Shown here one piece after another: positions 1 through 46,825 of a stretch of DNA of 46,825 bases (within the stretch, counting starts at the first letter, position 1; the number at the start of each line of letters is the position of its first letter). Below the pieces are notes generated by a model. That model was not told the DNA's origin. It made no database searches and worked only from the letters and a program-made list of their open reading frames with translations. Where the stretch lies: positions 1 to 46,825 of the forward strand of contig JAUSHX010000030.1 of assembly GCA_030648265.1 (NCBI GenBank), read 5' to 3'. This DNA comes from a bacterium. Its GTDB lineage: Bacteria; Patescibacteriota; Minisyncoccia; Phycocordibacterales; UBA2100. The position numbers and the translations under genes were made by a program.

Positions 1-11
1 CACGGCGATTT

Positions 12-36
12 CGCGTGTATTTTGTACATACACGCG
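12..36. repeat. Perfect hairpin CGCGTGTAT-N7-ATACACGCG at window edge
   Basis: 9-bp inverted repeat read directly. Confidence 0.6.
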
Positions 37-245
37 AGTTTTCACCTGATTTAGCAGTTAAGCCAGAGAAATGGGCGTGTTTCAGAATAGCCGCCAACCA
101 AATTTTGTTACTCTACCCACATATGTACAACTATGGTATATCGCCATTCCACCCTACCGAAGCCATGGGTAAGGATTGTCAGGGCAACGTTACGGTAGAG
201 ATTTTGCGCGGAGAGAAATATGTTAGTATCAGATAAATTCGGAAC

Positions 246-1532
246 ATGGAATTAATTGATTCGGTAAAACACACGACGTTTGCTTCCTTAAAAATCCGGA
301 ATTACCGGCTGTATTTTTTGGGACAGGCGATTTCTGTCGCCGGTACGTGGATGCATATAGTTGCTTTGGGATGGTTCGTACTTCAGCTCACAGGCTCCGG
401 GACACAATTGGGTGCGGTTGTCGCCACATCATTTGTGCCTCTACTCATTTTCGGACCGTTGGGGGGCGTCATTGCAGACCGTTTTGAAAAGCACCGGATG
501 ATTATCTATGCGCAGTCTGCGTTCGTAATTCTGGCGCTCTCCTTGAGCATTTTGGTATATTCGGGCTTGACGCAGGTTTGGATGCTGTATATTTTTGCGT
601 TTCTGTACGGATTAATCAGGTCTGTCGAAGAGCCAACCAGGCAGGCGTTCGTCTTGGAAATGGTTGATGAAAGCCGAATGAAGAATGCCGTCAGCCTGAA
701 TTCAATGGTGAACAATCTTGCGCGCGCCGTGGGGCCCATGCTCGGAGGAATGCTCATCGTCAGTGTCGGCGTCGCGTTTTGTTTCCTCTTCAATGCGCTT
801 TCGTATATTGGTTTTATATTGATGCTCATCCTTATGAACAAGGACGAATTGCGCAGGGGAGATTTCGTTGCGAAGAAAACACAGAATATACGAGATGGAT
901 TTCGTTTTATTCTTGCGACTCCGCTCATAAAAAATATTCTTATCATGATGGCGATAGTTGGAACATTTGCCTACGAGTGGCAGGTAAGTTTACCGCTTCT
1001 CGCACAGCGCACGTTCCATGGCGGTGCGACGAGCTATACGGCACTTATGTCGTCTTTCGGTATTGGGGCAGTCATAGGGGGTCTCTATGCCGCAAGCCGC
1101 CACAAACTGTCCACGCACAACCTCGTTCTGTACATGTTTCTTTTCGGCGGGAGCATGATAGCGACATCACTGATGCCCACGCTTGCGCTTGCGATGCTCG
1201 GTATGGCGTTTGTAGGGTTTTTCTCCATCAATCTGACGGCGCTTGCAAATACAATGATCCAGTTGGAAAGCACGCCGGAAATGCGCGGGCGCGTCATGTC
1301 TTTCTGGACTGTCGCCATGCTCGGGTCAACGACTATCGGAGGCCCTGCAATCGGGCTCATCGGGGAATACATCGGCGCGCGCTATGGACTCCTTGTGGGC
1401 GGAGTGTCCGCGCTCATTGCTGGAGGTATTGCCGGATACCCGCTTCTTAAAAAGAACATCATCGATGTAATTCCGGAATCTGGAGAGATTGAGGAATCGG
1501 AAGCTTCCGTTTCTGTTTCCAGTTTAAAATAA
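246..1532 (+). CDS. MFS transporter (EntS/DUF894-like)
   Basis: Long ORF with about 12 hydrophobic segments; motif GPLGGVIADRFEKHR typical of MFS. Confidence 0.85.
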   Translation: MELIDSVKHTTFASLKIRNYRLYFLGQAISVAGTWMHIVALGWFVLQLTGSGTQLGAVVATSFVPLLIFGPLGGVIADRFEKHRMIIYAQSAFVILALSLSILVYSGLTQVWMLYIFAFLYGLIRSVEEPTRQAFVLEMVDESRMKNAVSLNSMVNNLARAVGPMLGGMLIVSVGVAFCFLFNALSYIGFILMLILMNKDELRRGDFVAKKTQNIRDGFRFILATPLIKNILIMMAIVGTFAYEWQVSLPLLAQRTFHGGATSYTALMSSFGIGAVIGGLYAASRHKLSTHNLVLYMFLFGGSMIATSLMPTLALAMLGMAFVGFFSINLTALANTMIQLESTPEMRGRVMSFWTVAMLGSTTIGGPAIGLIGEYIGARYGLLVGGVSALIAGGIAGYPLLKKNIIDVIPESGEIEESEASVSVSSLK

Positions 1533-1855
1533 TTCTCTGCGCTCTTTCAGCTTTTTACTCTGTTCTTCCTCGTCTCTTTTTCTATTACCGCTGTTGTCAT
1601 CTGGCAGAGCTTGCTTATGCGAATGATGAATTCTAGACGGCCGAGCGTGTCCTCCGTATCCATGTTGGTCCTTTGCCCATTCCTCGTGCTCTCTGAAGGT
1701 CATGCACATTATTGTATCGCGTTTTAAAATATCTGAAACTGTCCTTTTCGGGAGTAACTTATTGTATTTAACTCTACGTATAAAAAAGAACTGCACCTCG
1801 GGATTTCTCCAAAGATGCAGCTTTTAAAGACGATGCGGTGATGCTAGCATCAGCA

Positions 1856-3100
1856 TCAACCAGACAGCGCCTGTTCGAAATCCGCGATCAGATCTTCGGC
1901 ATCCTCGATGCCTGTGGAGACACGGATCAGTGAATCGGCGATTCCCATGCTGGCACGACGTTCCGGGCCCATCTCATGGAAGATGGTATCTGCGACGGGA
2001 ATGACCATCGTTCGGGTATCGCCGAGATTGCTACCCATCACCGAAATCTGGAGCCTGTTGAGGAACTCGAGGTGGTCGATTCCATGCTTCAACTCGAAAG
2101 ACATCAGACCGCTCGAGCCACGAAACAGCGACTTCGCCCTTTTGTGTTGCGGATGACTTTCCAGCCCCGGGTAATAAACACGCCCGACATTCGGGTGCCC
2201 TTCCAGATACTGTGCCAACTTTAACGCATTTGCACAGATGCGGACCATCCGTAACTCGAGAGTTTCCGCACCGATGGCGATCCGGTTCGCCGCGTCGGGA
2301 GACAGTGATGCCCCCTTGTCGCGCAGACCCAACTTCCGGATCTGCAACATCCCCCACCTCGAGGCATCGCCCTTCTTGTACCTCTGGTCGATGTTCGAGT
2401 ATTGCGACCAGTCGTACAAACCGGTGTCAGTAACCGCGCCGCCCAACGCATTGCCGTGACCGTTAATGTACTTGGTCAACGAGTTGACAATCAAGTGCGC
2501 GCCGACGCACTTCGGAAGAAACAAATACGGCGAGGTCATGGTATTGTCGACTATGTAGACCAGCCCATGCGCCCGGCATAACTCGCCAATTTCGACGAGA
2601 TCTGCAACCTGCGTCACGGGGTTCGCGATCGTTTCCGTGAACACCATCCGCGTGTTGGGCGTCACTGCATCCATCACGTTGGCGAGATCCGTGACGTCAA
2701 CAAAACTTACGGAAACACCAAAGCGTTGAAACGTCTTCAGCAAGCTATCCGTATTGCCGAACAAAAACTTGCTGGAAACGATGTGGTCACCGGAACACAG
2801 CAAAGCGAACAGCACTGCGTCGATTGCCGCCATGCCGGTGGCAAACGCCACTGTTCCGGTGCCCCATTCCATGTGAGTAATCATCTCTTCCAGAGCACGC
2901 ACCGTGGGCGTACTCTGACGAGCATAGACATCGCCCGGCTTCTTACCCTGAAACACATCGATAAGGTCCTGCACCTTACCGTAACCATACGCGGCTGATG
3001 TGGTAATAGGATAATGTAGCTCGCCATGTTCAGTTGAGTTGCGACGGTGTGCATGCACTACTTCGGTGGTAAATCCGTTTCTGCTTTTGCGAGTGTTCAC
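1856..3100 (-). CDS. Cys/Met metabolism PLP-dependent enzyme (cystathionine gamma-synthase/lyase-like)
   Basis: Motifs YARQSTPTVRALE, SLTKYINGHG (PLP lysine), VSTGIEDAEDLIADFEQAL. Confidence 0.9.
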   Translation of the reverse strand: MNTRKSRNGFTTEVVHAHRRNSTEHGELHYPITTSAAYGYGKVQDLIDVFQGKKPGDVYARQSTPTVRALEEMITHMEWGTGTVAFATGMAAIDAVLFALLCSGDHIVSSKFLFGNTDSLLKTFQRFGVSVSFVDVTDLANVMDAVTPNTRMVFTETIANPVTQVADLVEIGELCRAHGLVYIVDNTMTSPYLFLPKCVGAHLIVNSLTKYINGHGNALGGAVTDTGLYDWSQYSNIDQRYKKGDASRWGMLQIRKLGLRDKGASLSPDAANRIAIGAETLELRMVRICANALKLAQYLEGHPNVGRVYYPGLESHPQHKRAKSLFRGSSGLMSFELKHGIDHLEFLNRLQISVMGSNLGDTRTMVIPVADTIFHEMGPERRASMGIADSLIRVSTGIEDAEDLIADFEQALSG

Positions 3101-3253
3101 GTCTGTACTCCTCGGTTGGTTGAAAAAAGATCGATCTTGCTATTTCTGCGCACTAACTGCGCAGATGAAGAACAAGGGATACAAAGTACCACGAGAGTGG
3201 GAGTTGTCAAAAGAGAATTTTCATTTCATCGTCTCACTTTTTGTAGCTTTCTT

Positions 3254-3282
3254 TTGACAACGCCATGAAATATGCCTACAAT
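3254..3282 (+). promoter_or_regulatory. Sigma70-type promoter for the arg operon (TTGACA-N17-TACAAT)
   Basis: TTGACA 3254-3259, 17-nt spacer, TACAAT 3277-3282, upstream of argC. Confidence 0.75.
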
Positions 3283-3335
3283 TAGTCCTTTTGTGAAAGG
3301 CGCTTGATTCAGCACACTATGCCGGCAAAACAATT

Positions 3336-4361
3336 ATGAGCAGAATAAGGGTCGGCGTTGTAGGTGCTACAGGATACACCGGTGAAGAATTGGTGCGGAT
3401 TCTTTCGCGCCACCCGCGGGCGGAGGTCGCGTACGTTTCCGGCAAGGAAGACAGGAGCGAAAGGATTCAGGACATTTTCCCGTACCTCCAAAATACGCTG
3501 GACCTGAAGTGCAACGCGTTTTCAATTAACGAGGCGATAGGGAAGACAGACTTGGTTTTCCTGTCTTTGCCTCACACGCTCTCAATGCAAAACGCCCCGC
3601 TCTTCCTGAAGGCGGGAAAAAAGGTGATTGACATCAGCGCCGATTACCGCCTGCAGGATACCAAGACGTACGAAAAGTTCTACAAAACACCGCACACCGA
3701 TGCGGAGAATTTGCCGAGGGCAGTCTATGGGCTTCCCGAACTTAACCGCGAGAAAATCAAGCGGGCGAGACTTGTCGCGAATCCCGGATGTTATCCGACG
3801 GGTTCCATACTAGGGACTGCTCCCGGTCTTGCGAACGGAATCTTTGACGAAAGTTCAATTCAGATAGACGCCAAGAGCGGGGTAACGGGTGCCGGGAGGC
3901 GTGCCGACAAGGCGCTTCATTTTTCCGAAGTAAATGAGTCCGTCAAGGCGTACCGGCTGTTTGAACACCAGCACGTTCCGGAAATTGACCAGGCGCTCTC
4001 CGGTGTTTCCAAAAAGCCGGTCAGCGTCGTATTCGTGCCGCACCTCGTTCCGATAAACAGGGGTATTTTGAGCACCATCTATGTGAAGCTTTCCAAGAAA
4101 ATGAATACCGAAGAACTTCTTGCACTGTATAAGAAGTTCTATGAGCATGAACCGTTTGTGAAGGTGTATGGCGCTGGGCATCTACCGGAAATAAAATACG
4201 TTGTGCACACGAACTTCTGCGATATCGGTCTCAAAGTAAACGAGGAGAAGAATCTCGCGGTCATTGTTACCGCCATTGATAATTTGGGGAAAGGGGCGGC
4301 TGGACAAGCGATACAAAACATGAACATTATGTCCGGGTTTGAAGAGACTGCCGGCCTATGA
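3336..4361 (+). CDS. argC: N-acetyl-gamma-glutamyl-phosphate reductase
   Basis: VGVVGATGYTGEELVRIL N-terminus; NPGCYPT active-site motif. Confidence 0.95.
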   Translation: MSRIRVGVVGATGYTGEELVRILSRHPRAEVAYVSGKEDRSERIQDIFPYLQNTLDLKCNAFSINEAIGKTDLVFLSLPHTLSMQNAPLFLKAGKKVIDISADYRLQDTKTYEKFYKTPHTDAENLPRAVYGLPELNREKIKRARLVANPGCYPTGSILGTAPGLANGIFDESSIQIDAKSGVTGAGRRADKALHFSEVNESVKAYRLFEHQHVPEIDQALSGVSKKPVSVVFVPHLVPINRGILSTIYVKLSKKMNTEELLALYKKFYEHEPFVKVYGAGHLPEIKYVVHTNFCDIGLKVNEEKNLAVIVTAIDNLGKGAAGQAIQNMNIMSGFEETAGL

Positions 4362-4366
4362 CCCGT

Positions 4367-4485
4367 ACACTAAGTTTGCCGTTGCCTCTTATGAACAAAA
4401 GCACCATAGATGACTTACTAACTACTATAAAGAAGCTTGATTGTGCTGGAATTTTTTCGGCGCACAATTACGGCAAACTTAGTGT
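4367..4485. repeat. 119-bp intergenic element with perfect 16-bp terminal inverted repeats (ACACTAAGTTTGCCGT/ACGGCAAACTTAGTGT)
   Basis: Inverted repeat at 4367-4382 and 4470-4485, filling the argC-argJ gap. Confidence 0.85.
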
Positions 4486-4491
4486 CTGGGT

Positions 4492-5781
4492 ATGAAATCA
4501 ATTTCCGGTGGCGTGACCGCTCCAAAAGGTTTTCTGGCCAATGGCCTTTTTTGCGGAATAAAGGAAACGAAAAAAAACGACCTTGCTCTCGTTTATTCCG
4601 AGAAAATGTGCAAAGCGGCAGGTGTTTTCACAACTAACAAAGTTAAAGCTTCTTGCGTTGTAGTAAATAGCGAGCATTTAAAGAACGGCAAAGCGCAGGC
4701 GATTATCGCCAATTCCGGAAACGCCAACTGCATGACCGGAAAAAAAGGTTTTGAAAATTCGCGTACGATGGCCGATTCCGTTGCACGCGGTCTCGGTTTG
4801 AAAACAGGAGCCGTGTGTGTCGCTTCAACGGGAGTGATAGGGCATCCGTTGCCGGTACAAAAAATCGTGAAGGCCGTTCCAAAACTCATAAAGGGACTTA
4901 GTAAAGGCGGAAGCAAGAATGCCGCGCGTGCGATTATGACGACGGACACCACTCTCAAAGAAGTTGCCGCAGAATTCATGATAGGAAAAAAGCGCGTCCG
5001 TATCGGAGCAATTGCGAAAGGCGCGGGCATGATACATCCGCAGATGGAGCTTGCGGGCACGAAGCCCGCCTCCGCACCCTCCTCCGCGCAAGGCTACGGC
5101 AGGGCACAGCAAGGCTACGGGCGGGTAAAACATGCGACAATGCTCTGTTTTGTGACGACCGATGCGTCTATATCGCCTTCAGCCTTGCGCGAGGCACTTG
5201 ATACCGCGACCAGAAACTCGTTCAATATGATTACTATTGACGGCGATATGTCCACCAACGATATGGTGCTTGTACTGGCGAACGGGATGGCGCAGAACAA
5301 GATGATCGCCGAGAATTCAAAAGATGCGCACGTTTTCGGAGCAGTGCTAAAAACTCTTTTTCTGAAACTGGCACAACTCATGGTGCGCGATGCCGAAGGC
5401 GCAACGAAGTTTGTTGAAGTGAAGGTCAAGAATGCGCGTAACGCCGAAGACGCATGCACGGTGGCGCGCACGGTTTCCTCCTCCACGCTCGTGAAGTGCG
5501 CGCTATACGGCTCAGACCCGAATTGGGGGCGTGTCGCCGCGGCCGCAGGCCGCTCCGGCGCGCACATAGACCCGTGGAAAATGAAGATATATCTTGGGAA
5601 AACATTGGTCTTGAAGAACGGTGGGGCAATTGCATGCAAGCCGGGGATTCTTGACCGCATATTCAAGAAGAAAGAAATTGCGATTACACTGGACCTCGGA
5701 GTTGGCGCGCATTCAGCGACGGCATATACGTGCGATTTGTCTACGAAATACGTTCAGTTGAACTCCGCTTACCATACTTGA
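4492..5781 (+). CDS. argJ: Bifunctional glutamate N-acetyltransferase/ornithine acetyltransferase
   Basis: GVFTTNKVKAS, IANSGNANC, KGAGMIHPQ...ATML (self-cleavage motif), SDPNWGR. Confidence 0.95.
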   Translation: MKSISGGVTAPKGFLANGLFCGIKETKKNDLALVYSEKMCKAAGVFTTNKVKASCVVVNSEHLKNGKAQAIIANSGNANCMTGKKGFENSRTMADSVARGLGLKTGAVCVASTGVIGHPLPVQKIVKAVPKLIKGLSKGGSKNAARAIMTTDTTLKEVAAEFMIGKKRVRIGAIAKGAGMIHPQMELAGTKPASAPSSAQGYGRAQQGYGRVKHATMLCFVTTDASISPSALREALDTATRNSFNMITIDGDMSTNDMVLVLANGMAQNKMIAENSKDAHVFGAVLKTLFLKLAQLMVRDAEGATKFVEVKVKNARNAEDACTVARTVSSSTLVKCALYGSDPNWGRVAAAAGRSGAHIDPWKMKIYLGKTLVLKNGGAIACKPGILDRIFKKKEIAITLDLGVGAHSATAYTCDLSTKYVQLNSAYHT

Positions 5782-5792
5782 TGTAGGAAACT

Positions 5793-6668
5793 ATGCCGGC
5801 AGACAAAGATATAATTCACAAGGCAGACGTACTCATTGAAGCGCTTCCGTACATACAAAATTTTTACGGCAAGACCATCGTCATCAAATACGGAGGTGCG
5901 GCGATGACCGACAAAAATGTCCGCCGCGAAGTTCTCCGCGATATCGTATTCATGAATTATGTCGGTATGAGGCCGATACTCGTGCATGGTGGCGGACCGA
6001 GGGCGACGACGCGTCTCAAAGAGCTTGGGAAAGAAGTCAAATTTGTGAGAGGGTATCGCGTTACCGACAAAGAGACGATGGGTGTTGTTGAAAGCGAGTT
6101 CATGAAGATTAACGCGGAAATTGTACAGGAGTTGACTACGCTCGGTTCGGCCGCGATTTCGCTTTCGGGCAAAGAAGACCGTTTCATTGAAGTCGTGAAG
6201 CATCCTGACATTGATGGGCAAGACATAGGGTTTGTCGGCGAGATAAAGAAAATAAACAGCGATGTTCTCCAGAAAATAATCGCGAGCGATATCATCCCCG
6301 TTATCCCGCCAATCGGCATTGGGGTGAAGGACAGTCTGCCGTACAACATCAATGCGGATCAGGTTGCGGCGGAAATCGCGAGAACTCTGGGGGCGATGAA
6401 ATTCGTCGTTCTGACCAACGTCCGTGGGATTCTCAAAGATGTGAATAATCCATCGTCGTTTCTCACGCATGTGAATGCGGAAGAAGCGAAGCAGATGATT
6501 GACTCCGGCGCGGTTTCTGGAGGCATGATACCGAAAGTGAATGCGTGCCTGCGCTCTCTGGACAGGGGGGTGAAAAAAGCCCACATCATTGACGTGCAAA
6601 TACCGCACGGGATACTGATGGAAATATTTACGGACAAAGGGATAGGAACGGAAATCGTGAAGAAATAA
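5793..6668 (+). CDS. argB: Acetylglutamate kinase
   Basis: KTIVIKYGGAAM, LVHGGGPR, GGMIPKV motifs. Confidence 0.95.
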   Translation: MPADKDIIHKADVLIEALPYIQNFYGKTIVIKYGGAAMTDKNVRREVLRDIVFMNYVGMRPILVHGGGPRATTRLKELGKEVKFVRGYRVTDKETMGVVESEFMKINAEIVQELTTLGSAAISLSGKEDRFIEVVKHPDIDGQDIGFVGEIKKINSDVLQKIIASDIIPVIPPIGIGVKDSLPYNINADQVAAEIARTLGAMKFVVLTNVRGILKDVNNPSSFLTHVNAEEAKQMIDSGAVSGGMIPKVNACLRSLDRGVKKAHIIDVQIPHGILMEIFTDKGIGTEIVKK

Positions 6669-6673
6669 TATGA

Positions 6674-6768
6674 CCAATCTACAAATGAATTCCAATCTAC
6701 AAATATCTACGAATGAGAAATGCGGTTATTTGTAGCCATTCGTAGTATTCGGATGATTCGTAGATTGG
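6674..6768 (-). mobile_element. Empty copy (95 bp) of the 41-bp-ended palindromic element, inverted relative to the copy at 21611
   Basis: Ends 6674-6714 and 6728-6768 match the reverse complements of 22025-22065 and 21611-21651 with about 2-3 mismatches per 41 nt. Confidence 0.85.
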
Positions 6769-6782
6769 AACATGTTTAAATT

Positions 6783-7964
6783 ATGAACTCAAAAGATATC
6801 ATAGGTTTGTACAAAGACTACGTGATGCCGACGTACATAACATTTCCGCTCGTACTCGCGCGCGGTAAAGGTATCTATGTATGGGATACGGAAGGAAAAA
6901 AGTATCTGGATTTTTTCCCCGGATGGGCGGTAAGCGGAATAGGGCATTGCCACAAAGAAGTGGTGAAGGCCATTAATGACCAGGCGGGGCGTCTCATTCA
7001 CGTTTCAAACAATTATTTCCACGAAGGGCAGGGAAAACTGGCCGAGGAAATTATCCGCAATTCTTTTCCGGGAAAAGTCTTCTTTTGCAATTCCGGCGCC
7101 GAAGCGAACGAGGCGGCCATAAAACTGGCGAGGAAATTCGGCAATCCGGAGCGAAATGAAATCATCACCATGGAGCGCTCATTTCACGGACGCACGCTCG
7201 CGACAATCACGGCGACTGGTCAAAGGAAATTCCAAAAAGGGTTTGAGCCGCTTCCGGAAGGGTTTGTTACGGTTCAATTCAATGACTTGGGTGCGCTTGA
7301 ACGCGCAGTTTCCCCTAAGACAGTCGCAGTCATGTTTGAGCCCGTCCAAGGCGAGGGAGGGGTTCGTGTCGCCGATGCGAAATATCTTGCGGCGGTTCGC
7401 AAACTCTGCACAGAGAAAAATATTCTTCTCATTCTTGATGAGGTTCAGTCCGGCATGGGGCGCACCGGAAGAATGTTTGCCTACCAGAATTCCGGCATTG
7501 TGCCCGACATACTGACGCTTGCAAAAGCCCTGGGCGGAGGTTTTCCAATCGGTGCCACTGTTGCAGGCGCTAAAATCGCAGACACTCTGTCACCCGGGAC
7601 CCACGGGACGACGTTTGGCGGGAGCCCTTTGGCATGCGCGGCTTCGCTCGCTGTCTTTAAGGCGATTAAGAAAGAGAAACTCCTGAAAAATGCCGTCGTT
7701 ATGGGCGTGTATTTAGAGATGCGTCTCAACGAGCTGAAGAAAAAGCACAGCATCATCCGCGAGGTGCGCGGCCAGGCGCTCATGGTGGGTGTTGAACTCA
7801 CGGTAGACGGTAAGAAAATCTACGAAGAGTGTCTGAAAAAAGGGCTTCTCATCAACTGTACGCAGGGGAATGTCTTGCGCATTATGCCCCCAATCATCGT
7901 CAAAAAAAGCGAGATTAACGAGGCCATTGCGATTTTAGACAAGGTGCTCGCCATGCAGGGATAG
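6783..7964 (+). CDS. argD: Acetylornithine aminotransferase
   Basis: NSGAEANEAAIKLARK, LDEVQSGMGRTG, TLAKALGGGFPIGA (PLP lysine), THGTTFGG. Confidence 0.93.
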   Translation: MNSKDIIGLYKDYVMPTYITFPLVLARGKGIYVWDTEGKKYLDFFPGWAVSGIGHCHKEVVKAINDQAGRLIHVSNNYFHEGQGKLAEEIIRNSFPGKVFFCNSGAEANEAAIKLARKFGNPERNEIITMERSFHGRTLATITATGQRKFQKGFEPLPEGFVTVQFNDLGALERAVSPKTVAVMFEPVQGEGGVRVADAKYLAAVRKLCTEKNILLILDEVQSGMGRTGRMFAYQNSGIVPDILTLAKALGGGFPIGATVAGAKIADTLSPGTHGTTFGGSPLACAASLAVFKAIKKEKLLKNAVVMGVYLEMRLNELKKKHSIIREVRGQALMVGVELTVDGKKIYEECLKKGLLINCTQGNVLRIMPPIIVKKSEINEAIAILDKVLAMQG

Positions 7965-8010
7965 GGAGGAGAAAGAGGAAGGTTGTGAAAAGGGTGTCAC
8001 GCGCGATTTG

Positions 8011-8046
8011 TTCTATTCCAGTGTTTTGCAAAACACTGGAATAGAA
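8011..8046. promoter_or_regulatory. 36-bp perfect palindrome, candidate operator of the adjacent winged-helix gene
   Basis: TTCTATTCCAGTGTTTTGCAAAACACTGGAATAGAA; -10-like TAGAAT at 8042-8047 overlaps its right edge. Confidence 0.8.
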
Positions 8047-8058
8047 TACAATGCAGGT

Positions 8059-8334
8059 ATGATAAATCGCAGTTACCGCAATATTGAGCGCATTGTAAAA
8101 GGCTATGCCAACCACCGGAGATTAGAGATACTCGATTTGCTGCGCAAAGAGCCCGAGCTTTCGGTGGAGGACATATCGGAAAAGTTAAAAATTGGGTACC
8201 AAAACGCTTCGGACCACATTCGCAGGCTTGCAATCGCAGGACTTGTCGCCAAGCGGAACGATGGTCCGAGCGTCCGACACAAACTAACGCCTCGAGCAGA
8301 GTCTATTCTAGTGTTTTGCAAAACACTGGAATAA
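8059..8334 (+). CDS. Small winged-helix (ArsR-like) transcriptional regulator
   Basis: NHRRLEILDLL...LSVEDISEKLKIGYQNASDHIRRLAIAGLVAK pattern. Confidence 0.85.
   Translation: MINRSYRNIERIVKGYANHRRLEILDLLRKEPELSVEDISEKLKIGYQNASDHIRRLAIAGLVAKRNDGPSVRHKLTPRAESILVFCKTLE
8304..8333. promoter_or_regulatory. 30-bp palindrome (1 mismatched pair), second copy of the 8011 palindrome, overlapping the regulator stop codon
   Basis: TATTCTAGTGTTTTGCAAAACACTGGAATA; ORF stop at 8332-8334. Confidence 0.8.
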
Positions 8335-8456
8335 GGAAAAAAGAAGAAGGAAAGTGAAGAAAAATTGGGGGCTGGGTTTACGACGGTTCCCTAAATGTCA
8401 GAATTGTGCGATGATTCTAGTCACGGCAGGAGAACTTGGGAAAACGATATAAAAAC

Positions 8457-8975
8457 ATGACCCAAAACAACTTCGCGGAATCAATGCTCAAGGGCCGGAT
8501 GGCCGAAACGCTGTTTGAAGAGATGATGAAAGCATCTGGAAATATCGTGTACCGTTTCGGCTATGAGGCCATCGTGCAAAACTTGGCGCAACTCGAAGAG
8601 AAATTTGACCGCTATAATGAGGTCGGCGAGAAAATCCGTTCGATCCCTGACTTTATTGTTTTGGACAAGAAGGGCGAGCCGCTTTTGGTTGAGGTCAAGT
8701 TTCGGGCGCGACCCAATGACCCGCTACACGTTGAAACAATCCAGATTTTACAGAGGTTGGACAAGTTTTGGGGCGCGATGCTTGTGGTTGTGAATTGCTG
8801 GGAGCAACCATACTTTCGCGTTGCTATGCCGCCATATATAAACAAAGAGAAGAAAGTTGAATTACTTCCGCTGACTGCCGTGAAAAGGTGGACTATCGAT
8901 AAAAATGTTTATGACCAATACGAAGCACTTGTACACAAATATCTGACGCCGACCCTAGTTCCACACAAAAAGTAA
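8457..8975 (+). CDS. Hypothetical protein with PD-(D/E)XK nuclease-like motif
   Basis: IPDFIVLDKKGEPLLVEVKFR fits PD-x(n)-ExK. Confidence 0.6.
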   Translation: MTQNNFAESMLKGRMAETLFEEMMKASGNIVYRFGYEAIVQNLAQLEEKFDRYNEVGEKIRSIPDFIVLDKKGEPLLVEVKFRARPNDPLHVETIQILQRLDKFWGAMLVVVNCWEQPYFRVAMPPYINKEKKVELLPLTAVKRWTIDKNVYDQYEALVHKYLTPTLVPHKK

Positions 8976-9077
8976 CCCCGCGACACAAATGCAGTTTTGC
9001 AAAAATGGGCCCGGGAAGGTGGTAAAATAAGAGCATTATCAATTATAGAGGTCGCGTATCAATTGACAGTACGCGAC

Positions 9078-9467
9078 ATGATTTTGCTAAATCATATGGA
9101 TATTGCACTCATCGTTGCGAAATTATTGGGGACGTATTTGGTTGTGAGCGGGCTGTTCCTTCTCATGCGGGGGAAAACCATTCCGCATCTGCTTAAGGAT
9201 TTTTTTGGCCATCCGGCAGTTGTGTATCTGACCGGCATTATTTTAGTCACTTTATCGGCACTCCTGATTATTGAGAATAACGTATGGGACGGCACGTGGC
9301 ACACCCTCATCACTATTTTTGCATGGCTTATTCTCTTCAAGGGCTTGGCTTATGTATTCATTCCCGAAACGATTCACAAAATGGCCAGCCAGAAGTTCCG
9401 CGGTTCGTTCAGCGCCTTCGGACTTATCGCCGTCATCGCCGGGTTGTACATATTCTTTTTGGGATAA
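9078..9467 (+). CDS. Small integral membrane protein
   Basis: About four hydrophobic segments; no family recognised. Confidence 0.65.
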   Translation: MILLNHMDIALIVAKLLGTYLVVSGLFLLMRGKTIPHLLKDFFGHPAVVYLTGIILVTLSALLIIENNVWDGTWHTLITIFAWLILFKGLAYVFIPETIHKMASQKFRGSFSAFGLIAVIAGLYIFFLG

Positions 9468-9547
9468 ATGAATTGACCGCTTGTTAATCTTTGAAGCTGT
9501 ACACACACCGGCAGTGTTAAAAACGTTGGTAGACAACGTATACTACG

Positions 9548-10876
9548 GTGATGTATTTCTTTGGATTTTTGAAGTGGCGATGGGTTTTGCTTTGCATCGT
9601 ACTTGCGATTTTGCTCATCGCCGGAGGCGCTTACTATTGGCAGGGAACTCGCGGCTCTCAACCAGCGGCATATAAGACTCCCGAGGAGAAGAATGTGTAC
9701 GTGCGTTTTGAAATGGAGGCATACGACAGCATACAGACGAACTATTGGAAAAAACTTGCGGATGCGGACCTCGCGCAACTCTTCCAGCTTTCTATCGCTA
9801 AGGCAAAGAATCTGCCTGCTCCTCCGGCGCTCGTTACGAACGACCGTTCCGGCACGGCCAAAATGTTTGCGGACGCTTTAAGCTCCGCAACGTCAACGGA
9901 CGCGAAAAAACAGCTGGCGCTCAATACGTTGATTGTCGCCTTGTACAATCTCGCGCCCGCCGGACGCAATAATCTTTATACAACGAAGCAGGAAACAGTT
10001 CTGCGGCAGGAGGTTGCAAACGTGAACCCTGCAAAGGACCTCTATGGCGACCTTGGCGTTGCAAAAGGTGCGAGTCCTGCGGAGGTAGTGAGCGCATACA
10101 AAACAAAAGAGGCGGCTCTTGCACAAGCAACAACAACGGAGGCGAAGACCGAACTGCAGAAGGTCACTTATGCATACAAGGTTCTTGCGAATACCGATAA
10201 TAAAAGCCGCTACGACCAAGGGCAGATAGAGCCGACCACATTTCCGCATGTAATAGGGAAGACGCTTTATATTTCCATGAATAAAATTTCGCCGACTACG
10301 CTTCAGGAATTTGGAATGGCAATAGACAATGCGTCTACGACACCGAACCTCGCAAGCATGGTTCTGGACTTTCGCGGGAATATCGGCGGTTCGCTTGATT
10401 TTGCCGCCTCCTTCTTCGGACTTTTTGTCGGGCAGAATCAATATGCCTTTGACTTCTACAAGCAGGGCGATTATCTGCCGCAGAGAACTCCGATAGGAAA
10501 GTTTGATGAGCTATCCCGCTACAAAGAAATTGCAATTTTGACCGACAGCATGACGCAATCAACGGCGGAAGTTATCACGGCGATGTTCAAGCATTTCAAC
10601 ATGGCGCGCGTCGTCGGAACGCCGACGCGCGGATGGGGGACGGTGGAAAACACGTTCCCGCTTGAGACGGTGATTGACCCCGACGAGAAATATTCTCTTC
10701 TTTTGGTGAGGTATCTGACCCTGCGCGACGATGGCCAGCCGATAGAAGGGTCTGGCGTGGACCCGGATGTAAGTATAAATGATAAAGATTGGCGCAATAA
10801 ACTTGGGGCGTATTTCCACACGCAAAGTTTAATAGATGCAATCTCGCAAACGGGTGCCGTTCCGCCGTTGCGATAG
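9548..10876 (+). CDS. Membrane-anchored protein with J-like domain fused to S41 (C-terminal processing) peptidase-like domain
   Basis: DLYGDLGVAKGASPAEVVSAYK...YAYKVLANTDNKSRYDQ (J-like); MVLDFRGNIGGSLD...ILTDSMTQSTAEVITAMFKHF (S41-like). Confidence 0.75.
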   Translation: MMYFFGFLKWRWVLLCIVLAILLIAGGAYYWQGTRGSQPAAYKTPEEKNVYVRFEMEAYDSIQTNYWKKLADADLAQLFQLSIAKAKNLPAPPALVTNDRSGTAKMFADALSSATSTDAKKQLALNTLIVALYNLAPAGRNNLYTTKQETVLRQEVANVNPAKDLYGDLGVAKGASPAEVVSAYKTKEAALAQATTTEAKTELQKVTYAYKVLANTDNKSRYDQGQIEPTTFPHVIGKTLYISMNKISPTTLQEFGMAIDNASTTPNLASMVLDFRGNIGGSLDFAASFFGLFVGQNQYAFDFYKQGDYLPQRTPIGKFDELSRYKEIAILTDSMTQSTAEVITAMFKHFNMARVVGTPTRGWGTVENTFPLETVIDPDEKYSLLLVRYLTLRDDGQPIEGSGVDPDVSINDKDWRNKLGAYFHTQSLIDAISQTGAVPPLR

Positions 10877-10933
10877 TTTCCGGACCGTCCCGTCCCGTCT
10901 ACAGGCGAATCAGCTGATTTCGTGGCTTGGCCT

Positions 10934-10987
10934 GCCGATGTCAAACCCATCGGCTCGTCTACAGATGCCGATGTCAAACCCATCGGC
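10934..10987. repeat. Two tandem copies of hairpin GCCGATG-TCAAACC-CATCGGC
   Basis: 10934-10954 and 10967-10987 identical; related hairpin GCCGATGCATGTCCCATCGGC near 13662. Confidence 0.7.
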
Positions 10988-11100
10988 CACATTTGTTTCC
11001 GGGGCGTCGTATCTCGTGAGTTGTCCAACACTCTGTGTTGAACGAGTGTCGGACAGCACGAACAGGATCCCACGTGCCGGAATGTTTGATACCTCCCGGA

Positions 11101-11943
11101 TCAATCTTCAAATCTTCCGTGTCTCCTCTCGCGTAAGGATACTCGCAGGATTTGAATGAGGAGAAGCAGTATAAGCGCGAGTGAAATGTAGAACAGGGTC
11201 TTTGAACTCACAATGGCAAGCCCTGCGGCCGCCATGTACCGGAGCGCGCCCGAAACGGGGGACGTGCCCGCGTTTGCACCCGCGGTTGTGGCGCCCGATG
11301 CGGACGCGGTATCCGCGACATCCGGCCTTAATTGCGGCACGCCCGCCCCGCCCGCGTTCCCCGCGAGCTGTTTTAGAAGAGCTGTTTTTGCCTGCATGCG
11401 GATGGCTTCCGTTGCGTTGTATATTGAATGTACTGCGCTCAATACCGCGGGAGCCGTGGAAGCTACGCCAGTTTGGATTGCGGAGGTGACCGTATTCAAT
11501 ACTTGTACCGCAGGCGAGGGCGGGGGAGGATCTTCAACCGAGACGCTTATAGTTCCAGTCGTTTGGTTCAACGCAGCGGGGTTTTCACTGACGCCGGTGG
11601 CCTTTTCAATACGAGCAGATGTCGTGTGACTTCCTGCTTTGGCAATCCATGGCGCTGACAATATCTGCGTTTCTCCCGCTCCGAGCGTGAAGTTTTTTGT
11701 GGCGATTGAGACGTCGTCTACTGCAAAAACCACATCGCCGCTTATAGAGTTATCGCTGCTGTTGTAGAGAACTGCGAAAATATTCACGGCGTCGCCCTCG
11801 ACGACATGCGAGCGGGAAATCCAAATAGAGCCTTGCGCGAACCCCGCGCGCAGATTAGCGGTCTCTGCGCTGGATACGAGAGGGAATACGAAAGGCAAAA
11901 GAAGGAAAAGAGGTGCAAGTGAAAAAACCAACACTTTTCTCAT
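11101..11943 (-). CDS. Secreted/membrane protein with Ig/CARDB-like domain and C-terminal TM
   Basis: N-terminal signal peptide, beta-rich [23 protein letters not shown]-terminal hydrophobic segment. Confidence 0.6.
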
Positions 11944-12845
11944 ACGCTCCTATCAATTGAAATATCCTCGTAGGACCTTTTGTCGCCTATCGGTTCAAGA
12001 TGAGTCAAAACAGTAACATCGGGTATCGCATCCCTGATATCTTTTTCAACCACTTCGGCGAGGTCGTGTCCTTTTTGTACAGTCCACGTTCCCGGCACAA
12101 GAAGGTGAAGCGAGACGAATCTTCGCATACCTGATTGCCGCGTGCGCAGACCATGATATTTGATTGTCTTGCCCGTGTGTTTTTCAAGAATTAGCCGTAA
12201 TTTATCCCTCTCTTCCTGTGCTATTGCCGTGTCCATGAACCCCAAGGCGGAGCGCTTTATCAGTTGGTACCCCGTATAAACAATATTGAGGGCGACAAGA
12301 AGAGCGATGAGCGGGTCGAGCATCGTGATTCCTGTTACTGCGACAATTCCGACTCCGATGATGACGCCAACTGACGTCCAGACATCAGTGAAAAGGTGAT
12401 GAGCATCCGCCTCAAGAGTAATTGAGCCATATTTCTTTCCGGCTTTAAGAAGCTGGCGGGCGATTACAAAATTAATCACAGAGGCAATTGCCGCGACTAA
12501 AAGACCGATGTTGACCTGTTCAATATCTTTCGGATTGAGCAGGCGTTCAACCGCCGCATATCCGATGACAACAGCCGCGACAATAATCAAAACGCCCTCA
12601 ATAATGCTGGAAAAGTACTCCGCCTTCGTGTGTCCGTAGGAGTGTTCTTCATCCGGCGGTTTATGGGCGATAGTAAGCGCCACTAGCGCAATCACTGCGG
12701 CGACGAGATTTACGACTGATTCCAAAGCATCCGAAAGCAATCCCACCGAGCCCGTTAAAAAATAGGCGGCGGCCTTCAAAGCAATCGTTACAACCGCGCC
12801 TCCGATTGCGAGCCATGCGAAACGTGTGAGAGATGTTCGGTTCAT
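11940..12845 (-). CDS. Cation diffusion facilitator family transporter
   Basis: [40 protein letters not shown]. Confidence 0.9.
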
Positions 12846-12927
12846 GCGTACTTATATTGTAGCAATCTTCTAACCTTTCATATAAGAGCCCGTCGGTGAT
12901 TACTCAAAGGGCTGTTAGAATCAATCT

Positions 12928-13446
12928 ATGATGTTAACCACCCACGCACTTATGGGGACTGCGGCGGCAAGCTTATTTCCCGAACAACCGATTGTTGCCT
13001 TCGTCGCTGGATTTGCCAGCCATTTTGTTCTTGACGCAATTCATCATTGGGATTATGACGAATACCTCTCGTCAATACAGAAAAACCCTACAAACCCCCT
13101 TGAAACGGATATGCGCGTGGGAAGCAGGGTGTTTCTCCGCGACCTCATGCTCATCGCGGGGGATGCGGTTCTCGGTCTTACATTGAGCATTCTTCTTTTC
13201 CATTTTCTGCTGTTCCAAGTTCCTTTGCGGATAGTTGTTATTGGTGTGTGTGCGGGCATCGTGCCCGATGCACTCCAGTTTGTCTATTGGAAAACACGCG
13301 CGAAAACCAGAGTGCTAGAACCGCTTCAGCGATTTCACATTTGGATTCAAGAGGGAAAGAAATTGCACGTCAAGCCATGGGTCGGGATTGGACTTCAGTG
13401 CGCACTCGTTGCAGTCGTAATTATCGCACTGAAGTTAATCGCATGA
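12928..13446 (+). CDS. Integral membrane protein (possible DUF457/YdjM-like metal-dependent hydrolase)
   Basis: TTHALMGTAAASL...HFVLDAIHHWDYDEY. Confidence 0.55.
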   Translation: MMLTTHALMGTAAASLFPEQPIVAFVAGFASHFVLDAIHHWDYDEYLSSIQKNPTNPLETDMRVGSRVFLRDLMLIAGDAVLGLTLSILLFHFLLFQVPLRIVVIGVCAGIVPDALQFVYWKTRAKTRVLEPLQRFHIWIQEGKKLHVKPWVGIGLQCALVAVVIIALKLIA

Positions 13447-13463
13447 AGCCGGATGTGCACAAA

Positions 13464-13781
13464 CTATAGTTCCAAATAGAAAACAGGAAAGCATGTCGCA
13501 AGTACGGCGATGATTTGAATCGCGAGAACCGCGAGCGTCTGCTTCGGCGCTCGCGGGAGCCATTTAACTGCGAAGAATGGAATCATCAATACTTCCAAAA
13601 CAAGCCAAAGTTGGAAGAGGTGCGCCCCCACGCCCTCATCTTTGTTCTGCCGTCCACAGGTGCCGATGCATGTCCCATCGGCCGAAGGCGTGGGAACACC
13701 CTGAATCGCAAGCAATGTCAGTATGAACGTGAGCATTGCAAGCGACAGTGCAATTGGAATCCATGCACTCGGTTTTTTCAT
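13464..13781 (-). CDS. Hypothetical membrane protein
   Basis: Three hydrophobic segments. Confidence 0.5.
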   Translation of the reverse strand: MKKPSAWIPIALSLAMLTFILTLLAIQGVPTPSADGTCIGTCGRQNKDEGVGAHLFQLWLVLEVLMIPFFAVKWLPRAPKQTLAVLAIQIIAVLATCFPVFYLEL

Positions 13782-13786
13782 CGGAG

Positions 13787-14341
13787 TTAATTACCAATCG
13801 TCTTGAATACGACACTTGAGGGCGTAACGAAGACTGACGCGTCCGCCGTCCACGGCTGGCAATCGTATGAGTATGGTTGATTAGTGTTTACTCCTTGTCC
13901 TGATGTTGCTGTTCCGCCATCAGTTTGCTGGGCCATTTTTGTTTTAATTCCCTGTGGCATTACGGAAGACCATGTGTACACATCCTGCCCATCCGCAATC
14001 ACATGACTCTCTACATTTCCGTACCCTTGTACTTTTGTACTAAAATCACTGCGCACTTTTCCGCCCGACGCATAAGTAACACCGGAAGATACTGACTGTG
14101 CCGTAGAAGCATCAACGGTACACTTCCAACTGCCCCCGCGAGCTGCCAGTTCTGAAAGCGAGCCATTAAATTTCCCGGCTTGTGCCAGTGTCGCCTCTGT
14201 AGATTCCGCTACGTTCTGTTCCTGCTCCTGCGCCGCCTTTGAATCGCTTGCTGACCCGCCACTATTAGTCATCAGATAATACCCGCCACCTATAACGACC
14301 ACTGCACCCACCACAAGTCCCACAATAAAATTTGTACTCAT
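13787..14341 (-). CDS. Hypothetical protein with N-terminal TM anchor
   Basis: VGLVVGAVVVIGGGYYLM N-terminus; Thr/Ser-rich remainder. Confidence 0.55.
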   Translation of the reverse strand: MSTNFIVGLVVGAVVVIGGGYYLMTNSGGSASDSKAAQEQEQNVAESTEATLAQAGKFNGSLSELAARGGSWKCTVDASTAQSVSSGVTYASGGKVRSDFSTKVQGYGNVESHVIADGQDVYTWSSVMPQGIKTKMAQQTDGGTATSGQGVNTNQPYSYDCQPWTADASVFVTPSSVVFKTIGN

Positions 14342-14394
14342 AAGAAATTGAGTAATAGTAATGGTTCACATTGTAGCATCTACCCAACTCTCGG

Positions 14395-14466
14395 CTCCGG
14401 GAGCAGGGATCGAACCTGCGACATCCTCCTTAACAGGGAGGCGTTCTACCGCTGAACTATCCCGGA
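14395..14466 (-). tRNA. tRNA-Asn(GTT)
   Basis: Cloverleaf on minus strand, acceptor TCCGGGA/TCCCGGA, loop CTGTTAA, T-loop TTCGATC. Confidence 0.95.
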
Positions 14467-14560
14467 ATATTTTCACGAACGCAACAACAATCGTTCGTAG
14501 ACAGGAGTATAGCTAAATAATCTCTTATTGAAAAGCAAATTCTAGTTGTACAATATCTGC

Positions 14561-15166
14561 ATGCGATGGGCGTATTTTCTTCAGGGGGTTCTCTTTGTCG
14601 GGATAATTCTAATTGCCGTGTATGCCCTGCAGTTAAAACAAACTCCGACGAACCCTGATACAATGAGTACAAGCACGGCATCTATGAACATAACGCTTTC
14701 AATAACAAGTTCGGCGTTTGAACAGAACGGGCGCATTCCGTCCAAGTACACTTGCGACGGAGACCGCTCAATAAATCCTCCACTCGTTTTTTCCGGCGTG
14801 CCGGAAGGTGCGAAATCACTTGCGCTTATAATGGACGACCCCGATGTGCCGAAAGCACTTCATGCCGATGGTGTTTATGATCACTGGATACTTTTCAACA
14901 TACCAATTTCTACAACGGGCATTCCTGAAGGTGCTTCTGCCGGTGTTGCCGGTGCAAATGGAAGCGGAAAGAGCGCCTACACAGGCCCATGTCCGCCGCC
15001 GCAGTACGAGCCGAGCGAACACCGCTACATCTTTGCGCTCTACGCGATTGACACGATACTGTCACTCAAAGAGGGGGCGATAAAGCAGGAGGTATTGAAA
15101 GCGATGGAGGGACACATTATTCAGCAGGCACAACTTGTCGGTAAGTACAAAAGAATAGAGTTATGA
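14561..15166 (+). CDS. YbhB/YbcL family (PEBP) protein with N-terminal TM
   Basis: SLALIMDDPDVP...YDHWILFNIP, GPCPPPQYEPSEHRYIFALYA. Confidence 0.9.
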   Translation: MRWAYFLQGVLFVGIILIAVYALQLKQTPTNPDTMSTSTASMNITLSITSSAFEQNGRIPSKYTCDGDRSINPPLVFSGVPEGAKSLALIMDDPDVPKALHADGVYDHWILFNIPISTTGIPEGASAGVAGANGSGKSAYTGPCPPPQYEPSEHRYIFALYAIDTILSLKEGAIKQEVLKAMEGHIIQQAQLVGKYKRIEL

Positions 15167-15399
15167 GTGACTTAATTCTATATGTTAAGACGGGATGTCC
15201 GTGGTGTATCAAGGTGTTAAATCTTGCTAGCGAGAAGGGGATTGAATTTGAGCTTCGCAACATCGCCGACGCGGGGGTTGCCGATGAATTGATCAAGCGC
15301 GGAGGCAAGCGACAGGTGCCATATCTCGTGGACAAGAAGAATGGTGCCGAAATGTACGAATCTGCCGATATTATTGAGTATTTAAAGAAATCGTTATGA
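15163..15399 (+). CDS. Glutaredoxin
   Basis: YVKTGCPWCIKVLN and QVPYLVD motifs. Confidence 0.9.
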   Translation: MSDLILYVKTGCPWCIKVLNLASEKGIEFELRNIADAGVADELIKRGGKRQVPYLVDKKNGAEMYESADIIEYLKKSL

Positions 15400-15506
15400 A
15401 TGAAATGAATTACTATTTCTTTACCCAGCACCTTCGTTTCTTAATGAAACGAAGGTGCTGGGTGTAAGTTGTTTCTAAACTCGATTACTCATTAAGAAAA
15501 ACTAAC
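15397..15506 (+). ncRNA. Candidate structured leader upstream of hpf, related to the proS leader
   Basis: GAATTAC..TTCTT.ACCCAGCACCTT hairpin AAGGTGCTGGGTGTAAG..TTCTAAA.TCG..ACTCATTAAGAA..CTAAC-ATG shared with 23213-23319. Confidence 0.65.
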
Positions 15507-15878
15507 ATGGACATACGCATAAAAGCAACAAATTACGAACTGACGCCGGACGTTGAAAGCTACCTCGGCGAACGGTTGAGGTCTCTGGAGAAGTTTATCG
15601 GGGCCGACTTGGACATCGTCCGGTGCGAAGCGGAAGTGGGGCGCGACGCAGGCCGTCCGCGCCACGGAGCCAATATCTGGTTTGCGGAGATTGCAATAAT
15701 CGTACCCGGCAGAGACCGCGTGTACGCGCGGAATAATTCGGAGAGCGTGAACGGCGCGATTGACGATGTGAAAGAAGAAGTTGAGCGCAAGCTCTTGCGC
15801 GAGAGGAAATTGCATCGCCGCATTTTCCGCAAAGGGGGAGCGATACTAAAGCACATCATGAGGTTCGGCGAGGAATAA
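15507..15878 (+). CDS. hpf: Ribosome hibernation-promoting factor/RaiA family
   Basis: MDIRIKATNYELTPDVESYLGERLRSLEKFI; C-terminal VKEEVERKLLRERK. Confidence 0.88.
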   Translation: MDIRIKATNYELTPDVESYLGERLRSLEKFIGADLDIVRCEAEVGRDAGRPRHGANIWFAEIAIIVPGRDRVYARNNSESVNGAIDDVKEEVERKLLRERKLHRRIFRKGGAILKHIMRFGEE

Positions 15879-15883
15879 TTCCT

Positions 15884-15913
15884 TATGTGCTTATTCGCGC
15901 GAATGAGCACATA
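15884..15913. promoter_or_regulatory. 30-bp palindrome of the 31-kb type (candidate operator)
   Basis: TATGTGCTTATTCGC|GCGAATGAGCACATA, one mismatched pair; resembles 31994-32029. Confidence 0.65.
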
Positions 15914-15936
15914 GTAAAGAAATCATTCCTGTTAAT

Positions 15937-15978
15937 TAAAAACATTCCAACATTCTGCAGAATGTTGGAATGTTTTTA
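15937..15978. terminator. 42-bp perfect palindrome, bidirectional terminator and/or operator between convergent hpf and fmt
   Basis: TAAAAACATTCCAACATTCTG|CAGAATGTTGGAATGTTTTTA; A-run/T-run edges; overlaps fmt stop. Confidence 0.7.
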
Positions 15979-16866
15979 GATTGGTTTTGCGCCGGAGCGC
16001 AGGAATTCCGCGTAGCTCATTTCCTTTTTGCCTTCGGGTTTTACTTTATCTATCACGAGCAAGCTGTTATCAATGTGCGCGTCTAAAATCCCGACGCGAA
16101 TTTTCTTTCCGTTTCTTTCAAAAAAAGTATATGTGCCGACGGTCGTGTCAAAGGCTCGGATTTTGAGAAGATTTTTATACGGGTCGCTGTTTAGATTTAT
16201 GAACCCGTCTTCTTTCGTGATTTTTGGGCAGTACGTAGCAACATCGTGATTCTGCTCATGCTCCTCAATCTCTCCGGCAACCCAGCTTGGCAGTATCTCA
16301 ATGAGAAGTTGGACGCTCGTGCGGGTGGCAAGTGCTTCCAATTCCTGCGCGCGCGGCGGCCATCCGCCAGCCGGCGGATAGATTTTCCTTTGTGCGACAA
16401 CGGGACCGTGGTCAATTTTCTCGTCCAAAAGAATTATTGATGTTCCGATTGCGTGGTCGTCGTTGAATATGGCTGCGCGTACAGGCGAGGTGCCGCGCCA
16501 ACGCGGCAGAAGAGAGAAGTGTATGTTTAGTGTGCCATGCGCTGGGATGTCTAGAATTTCTTTCGGCAATACCTTTCCGTAGTAAATAACGATAAATAGG
16601 TCACAATTTTTCAAACGGATTATTTCCGCCACGCTATTATCAAGAGCCTCGGGGGCGATAGCTTCAATGTTACGCGTGTTTGCCCACTGTTTGACAGGAG
16701 AGGATGTGAGCTGCATGCCGCGGCCCTTTTTCTGGTCGGGGGTCGTCACTACGAGTGTTGGCAAATATCCTGCGCTTTCAAGCGCGTCCAAAACAACCGT
16801 TGCCAATTCCGGAGTGCCGAAAAACACGAAACGGACATCACTCTTTTTCTTCAGGTTGTTCATCAT
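15976..16866 (-). CDS. fmt: Methionyl-tRNA formyltransferase
   Basis: VRFVFFGTPELATVVLDAL, LNIHFSLLPRWRGTSPVRAAI. Confidence 0.93.
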   Translation of the reverse strand: MMNNLKKKSDVRFVFFGTPELATVVLDALESAGYLPTLVVTTPDQKKGRGMQLTSSPVKQWANTRNIEAIAPEALDNSVAEIIRLKNCDLFIVIYYGKVLPKEILDIPAHGTLNIHFSLLPRWRGTSPVRAAIFNDDHAIGTSIILLDEKIDHGPVVAQRKIYPPAGGWPPRAQELEALATRTSVQLLIEILPSWVAGEIEEHEQNHDVATYCPKITKEDGFINLNSDPYKNLLKIRAFDTTVGTYTFFERNGKKIRVGILDAHIDNSLLVIDKVKPEGKKEMSYAEFLRSGAKPI

Positions 16867-17392
16867 AGAGTTCTGTTGCTTTGTCCGTGTAGAGAATCCC
16901 GTCCAAATGATCAAGCTCGTGCTGGAAGATGTGGGCGAGGAAACCCGATGCTCCGCGCGTGAACTGAACGCCGTTTTCGTCATACGCGCGCACTGTCGCT
17001 TTTTCTGCGCGCGGAACGATGCCCCACTTGCCGCGGATGGAAAGACAACCCTCGTGCTTATTGCTTTTGCCTCGCGACACCTTCACGAGTCTTGGATTGA
17101 TGTACACCTGATCCGGGGGCGGGGGATTGTCATTTTTACTGACCTCTTGCTCGGGCTCATCTGGAGAATTTCGTTTGCCTCGCGCGAGCGCACGCCCTGA
17201 AACAATAAAGAGACGCAACGGTTCTCCGACCTGCGGTGCCGCTAACGCTACCCCGTACTTTTCTTTGGAGAGCAGAGTTTTCATATCTTTGATGAGGTTT
17301 TGTGTTTTTTTGTTTTTTATCTCACCAACAGACAACTCCTGCGCAATTTTGCGCAGTGTTGGATTCTGGTTTTCCGGCAAGATTGTGTACAT
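16838..17392 (-). CDS. def: Peptide deformylase
   Basis: GVALAAPQVGEPLR, EGCLSIRG, FQHELDHLDG. Confidence 0.93.
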   Translation of the reverse strand: MYTILPENQNPTLRKIAQELSVGEIKNKKTQNLIKDMKTLLSKEKYGVALAAPQVGEPLRLFIVSGRALARGKRNSPDEPEQEVSKNDNPPPPDQVYINPRLVKVSRGKSNKHEGCLSIRGKWGIVPRAEKATVRAYDENGVQFTRGASGFLAHIFQHELDHLDGILYTDKATELYDEQPEEKE

Positions 17393-17471
17393 TCAGAAAC
17401 TATACCTCGTGAGATAACGCATTCCAAGACTTGCATTACACAGATAATCCTCCAAAGAAACTTTGTTAGGG

Positions 17472-17513
17472 ATATGACGCTGGCCGATGCGGCCGCATCG
17501 GCCAGCGTCATAT
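17472..17513. repeat. 42-bp perfect palindrome between divergent def and the 17574 ORF
   Basis: ATATGACGCTGGCCGATGCGG|CCGCATCGGCCAGCGTCATAT. Confidence 0.9.
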
Positions 17514-17573
17514 GTATCTTTTGCTCTGATACAGTCTATCTGGCGAGGCGGCGGAAAAGTGTACAATACATCT

Positions 17574-17891
17574 ATGCAACATATAAGCGTTCACATTAAA
17601 CGCACCATGAGCAAGGGCAGGGAAACCGAGCGTGGCGAACTCATGAAATATTTTTGCGAACGTATTAATTCAGGACGCCGGCGCGACGGTCTCGCCCCAA
17701 TTACCATGGGGCGCATGGGGAAGACTCTTGAAAAAATCCCGACGAAAGACCTCTACTACCTGAAAAGCGTGTGCGACCAGGCCGAGAATTTCAGCAAGAA
17801 ATTCTGGTACTCACTAAATCCCGAGAAGTATGAAAAGGCTAACAAGGGAAAATTTGCAAGCAGGAAAAAAGGCGGTTACTTGATGCAGTGA
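17574..17891 (+). CDS. Small basic hypothetical protein
   Basis: ORF MQHISVHIKRTMSKG...; TACAAT-like -10 just upstream. Confidence 0.6.
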   Translation: MQHISVHIKRTMSKGRETERGELMKYFCERINSGRRRDGLAPITMGRMGKTLEKIPTKDLYYLKSVCDQAENFSKKFWYSLNPEKYEKANKGKFASRKKGGYLMQ

Positions 17892-17913
17892 GGCGTCGCC
17901 TCACTGCATCAAG
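17879..17913. repeat. 35-bp palindrome around the stop codon, core GAGGCGTCGCCTC
   Basis: CTTGATGCAGTGAGGCG-T-CGCCTCACTGCATCAAG. Confidence 0.85.
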
Positions 17914-17972
17914 CGGAAAAGAGAAAAGCCGCCACGTTTGCAACGGCTAATCCCGTGCTACGTTGACGGCTT

Positions 17973-18365
17973 TCAAAGCACGTTATCAATTTGGACTTGG
18001 ACATAGTCAGGACAATCACCTGATTCCATGTGTTTAATCGCTTCCCGTATTATGGGCTTGATGGAAACGGCAAGAATTACCTTGCGTACCGATTCGTCCG
18101 TGGTGTCGTCGAACACAAGCTCGCCGTTCCTGAAAGTGCCGAGGGCAAATCCAAAGAAATAGTTTGGTGCCGTATCCATTACTTCGCAGTAGCGGTGAAA
18201 GAGATTGAAATGCGAATCGTATTTACCGAGTACCACTGTAGCTAAATTCTCTACATCCGTCGGCATTTCGGTGCGTTTCTTAATCCCTGCAAAAAGATAA
18301 TCTGCGACCGCACTGCCAATTCGCGGTCTCACTATGGCCACTTGTGAAATCCTGACAGGTAACAT
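17973..18365 (-). CDS. Hypothetical protein
   Basis: ORF with strong Shine-Dalgarno (AAGGAGG) on minus strand before ATG at 18365. Confidence 0.65.
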   Translation of the reverse strand: MLPVRISQVAIVRPRIGSAVADYLFAGIKKRTEMPTDVENLATVVLGKYDSHFNLFHRYCEVMDTAPNYFFGFALGTFRNGELVFDDTTDESVRKVILAVSIKPIIREAIKHMESGDCPDYVQVQIDNVL

Positions 18366-18465
18366 TTTGCTGCCTCCTTAGTTTCGGGTTGATTGGCTCA
18401 ATAGCTCGAATTTCCCGAGCGACCGACAGTATCGCAAAGCACAGAGAGAGTCAATTGTCATGGAA

Positions 18466-18492
18466 TTGCAGCGAGGCGTCGCCTCGTTGCAA
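18466..18492. repeat. 27-bp palindrome sharing core GAGGCGTCGCCTC with 17879
   Basis: TTGCAGCGAGGCG-T-CGCCTCGTTGCAA, one mismatched pair. Confidence 0.8.
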
Positions 18493-18647
18493 CGAGCAAG
18501 AAGACACTGACAAGGAGTCACCTCCGGCAAAGCCTGAGGAGACACCTTGTCCACCTCAAAATGCAGAATTCCCGAGGAGAGACCTTGCTTCATACGCCAT
18601 ACTCTATACTCCATTCCCGATACGGTATACAATGCCCGCACCAACTT

Positions 18648-19664
18648 ATGGCATTTTCATTCTCACCAAAGCTCGGCATTGACCTCGGGACGACGACCGT
18701 TCTGGTTTTCGTTCCGGGAAAGGGAATCGTCTTAAACGAGCCGTCGGTTGTGGCTGTCTCTGTCGCAGATAATAAGATCCTCGCGGTGGGGAACGAAGCA
18801 AAAGAAATGATTGGCAGAACTCCCGGCGACATTATTGCTTACCGCCCGATGAAAGACGGCGTCATCGCCGATTATCGCGTGACGGAGGCGATGTTGCGCT
18901 ACTACATAAAGAAATCTCTCGGCAAATGGAATATCTTCCGGCCGGAAGTGATGATAAGCGTTCCGGCGGGTGTAACCTCAACCGAGCGGCGCGCCGTGGT
19001 GGAAGCGGCGACGAAAGCCGGCGCGCGCGAGGCATACGTCGTCAAGGAGCCGATTCTTGCGGCTATTGGCGCGGGGATTCCGATTCACGAAGCGCGCGGA
19101 CACATGGTTGTGGACATCGGCGGCGGTACGACCGACATTGCGGTTATCGCTCTTGGCGGCATTGTCGCCTCAACGTCCGTAAAATGTGCCGGAAACGCGA
19201 TAGACCAGGCAATTGCCGATTACATAAAAAAGACCGCGAATCTCGGCATTGGAGACACGATGGCAGAGGAAATAAAAATCCAAATCGGTTCGGCAGTTCC
19301 GATTGATGCCGAGCTTTCCATGCAGGTGAAGGGGCGCGACCACCTGACGGGGCTTCCGCGCTCGCTGGAAATAAGTACGAATGAAATTGTGCGCGCCATC
19401 GGCAAAGAACTTCGCACCATGGTCGCTTCAATTAAAGACGTTTTGCAGGAAACTCCGCCCGAACTTGCGGCAGACATAATAGACAACGGAATAATCATGA
19501 CTGGCGGTTCATCTCTCATGCGGAATTTCCCCGAACTCGTTTTCCGTCGCACGGGAGTCCGCGCGCGGCTCGCGAAGGATGCTCCGTACTGCGTGGCTAA
19601 GGGAACGGGCGAAGCGCTCAAGCATTTAGAAACGTACAAGAAGGCTATAATCGCCAAACGATAA
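18648..19664 (+). CDS. mreB: Rod shape-determining protein MreB (paralog 1)
   Basis: LGIDLGTTTVLVFV, MVVDIGGGTTDIAVIALGG, IIMTGGSSLMR. Confidence 0.9.
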   Translation: MAFSFSPKLGIDLGTTTVLVFVPGKGIVLNEPSVVAVSVADNKILAVGNEAKEMIGRTPGDIIAYRPMKDGVIADYRVTEAMLRYYIKKSLGKWNIFRPEVMISVPAGVTSTERRAVVEAATKAGAREAYVVKEPILAAIGAGIPIHEARGHMVVDIGGGTTDIAVIALGGIVASTSVKCAGNAIDQAIADYIKKTANLGIGDTMAEEIKIQIGSAVPIDAELSMQVKGRDHLTGLPRSLEISTNEIVRAIGKELRTMVASIKDVLQETPPELAADIIDNGIIMTGGSSLMRNFPELVFRRTGVRARLAKDAPYCVAKGTGEALKHLETYKKAIIAKR

Positions 19665-19686
19665 AGCACCGCTCGGCCGCGGTTCA

Positions 19687-19726
19687 TACCGAGGACGGTC
19701 CTCGGTATCGGAGGACGGTCCTTGGT
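19687..19726. repeat. REP doublet related to the RAYT-associated REPs
   Basis: TACCGAGGACGGTCCTCGGTAtcGGAGGACGGTCCTTGGTG; same order and spacing as 46149-46191. Confidence 0.8.
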
Positions 19727-19732
19727 GCTGGA

Positions 19733-20197
19733 CTATTGCCTGTTAGTTTCGGCGTGCCCGTTCTTCAACCGTTCCACATCCGCCAATAGTTTTCGCAAAT
19801 CTGTCTGAATTTCATCCAAAGTCGCCTTTTCATGCGACTCTTCGCGCTTATCTGTCGCATCGTCTTCAACAATGTCTTCAACGTCTTCCTGCAGTTCATC
19901 AACATCTTCCTGAATCTCGCCGATGTCCTCCTGGATTTCTTCAATGTCTTGCCCCACCTCTTCAATGCTTTCTGTAGTGTAGTTAATGGTCATCTGGATA
20001 AATATGGAAAGATATATTGCCTCCAATGATACGACGGTCGTTAGGAAAAGTAATACCCGGTCAAACGAGACGATTTCCTCAATGGCCACGAGAAAAGCTC
20101 CTATAAAGAGAATGGTGTGAATCAGGATTGAAGTGGGAGAGCCGACCCATCGCGTGGCGGCTAGGGCTGTTTTTTGGATGCGTTGCTTCATAGGCAA
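19733..20197 (-). CDS. Two-TM membrane protein with acidic coiled coil (DUF1003/low-affinity iron permease-like)
   Basis: Two TM segments then EEVGQDIEEIQEDIGEIQEDVDELQEDVEDIVEDD. Confidence 0.6.
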   Translation of the reverse strand: MPMKQRIQKTALAATRWVGSPTSILIHTILFIGAFLVAIEEIVSFDRVLLFLTTVVSLEAIYLSIFIQMTINYTTESIEEVGQDIEEIQEDIGEIQEDVDELQEDVEDIVEDDATDKREESHEKATLDEIQTDLRKLLADVERLKNGHAETNRQ

Positions 20198-20330
20198 GAT
20201 TATATACCCCGCAGTACACCTCTCACAATCGTCATTTCTTGATAACTCTCTTGCCTCAAAACAAAGTGGAATATCCAGCTGATTCTTGAGTTGACATACG
20301 TGACAGGCCAGCGATTGCTATAATGACAAA

Positions 20331-20981
20331 ATGGATTTAGATACCGGTGCATATCTCATCTCCGGAGGCTCGGAGACCGTTCCGCATCTGCTCGCGCTTC
20401 TTGAGGGAGAGGGAATACGGACCATCGCGAATCCGGACATGTACATACGGGAATATCTGCATTTTGGAATAGAAGATGCGCGCGAATTGCGCCGGCGCGC
20501 AAGTTCGCGCGCGGTAAGAGAAAAACACCGTGTTTTTATAATTGTCACTTCCGGCATGACAGTTGAAGCGCAAAATGCGCTTCTAAAAACGCTTGAAGAA
20601 CCATCGGCCGATGCGCGATTTTTCATAATTGTGCCGTCGCCGGAGACATTGCTTCCGACGCTCCGTTCACGGGCGCAGATAGTGCTTTTATCCGATTCCG
20701 TTGAGAAGGGAGCGGTGGATGCGGGCGGCTTTTTAGCCGCCACACCGAGAGTACGCATAGAGATGTTGAAATCTCTTCTGCCGAAAGAAAAGGAGGAACG
20801 AGACGTTGGAGCGATTATTGTTTTTTTGTCGTCGTTGGAAAAAGAATTGGGGAAGGCAGGCGCGGAAAAGGCCAAAGCTGGTCTTGAGGCAATTTACCGG
20901 GCGCGCAAATATATAGCCGACGATGGGTCATTGCTGAAACCTCTTTTGGAACAGGTCGCTCTTCTCGTTCCCCGACAGTAA
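20331..20981 (+). CDS. DNA polymerase III delta'-like subunit
   Basis: VTSGMTVEAQNALLKTLEEPSADARFFIIVPSPETLLPTLRSRAQ. Confidence 0.85.
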   Translation: MDLDTGAYLISGGSETVPHLLALLEGEGIRTIANPDMYIREYLHFGIEDARELRRRASSRAVREKHRVFIIVTSGMTVEAQNALLKTLEEPSADARFFIIVPSPETLLPTLRSRAQIVLLSDSVEKGAVDAGGFLAATPRVRIEMLKSLLPKEKEERDVGAIIVFLSSLEKELGKAGAEKAKAGLEAIYRARKYIADDGSLLKPLLEQVALLVPRQ

Positions 20982-21056
20982 TGAGAAGTCCGTTTTGGGG
21001 TGATATAATGGTGCGCGCACTAAATTGTGATTAAAGATGAAATAAACAATAAAGGT

Positions 21057-21608
21057 ATGCCATACAATCTGAAAGTGGTTGAAGGTAAATTTTCCGAAGC
21101 GCGTGAGTGGCTTCGTCGGGAGTACGGAGGGCTTCGCACGGGACGTGCAACGCCGGCAATCCTTGACGGTATTATGGTTTCTGCTTACGGCTCAATGACA
21201 CCGCTTAAGCAGGTGGCAAATATCGGCATTGAAGATGCGCGGACATTGCGGGTCTCGGCGTGGGACGCATCTATTGTGAAAGACATTGAGCGGGCTATTA
21301 CGGCCGCGAATCTGGGGCTTGGCACGACGGCGGATTCTTCCGGACTTCGCGTAACATTTCCCGAACTTACAGCCGAACGCCGCGAACAGCTTGTGAAAAT
21401 TGCAAAGCATAAATTAGAAGAGGCGCGCACAGCAGTACGCATTGCGCGCGACGAGGCGTGGAAGGAAATTCAGGCGAAGGAGCGCGAAGGAGGGCTTACG
21501 GAAGACGACAAATTCAGCCTCAAGGAAGAACTTCAGAAAAAAGTGGATACTGCGAACGGGGAACTGGAAAAGGCATTTGGTAAAAAGGAGGCGGAGATGC
21601 AAAACTAG
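21057..21608 (+). CDS. frr: Ribosome recycling factor
   Basis: LRTGRATPAILDGIMV, PLKQVANI, FPELTAERREQLVKIAK. Confidence 0.95.
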   Translation: MPYNLKVVEGKFSEAREWLRREYGGLRTGRATPAILDGIMVSAYGSMTPLKQVANIGIEDARTLRVSAWDASIVKDIERAITAANLGLGTTADSSGLRVTFPELTAERREQLVKIAKHKLEEARTAVRIARDEAWKEIQAKEREGGLTEDDKFSLKEELQKKVDTANGELEKAFGKKEAEMQN

Positions 21609-21610
21609 TC

Positions 21611-22065
21611 CCAATCAACGAATCATCCAAATACTACGAATGGCTACAAATGGTAACAATACCGATAAAGTGCTCTACCCCGACCTTTCGTACAAAATCG
21701 TGGGGCTTTGCTTTGAGGTACATAATGAACTTGGCCAATATGCGAGAGAAAAACAATACGCCGATCTTCTCGAAAAGAAATTAAAGGATCAGAATTTGAA
21801 ATATAACCGGGAGTTGGTCATCGGTGGCTCTGGAAGTATCGCCGATTTTCTTGTGGAGAATAAAGTAGTGCTTGAATTAAAAACGAAACGGTTGATAGGA
21901 AGGCCAGAGTATCGACAAATACAGAATTATTTGCAACAATCAAAACTCGATCTGGGGCTTCTAATAGATTTCAGTGATAAGTTTCTACGACCTAAGCGGA
22001 TTTTACGCACGACCGCTCGTAACTATTCGTAGTTATTTGTAGATTGGAATACATTTGCAGATTGG
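21611..22065 (+). mobile_element. Full-length (455 bp) 41-bp-ended palindromic element carrying a GxxExxY gene
   Basis: Ends 21611-21651 and 22025-22065 recur, without cargo, at 6674-6768 and 26484-26579. Confidence 0.85.
21640..22032 (+). CDS. GxxExxY family (PDDEXK_3-like) protein
   Basis: YKIVGLCFEVHNELGQYAREKQYADLLEKKL...IADFLVENKVVLELKT; start codon in left end, stop in right end of the element. Confidence 0.88.
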   Translation: MATNGNNTDKVLYPDLSYKIVGLCFEVHNELGQYAREKQYADLLEKKLKDQNLKYNRELVIGGSGSIADFLVENKVVLELKTKRLIGRPEYRQIQNYLQQSKLDLGLLIDFSDKFLRPKRILRTTARNYS

Positions 22066-22072
22066 CATTTAT

Positions 22073-23164
22073 ATGATTACCGCCATGCTCGTTATCGCGA
22101 TTCTCGTGGTGCTCATCGTTGTGCACGAGCTCGGGCACTTTATTGCCGCGAAGATTTTTAAAGTCCGTGTGGAAGAATTCGGCGTGGGATATCCTCCTCG
22201 CGCATTTCTTTTCGGAAAAATCGGCGAGACCGAATACACATTTAATTGGTTGCCGTTCGGAGGATTTGTCCGGCTTTTCGGCGACGAGGGAGAAACAGAA
22301 CACGGCAAGGGCAGTTTCGTTGATGCACCGAGGCACGTGCAGGCAGTCATTCTCGTTGCGGGAGTCGTTGCGAATGCCGTTCTTGCGTGGGGATTGTTTG
22401 CGGGAGCGCTAACACTTGGAATCCCGCGCGTGGTGGATGTGCCCCGTCCAAACGAAACGGTACACCTTGTTGTGGCGGATGTTGTTGCGGGGTCTCCCGC
22501 AGAGGCGTCTGGAATTACATCGGGCGATGAAATTGTCGGTATGAGGGACGACAAGGGAATTGAGCTTGCGCAGCTTACTCCAGACACAGTCATGGATTTT
22601 GTCAGAGCACGCGGCGGCAAGCAGATTTTTATTTCTTACGAACGGGCCGGCACAACCACAGTCGTTGAACTTCGCCCCGCACATGCGGTGATAGAGGATA
22701 ATGCGGGGCGCCCCGCAGTCGGTGTCGCGCTCGTCTTGGCAGGGAACGACGCCCTTCCCTTTGGCGAAGCGCTTAAGGAATCCCTCTACAGAACGGGGAG
22801 CGCGTTCAAACAGGTAGGCGCGGGCCTCTGGAGTATTGTGCGCGGAGTAGTGTCGGGGAAGCCAAATCTCTCTGAAGTTATCGGGCCTGTCGGGCTTGTC
22901 GGTGTCGTTTCCGATGCCGCAACTCACGGCTTTGCAAACGTGTTGGCCCTCGCCGGTTTTATCTCCGTCAATCTCGCGATAATAAATCTCATTCCCATTC
23001 CGGCATTGGACGGCGGGCGGCTTCTGCTTCTTGCGATTGAGGCGGTGTGGCGGCGCAGTGCTCCGCGGATACTCGTACAGATGCTGAATCTGCTCGGCGT
23101 TGTGCTGATTGCGCTCCTCATGATCACGGTCACCTATAACGACATCGCCCGTTTGTTTTCATAG
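22073..23164 (+). CDS. rseP: Site-2 (RseP-like) zinc metalloprotease
   Basis: VVHELGHFIAAK (HExxH), PDZ-like region, NLIPIPALDGGRLL. Confidence 0.92.
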   Translation: MITAMLVIAILVVLIVVHELGHFIAAKIFKVRVEEFGVGYPPRAFLFGKIGETEYTFNWLPFGGFVRLFGDEGETEHGKGSFVDAPRHVQAVILVAGVVANAVLAWGLFAGALTLGIPRVVDVPRPNETVHLVVADVVAGSPAEASGITSGDEIVGMRDDKGIELAQLTPDTVMDFVRARGGKQIFISYERAGTTTVVELRPAHAVIEDNAGRPAVGVALVLAGNDALPFGEALKESLYRTGSAFKQVGAGLWSIVRGVVSGKPNLSEVIGPVGLVGVVSDAATHGFANVLALAGFISVNLAIINLIPIPALDGGRLLLLAIEAVWRRSAPRILVQMLNLLGVVLIALLMITVTYNDIARLFS

Positions 23165-23177
23165 CCGATTAGCGCTT

Positions 23178-23206
23178 TTGACCCAAGTGCTCATTTCGGA
23201 TACTAT
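23178..23206 (+). promoter_or_regulatory. Sigma70-type promoter TTGACC-N17-TACTAT ahead of proS leader
   Basis: Direct read; 17-nt spacing. Confidence 0.7.
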
Positions 23207-23212
23207 CTAGAA

Positions 23213-23319
23213 GATGTTATGAGCAAAGCGAATTACATATTCTTGACCCAGCACCTTTCGCGAAAGGTGCTGGGTGTAAGAGCTTCTAAATTCGTTATCA
23301 CTCATTAAGAATCTCTAAC
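23213..23319 (+). ncRNA. Candidate structured leader upstream of proS, related to the hpf leader
   Basis: Hairpin ACCCAGCACCTTTCG|CGAAAGGTGCTGGGT and conserved 3' segment shared with 15397-15506. Confidence 0.65.
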
Positions 23320-24576
23320 ATGCGCCAATCTCAACTTTTCACCAAAACACGGAAATCCGCGCCGAAGGACGAAATTGCGAAAAATGCGCAGCTTCTTATT
23401 CGCGCCGGATACATTCACAAAGAAATGGCGGGTGTTTATTCATATCTTCCTCTCGGGCTTCGCGTGATAAACAACATCATGAGCGTCATCAGAGAAGAGA
23501 TGAATGCGATAGGCGGACAGGAGATTACTTTGACTGCACTCCAAAATCCGGCACCGTGGAAAAAAACAGACAGGTGGCGCGATGATGCAATTGATGTGTG
23601 GTTTAAGACCGCGCTCAAAGGCGGGGGCGAGCTTGGGCTTGCGACGACTCACGAAGAGCCGCTCTCGGCTCTCATGACGGAGTACATTCATTCGTACAAA
23701 GACCTTCCGCGCTACGTGTATCAGTTCCAAACAAAGTTCAGGAACGAACTGCGGGCCAAAAGCGGAATCTTGCGTAGCAGGGAATTTATAATGAAAGACC
23801 TCTATTCATTCAGCAGGAATGAAGCAGAGTTCAAAGAGTTCTATGAGAAATGCGCGGGCGCATATAAGAAAATATTTGACAGGGTGGGAATAGGCGAGAG
23901 CACGTTCCGCACCTTTTCTTCCGGCGGTACGTTCTCGCGGTTTAGCGACGAATTCCAGACCATATGCGATGCGGGCGAAGACACTATTTATGTGAACCAT
24001 GAAAAAGGGATTGCCGTAAACAAAGAGGTATATTCCGATGAGGTGCTTGCCGAATTGGGCATGAAAAAAGAAGAGTTGACGGAAGCGAAAGCGATTGAGG
24101 TCGGCAACATCTTTCCGCTCGGCACGCGTTTTTCGGATGCGCTCGGTCTTACGTACAAAGACGATAAAGGAGTTGCAACGCCGGTCGTTATGGGCTCATA
24201 CGGCATCGGCCCCGGCCGCGTCATGGGAACGATAGTGGAAGTTCTTTCGGACGAGAAGGGGATTGTGTGGCCGAAAGAGATAGCGCCGTTTCAAGCTCAC
24301 ATAATCAGCATTTCAGGAGGAAATAAAGACGTCATCGCAGAGGCCGACAATTTATACAATTTACTTAGGGATCACGGTATTGAGACTTTGTATGACGACC
24401 GCGACGTACGCGCCGGAGAGAAGTTTGCCGACTCCGACCTCATTGGTATTCCGACGCGTCTTGTGGTTTCAGAAAAGACGCTTGCCGAGGGTGGCGTAGA
24501 GGTTATCTCGCGGAAGACGGGAGGAACGACACTGGTTTCGGAAAGCGCTATAATCGAAACCCTAATAGAAAAGTAG
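23320..24576 (+). CDS. proS: Prolyl-tRNA synthetase
   Basis: MRQSQLFTKTRKSAPKDEIAKNAQLLIRAGYI, FRNELRAKSGILRSREFIMKDLYSF. Confidence 0.95.
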   Translation: MRQSQLFTKTRKSAPKDEIAKNAQLLIRAGYIHKEMAGVYSYLPLGLRVINNIMSVIREEMNAIGGQEITLTALQNPAPWKKTDRWRDDAIDVWFKTALKGGGELGLATTHEEPLSALMTEYIHSYKDLPRYVYQFQTKFRNELRAKSGILRSREFIMKDLYSFSRNEAEFKEFYEKCAGAYKKIFDRVGIGESTFRTFSSGGTFSRFSDEFQTICDAGEDTIYVNHEKGIAVNKEVYSDEVLAELGMKKEELTEAKAIEVGNIFPLGTRFSDALGLTYKDDKGVATPVVMGSYGIGPGRVMGTIVEVLSDEKGIVWPKEIAPFQAHIISISGGNKDVIAEADNLYNLLRDHGIETLYDDRDVRAGEKFADSDLIGIPTRLVVSEKTLAEGGVEVISRKTGGTTLVSESAIIETLIEK

Positions 24577-24597
24577 GAGAATAAAGAATATTGAATC

Positions 24598-25683
24598 ATG
24601 AAGCCTGGATTATTTGAAACGTTGCGCAACTACAAGGAGCGAATTCTCCAGTATTTTTCCAATGACATCGGGATTGATTTAGGAACCTCAAATACGCTTG
24701 TCTATGTGAAGGGGCGCGGCATCGTCATTAACGAACCGTCCATTGTCGCAGTAAATCAAAAGACGGGAAAGGTTGTCGCCGTCGGAGCGCAGGCAAAAGA
24801 AATGCTTGGCCGAACTCCCGCGCACATCACTGCCGTACAACCCGTCGTGGACGGAGTCATATCCGACTTTGAAGTTACGTCCGAAATGCTCGCATACCTC
24901 ATCGGGAAGGCGCAGGCGGGACATATGAAATTCTTAGGCCCGCGAGTGGTCGTCGGCGTTCCCTCCGGCATCACTTCAGTAGAGGTGCGCGCCGTGCGAG
25001 ATGCCGCACGCGATGCGGGAGCGCGGGAAGTGCACATCATAGAAGAACCGATGGCTGCGGCAATCGGTATAGAGTTGCCTGTGCATGAACCGACAGGGAG
25101 CATGGTCATAGACATCGGCGGGGGTACGACCGACATCGGCATCATCGCGCTCGGCGGGCTCGTGAACGCAAAAAATGTCCGCATCGCCGGAGACAAATTT
25201 AATACCGACATCGTGGGGCACGCGCGCAACGAATTTAAAATCCTTATCGGCATAAAAAGCGCGGAAGAAATTAAGATCGCGGTTGCGTCCGTATCTCCGG
25301 GGCGGGAACGACTTGAAGTAATCGCGCGCGGGCGGGATTTGGTAACGGGGCTTCCAAGAGAGATGGTTGTTACCGACGAGGACGTGCGCAACGCAATCGG
25401 GCATTCCATTGAGGAGTTGGTGGAGAAGATAAAAGAAGTCTTGGAAACAACACAGCCGGAAATAATTGCAGATGTGATGCAGAGGGGCATTTATCTCGCA
25501 GGCGGCGGGGCCTTGATACGAGGGCTTCCGCAGTTCCTCGCCGCAACGCTCGGCGTGCCCGTGGTGGTTGCCGTTGACCCATTGACGGCAGTTGTCCGCG
25601 GGACAAGCATAGTACTTGATGACTTAGAATTATATCGCGAGGCACTCTTGCGAAGCGACGATGAACTTGTTCCGACGGAATGA
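24598..25683 (+). CDS. mreB: Rod shape-determining protein MreB (paralog 2)
   Basis: IGIDLGTSNTLVYVKGRGIV, MVIDIGGGTTDIGIIALGG, IYLAGGGALIRG. Confidence 0.95.
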   Translation: MKPGLFETLRNYKERILQYFSNDIGIDLGTSNTLVYVKGRGIVINEPSIVAVNQKTGKVVAVGAQAKEMLGRTPAHITAVQPVVDGVISDFEVTSEMLAYLIGKAQAGHMKFLGPRVVVGVPSGITSVEVRAVRDAARDAGAREVHIIEEPMAAAIGIELPVHEPTGSMVIDIGGGTTDIGIIALGGLVNAKNVRIAGDKFNTDIVGHARNEFKILIGIKSAEEIKIAVASVSPGRERLEVIARGRDLVTGLPREMVVTDEDVRNAIGHSIEELVEKIKEVLETTQPEIIADVMQRGIYLAGGGALIRGLPQFLAATLGVPVVVAVDPLTAVVRGTSIVLDDLELYREALLRSDDELVPTE

Positions 25684-26479
25684 CGGCCATCATGGCAGTT
25701 GGGCGCCCCGTCCGGGGCGGCATCGCATTATTTTAGCGACAGTTATAGTGTGTGCGCTCGTACTCGTTGATTCGCTATCGGGAGGCGGTATTCGCTCAAT
25801 TGCCAGGGCTGGCGGCTCGCTCGTATGGAGATGGGGAATCTCAATTGAAGGCGCGATATACGGAAGCGGATTTTTCAGAACGCGCCGCGCGCTTCTCGCT
25901 GAAAATTCCGCGCTCACGGAGCAGGTCGCGCAATTCCAGGAGCGCGCCGCCGCATACAGAGTCCTCCAGGATGAGAACGCCGCACTTCGGGAGATTCTCC
26001 GTGTTTCAGAAATCTCGCGCGGCAAAGGCAAAGATTCCGGCATCACCGCGCCGATAATATCGTCATTTCGCGCCTCTCCCTACGGGACTTTCCAGATCGG
26101 CGCAGGCACCTCCGATTCTGTTTCACCGGGGAATCTGGTATTGAGCGCGGAGGATTTTGTCATCGGACGCATAGAAGTTGTGGACGCTCACGCCTCGCTC
26201 GTGAAAGAAATATTCGCGCCAAACACTTTGACCGACGCAGTGCTTCACGGTGTTGGTGTCGCGGTTCTGGGGCAGGGGGGCGGCAACGCGAGAGCGGATG
26301 TTCCACGGCAGGCGGATGTTGCGGTTGGGGACCCTGTTATATCTGCCACTCTCGGCTCGCGGGCAATCGGAATTGTCGGCAATGTGTCGGAAGATTCGGG
26401 TAATGCATACAGGCGCGTGCAGATATATCTTCCGGTGAATCTTTCGGTGCTGAAATTCGTTTATATAGTAAAACAATGA
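25661..26479 (+). CDS. mreC: Rod shape-determining protein MreC
   Basis: Position after mreB; N-terminal TM, coiled coil, VISATLGSRAIGIVGNV. Confidence 0.85.
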   Translation: MNLFRRNDGHHGSWAPRPGRHRIILATVIVCALVLVDSLSGGGIRSIARAGGSLVWRWGISIEGAIYGSGFFRTRRALLAENSALTEQVAQFQERAAAYRVLQDENAALREILRVSEISRGKGKDSGITAPIISSFRASPYGTFQIGAGTSDSVSPGNLVLSAEDFVIGRIEVVDAHASLVKEIFAPNTLTDAVLHGVGVAVLGQGGGNARADVPRQADVAVGDPVISATLGSRAIGIVGNVSEDSGNAYRRVQIYLPVNLSVLKFVYIVKQ

Positions 26480-26483
26480 AGTA

Positions 26484-26579
26484 CCAATTTACAAATGATA
26501 CGAATACTACAAATGGCTACAAATATTCAACACTGCGCATTCGTAGTTATTTGTAGATTGGAATAAATTTGTAGATTGG
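26484..26579 (+). mobile_element. Empty copy (96 bp) of the 41-bp-ended palindromic element between mreC and mreD
   Basis: Ends 26484-26524 and 26539-26579 align with 21611-21651 and 22025-22065. Confidence 0.85.
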
Positions 26580-26587
26580 AACATTAT

Positions 26588-26842
26588 ATGTCTCGCATAT
26601 TTCGTCCAACACTGGTCATCGTCGGGAGCTTTGCGGCGATTTTCGCACCGCCGTGGGTAACTATTATTTGCATGGGTCTTTTAGCGTTCCGGTATCCCGC
26701 ATGGGAAGTTCTCTTCATCGGGCTTCTGATGGATTTTCTCTGGATGTCGGAACTTTTTTCTCCGATGCCGATTTTCACTATTACGGCTGTTATTCTCGTG
26801 TGGGGGCTTGAACCGCTGCGCAAGGAGTTTCTTTTCTCATGA
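26588..26842 (+). CDS. MreD-like small membrane protein
   Basis: Position between mreC and PBP2 gene; about three TM segments. Confidence 0.6.
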   Translation: MSRIFRPTLVIVGSFAAIFAPPWVTIICMGLLAFRYPAWEVLFIGLLMDFLWMSELFSPMPIFTITAVILVWGLEPLRKEFLFS

Positions 26843-26857
26843 TGATATAGTAGCAAA

Positions 26858-28597
26858 ATGAGGTTGTTCAGAATGCGCGCACGGCGGATACACGAGATTG
26901 ACCCCGATGAGATATTTCTGGATTCTTCCAATCTTCCAAGCCACAATGAACGGCAGTTTGAGGGCAGGGTTGAACACCCTGTATCTCCCCGCGCGATTTG
27001 GAGCATAGGTGTTGCGTTCTTACTATTGGCGTCGGTTTTCTCTGTTCGTTCGTACAATTTGCAGATTTCGCACGGGACGGACTTTGCGAACATCTCACGC
27101 GATAATCGTCTTGACCGCTCGCTCATATTTGCGACGCGGGGAATTATCTACGATAGAACGGGGCGCGAACTCGCGTGGAACGAATCTCCTCCGGCAGTCC
27201 GCGCGGATGTCGCGATAGACTTTGCCACATCGTCGGTATTCGCGCTCCGCAAATACAGCCCTCTGCCTGGTCTTTCGCATCTCATCGGTTTCGTACGTTA
27301 TCCCAAGGCGGACGCAGGAGGGACGTGGTGGCGCGAAGAGTATGCGGGTATTTCCGGCGTAGAGCTATCTCTTGACGTGCTTCTTAAGGGAGAGAACGGC
27401 AGTACCATGCGGGAGATTGATGCGCACAATAGGGTGGTACGGGAAAATCTTGTCTCGCCGCCGCGGAACGGTTCCGACGTAACGCTCTCCATAGACGCGG
27501 AAGTGGAGAGCCAGCTCTATAAAATCCTTTCGGCGCACGCGATTGCCAACGGGTTTGAAGGAGGCGCGTCGGTTATCATGGATGTGCGCACGGGAGAGAT
27601 TCTCGCGCTCGCGAGCTTTCCGGAATACAACCACGCAGCGTTCACTGATGGGGACGTGCGCGCTGTCCGGGAGGCGATCAACAATCCGCGTACGCCGATG
27701 TTGAACAGGGCAGTTGCCGGCGCATACACGCCCGGTTCCATAGTGAAGCCGATTTTTGCCGCCGGGGCACTCAAGGAAGGCATAATCAGTCCGGACAAAC
27801 AAATCCTCTCAACGGGCGCGATAAAAATTCCAAATCCTTACGACCCCGAGCATCCTTCGGTGTTTCGTGACTGGACGGTGCATGGATTGGTGGACATGCG
27901 CACGGCGCTTGCGGTTTCGTCGGACGAGTATTTTTATACTATCGGCGGGGGTTACGGCGGACAGCGGGGGCTCGGCATCAGTCGTCTGGATGAATATGCG
28001 CGGAGATTCGGACTCGGCACCTCAACAGGCATCGCGCTTCTTGGAGAAGTCTCCGGCGTTATTCCGACGCCTGCGTGGAAAGAACAGGTCTTCGGGAAGG
28101 ATGACCCGTGGCGTATCGGAGATACCTACCACACCGCCATCGGACAGTACGGGTTTCAGATAACCCCTCTGCAGGCCGTCAGATTTACTTCCGCCATCGC
28201 AAACGGCGGGCGGCTTTTAACACCGCAATTATTGTCGCAGGCAGGGGAGGCAAGTTCCACTACCGCGTATCTCAACGTCGGCATTCAGGATGCGGATTTG
28301 CAGGTTGTACGCGAGGGGATGCGTCTGGCAGTCGTATCAACCCGCAAAGATGCTACGGTCAAGTTCTTCAACATCAGAGGGATTCACTTAGCGGCAAAGA
28401 CGGGAACAGCACAGACAGGAGTCAATAACGAATCAATGAACTCATGGTCCATCGGTTTTTGGCCTGCAGAAAATCCGCGCTATGCCTATGCCACGGTTTT
28501 GGAAAAAGCTCCGGCTGGAACGCTTTCCGGTGCCGCGCCGGCGATGCTTCCATTTTTTCAGTGGCTCATCGCTCACAAGCCAGAGTACGTAAACTAG
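26858..28597 (+). CDS. mrdA: Penicillin-binding protein 2
   Basis: RGIIYDRTGRELA, AGAYTPGSIVKP (SxxK), KTGTAQTG. Confidence 0.92.
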   Translation: MRLFRMRARRIHEIDPDEIFLDSSNLPSHNERQFEGRVEHPVSPRAIWSIGVAFLLLASVFSVRSYNLQISHGTDFANISRDNRLDRSLIFATRGIIYDRTGRELAWNESPPAVRADVAIDFATSSVFALRKYSPLPGLSHLIGFVRYPKADAGGTWWREEYAGISGVELSLDVLLKGENGSTMREIDAHNRVVRENLVSPPRNGSDVTLSIDAEVESQLYKILSAHAIANGFEGGASVIMDVRTGEILALASFPEYNHAAFTDGDVRAVREAINNPRTPMLNRAVAGAYTPGSIVKPIFAAGALKEGIISPDKQILSTGAIKIPNPYDPEHPSVFRDWTVHGLVDMRTALAVSSDEYFYTIGGGYGGQRGLGISRLDEYARRFGLGTSTGIALLGEVSGVIPTPAWKEQVFGKDDPWRIGDTYHTAIGQYGFQITPLQAVRFTSAIANGGRLLTPQLLSQAGEASSTTAYLNVGIQDADLQVVREGMRLAVVSTRKDATVKFFNIRGIHLAAKTGTAQTGVNNESMNSWSIGFWPAENPRYAYATVLEKAPAGTLSGAAPAMLPFFQWLIAHKPEYVN

Positions 28598-28734
28598 GTG
28601 ATAGGGAATAGGGAATAGGGTATAGGTGATAGCAAATCCAGATTTTTCTTTCACTAAAACCTATAACCCGGAATCTATAACCTATTTGCGCCTTGCCCTT
28701 GCAAGCGCAAACTGTATAATACTGCGCACAACAT

Positions 28735-29202
28735 ATGACTGACGAAACAAATTATTTGAGCAAAGAGAAGTTTGATGAGTTCACAAAAGAGCTTGAGCAT
28801 TTAAAAACGGTTCGCAGGCGCGAGATTGCCGAGCAGTTGGAATATGCCCGTTCTCTTGGCGATTTGTCGGAGAACGCCGAGTACGAGGAAGCGCGTAACA
28901 TGCAGGCGGCTACCGAAGACCGCATCCGCGGCATAGAGGAAAGCTTATCGCGCGCACGCATAATAGAGCATCCTAAGGGAAATATAGTTTCTTTGGGCAA
29001 TTTCGTGACAATTCAGAAACAGGGCGAGAAAGAGGAGCACACGTATGAGATTGTTGGTTCCGCCGAGGCGAACATGCAGGACCATAAAATCTCGCACCTC
29101 TCGCCGCTCGGCTCCGCTCTGATGGAAAAGAGAAAAGGGGAAATCTTCTCGTTTGAAACCCCGAAGGGCGCGCAGAAGTATAAGATTGTTAACATTAAGT
29201 AG
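28735..29202 (+). CDS. greA: Transcription elongation factor GreA
   Basis: YLSKEKFDEFTKELEHLKTVRRREIAEQLEYARSLGDLSENAEYEEAR. Confidence 0.96.
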   Translation: MTDETNYLSKEKFDEFTKELEHLKTVRRREIAEQLEYARSLGDLSENAEYEEARNMQAATEDRIRGIEESLSRARIIEHPKGNIVSLGNFVTIQKQGEKEEHTYEIVGSAEANMQDHKISHLSPLGSALMEKRKGEIFSFETPKGAQKYKIVNIK

Positions 29203-29216
29203 TCATCGTAGCTTTT

Positions 29217-29260
29217 CACAAACAAAAAACCGACAATTGATTGCCGGTTTTTTGTTTGTG
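29217..29260. terminator. Bidirectional intrinsic terminator after greA
   Basis: CACAAACAAAAAACCG...CGGTTTTTTGTTTGTG; right arm abuts tRNA-Ala 3' end. Confidence 0.8.
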
Positions 29261-29329
29261 GACCCAGGGAGAATCGGACTCCCGCCTCGGCAATGCGAAT
29301 GCCGCGTAATACCACTTTACTATGGGCCC
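29259..29329 (-). tRNA. tRNA-Ala(CGC)
   Basis: Acceptor GGGCCCA/TGGGTCC with G3:U70; loop TTCGCAT; atypical T-loop TCCGATT. Confidence 0.9.
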
Positions 29330-29334
29330 CCTAA

Positions 29335-29386
29335 ATCAAAACTCTCAGAGTTTTGATCGGGCGAACAAAATACGCAGTATTTTGTT
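29335..29386. repeat. Twin palindromes upstream of tRNA-Ala(CGC)
   Basis: ATCAAAACTCT-C-AGAGTTTTGAT (29335-29357) and AACAAAATAC-GCA-GTATTTTGTT (29364-29386). Confidence 0.8.
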
Positions 29387-29447
29387 TTAGCCTTAGAGCT
29401 TCACTAGAATATATCAGTAATCCCACATAGTCTACTTTTCATTCTTG

Positions 29448-29518
29448 TCGGGCTGCCGGGAATTGCACCCGGTCAACATCCACCCCATGGATGCGTACTA
29501 CTGGTATACGACAGCCCG
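29448..29518 (-). tRNA. tRNA-Pro(GGG)
   Basis: Acceptor CGGGCTG/CAGCCCG, loop ATGGGGT, T-loop TGCAATT (atypical). Confidence 0.9.
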
Positions 29519-29714
29519 TAACTAAAGGTGTCGCGGAACAATCTTCCTATATTCTGTCCGCGTGTATTGATTTGTACCATAGTGTCGGCATTCACAAAAG
29601 TAATTTTCCTCGCCACGCGAATTATAGATAGTGTACCAAAGTGATGCGGTCGCATACTATTGGTACAGAGATTCTTACTTACTATCTTGCGATTTTGCCT
29701 GTCTATTTATTTTG

Positions 29715-29785
29715 TCGGGCTGCCGAGAATTGAACTCGGTCTACATCCTCCCGAAGGATGCGTACTACCGGTATACTACAGCCCG
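29715..29785 (-). tRNA. tRNA-Pro(CGG)
   Basis: Acceptor CGGGCTG/CAGCCCG, loop TTCGGGA, T-loop TTCAATT. Confidence 0.93.
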
Positions 29786-29818
29786 CTCATACTTAAGGGA
29801 CTGCGGAGCAATCCCTTG

Positions 29819-29890
29819 TGCACCTTGTAAGGATCGAACTTACGGCCTTTCCGATGTGAACGGAACGCTCTACCACTGAGCTAAAGGTGC
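29819..29890 (-). tRNA. tRNA-Val(CAC)
   Basis: Acceptor GCACCTT/AAGGTGC, loop TTCACAT, T-loop TTCGATC. Confidence 0.93.
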
Positions 29891-30019
29891 TTCTCACATC
29901 CTCTAACACTGAGCCCCGACGCTTTGGTCGGAGCCACGACTGTAACGTCGTGGCTAAAGGTGCGTGAAAAGATTATACTTTTATGGTAACCTAAAAGCCA
30001 TACCCTAATCGCTATTTCT

Positions 30020-31000
30020 ATGGACTACCGAATATTCAGCTTAGGAAGCAACGACGGGCTCTCTAAGAAAATTTCCGAGCGTCTTGGTATTCCGCTTGGC
30101 AAGATTCAGTGCAAGACATTCTCGGACGGGGAACAGTACGTGCAATTTCAGGAGAATCTTCGCGGGAAAAGCATCTTTCTTATCCAATCAACCAATCCTC
30201 CATCCGACAACTGGACGCGGCTTTTTCTTGCGGTTGACGCGGCGCGCGGCGCTTCCGCGCATGAGATAACGGCGGTCATTCCTTATTTCGGCTACGCACG
30301 GCAAGACCGCAAGGACAGGCCTCGCGAGCCGATATCTGCCCGCGTATTCGCAACGATGCTTGAATCTGTCGGTACCAGTCACGTTCTCACGATGGACCTA
30401 CACGATGACGCCATCGGCGGATTTTTTCGGACGGCCAATGTGGATTATCTGTACGCGAGGCCGGTATTCATTTCGCACTTCAAGAAATATTTCTCCGCCG
30501 GAGGCGGATCCGCCTCCGGCGGAAAAGATGCTCTAGATGATTTGGTGGTCGTCTCGCCGGATGCGGGCGGAGTTGTGCGTGCGCAATCGTATGCAAAGCG
30601 CCTGATGAAGTCAGCCGACTTGGCCATCATCCACAAAGAGCGGGACATTCCTAATCAAGTGGCGAGAATGAAATTGATAGGGGACGTGAAAGGAAAAGTC
30701 GCGCTCATCGTTGACGACATGATTGACACGTGCGGCACGTTGGTGACTGCCGCGAACTTGCTCGTGGAAAACGGAGCGAGGGAAGTGTATGCCGCGGCCA
30801 CGCACGGAGTGCTAAGCGGTCAGGCGCTTTCAGTGATAGACCGCTCGCCGATAAAGAAAATATTCATCACAGACACTATCTCGGCCGACCGCACCCTGTC
30901 TCCTAAAATTGAAGTCGTATCTGTCGGCGGTATTTTTGGCGACGCAATCCAAAGAATCACCAGCGGGGAATCATTGAGCGCATTGTTTGAGGCAGAATAG
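30020..31000 (+). CDS. prs: Ribose-phosphate pyrophosphokinase
   Basis: SDGEQYVQFQENLRGKSIFLIQS, YFGYARQDRKDRPREPISA, ALIVDDMIDTCGTL. Confidence 0.95.
   Translation: MDYRIFSLGSNDGLSKKISERLGIPLGKIQCKTFSDGEQYVQFQENLRGKSIFLIQSTNPPSDNWTRLFLAVDAARGASAHEITAVIPYFGYARQDRKDRPREPISARVFATMLESVGTSHVLTMDLHDDAIGGFFRTANVDYLYARPVFISHFKKYFSAGGGSASGGKDALDDLVVVSPDAGGVVRAQSYAKRLMKSADLAIIHKERDIPNQVARMKLIGDVKGKVALIVDDMIDTCGTLVTAANLLVENGAREVYAAATHGVLSGQALSVIDRSPIKKIFITDTISADRTLSPKIEVVSVGGIFGDAIQRITSGESLSALFEAE
30494..30523. repeat. 30-bp perfect palindrome inserted in-frame in prs
   Basis: TCCGCCGGAGGCGGA|TCCGCCTCCGGCGGA; peptide SAGGGSASGGK. Confidence 0.9.
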
Positions 31001-31058
31001 CACACTTTGTCGGTCGCCCATTCTTTATTACGCCGTTACCGTGTTTCATTATGTTTTA

Positions 31059-31090
31059 TTATGCGCATATTCGGCCGAATTAGCGCATAA
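31059..31090. promoter_or_regulatory. 32-bp palindrome (2 mismatched pairs) upstream of the second winged-helix gene
   Basis: TTATGCGCATATTCGG|CCGAATTAGCGCATAA. Confidence 0.7.
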
Positions 31091-31133
31091 GGAATAGCGG
31101 GCGGGCAGATAGATACAATGATATGATACTCGT

Positions 31134-31394
31134 ATGAACGAGTTGGAACGAAATCTGAAAGCCCTTGCCAACAAACGTCGGCTTGCAATTCTGAAATATC
31201 TAAAACGCATCGGCAAATCGTCAGTAGGAGATATTGCTAGCGAGATCGGGCTTTCATTTAAAGCGACCTCACGACATCTTGGCGTACTAACCGGCGTGGG
31301 AATTCTGGAGAAAGAACAGGAGGGCTTAACTATGTGGCACAGTATATCTCCGCGTAAGCACCCAGTTGCTACGAATGTAACGAAACTCTTGTAA
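31134..31394 (+). CDS. Small winged-helix (ArsR-like) transcriptional regulator
   Basis: LKALANKRRLAILKYLKRIGKSSVGDIASEIGLSFKATSRHLGVLTGVGILEK. Confidence 0.88.
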   Translation: MNELERNLKALANKRRLAILKYLKRIGKSSVGDIASEIGLSFKATSRHLGVLTGVGILEKEQEGLTMWHSISPRKHPVATNVTKLL

Positions 31395-31423
31395 ATCGGT
31401 TGTTGATGCGATTACTGTGCGCC

Positions 31424-31457
31424 ACTATGGGCATATTCGGGCGAATTAGCCTATAGT
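31424..31457. promoter_or_regulatory. 34-bp degenerate palindrome downstream of the second winged-helix gene
   Basis: ACTATGGGCATATTCGG|GCGAATTAGCCTATAGT, four mismatched pairs. Confidence 0.65.
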
Positions 31458-31495
31458 AGAATCTTAGTTACCCTGTCTGCACATTATTTCATTTG

Positions 31496-31567
31496 TCCTC
31501 CCGGCAGGAATCGAACCTACATCGCAAGCTTCGGAAGCTCGTATTCTATCCGTTGAACTACGGGAGG
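31496..31567 (-). tRNA. tRNA-Arg(CCG)
   Basis: Acceptor CCTCCCG/CGGGAGG, loop TTCCGAA, T-loop TTCGATT. Confidence 0.93.
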
Positions 31568-31640
31568 GGTGTCATGGATACTAGATACTATACGATATGT
31601 ATTGAAAATATGAAGATATACTGATATACAATGAAAGCGG

Positions 31641-31713
31641 GGGCCCGTAGCTCAATTGGTAGAGCGCGTGCATGGCATGCACGAGGCAAGGGGATCGTAA
31701 CCCCTCGGGTCCA
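31641..31713 (+). tRNA. tRNA-Ala(GGC)
   Basis: Acceptor GGGCCCG/CGGGTCC with G3:U70, loop ATGGCAT; atypical T-loop ATCGTAA. Confidence 0.88.
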
Positions 31714-31716
31714 CAC

Positions 31717-31989
31717 ATGAAAAAAGACGCACGTTATTATTTTGCTAACCTTGGAGCTGATGTAATGCGTTGTATTCTGGCTTCGGAATCTCAAGATAAT
31801 CAGCGATACGAATCTTCTCTAGTGCGCGCCAGGAAGACTCTTGGTGCAATGCGCTCCACCCACCGTCCGGAGGCGTATGAGGAAGGACTTCTTCTCATGC
31901 GAGCGATGGAATATGCCCGTGTATCCGGCCATACGCAGAAACTTAAAGACAACCTGAATAGTTTAATTGCGCCCTATCTAAAGCATTAA
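31717..31989 (+). CDS. Small hypothetical protein
   Basis: ORF MKKDARYYFANLGADVMRCILASE..., starts 4 nt after tRNA-Ala. Confidence 0.5.
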   Translation: MKKDARYYFANLGADVMRCILASESQDNQRYESSLVRARKTLGAMRSTHRPEAYEEGLLLMRAMEYARVSGHTQKLKDNLNSLIAPYLKH

Positions 31990-31993
31990 AATA

Positions 31994-32029
31994 AACTATA
32001 TGCTTATTCGCGCGAATAAGCATATAGTT
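31994..32029. promoter_or_regulatory. 36-bp perfect palindrome upstream of the HD hydrolase gene
   Basis: AACTATATGCTTATTCGC|GCGAATAAGCATATAGTT; same family as 31059, 31424, 15884. Confidence 0.8.
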
Positions 32030-32076
32030 GGAGAATATATTGTAGCGGAATATACTGACTCTGGTTCATCAAATTT

Positions 32077-32646
32077 ATGAAAACAGATACGCATATTACT
32101 GAAAAAGCCAAAACGTTTGCTGCAAAGGCACATGATGGTCAGATACTTAAAAATGTTGGGAAGGACCCATTCATTATGCATCCAGCGAGAGTTGTTGAGA
32201 TTGTTGAAGGGATTGGAGGAGGTGTTGAAGAGATTGCGGCGGCATGGCTTCATGATGTTGTAGAAGATACAAAAGTCACCATTGAGCAAATACGGCAGGA
32301 ATTTGGAGACAGCATTGCCGACATGGTGGATGGTCTTACTGACCCACCGAGTTTCGAGGGATATCCGAACCGAATACGTAAAAAGTGGCAAGCAGACCGT
32401 GTTGTTTCAAAAAGCGACAGTGTAAAGAAGATAAAGCTTGCGGACCAGACAGTAAATTCTCGTCTTGTCGGATTTGACCCGCCTGTCGGTTGGAGTCCCG
32501 AAATGCGTCTCGAGTATTTGGAAGGCGCCCGCCTCATTGCGAATAATTGTGCAGGAATTTGCGAGAAGCTCGATATAGTGTTTGATGATGTGTACAAAAA
32601 AAGCGCTGAGAAAATACGAGCGGACATGGCGCACAAAGTCCGTTAA
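32077..32646 (+). CDS. HD-domain protein, small alarmone hydrolase/RelA-SpoT hydrolase-like
   Basis: DPFIMHPARVVEIV, AAWLHDVVEDTKVT (HD), KLADQTVNSR. Confidence 0.8.
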   Translation: MKTDTHITEKAKTFAAKAHDGQILKNVGKDPFIMHPARVVEIVEGIGGGVEEIAAAWLHDVVEDTKVTIEQIRQEFGDSIADMVDGLTDPPSFEGYPNRIRKKWQADRVVSKSDSVKKIKLADQTVNSRLVGFDPPVGWSPEMRLEYLEGARLIANNCAGICEKLDIVFDDVYKKSAEKIRADMAHKVR

Positions 32647-34302
32647 TCACCCCCATTCAATCGTAGCCGGAGGCTTGTCGGAGATGCGGTACACGACAGA
32701 ACCGACTTCGCGGACTTCGTTCGTGATTCGGCGGGACACACGGTCCAGGAAATCATACGGAAGCTGGGCAAAGCGTGCAGTGAAGCCGTTAACGCTCCAG
32801 ACGGCCCACAGCGCTACGACATATCCTGTGCCCGCATCATCGCCCTTGGAGACAGTATGTTCCGAGCGTGTGAGCGTTGCACCAGCTTGCCAGACCGTTT
32901 TGTATAAATCTGCTACTCGTAATTCTTCTATATAGATTCCGTCTATTGCGCGGGCAATTTTTAATCTTTCGGCTGTAATCTCTCCTTCAATGCGGACGAC
33001 GAGCCCGGGGCCGGGGAAGGGATGGCGCACGAGCAAATCTTCAGGGACGCCGATATCTCGTCCGATTCCGCGCGCGGAATCTTTCACGCAATCAGAGAGC
33101 GGTGTAAGTTCCGGAACGGAGAATTTGATTCCCGTATTGTGATGCACTTTAATTTCCGCCACGCGGGCACCCGTCGCGTTTCCCAGCCCGCTTTCGCGCA
33201 GGTCGGTATAGAGTGTGCCTTGTGCAATAAAGTCAGCGCCAAATTCCTTTATCTTTTCTTCCAACACCTCGCGATACACATCTCGCATTGCCACGCGCTT
33301 TTCCTGCATACTCATTTTGCCTTTGAGTGCAGCAAGAAATTCCTTAGTCGCATCTGCAATTTCAACTGAAATCCAATCCTGTTTGCCAAAATAATTCTTT
33401 ACATACGCCTCGTCGTCCGGCCTGTCTATTCCGCGTATGTAAATCCCTCTTAAGGTGAGACCTTGGGAGCGACTCTTTAAGGTCTCACCTTGGGGATGCA
33501 TCGCTTCTTTAAGAAGATACGCCACGACAGACGAATCTGAACCGCCCGAAAGGGCAATGAGAACTTTTCCGCCGGAGGCGGATCCGCCTTCGGCGGACTT
33601 CCCTGCAATCTGTTTTTGTAAGTTCTCTATCTTTTCTTTGGAAACGTTGTGTGCGGGGAAGCGGTCGGTAATTCCACAAATTTTGAAACAGAAATTTTCA
33701 TACATATGCGCACCCTTATCGGTTTCCGTTACTTCAGGGTGGAACTGTACTCCCCAAAGATGCTTGTATCTGCCTGCGGCGACGGGAGCATTCTCGGTGG
33801 AGCCGAGAATCGTAATTATGGAATCCGGTTCTATGGAATCGCCATGTGTTTGCAAAACTTTTGTCCCATTTGAAACTCCCTCAAACAAATCGTCAGCGGA
33901 TAATATTTTCAAAGTGTGCGTGCCGAACTCGCGTTTCTCATGCGGAGTAACTTTTGCCCCAACATGCTTCGCCCACATCTGAAATCCGAGACAAACTCCG
34001 AGAACTGGAATGCCCAAATCAAATATCTTTTCATCAAAAGGTGGCGGCTCGTCGTGTACGGAAGCAGGCCCGCCCGAAACTATGATGCCCGCCGGTTTTA
34101 ATTTCTGCACATCTTCCACTCGTACCGAAGCAGGGTCGGCAACGAGGCAATAAACTCCTAAGCGCGCTAGTTGCTGGACGATAAGGTGGTCAAACTGCGA
34201 ACCCATTGAAAACAGGAGTATTAGATGTGCAGTCTTTCGCATCCGCATTTCCTCGCTAATTTCAGCTAGTGTTTCCATCGTCGCTGTTTTGAATATCGGC
34301 AT
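32647..34302 (-). CDS. guaA: GMP synthase (glutamine-hydrolysing)
   Basis: GIIVSGGPASVHDE, VLGVCLGFQ, ALSGGSDSSVVAYLL, VRHPFPGPGLVVR. Confidence 0.94.
   Translation of the reverse strand: MPIFKTATMETLAEISEEMRMRKTAHLILLFSMGSQFDHLIVQQLARLGVYCLVADPASVRVEDVQKLKPAGIIVSGGPASVHDEPPPFDEKIFDLGIPVLGVCLGFQMWAKHVGAKVTPHEKREFGTHTLKILSADDLFEGVSNGTKVLQTHGDSIEPDSIITILGSTENAPVAAGRYKHLWGVQFHPEVTETDKGAHMYENFCFKICGITDRFPAHNVSKEKIENLQKQIAGKSAEGGSASGGKVLIALSGGSDSSVVAYLLKEAMHPQGETLKSRSQGLTLRGIYIRGIDRPDDEAYVKNYFGKQDWISVEIADATKEFLAALKGKMSMQEKRVAMRDVYREVLEEKIKEFGADFIAQGTLYTDLRESGLGNATGARVAEIKVHHNTGIKFSVPELTPLSDCVKDSARGIGRDIGVPEDLLVRHPFPGPGLVVRIEGEITAERLKIARAIDGIYIEELRVADLYKTVWQAGATLTRSEHTVSKGDDAGTGYVVALWAVWSVNGFTARFAQLPYDFLDRVSRRITNEVREVGSVVYRISDKPPATIEWG
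33452..33491. repeat. Palindromic insert in guaA (AAGGTGAGACCTT...AAGGTCTCACCTT)
   Basis: 13-bp inverted repeat; peptide HPQGETLKSRSQGLTLRG. Confidence 0.8.
33568..33597. repeat. 30-bp palindrome in guaA, near-identical to the prs insert
   Basis: TCCGCCGGAGGCGGA|TCCGCCTTCGGCGGA, one mismatched pair; peptide SAEGGSASGGK. Confidence 0.9.
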
Positions 34303-34404
34303 GATTAACAAATATTACCATAAAACTCTTTGATTACCGCTGTTTTCTACAGGCCACTTGCTACAAGCTACCAACTTGCTCAATTGGGGATAACTGGTTT
34401 GCAG

Positions 34405-34450
34405 TGGGAGAAAATGGTATATAATCGCAAGGTAGTGGGAGAAAGTGGGC
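34405..34450 (+). promoter_or_regulatory. MraZ-box-like TGGGN repeats around a TATAAT -10
   Basis: TGGGA 34405, TGGTA 34415, TGGGA 34436, TGGGC 34446 (10-nt periodicity within pairs). Confidence 0.7.
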
Positions 34451-34493
34451 TAGTCCCCACTCCCGCTAGTAATCCTGTTTAGGAATTATTTTT

Positions 34494-34928
34494 ATGTTGA
34501 TTGGTGAATACGAACACACACTGGACGAGAAAAAACGCGTCACTTTGCCTAAGCCGTTTGCAAAAGCGCTGGGTAAAAAGATGGTAATTACACGCGGTCT
34601 TGACGCGTGTCTTTTTCTTTTTGCGGAAGACGCGTGGAAGAAAGTGGCAGAGAAATTGCAGGCGCTCTCATTCGCACAAGCCGACACGCGCGGGTTCAAT
34701 CGTTTTCTACTTTCCGGCGCAGTTGAGGTGGAACCCGATGGCGCGGGGCGCATTTTGATACCGGACCACCAGAAACAATTTGCAGGCCTCAAGCGCTCGG
34801 TCGTTTTTGCGGGAGTCTCCGATAGGGTCGAAATCTGGGACGCGGGGCAATGGAAAAACTACAAGGCGCGTATTGAAAAACAAGCCGATGCTATGGCGGA
34901 GAAGTTGGGCGAGATAGGAGCGTTGTGA
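34494..34928 (+). CDS. mraZ: Transcriptional regulator MraZ
   Basis: GEYEHTLDEKKRVTLPKPFA, EVEPDGAGRILIP. Confidence 0.93.
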   Translation: MLIGEYEHTLDEKKRVTLPKPFAKALGKKMVITRGLDACLFLFAEDAWKKVAEKLQALSFAQADTRGFNRFLLSGAVEVEPDGAGRILIPDHQKQFAGLKRSVVFAGVSDRVEIWDAGQWKNYKARIEKQADAMAEKLGEIGAL

Positions 34929-34970
34929 ACTACTAACCACTGATGACATGAAGTTGCTGGAGGAAAAATA

Positions 34971-35963
34971 ATGGTCATGCGCACGCGATTCGTTATATCC
35001 TCCGGCAACTCCGTGTCATCAAAAGATGGACATCGCAACTCCGGTCTGAAAACCACCGGACACGTAACTGTTCTTTTACATGAAGCGATAGAACAACTCG
35101 GCATTAAATCCGGAGACATTGCCGTTGACGCGACATTAGGCGGAGGAGGCCATGCCAGGGCAATCGCGGAAGCGTTGGGAAGGAAAGGAATGCTTATCGG
35201 TCTGGACCTGGACCAAGATGCAATAAAGAGAACTCGTATTGCACTCAAGGGTTTCTCAAAACCGAAAATCCATCTGGTCACGGCAAATTTCCGCAATCTC
35301 TCGTCCGAACTCGCAAAGCTCAATGTCAAACAAATTGACAAAGCACTGTTTGATCTCGGATGGAGCGGATATCAATTGGAAGCCGGACGGGGATTTTCAT
35401 TCTTGAAGGACGAACCGCTCTCCATGACGTATTCCGGAAGCGCAAGCGAAGGCACTCTCACTGCGGCAACGATTGTAAACGAGTGGGCGGAAGAAAGCAT
35501 CGCGGACATTATTTTCGGATGGGGGGAGGAGCGCTACTCAAGAAGGATTGCAAAGAGAATCGTTGAATCACGGGCGAAATCTCCGATAACCACCTCGTTG
35601 CAGCTCGCGGAAATTATTCGCAGCGCGGTGCCTCCCGCATATCGTCATGGCCGGATTCATCCAGCAACGCGCACTTTTCAAGCACTGCGCATCGCCGTCA
35701 ACGATGAACTCGGCGCTCTCAAAGAGGGTCTCACAGGCGCGTGGAGAAATCTTGCGGAGAGAGGACGCATTGCCGTCATCACCTTTCACAGCATAGAGGA
35801 CAGGGAAGTTAAGCGCCTGTTTGTGAAATGGGAGCAGGAAGGTTCCGGAAAAAGAATCACTCGTTCGCCGATTAGGGTAAGCGCGGAAGAAATCAAAGCC
35901 AATCCTCGGTCTCGCAGTGCAAAATTGCGCGTCATAGAAAAAACTTTTCAACACAGTAGATAA
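34971..35963 (+). CDS. rsmH: 16S rRNA (cytosine1402-N4)-methyltransferase
   Basis: VDATLGGGGHARAI, FDLGWSGYQLE, RTFQALRIAVNDEL, FHSIEDR. Confidence 0.94.
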   Translation: MVMRTRFVISSGNSVSSKDGHRNSGLKTTGHVTVLLHEAIEQLGIKSGDIAVDATLGGGGHARAIAEALGRKGMLIGLDLDQDAIKRTRIALKGFSKPKIHLVTANFRNLSSELAKLNVKQIDKALFDLGWSGYQLEAGRGFSFLKDEPLSMTYSGSASEGTLTAATIVNEWAEESIADIIFGWGEERYSRRIAKRIVESRAKSPITTSLQLAEIIRSAVPPAYRHGRIHPATRTFQALRIAVNDELGALKEGLTGAWRNLAERGRIAVITFHSIEDREVKRLFVKWEQEGSGKRITRSPIRVSAEEIKANPRSRSAKLRVIEKTFQHSR

Positions 35964-35970
35964 AAATCAC

Positions 35971-36360
35971 ATGGGAAGAACAAAAATACATAAACCGTCA
36001 ATATTTCAGGCACAATTGCAGTTTCCCGCTTCACGCGGGACGTTCGCGTTGAATGCCGAACACCCGCTTGAGGGCGTCGCACTCAAGACGTTTTTTATAG
36101 CCTTGTTCGCCCTTACATTTGCATACATTTATCTTGTCGGCTCGTCTGCGCTCAATGTCATTGCACGCAAGGACGCGCTTTCACAAGCGGCGCAGGTTGG
36201 AGCGACCATAGGGAATTTCGAGCGCGAGTATTTTGCAGCTTCGCAAAAAGTGGTGCCTGAAGCGGGACTTTCGCTCGGTCTCGCACCGGTTGCAAAAACG
36301 GCGTACGTCTACCGCCCTGGCACTGTCGGACAGGCAAACGTTGCTCATAATGAAATCTAG
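35971..36360 (+). CDS. FtsL-like single-TM protein
   Basis: Position between rsmH and ftsI; one TM then short extracytoplasmic region. Confidence 0.5.
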   Translation: MGRTKIHKPSIFQAQLQFPASRGTFALNAEHPLEGVALKTFFIALFALTFAYIYLVGSSALNVIARKDALSQAAQVGATIGNFEREYFAASQKVVPEAGLSLGLAPVAKTAYVYRPGTVGQANVAHNEI

Positions 36361-38062
36361 ATTCGCGCGCCGCGCTCGCCTGCTTTCTTTTTTGTTTATT
36401 CTGGGCGCGCTTTTGCTCGTTGTTCGTTTATATTTTGTTCAAATTGTGAACGGCGAAGCGTACGAGCGCGATGCTCTCGGACAATACGTGGCACCGTCGT
36501 CCGAAATGAACGATCGCGGCGATATATTCTTTCAAAAGAAAGATAATGGCCTCGTCGTGGCGGCTGTCATGCAAACGGGCTGGATTGTCGCTATCCAGCC
36601 GAAGACAATTGAAAGCGCCGACAGCATATACGCGAAATTGAGCGGTGTTATCGCTCTAGACAAAGTAAAGTTCTATGAGAGTGCGGCAAAGGCGGACGAT
36701 CCGTACGAGGAAGTGGCGTTCCGCGTTATGGATAAAGATGCGGCATTGATTCGGAACCTGCGCATACCTGGAGTCTTGCTCGCGCAAGATAAGTGGCGAT
36801 TGTACCCTGCCGGAGCGCTTGCCGCTCACACGATAGGTTTTGTGGGGTTTCAGGGAAGCCAGAAAGTCGGCGTGTACGGCCTTGAGCGTTATTGGAACGA
36901 TACCCTGACGAAGACCGTGTCCGGCCTATACGTCAATCCATTCGCGGAGATATTTACCAATGTTGGCACTCTCCTCGCTAGCGACCCGAGGAAAGAGGAG
37001 GGGGATATTGTGACCTCAATAGAGCCTATTGTTGAACAACGGCTAGAAGAGACTCTTGACTCCGTTATGAATGCGTACGAGCCGAAAATCGCGGGAGGTA
37101 TCATTATGAATCCGCGGACCGGTGAAATAATCGCGTTAGCGGCACGCCCTGGTTTCAATCCTAATACGTATGGCGCCGTATCAAATCCGTCCGTTTTCGG
37201 AAATCCTCTGGTGGATAATATTTACGAAATGGGCTCCATCATGAAACCCTTAACGCTCTCTGCGGCTCTGGACACCGGGGCGATAACCCCGGACACGACG
37301 TACGATGACCAGGGATTCGTCATGAAAAGCGGGAAAAAGATATCAAACTTTGACTTCAAGGGGCGCGGGGTTGTAAACATGCAGACCGTATTGAATGAAT
37401 CCTTAAATACGGGCGCAGTGTTTGCGGTAGATACAATGGGGCACGATGTGTTTGCAAAGTATGTGCATGCGTACGGTCTTGGAGAGGAAACCGGAGTAGA
37501 TCTTCCTAACGAAGCTGTCGGCCATGTTGGCGCAATTGATAAAGGTGCTGATGTGGACTATGCATCCGCTTCATTCGGGCAGGGAATTGCGGTAACGCCG
37601 ATAGAGATGGTGCGCGCGCTTGCCGTGCTCGCAAACGGCGGCCGTTTACCGGAGCCGCACGTTGTCACAGGGGTGCGTCATAAAACCGGGATAGTCAGAA
37701 AAGTGGCGCTAGCGGATCAGAAGCAAATTCTCAAGCCAGAAACTGCCGAAACCATGTCAACAATGCTTACGACCGTATATGACAAGGCGCTATTGGGGGG
37801 AATTTTGAAACAGGAGCACTATTCTATCGCCGCGAAAACGGGAACCGCTCAAATCGCCATTCCGGGCGGAGGAGGGTACTATGGCGACAGGTTCCTGCAC
37901 TCGTTTTTTGGGTACTTCCCGTCGCACGACCCCAAATTCATCGTATTTCTTTTTGCGGTTGAACCGCAGAAAGAGGCGTATGCCTCGCACACGCTGGCGA
38001 AGCCGTTCCTTGAAATCACCAAGTTCCTGATAAATTATTACAACATCCCGCCGGATCGTTGA
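36350..38062 (+). CDS. ftsI: Penicillin-binding protein (FtsI/PBP3-like transpeptidase)
   Basis: YEMGSIMKPLTLSAAL (SxxK), KTGTAQIA, dcw context. Confidence 0.88.
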   Translation: MKSRFARRARLLSFLFILGALLLVVRLYFVQIVNGEAYERDALGQYVAPSSEMNDRGDIFFQKKDNGLVVAAVMQTGWIVAIQPKTIESADSIYAKLSGVIALDKVKFYESAAKADDPYEEVAFRVMDKDAALIRNLRIPGVLLAQDKWRLYPAGALAAHTIGFVGFQGSQKVGVYGLERYWNDTLTKTVSGLYVNPFAEIFTNVGTLLASDPRKEEGDIVTSIEPIVEQRLEETLDSVMNAYEPKIAGGIIMNPRTGEIIALAARPGFNPNTYGAVSNPSVFGNPLVDNIYEMGSIMKPLTLSAALDTGAITPDTTYDDQGFVMKSGKKISNFDFKGRGVVNMQTVLNESLNTGAVFAVDTMGHDVFAKYVHAYGLGEETGVDLPNEAVGHVGAIDKGADVDYASASFGQGIAVTPIEMVRALAVLANGGRLPEPHVVTGVRHKTGIVRKVALADQKQILKPETAETMSTMLTTVYDKALLGGILKQEHYSIAAKTGTAQIAIPGGGGYYGDRFLHSFFGYFPSHDPKFIVFLFAVEPQKEAYASHTLAKPFLEITKFLINYYNIPPDR

Positions 38063-38097
38063 TCGGTGGGGAAGGTGCTTGGTGCTTATCCACATCC

Positions 38098-38134
38098 AGA
38101 GTATTCTCGTATTCTTAAGAATATGAGAGTATGT
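38098..38134. promoter_or_regulatory. Palindromic operator copy 1, upstream of the third winged-helix gene
   Basis: AGAGTATTCTCGTATTCTTAAGAATATGAGAGTATGT, identical 37 nt at 38466-38502. Confidence 0.8.
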
Positions 38135-38139
38135 GGGTG

Positions 38140-38439
38140 ATGAGTGAAGAGAGCACGAAAAAGAAAAAGGGACCGAAAAAGCTGGAACGGCATTTTAAGG
38201 GCATCTCCAATCATTGGCGAATACAAATACTGCTTCTTGTCGCAGATAATTCGGGCATCACGCTCAACGACATAGCCGATGCCGTCAAAGGGAACATGAA
38301 GACCATATCCGAGCACACGCGACGTCTTATGCTAGCGGGGCTGATAGAGAAGAACTATGCTGGACTGTCTGTTGAACACAACCTAACGCCGTACGGCCGG
38401 CAGTTTGTTTCTTTCATAAATACATTCTCAAATTCTTAA
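38140..38439 (+). CDS. Small winged-helix (ArsR-like) transcriptional regulator
   Basis: NHWRIQILLLVADNSGITLNDIADAVKGNMKTISEHTRRLMLAGLIEK...GLSVEHNLTP, similar to the 8059 protein. Confidence 0.87.
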   Translation: MSEESTKKKKGPKKLERHFKGISNHWRIQILLLVADNSGITLNDIADAVKGNMKTISEHTRRLMLAGLIEKNYAGLSVEHNLTPYGRQFVSFINTFSNS

Positions 38440-38455
38440 GAAATACGAGAATTTT
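38422..38455. promoter_or_regulatory. Degenerate copy of the 38098 palindrome over the regulator stop codon
   Basis: ACATTCTCAAATTCTTAAGAAATACGAGAATTTT; TAA stop at its centre. Confidence 0.7.
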
Positions 38456-38465
38456 GTAGCGATAA

Positions 38466-38502
38466 AGAGTATTCTCGTATTCTTAAGAATATGAGAGTAT
38501 GT
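38466..38502. promoter_or_regulatory. Palindromic operator copy 3
   Basis: Identical 37-nt copy of 38098-38134. Confidence 0.8.
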
Positions 38503-38665
38503 AAAAAAGTGCGAAGGTATGGAGGTTGGGATTTAGAAAGTAAAAGAGGTGGATAGTGGAATAACTTTGGTTTTTTCGGTATTATCTCGCGTGTAGGCAG
38601 GCCCATCGGTAAATGATAGGCACCTGCAGAGACGGGCTTACCGTTCGTGGTAAGCACCTGTAGAC

Positions 38666-38737
38666 GGCCTCATCGTCTAACGGTTAGGACGAAAGCTTCT
38701 CAAGCTTTAAATCGGAGTTCGATTCTCCGTGAGGTCA
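38666..38737 (+). tRNA. tRNA-Glu(CTC)
   Basis: Acceptor GGCCTCA/TGAGGTC, loop TTCTCAA, T-loop TTCGATT. Confidence 0.93.
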
Positions 38738-38785
38738 CAGGATACTAATTGTCATGTCCTTATAAAGAGTTATACTGTGCGCATA

Positions 38786-38907
38786 TGAATCCCGTTAGAA
38801 ATCGCGGACGACGGGTTCAGGTATATTTCATGATGGTCAGTATTATTAATTTTAATAAAATAGACGCGAAACGTTATTATGTTTCCGCGTCCTATTTCTA
38901 ACGGGAT
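38786..38907 (+). repeat. Long-range inverted repeat ATCCCGTTAGAAAT...ATTTCTAACGGGAT ending at the DUF5652 gene start codon
   Basis: Arms at about 38788-38807 and 38888-38907; 3' arm contains the ATG at 38906. Confidence 0.75.
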
Positions 38908-39166
38908 GAACTACTTCAATTTTATGAGTCCTGGGTACGGTTTTGACATGAGCTTTCTTTCGTATGTTTTTCCCTCGATTATTTTGTTCGTTGTGTGGTC
39001 AGTATTTTGGAAGGGAATTGCGCTGTGGCATTCGGCAAAGCGCGGAGAAAAGTGGTGGTTCGTTGCTCTCTTGGTCATTAATACCATCGGTCTTTTGGAA
39101 ATCTTTTATATTTTCTTCGTGGCAAAAGTCAAAGCCTCCGAATTGTTTGACGGGATTTCTAAATAG
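38906..39166 (+). CDS. DUF5652-like small membrane protein
   Basis: WKGIALWHSAKRGEKWWFVALLVINTIGLLEIFYIFF. Confidence 0.75.
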   Translation: MNYFNFMSPGYGFDMSFLSYVFPSIILFVVWSVFWKGIALWHSAKRGEKWWFVALLVINTIGLLEIFYIFFVAKVKASELFDGISK

Positions 39167-39362
39167 AGTCTGTTTCCAAGTTTTCATTGCGAACAAGCCC
39201 CACTCCTGTTACATTCTCTGAAAGTGGGTCCATCCCGCTTAGCTTTCCGCCCGTAGCCACGACGTTGTCAGTCGGGGTCCCGATTAAAGCATCGGGACTC
39301 AGCTGATCCGGAATATTGTGGTTTGTGGCTTGTGTTGTATTCTTTAATTAGTGTGTTTCCAT

Positions 39363-39436
39363 CCGCCCGTAGCTCAGCTGGTTAGAGCGATCGCCTCTTA
39401 AGCGAAAGGTCCCTGGTTCGAATCCAGGCGGGCGGA
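39363..39436 (+). tRNA. tRNA-Lys(CTT)
   Basis: Acceptor CCGCCCG/CGGGCGG, loop CTCTTAA, T-loop TTCGAAT. Confidence 0.93.
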
Positions 39437-39587
39437 CAAAGGTGCAGAAAAAGCGCCTATATGGGTAGGTGGCCCTCCTCCGCTAAAGCTACGAAGGGCA
39501 AAGCGGGAATTCCAGTAGTACAGCAAAGCTGACTACTGGACAGGTTGGTATACGAGTTCTGTTCAAAGTGCTGGGGTGGCGAAATTG

Positions 39588-39831
39588 TCCCGAAACATAC
39601 AGAGCGCGAAGCGCGACAATATGTTTCGCGATCCCGTTTGTTTGCGAGTGTATAATCAACCATCAAGGGTAGGTGGCGTAATTGGTAGCCGCGCTAGCCT
39701 TAGGAGCTAGTCCCGAAAGGGGTGCGAGTTCGAGTCTCGCCCTACCCACAACGGTGTTTTGATCAGTCGCCCTCTGTATAACGGGATCAACGAAACTGTA
39801 ATACTCGCTACGCTCGCAAACAGTTTCGGGA
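39588..39831. mobile_element. 244-bp insert in tRNA-Leu bounded by inverted ~51-nt hairpin repeats (TCCCGAAAC.../...GTTTCGGGA)
   Basis: Left repeat 39588-39638, right repeat 39780-39831 in inverted orientation; nested tRNA between. Confidence 0.75.
39667..39748 (+). tRNA. Complete tRNA-Leu(TAG) nested inside the insert
   Basis: Acceptor GGGTAGG/CCTACCC, loop CTTAGGA, T-arm GCGAG TTCGAGT CTCGC; TATAAT about 11 nt upstream. Confidence 0.95.
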
Positions 39832-39944
39832 GTAACGCGCGTGGCTTAGGACCACGTGGAGCAATCCATTGGAGGTTCGAGTCCTCTCCCCAGCACTTTG
39901 AACGGAGCAGACACTGTTAGGGTCAATGTGATACACTATTTTTT

Positions 39945-40373
39945 ATGACGGTCAGATACGCTAGAAATCTTGCGGTTGTTGCGTTGGCTATTATTGTGAT
40001 TGCTCCGACGCTGGTGTTTGGCGCTGTACCGGGCCCCATCGTTAACTGCAGCGGTGCTCTCCCAGGCACTACCGTTGACGGCAAAACACAGGCGGCGTGT
40101 ACGGTCTGCGATATCGCAAAAACCGCGCAGAATGTTCTGAACACTGCTATCTACATTGCGGTATTTCTTTCTGCGATACTTTTTGCGTATGCGGGAATTA
40201 TCTATGTAACAAATATTGCCAATCACGGAGAGATAACAAAGGCGAAAAACATTTTCTCTAATGTACTTATCGGCCTTGTTATTATTCTTGCGTCGTGGTT
40301 GGTTATAGACACCCTCATGAAGATTCTGGTCAATGAAAAAGCGATTATAGGACCTTGGCATCAGGTGTGTTAG
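39945..40373 (+). CDS. VirB2/TrbC pilin-like two-TM protein
   Basis: N-terminal signal, two TM segments, conserved-looking NVLIGLVIILASWLVIDTLMK. Confidence 0.65.
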   Translation: MTVRYARNLAVVALAIIVIAPTLVFGAVPGPIVNCSGALPGTTVDGKTQAACTVCDIAKTAQNVLNTAIYIAVFLSAILFAYAGIIYVTNIANHGEITKAKNIFSNVLIGLVIILASWLVIDTLMKILVNEKAIIGPWHQVC

Positions 40374-41521
40374 ATATTACGTCACTGGTAGAGCGGGCTG
40401 TCAGAGAGAGGGTATTTCCCGGATGTGTAATCGGGGTTGTGAAAAAAAGCGGCCTGCGGGAAATTCTACCGTTCGGACATTTTACGTACGAGGATTCTCC
40501 AGCCGTTGAAGCGGATTCAATTTACGACATCGCGTCAATAACAAAATCTATTCCCACGACGTCGCTCGCTCTCATGTTCATAGACAAGGGACAGCTAAAG
40601 CTAGCCGATAAACTCATTGACTATGTTCCGGAATACCGCTCCTCATATCGCGAGATGGTAACAATTAAGCACCTGCTGACCTACACCGTGGGCGGCCCGC
40701 AACTTTCTTTACTGAAAGATAGAACGCCTGCCGAGATTCTTTTATCGGCATATTCGCACGAATTAGCCCATAAAGATTCCTCGGAGCAAACACCGAAGAA
40801 TCTGTGTTGCGTCTTCACTCGGACGAAGTGTGAGCAAGCCCCCACTTCGCTCCTCGCTAGCCGCAATAAGCCGGGGACCGTTTTTGCATACTCTAATGTG
40901 CCGGCGTTGTTTCTTGGGCTCGTTGTTGAAATGGTTGGGGGAAACACGCTGGACAAATTGGCGCAAGAATATTTCTTCGACTCACTGAAAATGGATAACA
41001 CGACATTTTTCCCACGGCACAATAGTGCAATATATCGCACTATTGTGCCCACAGAGATTGGGAAGCATGAAGAGGTTCGCGGAATTGTCCATGATGAGAG
41101 CGCGCGCGTTTTTGCGAAAGCCGGAAGAGTCGTCGGGCACGCAGGTCTCTTTTCAACAGTGCCGGACATACTGAATTTTATGGAAATGCTTTTGCATGAG
41201 GGCGAATTCAAGGGCAGGCGTTATCTTTCGCCTGAAATAATCAGAGAAATGTCTACAAATCAAATACCTGAATTAGCCGAAAGCACCGGCCTCGGCTGGG
41301 AGCTCAATCAGCCGTTCATGGGTACATATGCCGGTGCGCACACATTCGGGAAAACGGGCTTTACAGGGACCAGTTGCGTGTGTGATATAGAAAAGGGCGT
41401 GGCGCTCGTCATACTATCCAATCGCACCTATCCTGCGCGCCCCAAGGATAGAAGCACGATAGATGCGTTTCGTGCGGATATTGCCGATATCATTCTCGCC
41501 CCAACATCAACTTGGGGGTGA
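40355..41521 (+). CDS. Serine hydrolase (class C beta-lactamase family)
   Basis: YDIASITKSIPTTSLALMFIDKGQLKLADKL (SxxK), YSNVPALFLG (YxN). Confidence 0.88.
   Translation: MASGVLDITSLVERAVRERVFPGCVIGVVKKSGLREILPFGHFTYEDSPAVEADSIYDIASITKSIPTTSLALMFIDKGQLKLADKLIDYVPEYRSSYREMVTIKHLLTYTVGGPQLSLLKDRTPAEILLSAYSHELAHKDSSEQTPKNLCCVFTRTKCEQAPTSLLASRNKPGTVFAYSNVPALFLGLVVEMVGGNTLDKLAQEYFFDSLKMDNTTFFPRHNSAIYRTIVPTEIGKHEEVRGIVHDESARVFAKAGRVVGHAGLFSTVPDILNFMEMLLHEGEFKGRRYLSPEIIREMSTNQIPELAESTGLGWELNQPFMGTYAGAHTFGKTGFTGTSCVCDIEKGVALVILSNRTYPARPKDRSTIDAFRADIADIILAPTSTWG
41016..41049. repeat. 34-bp palindrome (1 mismatched pair) inside the serine hydrolase ORF
   Basis: GGCACAATAGTGCAATATATCGCACTATTGTGCC; peptide RHNSAIYRTIVPT. 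Confidence 0.85.
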
Positions 41522-41535
41522 AACCCCCAAGTTGA
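41507..41535 (+). terminator. Hairpin overlapping serine hydrolase stop codon
   Basis: TCAACTTGGGGGT-gaa-ACCCCCAAGTTGA. Confidence 0.5.
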
Positions 41536-41597
41536 CCGCCAAGTTGATGCCATCGGGTTTTGTTAAGTTTTCTGCGCAAATGTGATAGATTGCGGGT

Positions 41598-43442
41598 ATG
41601 TGCGGTATTTTCGCTTACACGGGGAAGAAGGGGAAGGACGCCGGCGGAATCCTTTTAAACGGCCTTCTTTCCTTGGAATACCGCGGCTACGACTCCGCGG
41701 GAATTTATATGCCCGAGAGCGGCAGTGTAAAGACTCCAGGAGCAGTGGCGGAACTTCGAAAGAAGATACCAAAGGATTTCAAAGGCAAGAGCGGGATTGC
41801 CCATTTGCGCTGGGCCACGCACGGCGAACCTACGGCGAAAAATGCACACCCTCATTCGGACTGCGGGGGCGAAATCTGGGTCGTGCACAACGGCATCATT
41901 GAGAACTTCAAGGAGCTCAAAGAAAAGCTCTCAAAGGCGGGACATACGTTTAAATCAGATTCCGATACCGAGGTGTTAGCGCATCTGGTTGAGGAGAAGT
42001 TGTCCGCCCAAGGCGGATCGGCCTCGGGCCGAAATTTTGAGAAAGCCGCGCTTGCGGCCCTGAATGAAGTGCGCGGCACCTATGGCATTGCTCTGCAGTA
42101 CAAAAAAGAGCCCGACAGGATTATCGCCGCTCGAATGGGCTCTCCTATCGTTTTGGGATTGGGCGACGGCGAACACTTCATTGCGTCGGACCCTTCCCCA
42201 ATTCTCCCGCATACGCGCAAAGTGGTATTTTTGGAAGACGGGGAAGTCGCCGTTATCACGCCGGAGAGTCATCGCATCTTCAGACTGGACGCGACAAAAG
42301 TTAAGCGCAAGGCTACAGAAATAGACTGGAGCGCGGAAGAAGCGCAGAAGGGCGGTTACGAACATTTTATGCTGAAAGAAATCATGGAAGGGCCGGAGGT
42401 TGTGCGCAACACGCTCCGCGGGCGGTTGATAGAGGAGAAAGGCCTCGCCAAACTCGGCGGGCTTGAGGGCGTCACAAAACAGCTTGAGAAGGTTGACCGC
42501 ATCATCATGGTAGCGTGCGGCACCGCGTCGTACGCGGGAATGGTCGGCGAGTACATGCTTGAAGAGCACGCGCGGATTCCCGTTGAAGTTGAAATAGGTT
42601 CGGAATTCCGGTACAGGAAAGCGGTTATCAACGAACGCACGGCAGTCGTCGGCATCTCGCAATCGGGCGAGACACTGGACACGCTGGAAGCTCTGCGCGA
42701 AGGGAAGCGGCACGGGGCTCTCACGCTCGGCATCGTGAATACCGTCGGCTCCACCATCGCGCGCGAAACCGATGCAGGAGTCTATAATCACGCAGGTCCT
42801 GAAATCAGCGTTGCCTCAACGAAAGCGTTCCTCTCGCAAATGACGGCGCTTGCGCTCCTGACGATATTTTTAGGGCGGCAGCGCGGCATGACGCAGAAGG
42901 AGGGCAAGGAAATCGCGCGCGAGCTCAAGGCGCTTCCGGAAAAAATTGAGAAAATACTGGAACAGCGCGGTGCGATAGAGAAGCTGGCAAAAAAATATAG
43001 CAAAAATCGCGATTTTCTTTACATCGGGCGCAAATATAATTACGCGGTTGCCTTTGAGGGAGCAATCAAACTCAAAGAGATTTCATACATCCATGCCGAA
43101 GGGTGCGGAGCGGGCGAAATGAAACACGGGCCGATTGCCATGATAGACGAACATTTTCCCACGATGGCCATTGCGACAAAAGACAGCGTCTACGAGAAAA
43201 TGATATCCAACATTCACGAGATAAAAGCGCGCAAAGGTCCGGTCATTGCGATTGCGACCGAAGGCGACAAGGAAATCGCGAGGCTCGTGGACGACGTCAT
43301 GTATGTGCCTCAAACGATAGAAATGCTCTCGCCGATTCTTAATGTCGTGCCGCTTCAGCTATTCGCGTACTATTTTGCAAAAGAAAAAGGCCTCAATGTT
43401 GACCGCCCGCGGAATCTCGCAAAGTCTGTTACCGTGGAATGA
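41598..43442 (+). CDS. glmS: Glutamine--fructose-6-phosphate aminotransferase (isomerizing)
   Basis: MCGIFAYTGKKG, LEYRGYDSAGIY, ISQSGETLDTLEAL, KSVTVE C-terminus. Confidence 0.96.
   Translation: MCGIFAYTGKKGKDAGGILLNGLLSLEYRGYDSAGIYMPESGSVKTPGAVAELRKKIPKDFKGKSGIAHLRWATHGEPTAKNAHPHSDCGGEIWVVHNGIIENFKELKEKLSKAGHTFKSDSDTEVLAHLVEEKLSAQGGSASGRNFEKAALAALNEVRGTYGIALQYKKEPDRIIAARMGSPIVLGLGDGEHFIASDPSPILPHTRKVVFLEDGEVAVITPESHRIFRLDATKVKRKATEIDWSAEEAQKGGYEHFMLKEIMEGPEVVRNTLRGRLIEEKGLAKLGGLEGVTKQLEKVDRIIMVACGTASYAGMVGEYMLEEHARIPVEVEIGSEFRYRKAVINERTAVVGISQSGETLDTLEALREGKRHGALTLGIVNTVGSTIARETDAGVYNHAGPEISVASTKAFLSQMTALALLTIFLGRQRGMTQKEGKEIARELKALPEKIEKILEQRGAIEKLAKKYSKNRDFLYIGRKYNYAVAFEGAIKLKEISYIHAEGCGAGEMKHGPIAMIDEHFPTMAIATKDSVYEKMISNIHEIKARKGPVIAIATEGDKEIARLVDDVMYVPQTIEMLSPILNVVPLQLFAYYFAKEKGLNVDRPRNLAKSVTVE
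42003..42032. repeat. Degenerate 30-bp palindrome in glmS, same family as the prs/guaA inserts
   Basis: TCCGCCCAAGGCGGA|TCGGCCTCGGGCCGA; peptide SAQGGSASGR. Confidence 0.75.
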
Positions 43443-43443
43443 T

Positions 43444-43476
43444 GGCAGTCTGACTGCTTTTAGCAGTCAGACTGCC
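43444..43476. terminator. Hairpin between convergent glmS and metK
   Basis: GGCAGTCTGACTGC-tttta-GCAGTCAGACTGCC. Confidence 0.7.
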
Positions 43477-43493
43477 AGAATTTCTGCCAGAAT

Positions 43494-44546
43494 CTAGATT
43501 TTTATTATCCTTTCCCACGACCTGCCGGCGACACCGAAGTGGCCGTAGGTGGCCGTCTCGCGGAAGATGGGGCGGCGCAAGTCCAGGCGTTCAATGATTG
43601 CCTGCGGGCGGAAATCAAAATTCTTCGTGACGATGTGCGTCAGATTTTTTCCCTTGTCGTCAAACGCTTCTATCATTACCGGTTCGGCGCGTCCGATGGC
43701 GTAGGCCACCGATACCAATGCCTTTTTGGCATAGCCATTCGCAACGAGATTCTTGGCGACAAAACGGCACATATATGCGGCCGAGCGGTCAACTTTCATT
43801 GCTTCCTTTCCGGAGAAACAGCCTCCGCCGTGCGGCATGAGACCTCCGTAAGTGTCTACCTGAATCTTTCTGCCGGTGAGTCCTGCATCTGCCATGAAGC
43901 CCCCCTGTACGAATCGGCCTGTCGGATTGACAAGAATTTCTATATTTTTCGTTGAACCGAGAACGGGCGTGAAAAGATGCTTGATGAGTTCCTTTCTAAT
44001 TTCTTCCTGACTGACGGTCTTCGCGTGCTGTGTGGAGCAGAGCGCCGTAATAACCTTGCCTTTTGAAACGGTGACCTGCGTTTTGCCGTCCGGCTTCAGC
44101 CACCGCAATGTTTTGTCGCGGCGCAACTTCTCAAGACGTCGTGCCAGCGCATGTACCAAGACCACACCGAGCGGAAGCATTTCTTTTGTCTCGTTCGTTG
44201 CATATCCGTACATGATGCCCTGGTCTCCGGCACCCCCTGTGTCCACGCCGAGCGCGATGTCGGGGGATTGCTGGGCGACGCGCACGAAAACCTCAAGCTT
44301 GTCCGTGTAGCCGATTTCTCTGTAAACGCGGCGCGCTATTTTTTCAAAATCAACCTTGGCTTTTGTTTTTACTTCGCCGCCAATCATCAAAGTGCCGTGA
44401 CTTCCGAATGTTTCAACACCGGCGCGGCTAAAGGGGTCTTGTTCAAGCATTGCGTCCAGAATCGCGTCGGAAATCTGGTCGCACACCTTGTCAGGGTGTC
44501 CGCACGTTACGCTTTCTACTGTGTATCTCTCAAGTAAGTGGAACAT
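43494..44546 (-). CDS. metK: S-adenosylmethionine synthetase
   Basis: VTCGHPDKVCDQISDAILDA, GAGDQGIMYGYA, GGGCFSGKEAMKVDRSAAY. Confidence 0.96.
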   Translation of the reverse strand: MFHLLERYTVESVTCGHPDKVCDQISDAILDAMLEQDPFSRAGVETFGSHGTLMIGGEVKTKAKVDFEKIARRVYREIGYTDKLEVFVRVAQQSPDIALGVDTGGAGDQGIMYGYATNETKEMLPLGVVLVHALARRLEKLRRDKTLRWLKPDGKTQVTVSKGKVITALCSTQHAKTVSQEEIRKELIKHLFTPVLGSTKNIEILVNPTGRFVQGGFMADAGLTGRKIQVDTYGGLMPHGGGCFSGKEAMKVDRSAAYMCRFVAKNLVANGYAKKALVSVAYAIGRAEPVMIEAFDDKGKNLTHIVTKNFDFRPQAIIERLDLRRPIFRETATYGHFGVAGRSWERIIKI

Positions 44547-44630
44547 AAGATAGTGATTAGAGTATAGGGTATAGCGACTAGGAGCATTCTTATTTCTCTA
44601 GTGGCTAGTTACTAATGGCTAGTGGCTAAT

Positions 44631-44656
44631 AAAAACAATCTCCCGTATGGGAGATT
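44631..44656 (-). terminator. Intrinsic terminator in the metK leader
   Basis: Minus strand AATCTCCC-ATAC-GGGAGATT-GTTTTT. Confidence 0.75.
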
Positions 44657-44662
44657 CTTGTG

Positions 44663-44775
44663 CGAAGTATCTTCCCTTAGGGGCTGGAGGGGGCACACAT
44701 ACGAGGCGTTTTTGCTTCCTCAGTGCTGTCGACGGATCATTGAGCCAGAACTCTCGCCGTACTCTTGATACAAAT
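44663..44775 (-). promoter_or_regulatory. SAM riboswitch-like (SAM-I/IV clan) aptamer upstream of metK
   Basis: Minus strand GTATCAAGAGTACGGCGAGAGTTCTGGCTCAATGATCC...GGGAAGATAC resembles the S-box core; P1 GTATC/GATAC; terminator and metK follow. Confidence 0.7.
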
Positions 44776-44843
44776 ATTGGGGGTGTGCGAGCATCGTAGC
44801 AACATAGCAGGATTTTTGCAATACTGCGTTCATGTGTATAAGT

Positions 44844-45413
44844 ATGCGGAAAATTATATTGGCTTCGGAGTCTCCATGGCGGCGCAAGATTTTAAAAGAT
44901 GCGGGGATATCGTTTACCGTTGAGAAAAGCGGGTACAAAGAAAATATGAACCTCAAACTTTCCCCGCCGGCTCTTGCAAGAAAATTGGCTCTTGGAAAAG
45001 CGCTCGCTGTGGCGAGTAGGCATCAAAATGCGATTGTTATAGGCGCAGACACTTTTGTCGTATTCAATGGGAAAATACTTGGAAAACCAAAGACCCGTGT
45101 TCGTGCCTCCGCGATGCTCAAATCGTTAAGTGGCACGACACACTCGCTTTTAACCGGGTTTGCGATTGTGGATTCCAAAACTGGCAGACATATCACAAGG
45201 GTCGTGACAACAAAAGTGACATTCAGAAAGCTTTCATCACGCGAAATACGCGAATATGTGCAAAGCGGCGAGTCTCTCAATGCAGCAGGCGGTTATGCGA
45301 TCCAAGGAGGCGGTTCAGAGTTAATAAAGGGCATCAAGGGAGATTACGACAATGTAGCGGGTCTTCCGTTGAAAGAACTTATTATAGAGTTGAACAAATT
45401 TAGCCATTCGTAA
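44844..45413 (+). CDS. maf: Maf-like nucleotide pyrophosphatase
   Basis: IILASESPWRRKILKDAGI, VIGADTFVVFNGKILGKP. Confidence 0.9.
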   Translation: MRKIILASESPWRRKILKDAGISFTVEKSGYKENMNLKLSPPALARKLALGKALAVASRHQNAIVIGADTFVVFNGKILGKPKTRVRASAMLKSLSGTTHSLLTGFAIVDSKTGRHITRVVTTKVTFRKLSSREIREYVQSGESLNAAGGYAIQGGGSELIKGIKGDYDNVAGLPLKELIIELNKFSHS

Positions 45414-45433
45414 CAAAGCAAGGACCTCGGCAT

Positions 45434-45452
45434 ACCAAGGACGGTCCTTGGT
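45434..45452. repeat. REP upstream of the RAYT gene
   Basis: ACCAAGGACGGTCCTTGGT. Confidence 0.75.
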
Positions 45453-45466
45453 GATAGAATGGCGAT

Positions 45467-46171
45467 ATGCTAAGACGAGTACCACTGATTTCAGACGAAA
45501 CATATCACGTTTACAACAGGGGCGCGGGTAAGCAACGCATATATACTACGCCGAGAGACTACGAGCGCTTCATGGGACTTCTGTGTCTGGCCAATAGCAA
45601 AGAGCCGATAACATACCGAGGACCGTCCTCGGTAGGGATTTTCAAACAAGAAAAAGAGGCCGCGCCGACTCAAAAGTTGGTTGATGTGCTCGCCTACGTG
45701 CTCATGCCGAATCATTTCCATTTGGTGTTGAAGCAGATAAAAGATGAGGGCATCACCAAGTTTATGCGCAAGCTTGCGACTGGATACTCTATGTATTTCA
45801 ATATCAAGTACGAACACAGCGGCGTTCTGTTCCAAGGACGGTTCAAAAGCAGTCACATTAACTCGGAGCCATATTTTAGATACATCTTCTCGTATGTGCA
45901 TCTTAATCCCGTAGAGCTCATTGAGCCAGACTGGAAAGAAGGAACTATTCGCAATGAGAAAAGGGTGCGGAAATTTCTTGCCGACTACCGATACGGAAGT
46001 TACTTTGACTATTGTGTCGGCGAGCGACCGGAGCGGGCGATTCTCGCTTATGATGATGCGCCGGATTTCTTGAAGGAGCAGAATGATTTGGAAGAAATGC
46101 TTAGCGACTTTTCAAAGGGTCGCATACTCCACACCGATGACGGTGTGATTACCGAGGACCGTCCTCGGTAA
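45467..46171 (+). CDS. REP-associated tyrosine transposase (RAYT, Y1_Tnp)
   Basis: YHVYNRGAGKQRIY, YVLMPNHFHLVLKQ (HUH), YIFSYVHLNPVE. Confidence 0.92.
   Translation: MLRRVPLISDETYHVYNRGAGKQRIYTTPRDYERFMGLLCLANSKEPITYRGPSSVGIFKQEKEAAPTQKLVDVLAYVLMPNHFHLVLKQIKDEGITKFMRKLATGYSMYFNIKYEHSGVLFQGRFKSSHINSEPYFRYIFSYVHLNPVELIEPDWKEGTIRNEKRVRKFLADYRYGSYFDYCVGERPERAILAYDDAPDFLKEQNDLEEMLSDFSKGRILHTDDGVITEDRPR
45614..45634. repeat. REP palindrome inside the RAYT coding sequence
   Basis: TACCGAGGACCGTCCTCGGTA, in-frame YRGPSSVG. Confidence 0.85.
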
Positions 46172-46191
46172 CGGAGGACGGTCCTCGGTAA
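46149..46191. repeat. REP doublet at RAYT 3' end (contains the RAYT stop codon)
   Basis: TTACCGAGGACCGTCCTCGGTAA CGGAGGACGGTCCTCGGTAA. Confidence 0.85.
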
Positions 46192-46420
46192 ATTAAGTTG
46201 AAGAAATCCTGATTTGTTGCATAAAGTTATGCACAAGACTGTGCGGGAGTTATCCACAATTGTTGTGCACCGCAGTCATTGTTGCAGAAAGCGTGGGTGT
46301 ACAATGGTTCCAATTGGCGTGCGACTAGCGCGTCATAAAAGTGCGTAGAATATGTAATTGAGAAAGCGTTCTTTATTAGCGTTTTTATTATCAAGTTAGT
46401 AATTAATTAAGACGAACAAT

Positions 46421-46825
46421 ATGAAAGTGATTTCTATGTTTAGGAAGGAGGGGATAGTGCCCGTGACAATCGCGGCCACGATAGCTTTCTTTCTAGTTGT
46501 TTCTATAGTTCAGGCGACAACCACTATTAGTACGGATATTACGACAGGCGGTGCTCTTAGTGTGGGCACCACCGCAACATTGACGGGGGCTGTCGCTGCC
46601 GGCAGTACATTGTCTGTCACGGGCGCAACCACGCTCGCGAACGCATCTACAACACAGATTTCGGCAAGCGGAATTTCTTGGCTCAATGGAAATGTGAACT
46701 TCGGCGGATTTGCAACGACGACCGCATTAACGGGGGCGTTTGCAACGCGAGGCGCAATAGCGGCATCCAGCACATTGCAGGTTACAGGTAATCAGACGAA
46801 CTACGGAACTCTCACAGTCAGCGGA
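46421..46825 (+). CDS. 5' part of a repetitive secreted/surface protein (runs off window)
   Basis: Open frame MKVISMFRKEGIVPVTIAATIAFFLVVSIVQATTTISTDITTGGALSVGTTATLTG...; signal/TM then Thr/Ser/Ala-rich repeats. Confidence 0.7.
   Translation, partial: MKVISMFRKEGIVPVTIAATIAFFLVVSIVQATTTISTDITTGGALSVGTTATLTGAVAAGSTLSVTGATTLANASTTQISASGISWLNGNVNFGGFATTTALTGAFATRGAIAASSTLQVTGNQTNYGTLTVSG

Follow-up and report, generated by a model that had tools for sequence, protein, structure and literature searches.

A winged-helix gene framed by two copies of one palindrome

The window, a stretch of 46,825 nucleotides, is the whole of contig C35 of a 0.94-Mb genome (G000) whose nearest named relatives are Candidatus Kaiserbacteria. 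It contains a gene for a 91-residue protein that lies between two copies of a long palindrome, here called class A (Table 1). An earlier note on this DNA had described a perfect 36-bp palindrome 12 nt before the start codon and a 30-bp copy with one mismatched pair over the 3′ end and stop of the gene; both descriptions were accurate. The upstream copy (8011–8046), TTCTATTCCAGTGTTTTGCAAAACACTGGAATAGAA, consists of two 18-nt arms free of mismatches, and the ATG at 8059 begins 12 nt past its end. The downstream copy (8304–8333), TATTCTAGTGTTTTGCAAAACACTGGAATA, carries its single mismatched pair within 30 bp and extends into the TAA stop codon (8332–8334). Together, the copies form a 32-nt direct repeat of 97% identity. 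The 22-bp palindrome core was matched twice in the window and not once in 100 dinucleotide shuffles of it, and three shuffled windows held no palindromes of the quality of these two.

Table 1. Palindromes, genes and predicted promoter in the window
Feature	Position	Strand	Evidence
Upstream palindrome, class A, half-site TATTCCAGTGTTTTG; putative autoregulatory operator	8011..8046	.	Perfect 36-bp palindrome; kept upstream in homologs
Predicted promoter: TTTGCA (8025–8030), 16-bp spacer, TACAAT (8047–8052); leaderless start at ATG predicted	8025..8052	+	Promoter scan; layout in relatives
91-aa ArsR/MarR-like winged-helix DNA-binding protein	8059..8334	+	Pfam, NCBIfam, AlphaFold, Foldseek PDB
Downstream palindrome, class A, over the last nine codons and most of the stop codon	8304..8333	.	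Palindrome match; codon entropy
Solo palindrome, class B (TTCGCGCGAA core), 5 bp past a stop codon	15884..15913	.	Palindrome scan
Solo palindrome, class C (TTCTGCAGAA core), over the stop of minus-strand gene 15976–16866	15937..15978	.	Palindrome scan
Second bracketed winged-helix unit: TATGCGCATATTCGGCCGAATTAGCGCATA, gene 31134–31394, CTATGGGCATATTCGGGCGAATTAGCCTATAG	31060..31456	+	Bracketing screen
Solo palindrome, class B	31994..32029	.	Palindrome scan
Third bracketed winged-helix unit: identical TATTCTCGTATTCTTAAGAATATGAGAGTA at 38102–38131 and 38470–38499, gene 38131–38439	38102..38499	+	Bracketing screen

The gene product matched Pfam HTH_5 (E 4e-8). Its AlphaFold model (pLDDT 80) has the order helix, helix, helix, recognition helix, wing, helix, and the nearest solved folds (Foldseek PDB) were MarR, CadC, SqrR, HlyU and AspA. 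The NCBIfam scores fell under their cut-offs (50.9 vs. 55; 27 vs. 100), that for NF033788 included, and neither helix 3 nor helix 5 contains an ArsR/SmtB metal motif. The last helix (residues 78–90) is encoded in part by the downstream palindrome, which specifies ILVFCKTLE, the end of helix 5; the protein’s sole cysteine, C87, is thus palindrome-encoded. We rejected the notion of a defence-system gene, as the PADLOC matches were at the level of the HTH only. Directly 3′ of the gene, positions 8457–8975 encode a 172-residue protein with a paralog on contig C32 of the same genome and orthologs in G013, G024, G033 and G065; it had no matches in Pfam, NCBIfam or PADLOC.

The upstream palindrome covers a predicted promoter

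The earlier note had also placed a −10-like TAGAAT at the upstream palindrome. A promoter is indeed predicted there, and TACAAT is the better −10: it immediately follows the palindrome, 6 nt short of the ATG, and a 16-bp spacer separates it from TTTGCA in the palindrome core. It is this spacing, not that of TAGAAT, that is kept among relatives. The class A layout in relatives comprises the upstream palindrome, a three-base gap, TANAAT, six or seven bases and the ATG. A strict −10 at the conserved spacing occurred in 18 of 36 class A upstream copies, compared to none of 30 downstream copies and one of 67 solo copies, and the ATG stood at leaderless distance in 17 of those 18 cassettes. A palindrome over the −35 and spacer of the gene’s own promoter is thus a feature of the unit. 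Because these elements belong to a leaderless promoter that is conserved, the natural and likely interpretation of the upstream copy, and of it alone, is that promoter occlusion leads to autorepression. No promoter accompanies the downstream or solo copies, so the term “operator” in its promoter sense applies, as judged from sequence, only to the upstream copy.

It is very improbable that the palindromes serve only as transcription terminators or RNA hairpins. Strong RNA hairpins could form (−24.1 and −14.3 kcal/mol), and class C copies adjoin stop codons. However, no terminator-like site was found in the region, consistent with the earlier judgment that a plain terminator was unlikely for want of a U-run, and the combination of a GC stem and a T-run was lacking. 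Furthermore, the flanks are U-rich on the 5′ side and A-rich on the 3′ side, the opposite of a terminator; the core is fixed and loopless; one copy is embedded in a promoter; and G-T mismatches were not favored over A-C mismatches (32 vs. 42 of 130). A known RNA family was also discounted, the only match being a sub-threshold, chance one to mir-1005.

The downstream palindrome is constrained as DNA

In 44 class A units, the upstream and downstream copies were identical at 15.9 of 20 non-core positions, compared to 13.0 ± 0.3 in 2000 shuffles (maximum 14.0), which leave the shared ancestry of the copies in place. At conserved residues, codon entropy was 0.46 bit across the nine terminal codons, compared to 1.64 elsewhere, so that synonymous change under the downstream palindrome is almost absent; in about 41 genes, its Phe TTT, Cys TGC and Lys AAA codons did not vary at all. 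Some substitutions, AGTG to AACG for example, hit both copies jointly, and the encoded Val becomes Thr. The downstream copy is thus under constraint at the DNA level, which determines how the winged-helix protein ends. The unit would therefore be a clear case of a putative DNA-binding site dictating the end of its own regulator’s protein sequence.

Two further claims of the earlier note survived in part. The final codons and stop had been called operator sequence: the DNA constraint agrees with this, but there is no promoter at the downstream copy, and the overlap with the stop is clade-specific. The locus had also been described as a self-contained, autoregulated cassette. The promoter under the upstream copy and the constraint on the 3′ copy fit autoregulation; “self-contained” does not fit a dispersed family with many solo copies.

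The two palindromes are about 285–322 bp apart in most units, and a classic autoregulated cassette could use such matching operators, the upstream one overlapping the promoter, to form a loop that tightens repression. Yet the spacing between the palindromes showed no helical phasing (Rayleigh p 0.3–0.6), and looping leaves the solo and in-gene copies unexplained. We thus regard this arrangement as improbable.

The bracketed unit recurs with several palindrome classes

Genome G000 encodes eight homologs of the winged-helix protein, and one or more are present in 35 of 60 related genomes. Among 57 scoreable homologs, a strong palindrome was present upstream in 65%, downstream in 58% and on both sides in 51%; the respective values for 243 control genes were 11.5%, 20.6% and 2.5%. 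Screening 84,980 species genomes returned 80 loci, mostly in Kaiser-, Adler-, Nomura-, Taylor-, Niyogi- and Liptonbacteria, with a few in Microgenomates. Of the 78 scoreable Paceibacteria-wide loci, a set that overlaps in part with the 57 homologs, 42% had palindromes on both sides and 62% had matching sequences on the two sides. The gene flanked by two repeat copies is therefore a feature found across homologs, and the synteny check proposed in the earlier note came out in its favor: gene and both palindromes recur together in relatives.

The palindromes fall into classes with the cores TTTTGCAAAA, TTCTTAAGAA (along with TTGAGAA and TCAAGAA forms), TTCTGCAGAA, AACTGGAGTT and TTCGCGCGAA, and in bracketed units the class on the left is that on the right. 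The center of the 3′ copy usually lies 13 nt before the stop codon in the TTTTGCAAAA class; the other classes, like a few class A relatives (L251, L252, L280), have it 10–72 bp past the stop. Because it is kept past the stop elsewhere, the bracket is the conserved feature, and overlap with the stop is not essential. DNA similarity between cassettes ends at or beside the two palindromes. A role specific to arginine biosynthesis, raised by an argD neighbor, was dismissed, as the cassette occupies other loci in most relatives. The core AACTGGAGTT is a separate putative operator class that brackets or follows winged-helix genes in other families of the order (flanks of L025, L026 and L027).

Palindromes are also dispersed as solo copies

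The genomes examined are mostly metagenome assemblies with genes called by a simple codon-usage caller, and the statistics carry no full correction for phylogeny. Seventeen class A copies (at most three mismatches to a 20-mer) were present in G000, and 28 of 52 same-genus genomes had 1–20 copies (range 0–20), with few in most genomes and a reversed-pattern control near zero. In 36 genomes, all 15 with the class A gene had sites, as did five of the 21 without it (Fisher p = 3e-6). The arms measure 15–24 bp, for a total of 30–48 bp. They are conserved over 15 bp; positions 16–18 are variable, yet they were paired in 56–65% of sites vs. 29–41% after permutation. No GTAG/GTGG head was found beside the palindromes, nor any conserved column past about arm position 19.

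Solo sites are symmetric and occur between convergent, divergent and tandem genes. The scoreable intergenic solo copies displayed no significant preference for starts or stops (12 vs. 9.6 and 9 vs. 11.5 expected, respectively) or for orientation. With the promoter layout in one of 67 solo copies and near-uniform placement, a classical regulon of repressed promoters was rejected.

Comparison of orthologous loci in G000, G024 and G072 revealed turnover. At the ilvE-like/NifU locus, a solo copy and a cassette replace each other, and at the argF, hydroxyacid dehydrogenase and comM loci the palindrome class differs. At the 3′ end of murC, a class C palindrome abuts or overlaps the stop in three species (L088, L314, L321), and a winged-helix gene of class T takes its place in G024 and G019. 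By coding sequence, the G024 cassette groups with the argD cassettes of G000 and G072 (93/95 support), although it is at a different locus. No target-site duplication or transposase was identified for the palindromes.

The window also encodes a REP-associated tyrosine transposase, or RAYT (45467–46171; Pfam Y1_Tnp above cut-off, NCBIfam NF047646 below), whose gene is framed by GC-rich hairpins CCAAGGACGGTCCTTGG and ACCGAGGACCGTCCTCGGT (45434–45450 and 46149–46191); 44 of 51 genomes in the genus carry RAYT-like genes. Dispersal of the palindromes by these resident transposases was rejected: they are present with or without class A sites, the counts are unrelated by eye, and the head motif is missing. 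Other repeats in the window include a different hairpin, ACCCAGCACCTT...AAGGTGCTGGGT, at 15423–15463 and 23246–23275, and a GC-rich palindrome, TCCGCCGGAGGCGGATCCGCCTCCGGCGGA, within called genes at 30494–30523 and 33568–33597 and also in L061.

Some copies lie in frame within housekeeping genes

Twenty-six palindrome copies, a count enriched by the way loci were fetched, fell within confident ORFs, and 24 of these were in frame 0. All 14 in-ORF class A copies used the frame that encodes YSSVLQNTRI and none the ILVFCKTLE frame of the winged-helix gene. Many solo copies in genomes outside the G000/G024/G072 group are intragenic. In genus-wide alignments of PurN, PyrC and MutY, palindromes were located at the same loop of each protein, their class differing by species, and other orthologs had short loops. 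The PurN loop reads YSSVLQNTAI with class A, LLIRANKQ with class B, and HSNILKNVGM or similar with class C and T-like palindromes. PyrC with a palindrome has about 11 more codons than its short-loop orthologs, and TsaD and TsaC, compared to solved structures, have insertions of about 20 residues at the palindrome. In MiaA, PurE and PurN, existing residues were replaced rather than length added. In-frame copies within unrelated protein genes, which they do not break, are thus another feature of the family. We read IleRS and a CofE-like protein as probable further hosts; a TTCTCAAGAA-type palindrome lies in frame in an isoleucyl-tRNA synthetase-like gene of G072 (L196, around position 1295). Reuse of one loop or intergenic spot by different classes can also reflect conserved function or gene conversion.

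A model for the palindromes and their regulators

These palindromes are probably dispersed elements of multiple classes, each class having a dedicated, autoregulated winged-helix gene with its own repeat on both sides. The gene product would be a small dimer of the ArsR/MarR type, without a recognizable metal site, and would bind the palindrome of its class. At the upstream copy it would occlude the −35 and spacer of its own leaderless promoter, leading to self-repression, as the conserved layout suggests; the downstream copy would represent the conserved DNA end of the unit rather than a promoter operator. From the distribution of copies, we infer that palindromes spread or undergo exchange without the gene, entering intergenic DNA as well as, in frame, those loops of housekeeping proteins that tolerate them. 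On non-promoter copies, the protein may act as a roadblock, or it may mask or stabilize a hairpin. Direct observation covers the bracketing, the matching of classes, the DNA constraint, the placement at promoters, the dispersal, the turnover at loci and the in-frame copies; binding, autorepression, palindrome mobility and a possible role for the protein in the spread or tolerance of copies are inferred.

A bolder version is possible but doubtful. In it, the mobile unit is the winged-helix binding site itself, which would have spread into chromosomes and essential proteins as a self-propagating operator–regulator pair; the protein would be needed for spread or tolerance, and the specificities of the classes would have evolved with their proteins.

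We give a similarly low probability to a host regulatory network. In that view, the protein would be a conventional autorepressor, and the 3′, solo and in-gene copies would serve as binding sites away from promoters (roadblocks similar to phage stoperators, or DNA-organizing sites), their class changing when regulators are swapped. Sites and gene do co-occur across genomes; the same loci (the comM, argF and murC 3′ ends and the PurN, MutY and PyrC loops) are reoccupied by different classes; changes are two-fold symmetric, as for dimer sites; and AspA, a spreading centromere-binding protein, is among the nearest folds. But solo sites showed no significant placement preference at starts or stops, the outer arms are variable yet paired, the clear in-frame insertions in TsaD and TsaC are unlike regulatory sites, and sites remain in five of the 21 genomes without the class A gene.

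Invasion of protein-coding genes by palindromic repeats has been reported for Rickettsia and Wolbachia and is not known to have a defined driver. The present family would be their counterpart in candidate-phyla-radiation bacteria, one that exists in several parallel classes and has a DNA-binding protein physically linked to it. Given these two properties and a presence/absence series over 52 genomes, the spread and tolerance of such repeats become testable. The palindrome classes and their proteins would also constitute a natural library for studies of protein–DNA specificity. A search of open-licence papers gave no prior description of these palindromes in Patescibacteria.

Comparison with known systems

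The unit resembles ArsR/SmtB and SdpR-type autorepressors in its winged-helix fold, its small, dimer-type protein and the placement of an operator over its own promoter. It differs in lacking the ELCVCD metal motif, in its sub-cut-off NCBIfam scores and in the addition of a 3′ operator copy and dispersed copies.

The palindromic elements of Rickettsia and Wolbachia (RPE/WPE) are dispersed in reduced genomes, in frame in housekeeping ORFs, and RPEs are 100–150 bp long (PMC3767692, PMC10969869). The Paceibacteria palindromes are likewise dispersed, in frame in unrelated housekeeping ORFs with one preferred frame, and at loci common to orthologs. At 30–48 bp, however, they are shorter than RPEs, and they have several core classes, each with a dedicated, bracketed winged-helix gene, a feature absent from the consulted passages on RPEs (PMC3767692, PMC10969869).

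The unit resembles REP/RAYT systems, in which two repeat copies always frame a gene, further copies are dispersed, and the arms carry complementary mutations (PMC2817692). In contrast to those systems, the gene encodes a winged-helix regulator rather than a Y1 (HUH) transposase, there is no GTAG/GTGG head, and the palindromes are perfect and loopless, with no more than 20 copies vs. hundreds for REP (PMC2817692). Moreover, separate RAYT-like genes with hairpins of their own reside in the same genome as the winged-helix units.

The repressor and stoperators of cluster A mycobacteriophages also pair one DNA-binding protein with an operator at its own promoter and many non-promoter, intergenic sites (PMC9283540). 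Stoperators are 13-bp asymmetric sites that a monomer binds and that follow the direction of transcription (PMC9283540), whereas the sites described here are symmetric, are in a bacterial chromosome and also occur within ORFs.

By analogy, the palindromes appear closest to Rickettsia palindromic elements in behavior, to RAYT–REP in architecture and to stoperators in their possible non-promoter action. Because it departs from each known system in at least one tested feature, we consider the family a likely variant of dispersed palindromic elements, one with a dedicated regulator gene.

Follow-up and report, generated by a model that had tools for sequence, protein, structure and literature searches.

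A tRNA-Leu(TAG) gene interrupted by a second tRNA-Leu(TAG)

The window, i.e. the whole stretch of 46,825 nucleotides that was analysed, is contig 35 of a patescibacterial genome assembly (G000) of 943 kb in 40 contigs with 4.18% contamination. It contains a tRNA-Leu(TAG) gene (outer) that is split in the D-loop by an insert carrying a tRNA-Leu(TAG) gene of its own (inner). The locus and its surroundings comprise the following features:

39363-39437 (+): tRNA-Lys(CTT), found by ARAGORN; the same upstream neighbour of tRNA-Leu(TAG) as in relatives of the genus
39463-39473 (+): GGGTAGGTGGC, 11-nt 5' remnant of an older resident tRNA-Leu with an inner-type acceptor; exact repeat of the start of the inner tRNA
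39474-39504 (+): hairpin repeat breaking up the older remnant; an overlapping 34-nt stretch matches G014:C11 at 97%
39505-39511 (+): GGGAATT, candidate continuation of the older tRNA-Leu remnant
39512-39544 (+): CCAGTAGTACAGCAAAGCTGACTACTGGACAGG, dispersed REP-like hairpin with matches in 22 genera of the order
39545-39556 (+): TTGGTATACGAG, candidate continuation of the older tRNA-Leu remnant
39558-39569 (+): leader TCTGTTCAAAGT, which lengthens the outer acceptor stem (inverted repeat I1); CAAAGT/ACTTTG is common to G018, G003 and G034
39570-39587 (+): 5' part of the outer tRNA-Leu(TAG), acceptor to D-loop, GCTGGGGTGGCGAAATTG, by sequence and fold
39588-39831 (+): insert of 244 nt, the sequence between the outer halves
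39588-39652 (+): left end of the element, TCCCGAAACATACAGAGCGC..., with a terminal hairpin; homologous ends in four other genomes
39651-39656 (+): TATAAT 5' of the inner tRNA, by sequence
39667-39749 (+): inner complete tRNA-Leu(TAG), the cargo, by ARAGORN and Rfam
39767-39831 (+): right end of the element, ...CTCTGTATAACGGGATC...GTTTCGGGA, with a terminal hairpin that covaries among copies
39832-39895 (+): 3' part of the outer tRNA-Leu(TAG) with D-arm, anticodon, variable arm, T-arm and acceptor
39895-39906 (+): trailer ACTTTGAACGGA, pairing with the leader as an inverted repeat
39945-40373 (+): type IV secretion system pilin-like gene (Pfam PF18895), used as synteny anchor

The outer tRNA-Leu(TAG) is broken after GGCGAAATTG (39587) and taken up again at GTAACGCG (39832). 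The joined halves fold into a complete tRNA-Leu with an acceptor stem paired at 7 of 7 positions, and the coordinates of the split gene in the initial annotation proved exact. Leader and trailer add 12 bp to the outer acceptor stem, with 18 of 19 positions paired between 39558-39576 and 39888-39906. Compared with five intact relatives the joined outer tRNA showed two one-base indels, i.e. a missing base in the D-loop and an extra T before the T-stem. The inner tRNA-Leu(TAG) was detected by ARAGORN and by Rfam, the latter at 57.3 bits, which confirmed the earlier claim of an intact tRNA with the same anticodon within the 244-nt insert. The TATAAT that had been ascribed to it is present, but a complete sigma-70-type promoter for the inner tRNA was not scored in the promoter scan. 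The Rfam scan of the window yielded nothing but tRNAs at gathering scores, and no group I or group II intron core.

Among the tRNAs of the G000 assembly no second intact tRNA-Leu(TAG) was found besides the inner copy. The other leucine tRNAs, with anticodons TAA, CAA, CAG and GAG, are present once each. We infer that of the two copies the inner one is functional.

Ends of the insert and their recurrence in other genomes

The insert terminates in a perfect 9-bp inverted repeat, TCCCGAAAC/GTTTCGGGA, and three further inverted-repeat pairs join its two ends; like the lengthened outer acceptor stem and the 11-nt remnant, these had been overlooked in the initial annotation. Between these structured ends lies one complete tRNA gene and no protein gene; the 244 nt hold no integrase gene. 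The junctions read AATTG on the left and GTAAC on the right versus AATTGGTA in the intact gene, without a target-site duplication. Direct attL/attR repeats that restore the target are likewise absent, the ends being inverted and the target staying broken. In G000 the right-end motif is single copy, and the scan of species genomes with the left end returned no autonomous partner. Thus the insert shares terminal inverted repeats and the lack of a transposase gene with MITEs, but neither the target duplication nor the multiple copies. Its subterminal hairpins, the absence of a duplication and a fixed short target before the left end agree with IS200/IS605 and REP elements.

Each end was searched singly in 348 genomes of the patescibacterial order. 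Both ends recurred in other families, namely in G293 (left end 97% identical), G094, G181 and G242, and the right end without the left one was found in G222 and G099. In all four further two-ended elements the cargo is a complete tRNA, and the tRNA gene that encloses the element belongs to the same isoacceptor. The cargoes of the two-ended elements are Leu(TAG) and Leu(CAG) at the D-loop and Gly(CCC) and Gly(TCC) at the anticodon loop of the matching host genes. Inner and outer genes are co-oriented in every case, although the Gly elements, judged by their ends, have the reverse orientation. TTG precedes all five left ends and G follows the right ends.

The left end was also searched by exact pattern in 85,488 species genomes, with eight matches. 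The four matches in Patescibacteria are these loci; the other four had no right end and no tRNA. Element-bearing records of the order include the Parcubacteria group, Lloydbacteria and Taylorbacteria, and on this basis G000 was placed as Parcubacteria-like. A tRNA-bearing copy of these ends at a neutral site was not found, and by exact pattern neither end occurred in viral contigs.

In an alignment of the copies 98.4% of the cells of the right terminal hairpin were paired, and five of its nine pairs had changed on both sides. None of 500 shuffles performed equally well, and slid controls reached at most 54%. The left hairpin is paired as well and is too conserved for a covariation test. The three Leu cargoes have acceptor and T-arm sequence in common across three families and two anticodons, which is consistent with ends and cargo travelling between species as one unit.

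The element of G242, at about 1.2 kb the largest member of the family (L147/L168, G242:C40, about 16.6-17.8 kb), contains, between its ends, Gly(TCC) plus other DNA of about 0.9 kb. At L154 (G222:C31:4480-4545) the right end lies in the 3' half of a tRNA-Leu(CAG), and left end and cargo are missing.

Nested tRNAs flanked by other inverted repeats

In a first survey the flanks of intact tRNAs in three genomes were compared with every 5' half and every 3' half of the tRNAs of these genomes. Both halves flanked ten tRNAs, and in eight of these they belonged to the same amino acid. The minus-strand control returned one case and the swapped-half control none, without any same-amino-acid case. Because G181 and G293 had been picked for holding elements, these counts give no estimate of prevalence. 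G028, G037 and two genomes from other parts of the phylum were then added, which widened the survey to 273 tRNAs from seven genomes. At a more stringent cut, at which the Leu nest of the window escapes detection, 11 of the 273 tRNAs were flanked by both halves of a same-amino-acid tRNA, while both computational controls yielded zero nests. G037 and the two genomes of other orders were free of same-amino-acid nests, with the tRNAs of G392 covered in part.

Clear nests are those of Thr(TGT) in G000, of Gly, Ile, Arg, Val and Pro in G181 and of Pro(TGG) in G028, a single-contig genome. Ala(CGC) and Leu(CAG) in G181 as well as Ser and Glu in G028 form weaker, partial nests. When segments were picked by hand, the outer halves paired with each other at 7 of 7 positions in nine of ten nests, and at 5 of 7 in that of Val. 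In most nests the pairing between outer halves was clearly better than that of outer with inner sequence. As the outer halves pair with each other, we concluded that an insertion took place. The spacers contain inverted repeats in all 11 nests tested, mostly of differing sequence, and six of the eight tRNAs flanked by inverted repeats of at least 10 bp are nested.

One such repeat family, CCCCGTTAGAAGT...ACTTCTAACGGGG, is dispersed with up to a dozen copies per genome, whereas the backward pattern gave almost none. Its interiors of about 30-105 nt are unrelated to each other, a 4-bp flanking duplication (TTCA, TTGA, TGAA) is frequent, and most copies lie outside tRNAs. A CCCCGTTAGAAGT element with a tRNA-Gly(CCC) interior is located inside a tRNA-Gly(CCC) of G099, with CTTG on either side, and a shortened form carries tRNA-Thr in G000. 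The varied interiors indicate that inverted-repeat elements of these genomes can hold varied DNA, at times a tRNA. Examples of the family are L370-L395 and G000:C4:2448-2576, and G013 has 12 forward matches.

For Leu(TAG) in G000 and G293 no intact isoacceptor copy other than the inner gene was found, and the same applies in G181 to Gly(CCC), Ile(TAT), Val(CAC) and Pro(CGG). A second copy is present for Arg(TCT) in G181 and for Thr(TGT) in G000; thus, judging from the latter, replacement was not always essential.

At L006 (G000:C32, about 12220-12420) a broken tRNA-Thr(TGT) encloses the nested tRNA-Thr(TGT) in its D-loop, and the nested gene is flanked by CCCCGTTAGA/CTAACGGGG. The second intact Thr(TGT) of this genome (L010, contig 1) lies 3' of a 5' remnant of the other type. 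At L142 (G360) Gly(CCC) comes after two successive broken 5' halves, each then followed by a similar TTGCCC... stretch.

Unbroken relatives and older layers at the locus

Throughout the genus tRNA-Leu(TAG) is usually found near tRNA-Lys(CTT), and most members possess a single intact inner-type Leu(TAG) with the acceptor GGGCAGG, GGGTAGG or similar. Of 52 genomes only G000 had the Leu(TAG) anticodon arm matched twice; G003 likewise gave a second match, which was left out because by sequence it is not a tRNA. A query of the relatives with the whole region of 621 bp returned mainly ordinary Lys and Leu tRNAs.

The initial annotation had proposed a survey of relatives for uninterrupted orthologs, and these do exist. 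In G024 and G072 the tRNA-Leu is uninterrupted, and the gene that comes after it is orthologous to the pilin gene of the window (71% and 63% identity, respectively). Intact genes of the outer type, which has the acceptor GCTGGGG and the CAAAGT/ACTTTG extension, occur in G018, G003 and G034. The presence of intact genes with the same leader/trailer extension is the opposite of what the initial annotation had named as a refutation, namely relatives in which the outer halves never formed one gene.

In G018, G003 and G034 the intact outer type comes after a broken inner-type gene, and in G018 it lies inside one. In the window the 11-nt remnant at 39463-39473 occupies the same position as the intact tRNA-Leu gene of G024 and is followed by AATT and two hairpin repeats. 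GGGAATT and TTGGTATACGAG may represent D-loop remnants of this older tRNA-Leu, and the leader at 39558-39569 is probably the left arm of an earlier insertion. On the basis of the broken inner-type genes near the outer type and of the 11-nt remnant, the window locus appears to have been exchanged at least twice. The order would be from inner type to outer type and to inner type again. L145 of G293 resembles the window in that Leu(TAG) is placed within the outer type within inner-type remnants.

Origin of the nested tRNAs

We consider it likely that mobile elements with inverted-repeat ends carry complete tRNA genes, and that a hit in a tRNA gene present once persists only where the cargo stands in for the target. 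At the window locus a short mobile element would have entered the D-loop of tRNA-Leu(TAG) after AATTG and destroyed the resident gene, and the cargo tRNA of the same isoacceptor would have taken over from it. In this order several unrelated inverted-repeat elements would carry tRNA genes in full, and when one of them enters a tRNA gene that is single copy and presumably essential, the outcome would be lethal unless the cargo substitutes. Because it substitutes for the target, the cargo would render the element indispensable and locked in, while the outer gene decays. Survival rather than targeting would then account for the match between cargo and target.

As far as sequence comparison can tell, the first of two readings in the initial annotation, that an element with a replacement tRNA on board broke the resident copy, is supported by recurrent ends with matching cargo, by the uninterrupted orthologs and by the inner gene being the only intact copy. 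On the other hand, no transposase is linked to the ends, and the Y1 lead fails in G094. The ends are single copy in G000, unlike those of most MITEs, and no target duplication is present here. Pure survival filtering might predict some tRNA-bearing copies at neutral sites, of which none was found, and Thr(TGT) has its second copy in G000. It is possible, though we regard it as rather unlikely, that the elements are selfish tRNA cassettes, each of which recognises the chromosomal copy of its own isoacceptor and breaks and replaces it in one step, and that they pass between families of Patescibacteria and repeatedly displace one another at the same loci.

Alternatively, the match could be due to mechanism and not to survival alone, if the element recognised the tRNA gene that it carries by means of a loop-specific recombinase or a homing endonuclease. 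Such targeted homing would fit the fixed junctions in D-loop or anticodon loop with TTG before and G after, the count of zero for known copies with these ends at neutral sites, and the nesting of six of the eight tRNAs with inverted repeats of at least 10 bp; moreover, LAGLIDADG-like ORFs adjoin tRNAs in G013 and G293. Yet unrelated inverted repeats in the same arrangement would call for many independent targeting systems, the CCCCGTTAGAAGT family mostly lands outside tRNAs, and the elements encode neither nuclease nor recombinase. Homing is conceivable, but we doubt it.

Replacement of the resident gene by the cargo of a mobile element, which we favor, would leave the outer gene to decay, and several outer genes are indeed defective. 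In G181 the anticodon bases are missing from those of Pro(CGG) and Val(CAC), and a repeat lies in the D-arm of the outer Val. The outer Thr of G000 contains a second hairpin repeat in the anticodon loop, the outer Leu of G293 has a mismatched anticodon stem, and the broken gene of G018 has lost a stretch. Because outer genes without an anticodon or with further inserts occur, we regard them as relics and not as intron-split genes. These defects and the absence of an intron family from the window also count against the second reading of the initial annotation, in which the outer RNA is spliced; the outer tRNA would then be functional, and the insert, with its nested tRNA, would be an intron. 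In the window the outer halves do fold well when joined, in G181 and G242 those of Ile(TAT) and Gly lack no part, and inverted-repeat ends would bring splice sites together. Nevertheless, the outer gene of the window carries two indels, neither a group I nor a group II intron was matched, and two tRNAs of identical job would result. Splicing of the outer RNA is therefore very unlikely.

Still less probable is a decayed tandem array, in which the 5' and 3' pieces stem from two truncated neighbouring tRNA copies without any insertion. Duplications of tRNAs and 3'-end repeats are common near these loci, but the outer halves join at one and the same tRNA position, with complete pairing in nine of ten nests, the inner gene is flanked by inverted repeats, and identical ends are found in other families. 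An assembly artefact or a strain chimera, which the 40 contigs and the contamination of G000 and the derivation of most cases from metagenome assemblies might suggest, is hardly credible in view of independent cases with differing sequences in separate assemblies and families, the clear Pro(TGG) nest in the single contig of G028, and the conservation of ends and covariation across assemblies.

Comparison with known elements

Islands, prophages and archaeal plasmids are examples of integrative elements that enter tRNA genes, in many cases at a loop, and after which a working tRNA remains (PMC8371274). They restore the target by a shared stretch, use the original promoter and encode an integrase. 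In contrast, the window element has a whole second tRNA between the halves, has no integrase and leaves its target broken. MITEs are, like the window element, short, with inverted-repeat ends and no protein gene, and sometimes contain passenger DNA. The CCCCGTTAGAAGT family is MITE-like in being multi-copy and often having 4-bp flanking repeats. The window element differs from MITEs by a cargo that is a whole tRNA matching the broken gene and by single-copy ends without duplication. With the Y1-moved IS200/IS605 and REP elements it has in common the hairpin ends, the lack of a duplication and a fixed TTG before the left end. Long inverted complementarity between both ends is untypical of the IS200/IS605 and REP families, and the Y1 gene is absent from G094, which bears an element. 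Insertion between two Gs in the manner of IS607 was considered as well.

In tRNA introns, i.e. group I introns in bacteria and bulge-helix-bulge introns in archaea, a tRNA gene is interrupted in a loop as in the window; yet no intron core was found in the window, and several outer genes are beyond repair by splicing. Rickettsia palindromic elements are small palindromic selfish DNA in essential genes and are tolerated since the host gene still works, whereas here the host gene is lost and replaced. Inverted-repeat elements, tRNA introns and elements that restore the tRNA gene into which they integrate are all well known. In the open-access literature searched we found no earlier account of nested tRNAs of the same isoacceptor or of whole-tRNA cargo replacing a gene; a prior description is possible.

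If the favored explanation holds, mobile DNA would time and again destroy tRNA genes, which are among the most essential and conserved genes, and substitute for them at the same site. Selfish DNA would thereby have a path to indispensability in streamlined genomes, and fast tRNA turnover and horizontal tRNA replacement would have a source. The nests are also an annotation trap, because tRNA finders overlook the broken outer copies.

Other repeats and neighbouring genes

The CCAGTAGTACAGCAAAGCTGACTACTGGACAGG hairpin (L115-L142 in addition to the window copy) lies mostly away from tRNAs and sometimes within broken tRNA genes. The hairpin 5' of the outer gene was considered as part of the element and rejected, as it is a dispersed repeat in its own right.

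Y1 transposase genes were found in seven of eight genomes, the exception being G094, and had no physical link to the ends. One of the four Y1 matches of the window's genome is an IS200-like transposase gene (PF01797) at 45467-46171 of the window, about 5.5 kb downstream.

ORFs with LAGLIDADG-like motifs are located at L068:1-156 (-) after tRNA-Lys in G013 and at L192 after tRNA-Met in G293. That of G013 is a fragment of 52 amino acids without a Pfam match, on a contig that ends before any tRNA-Leu. A homing-endonuclease intron as the source of the insert was dismissed, since the Lys-Leu intervals of four other relatives have no such ORF.

Finally, many tRNAs (L046, L063, L065, L066, L085, L099, L145 and others) have their last 15-24 nt repeated exactly at a distance of 110-270 nt downstream, which looks like the outcome of short elements integrating at tRNA 3' ends.
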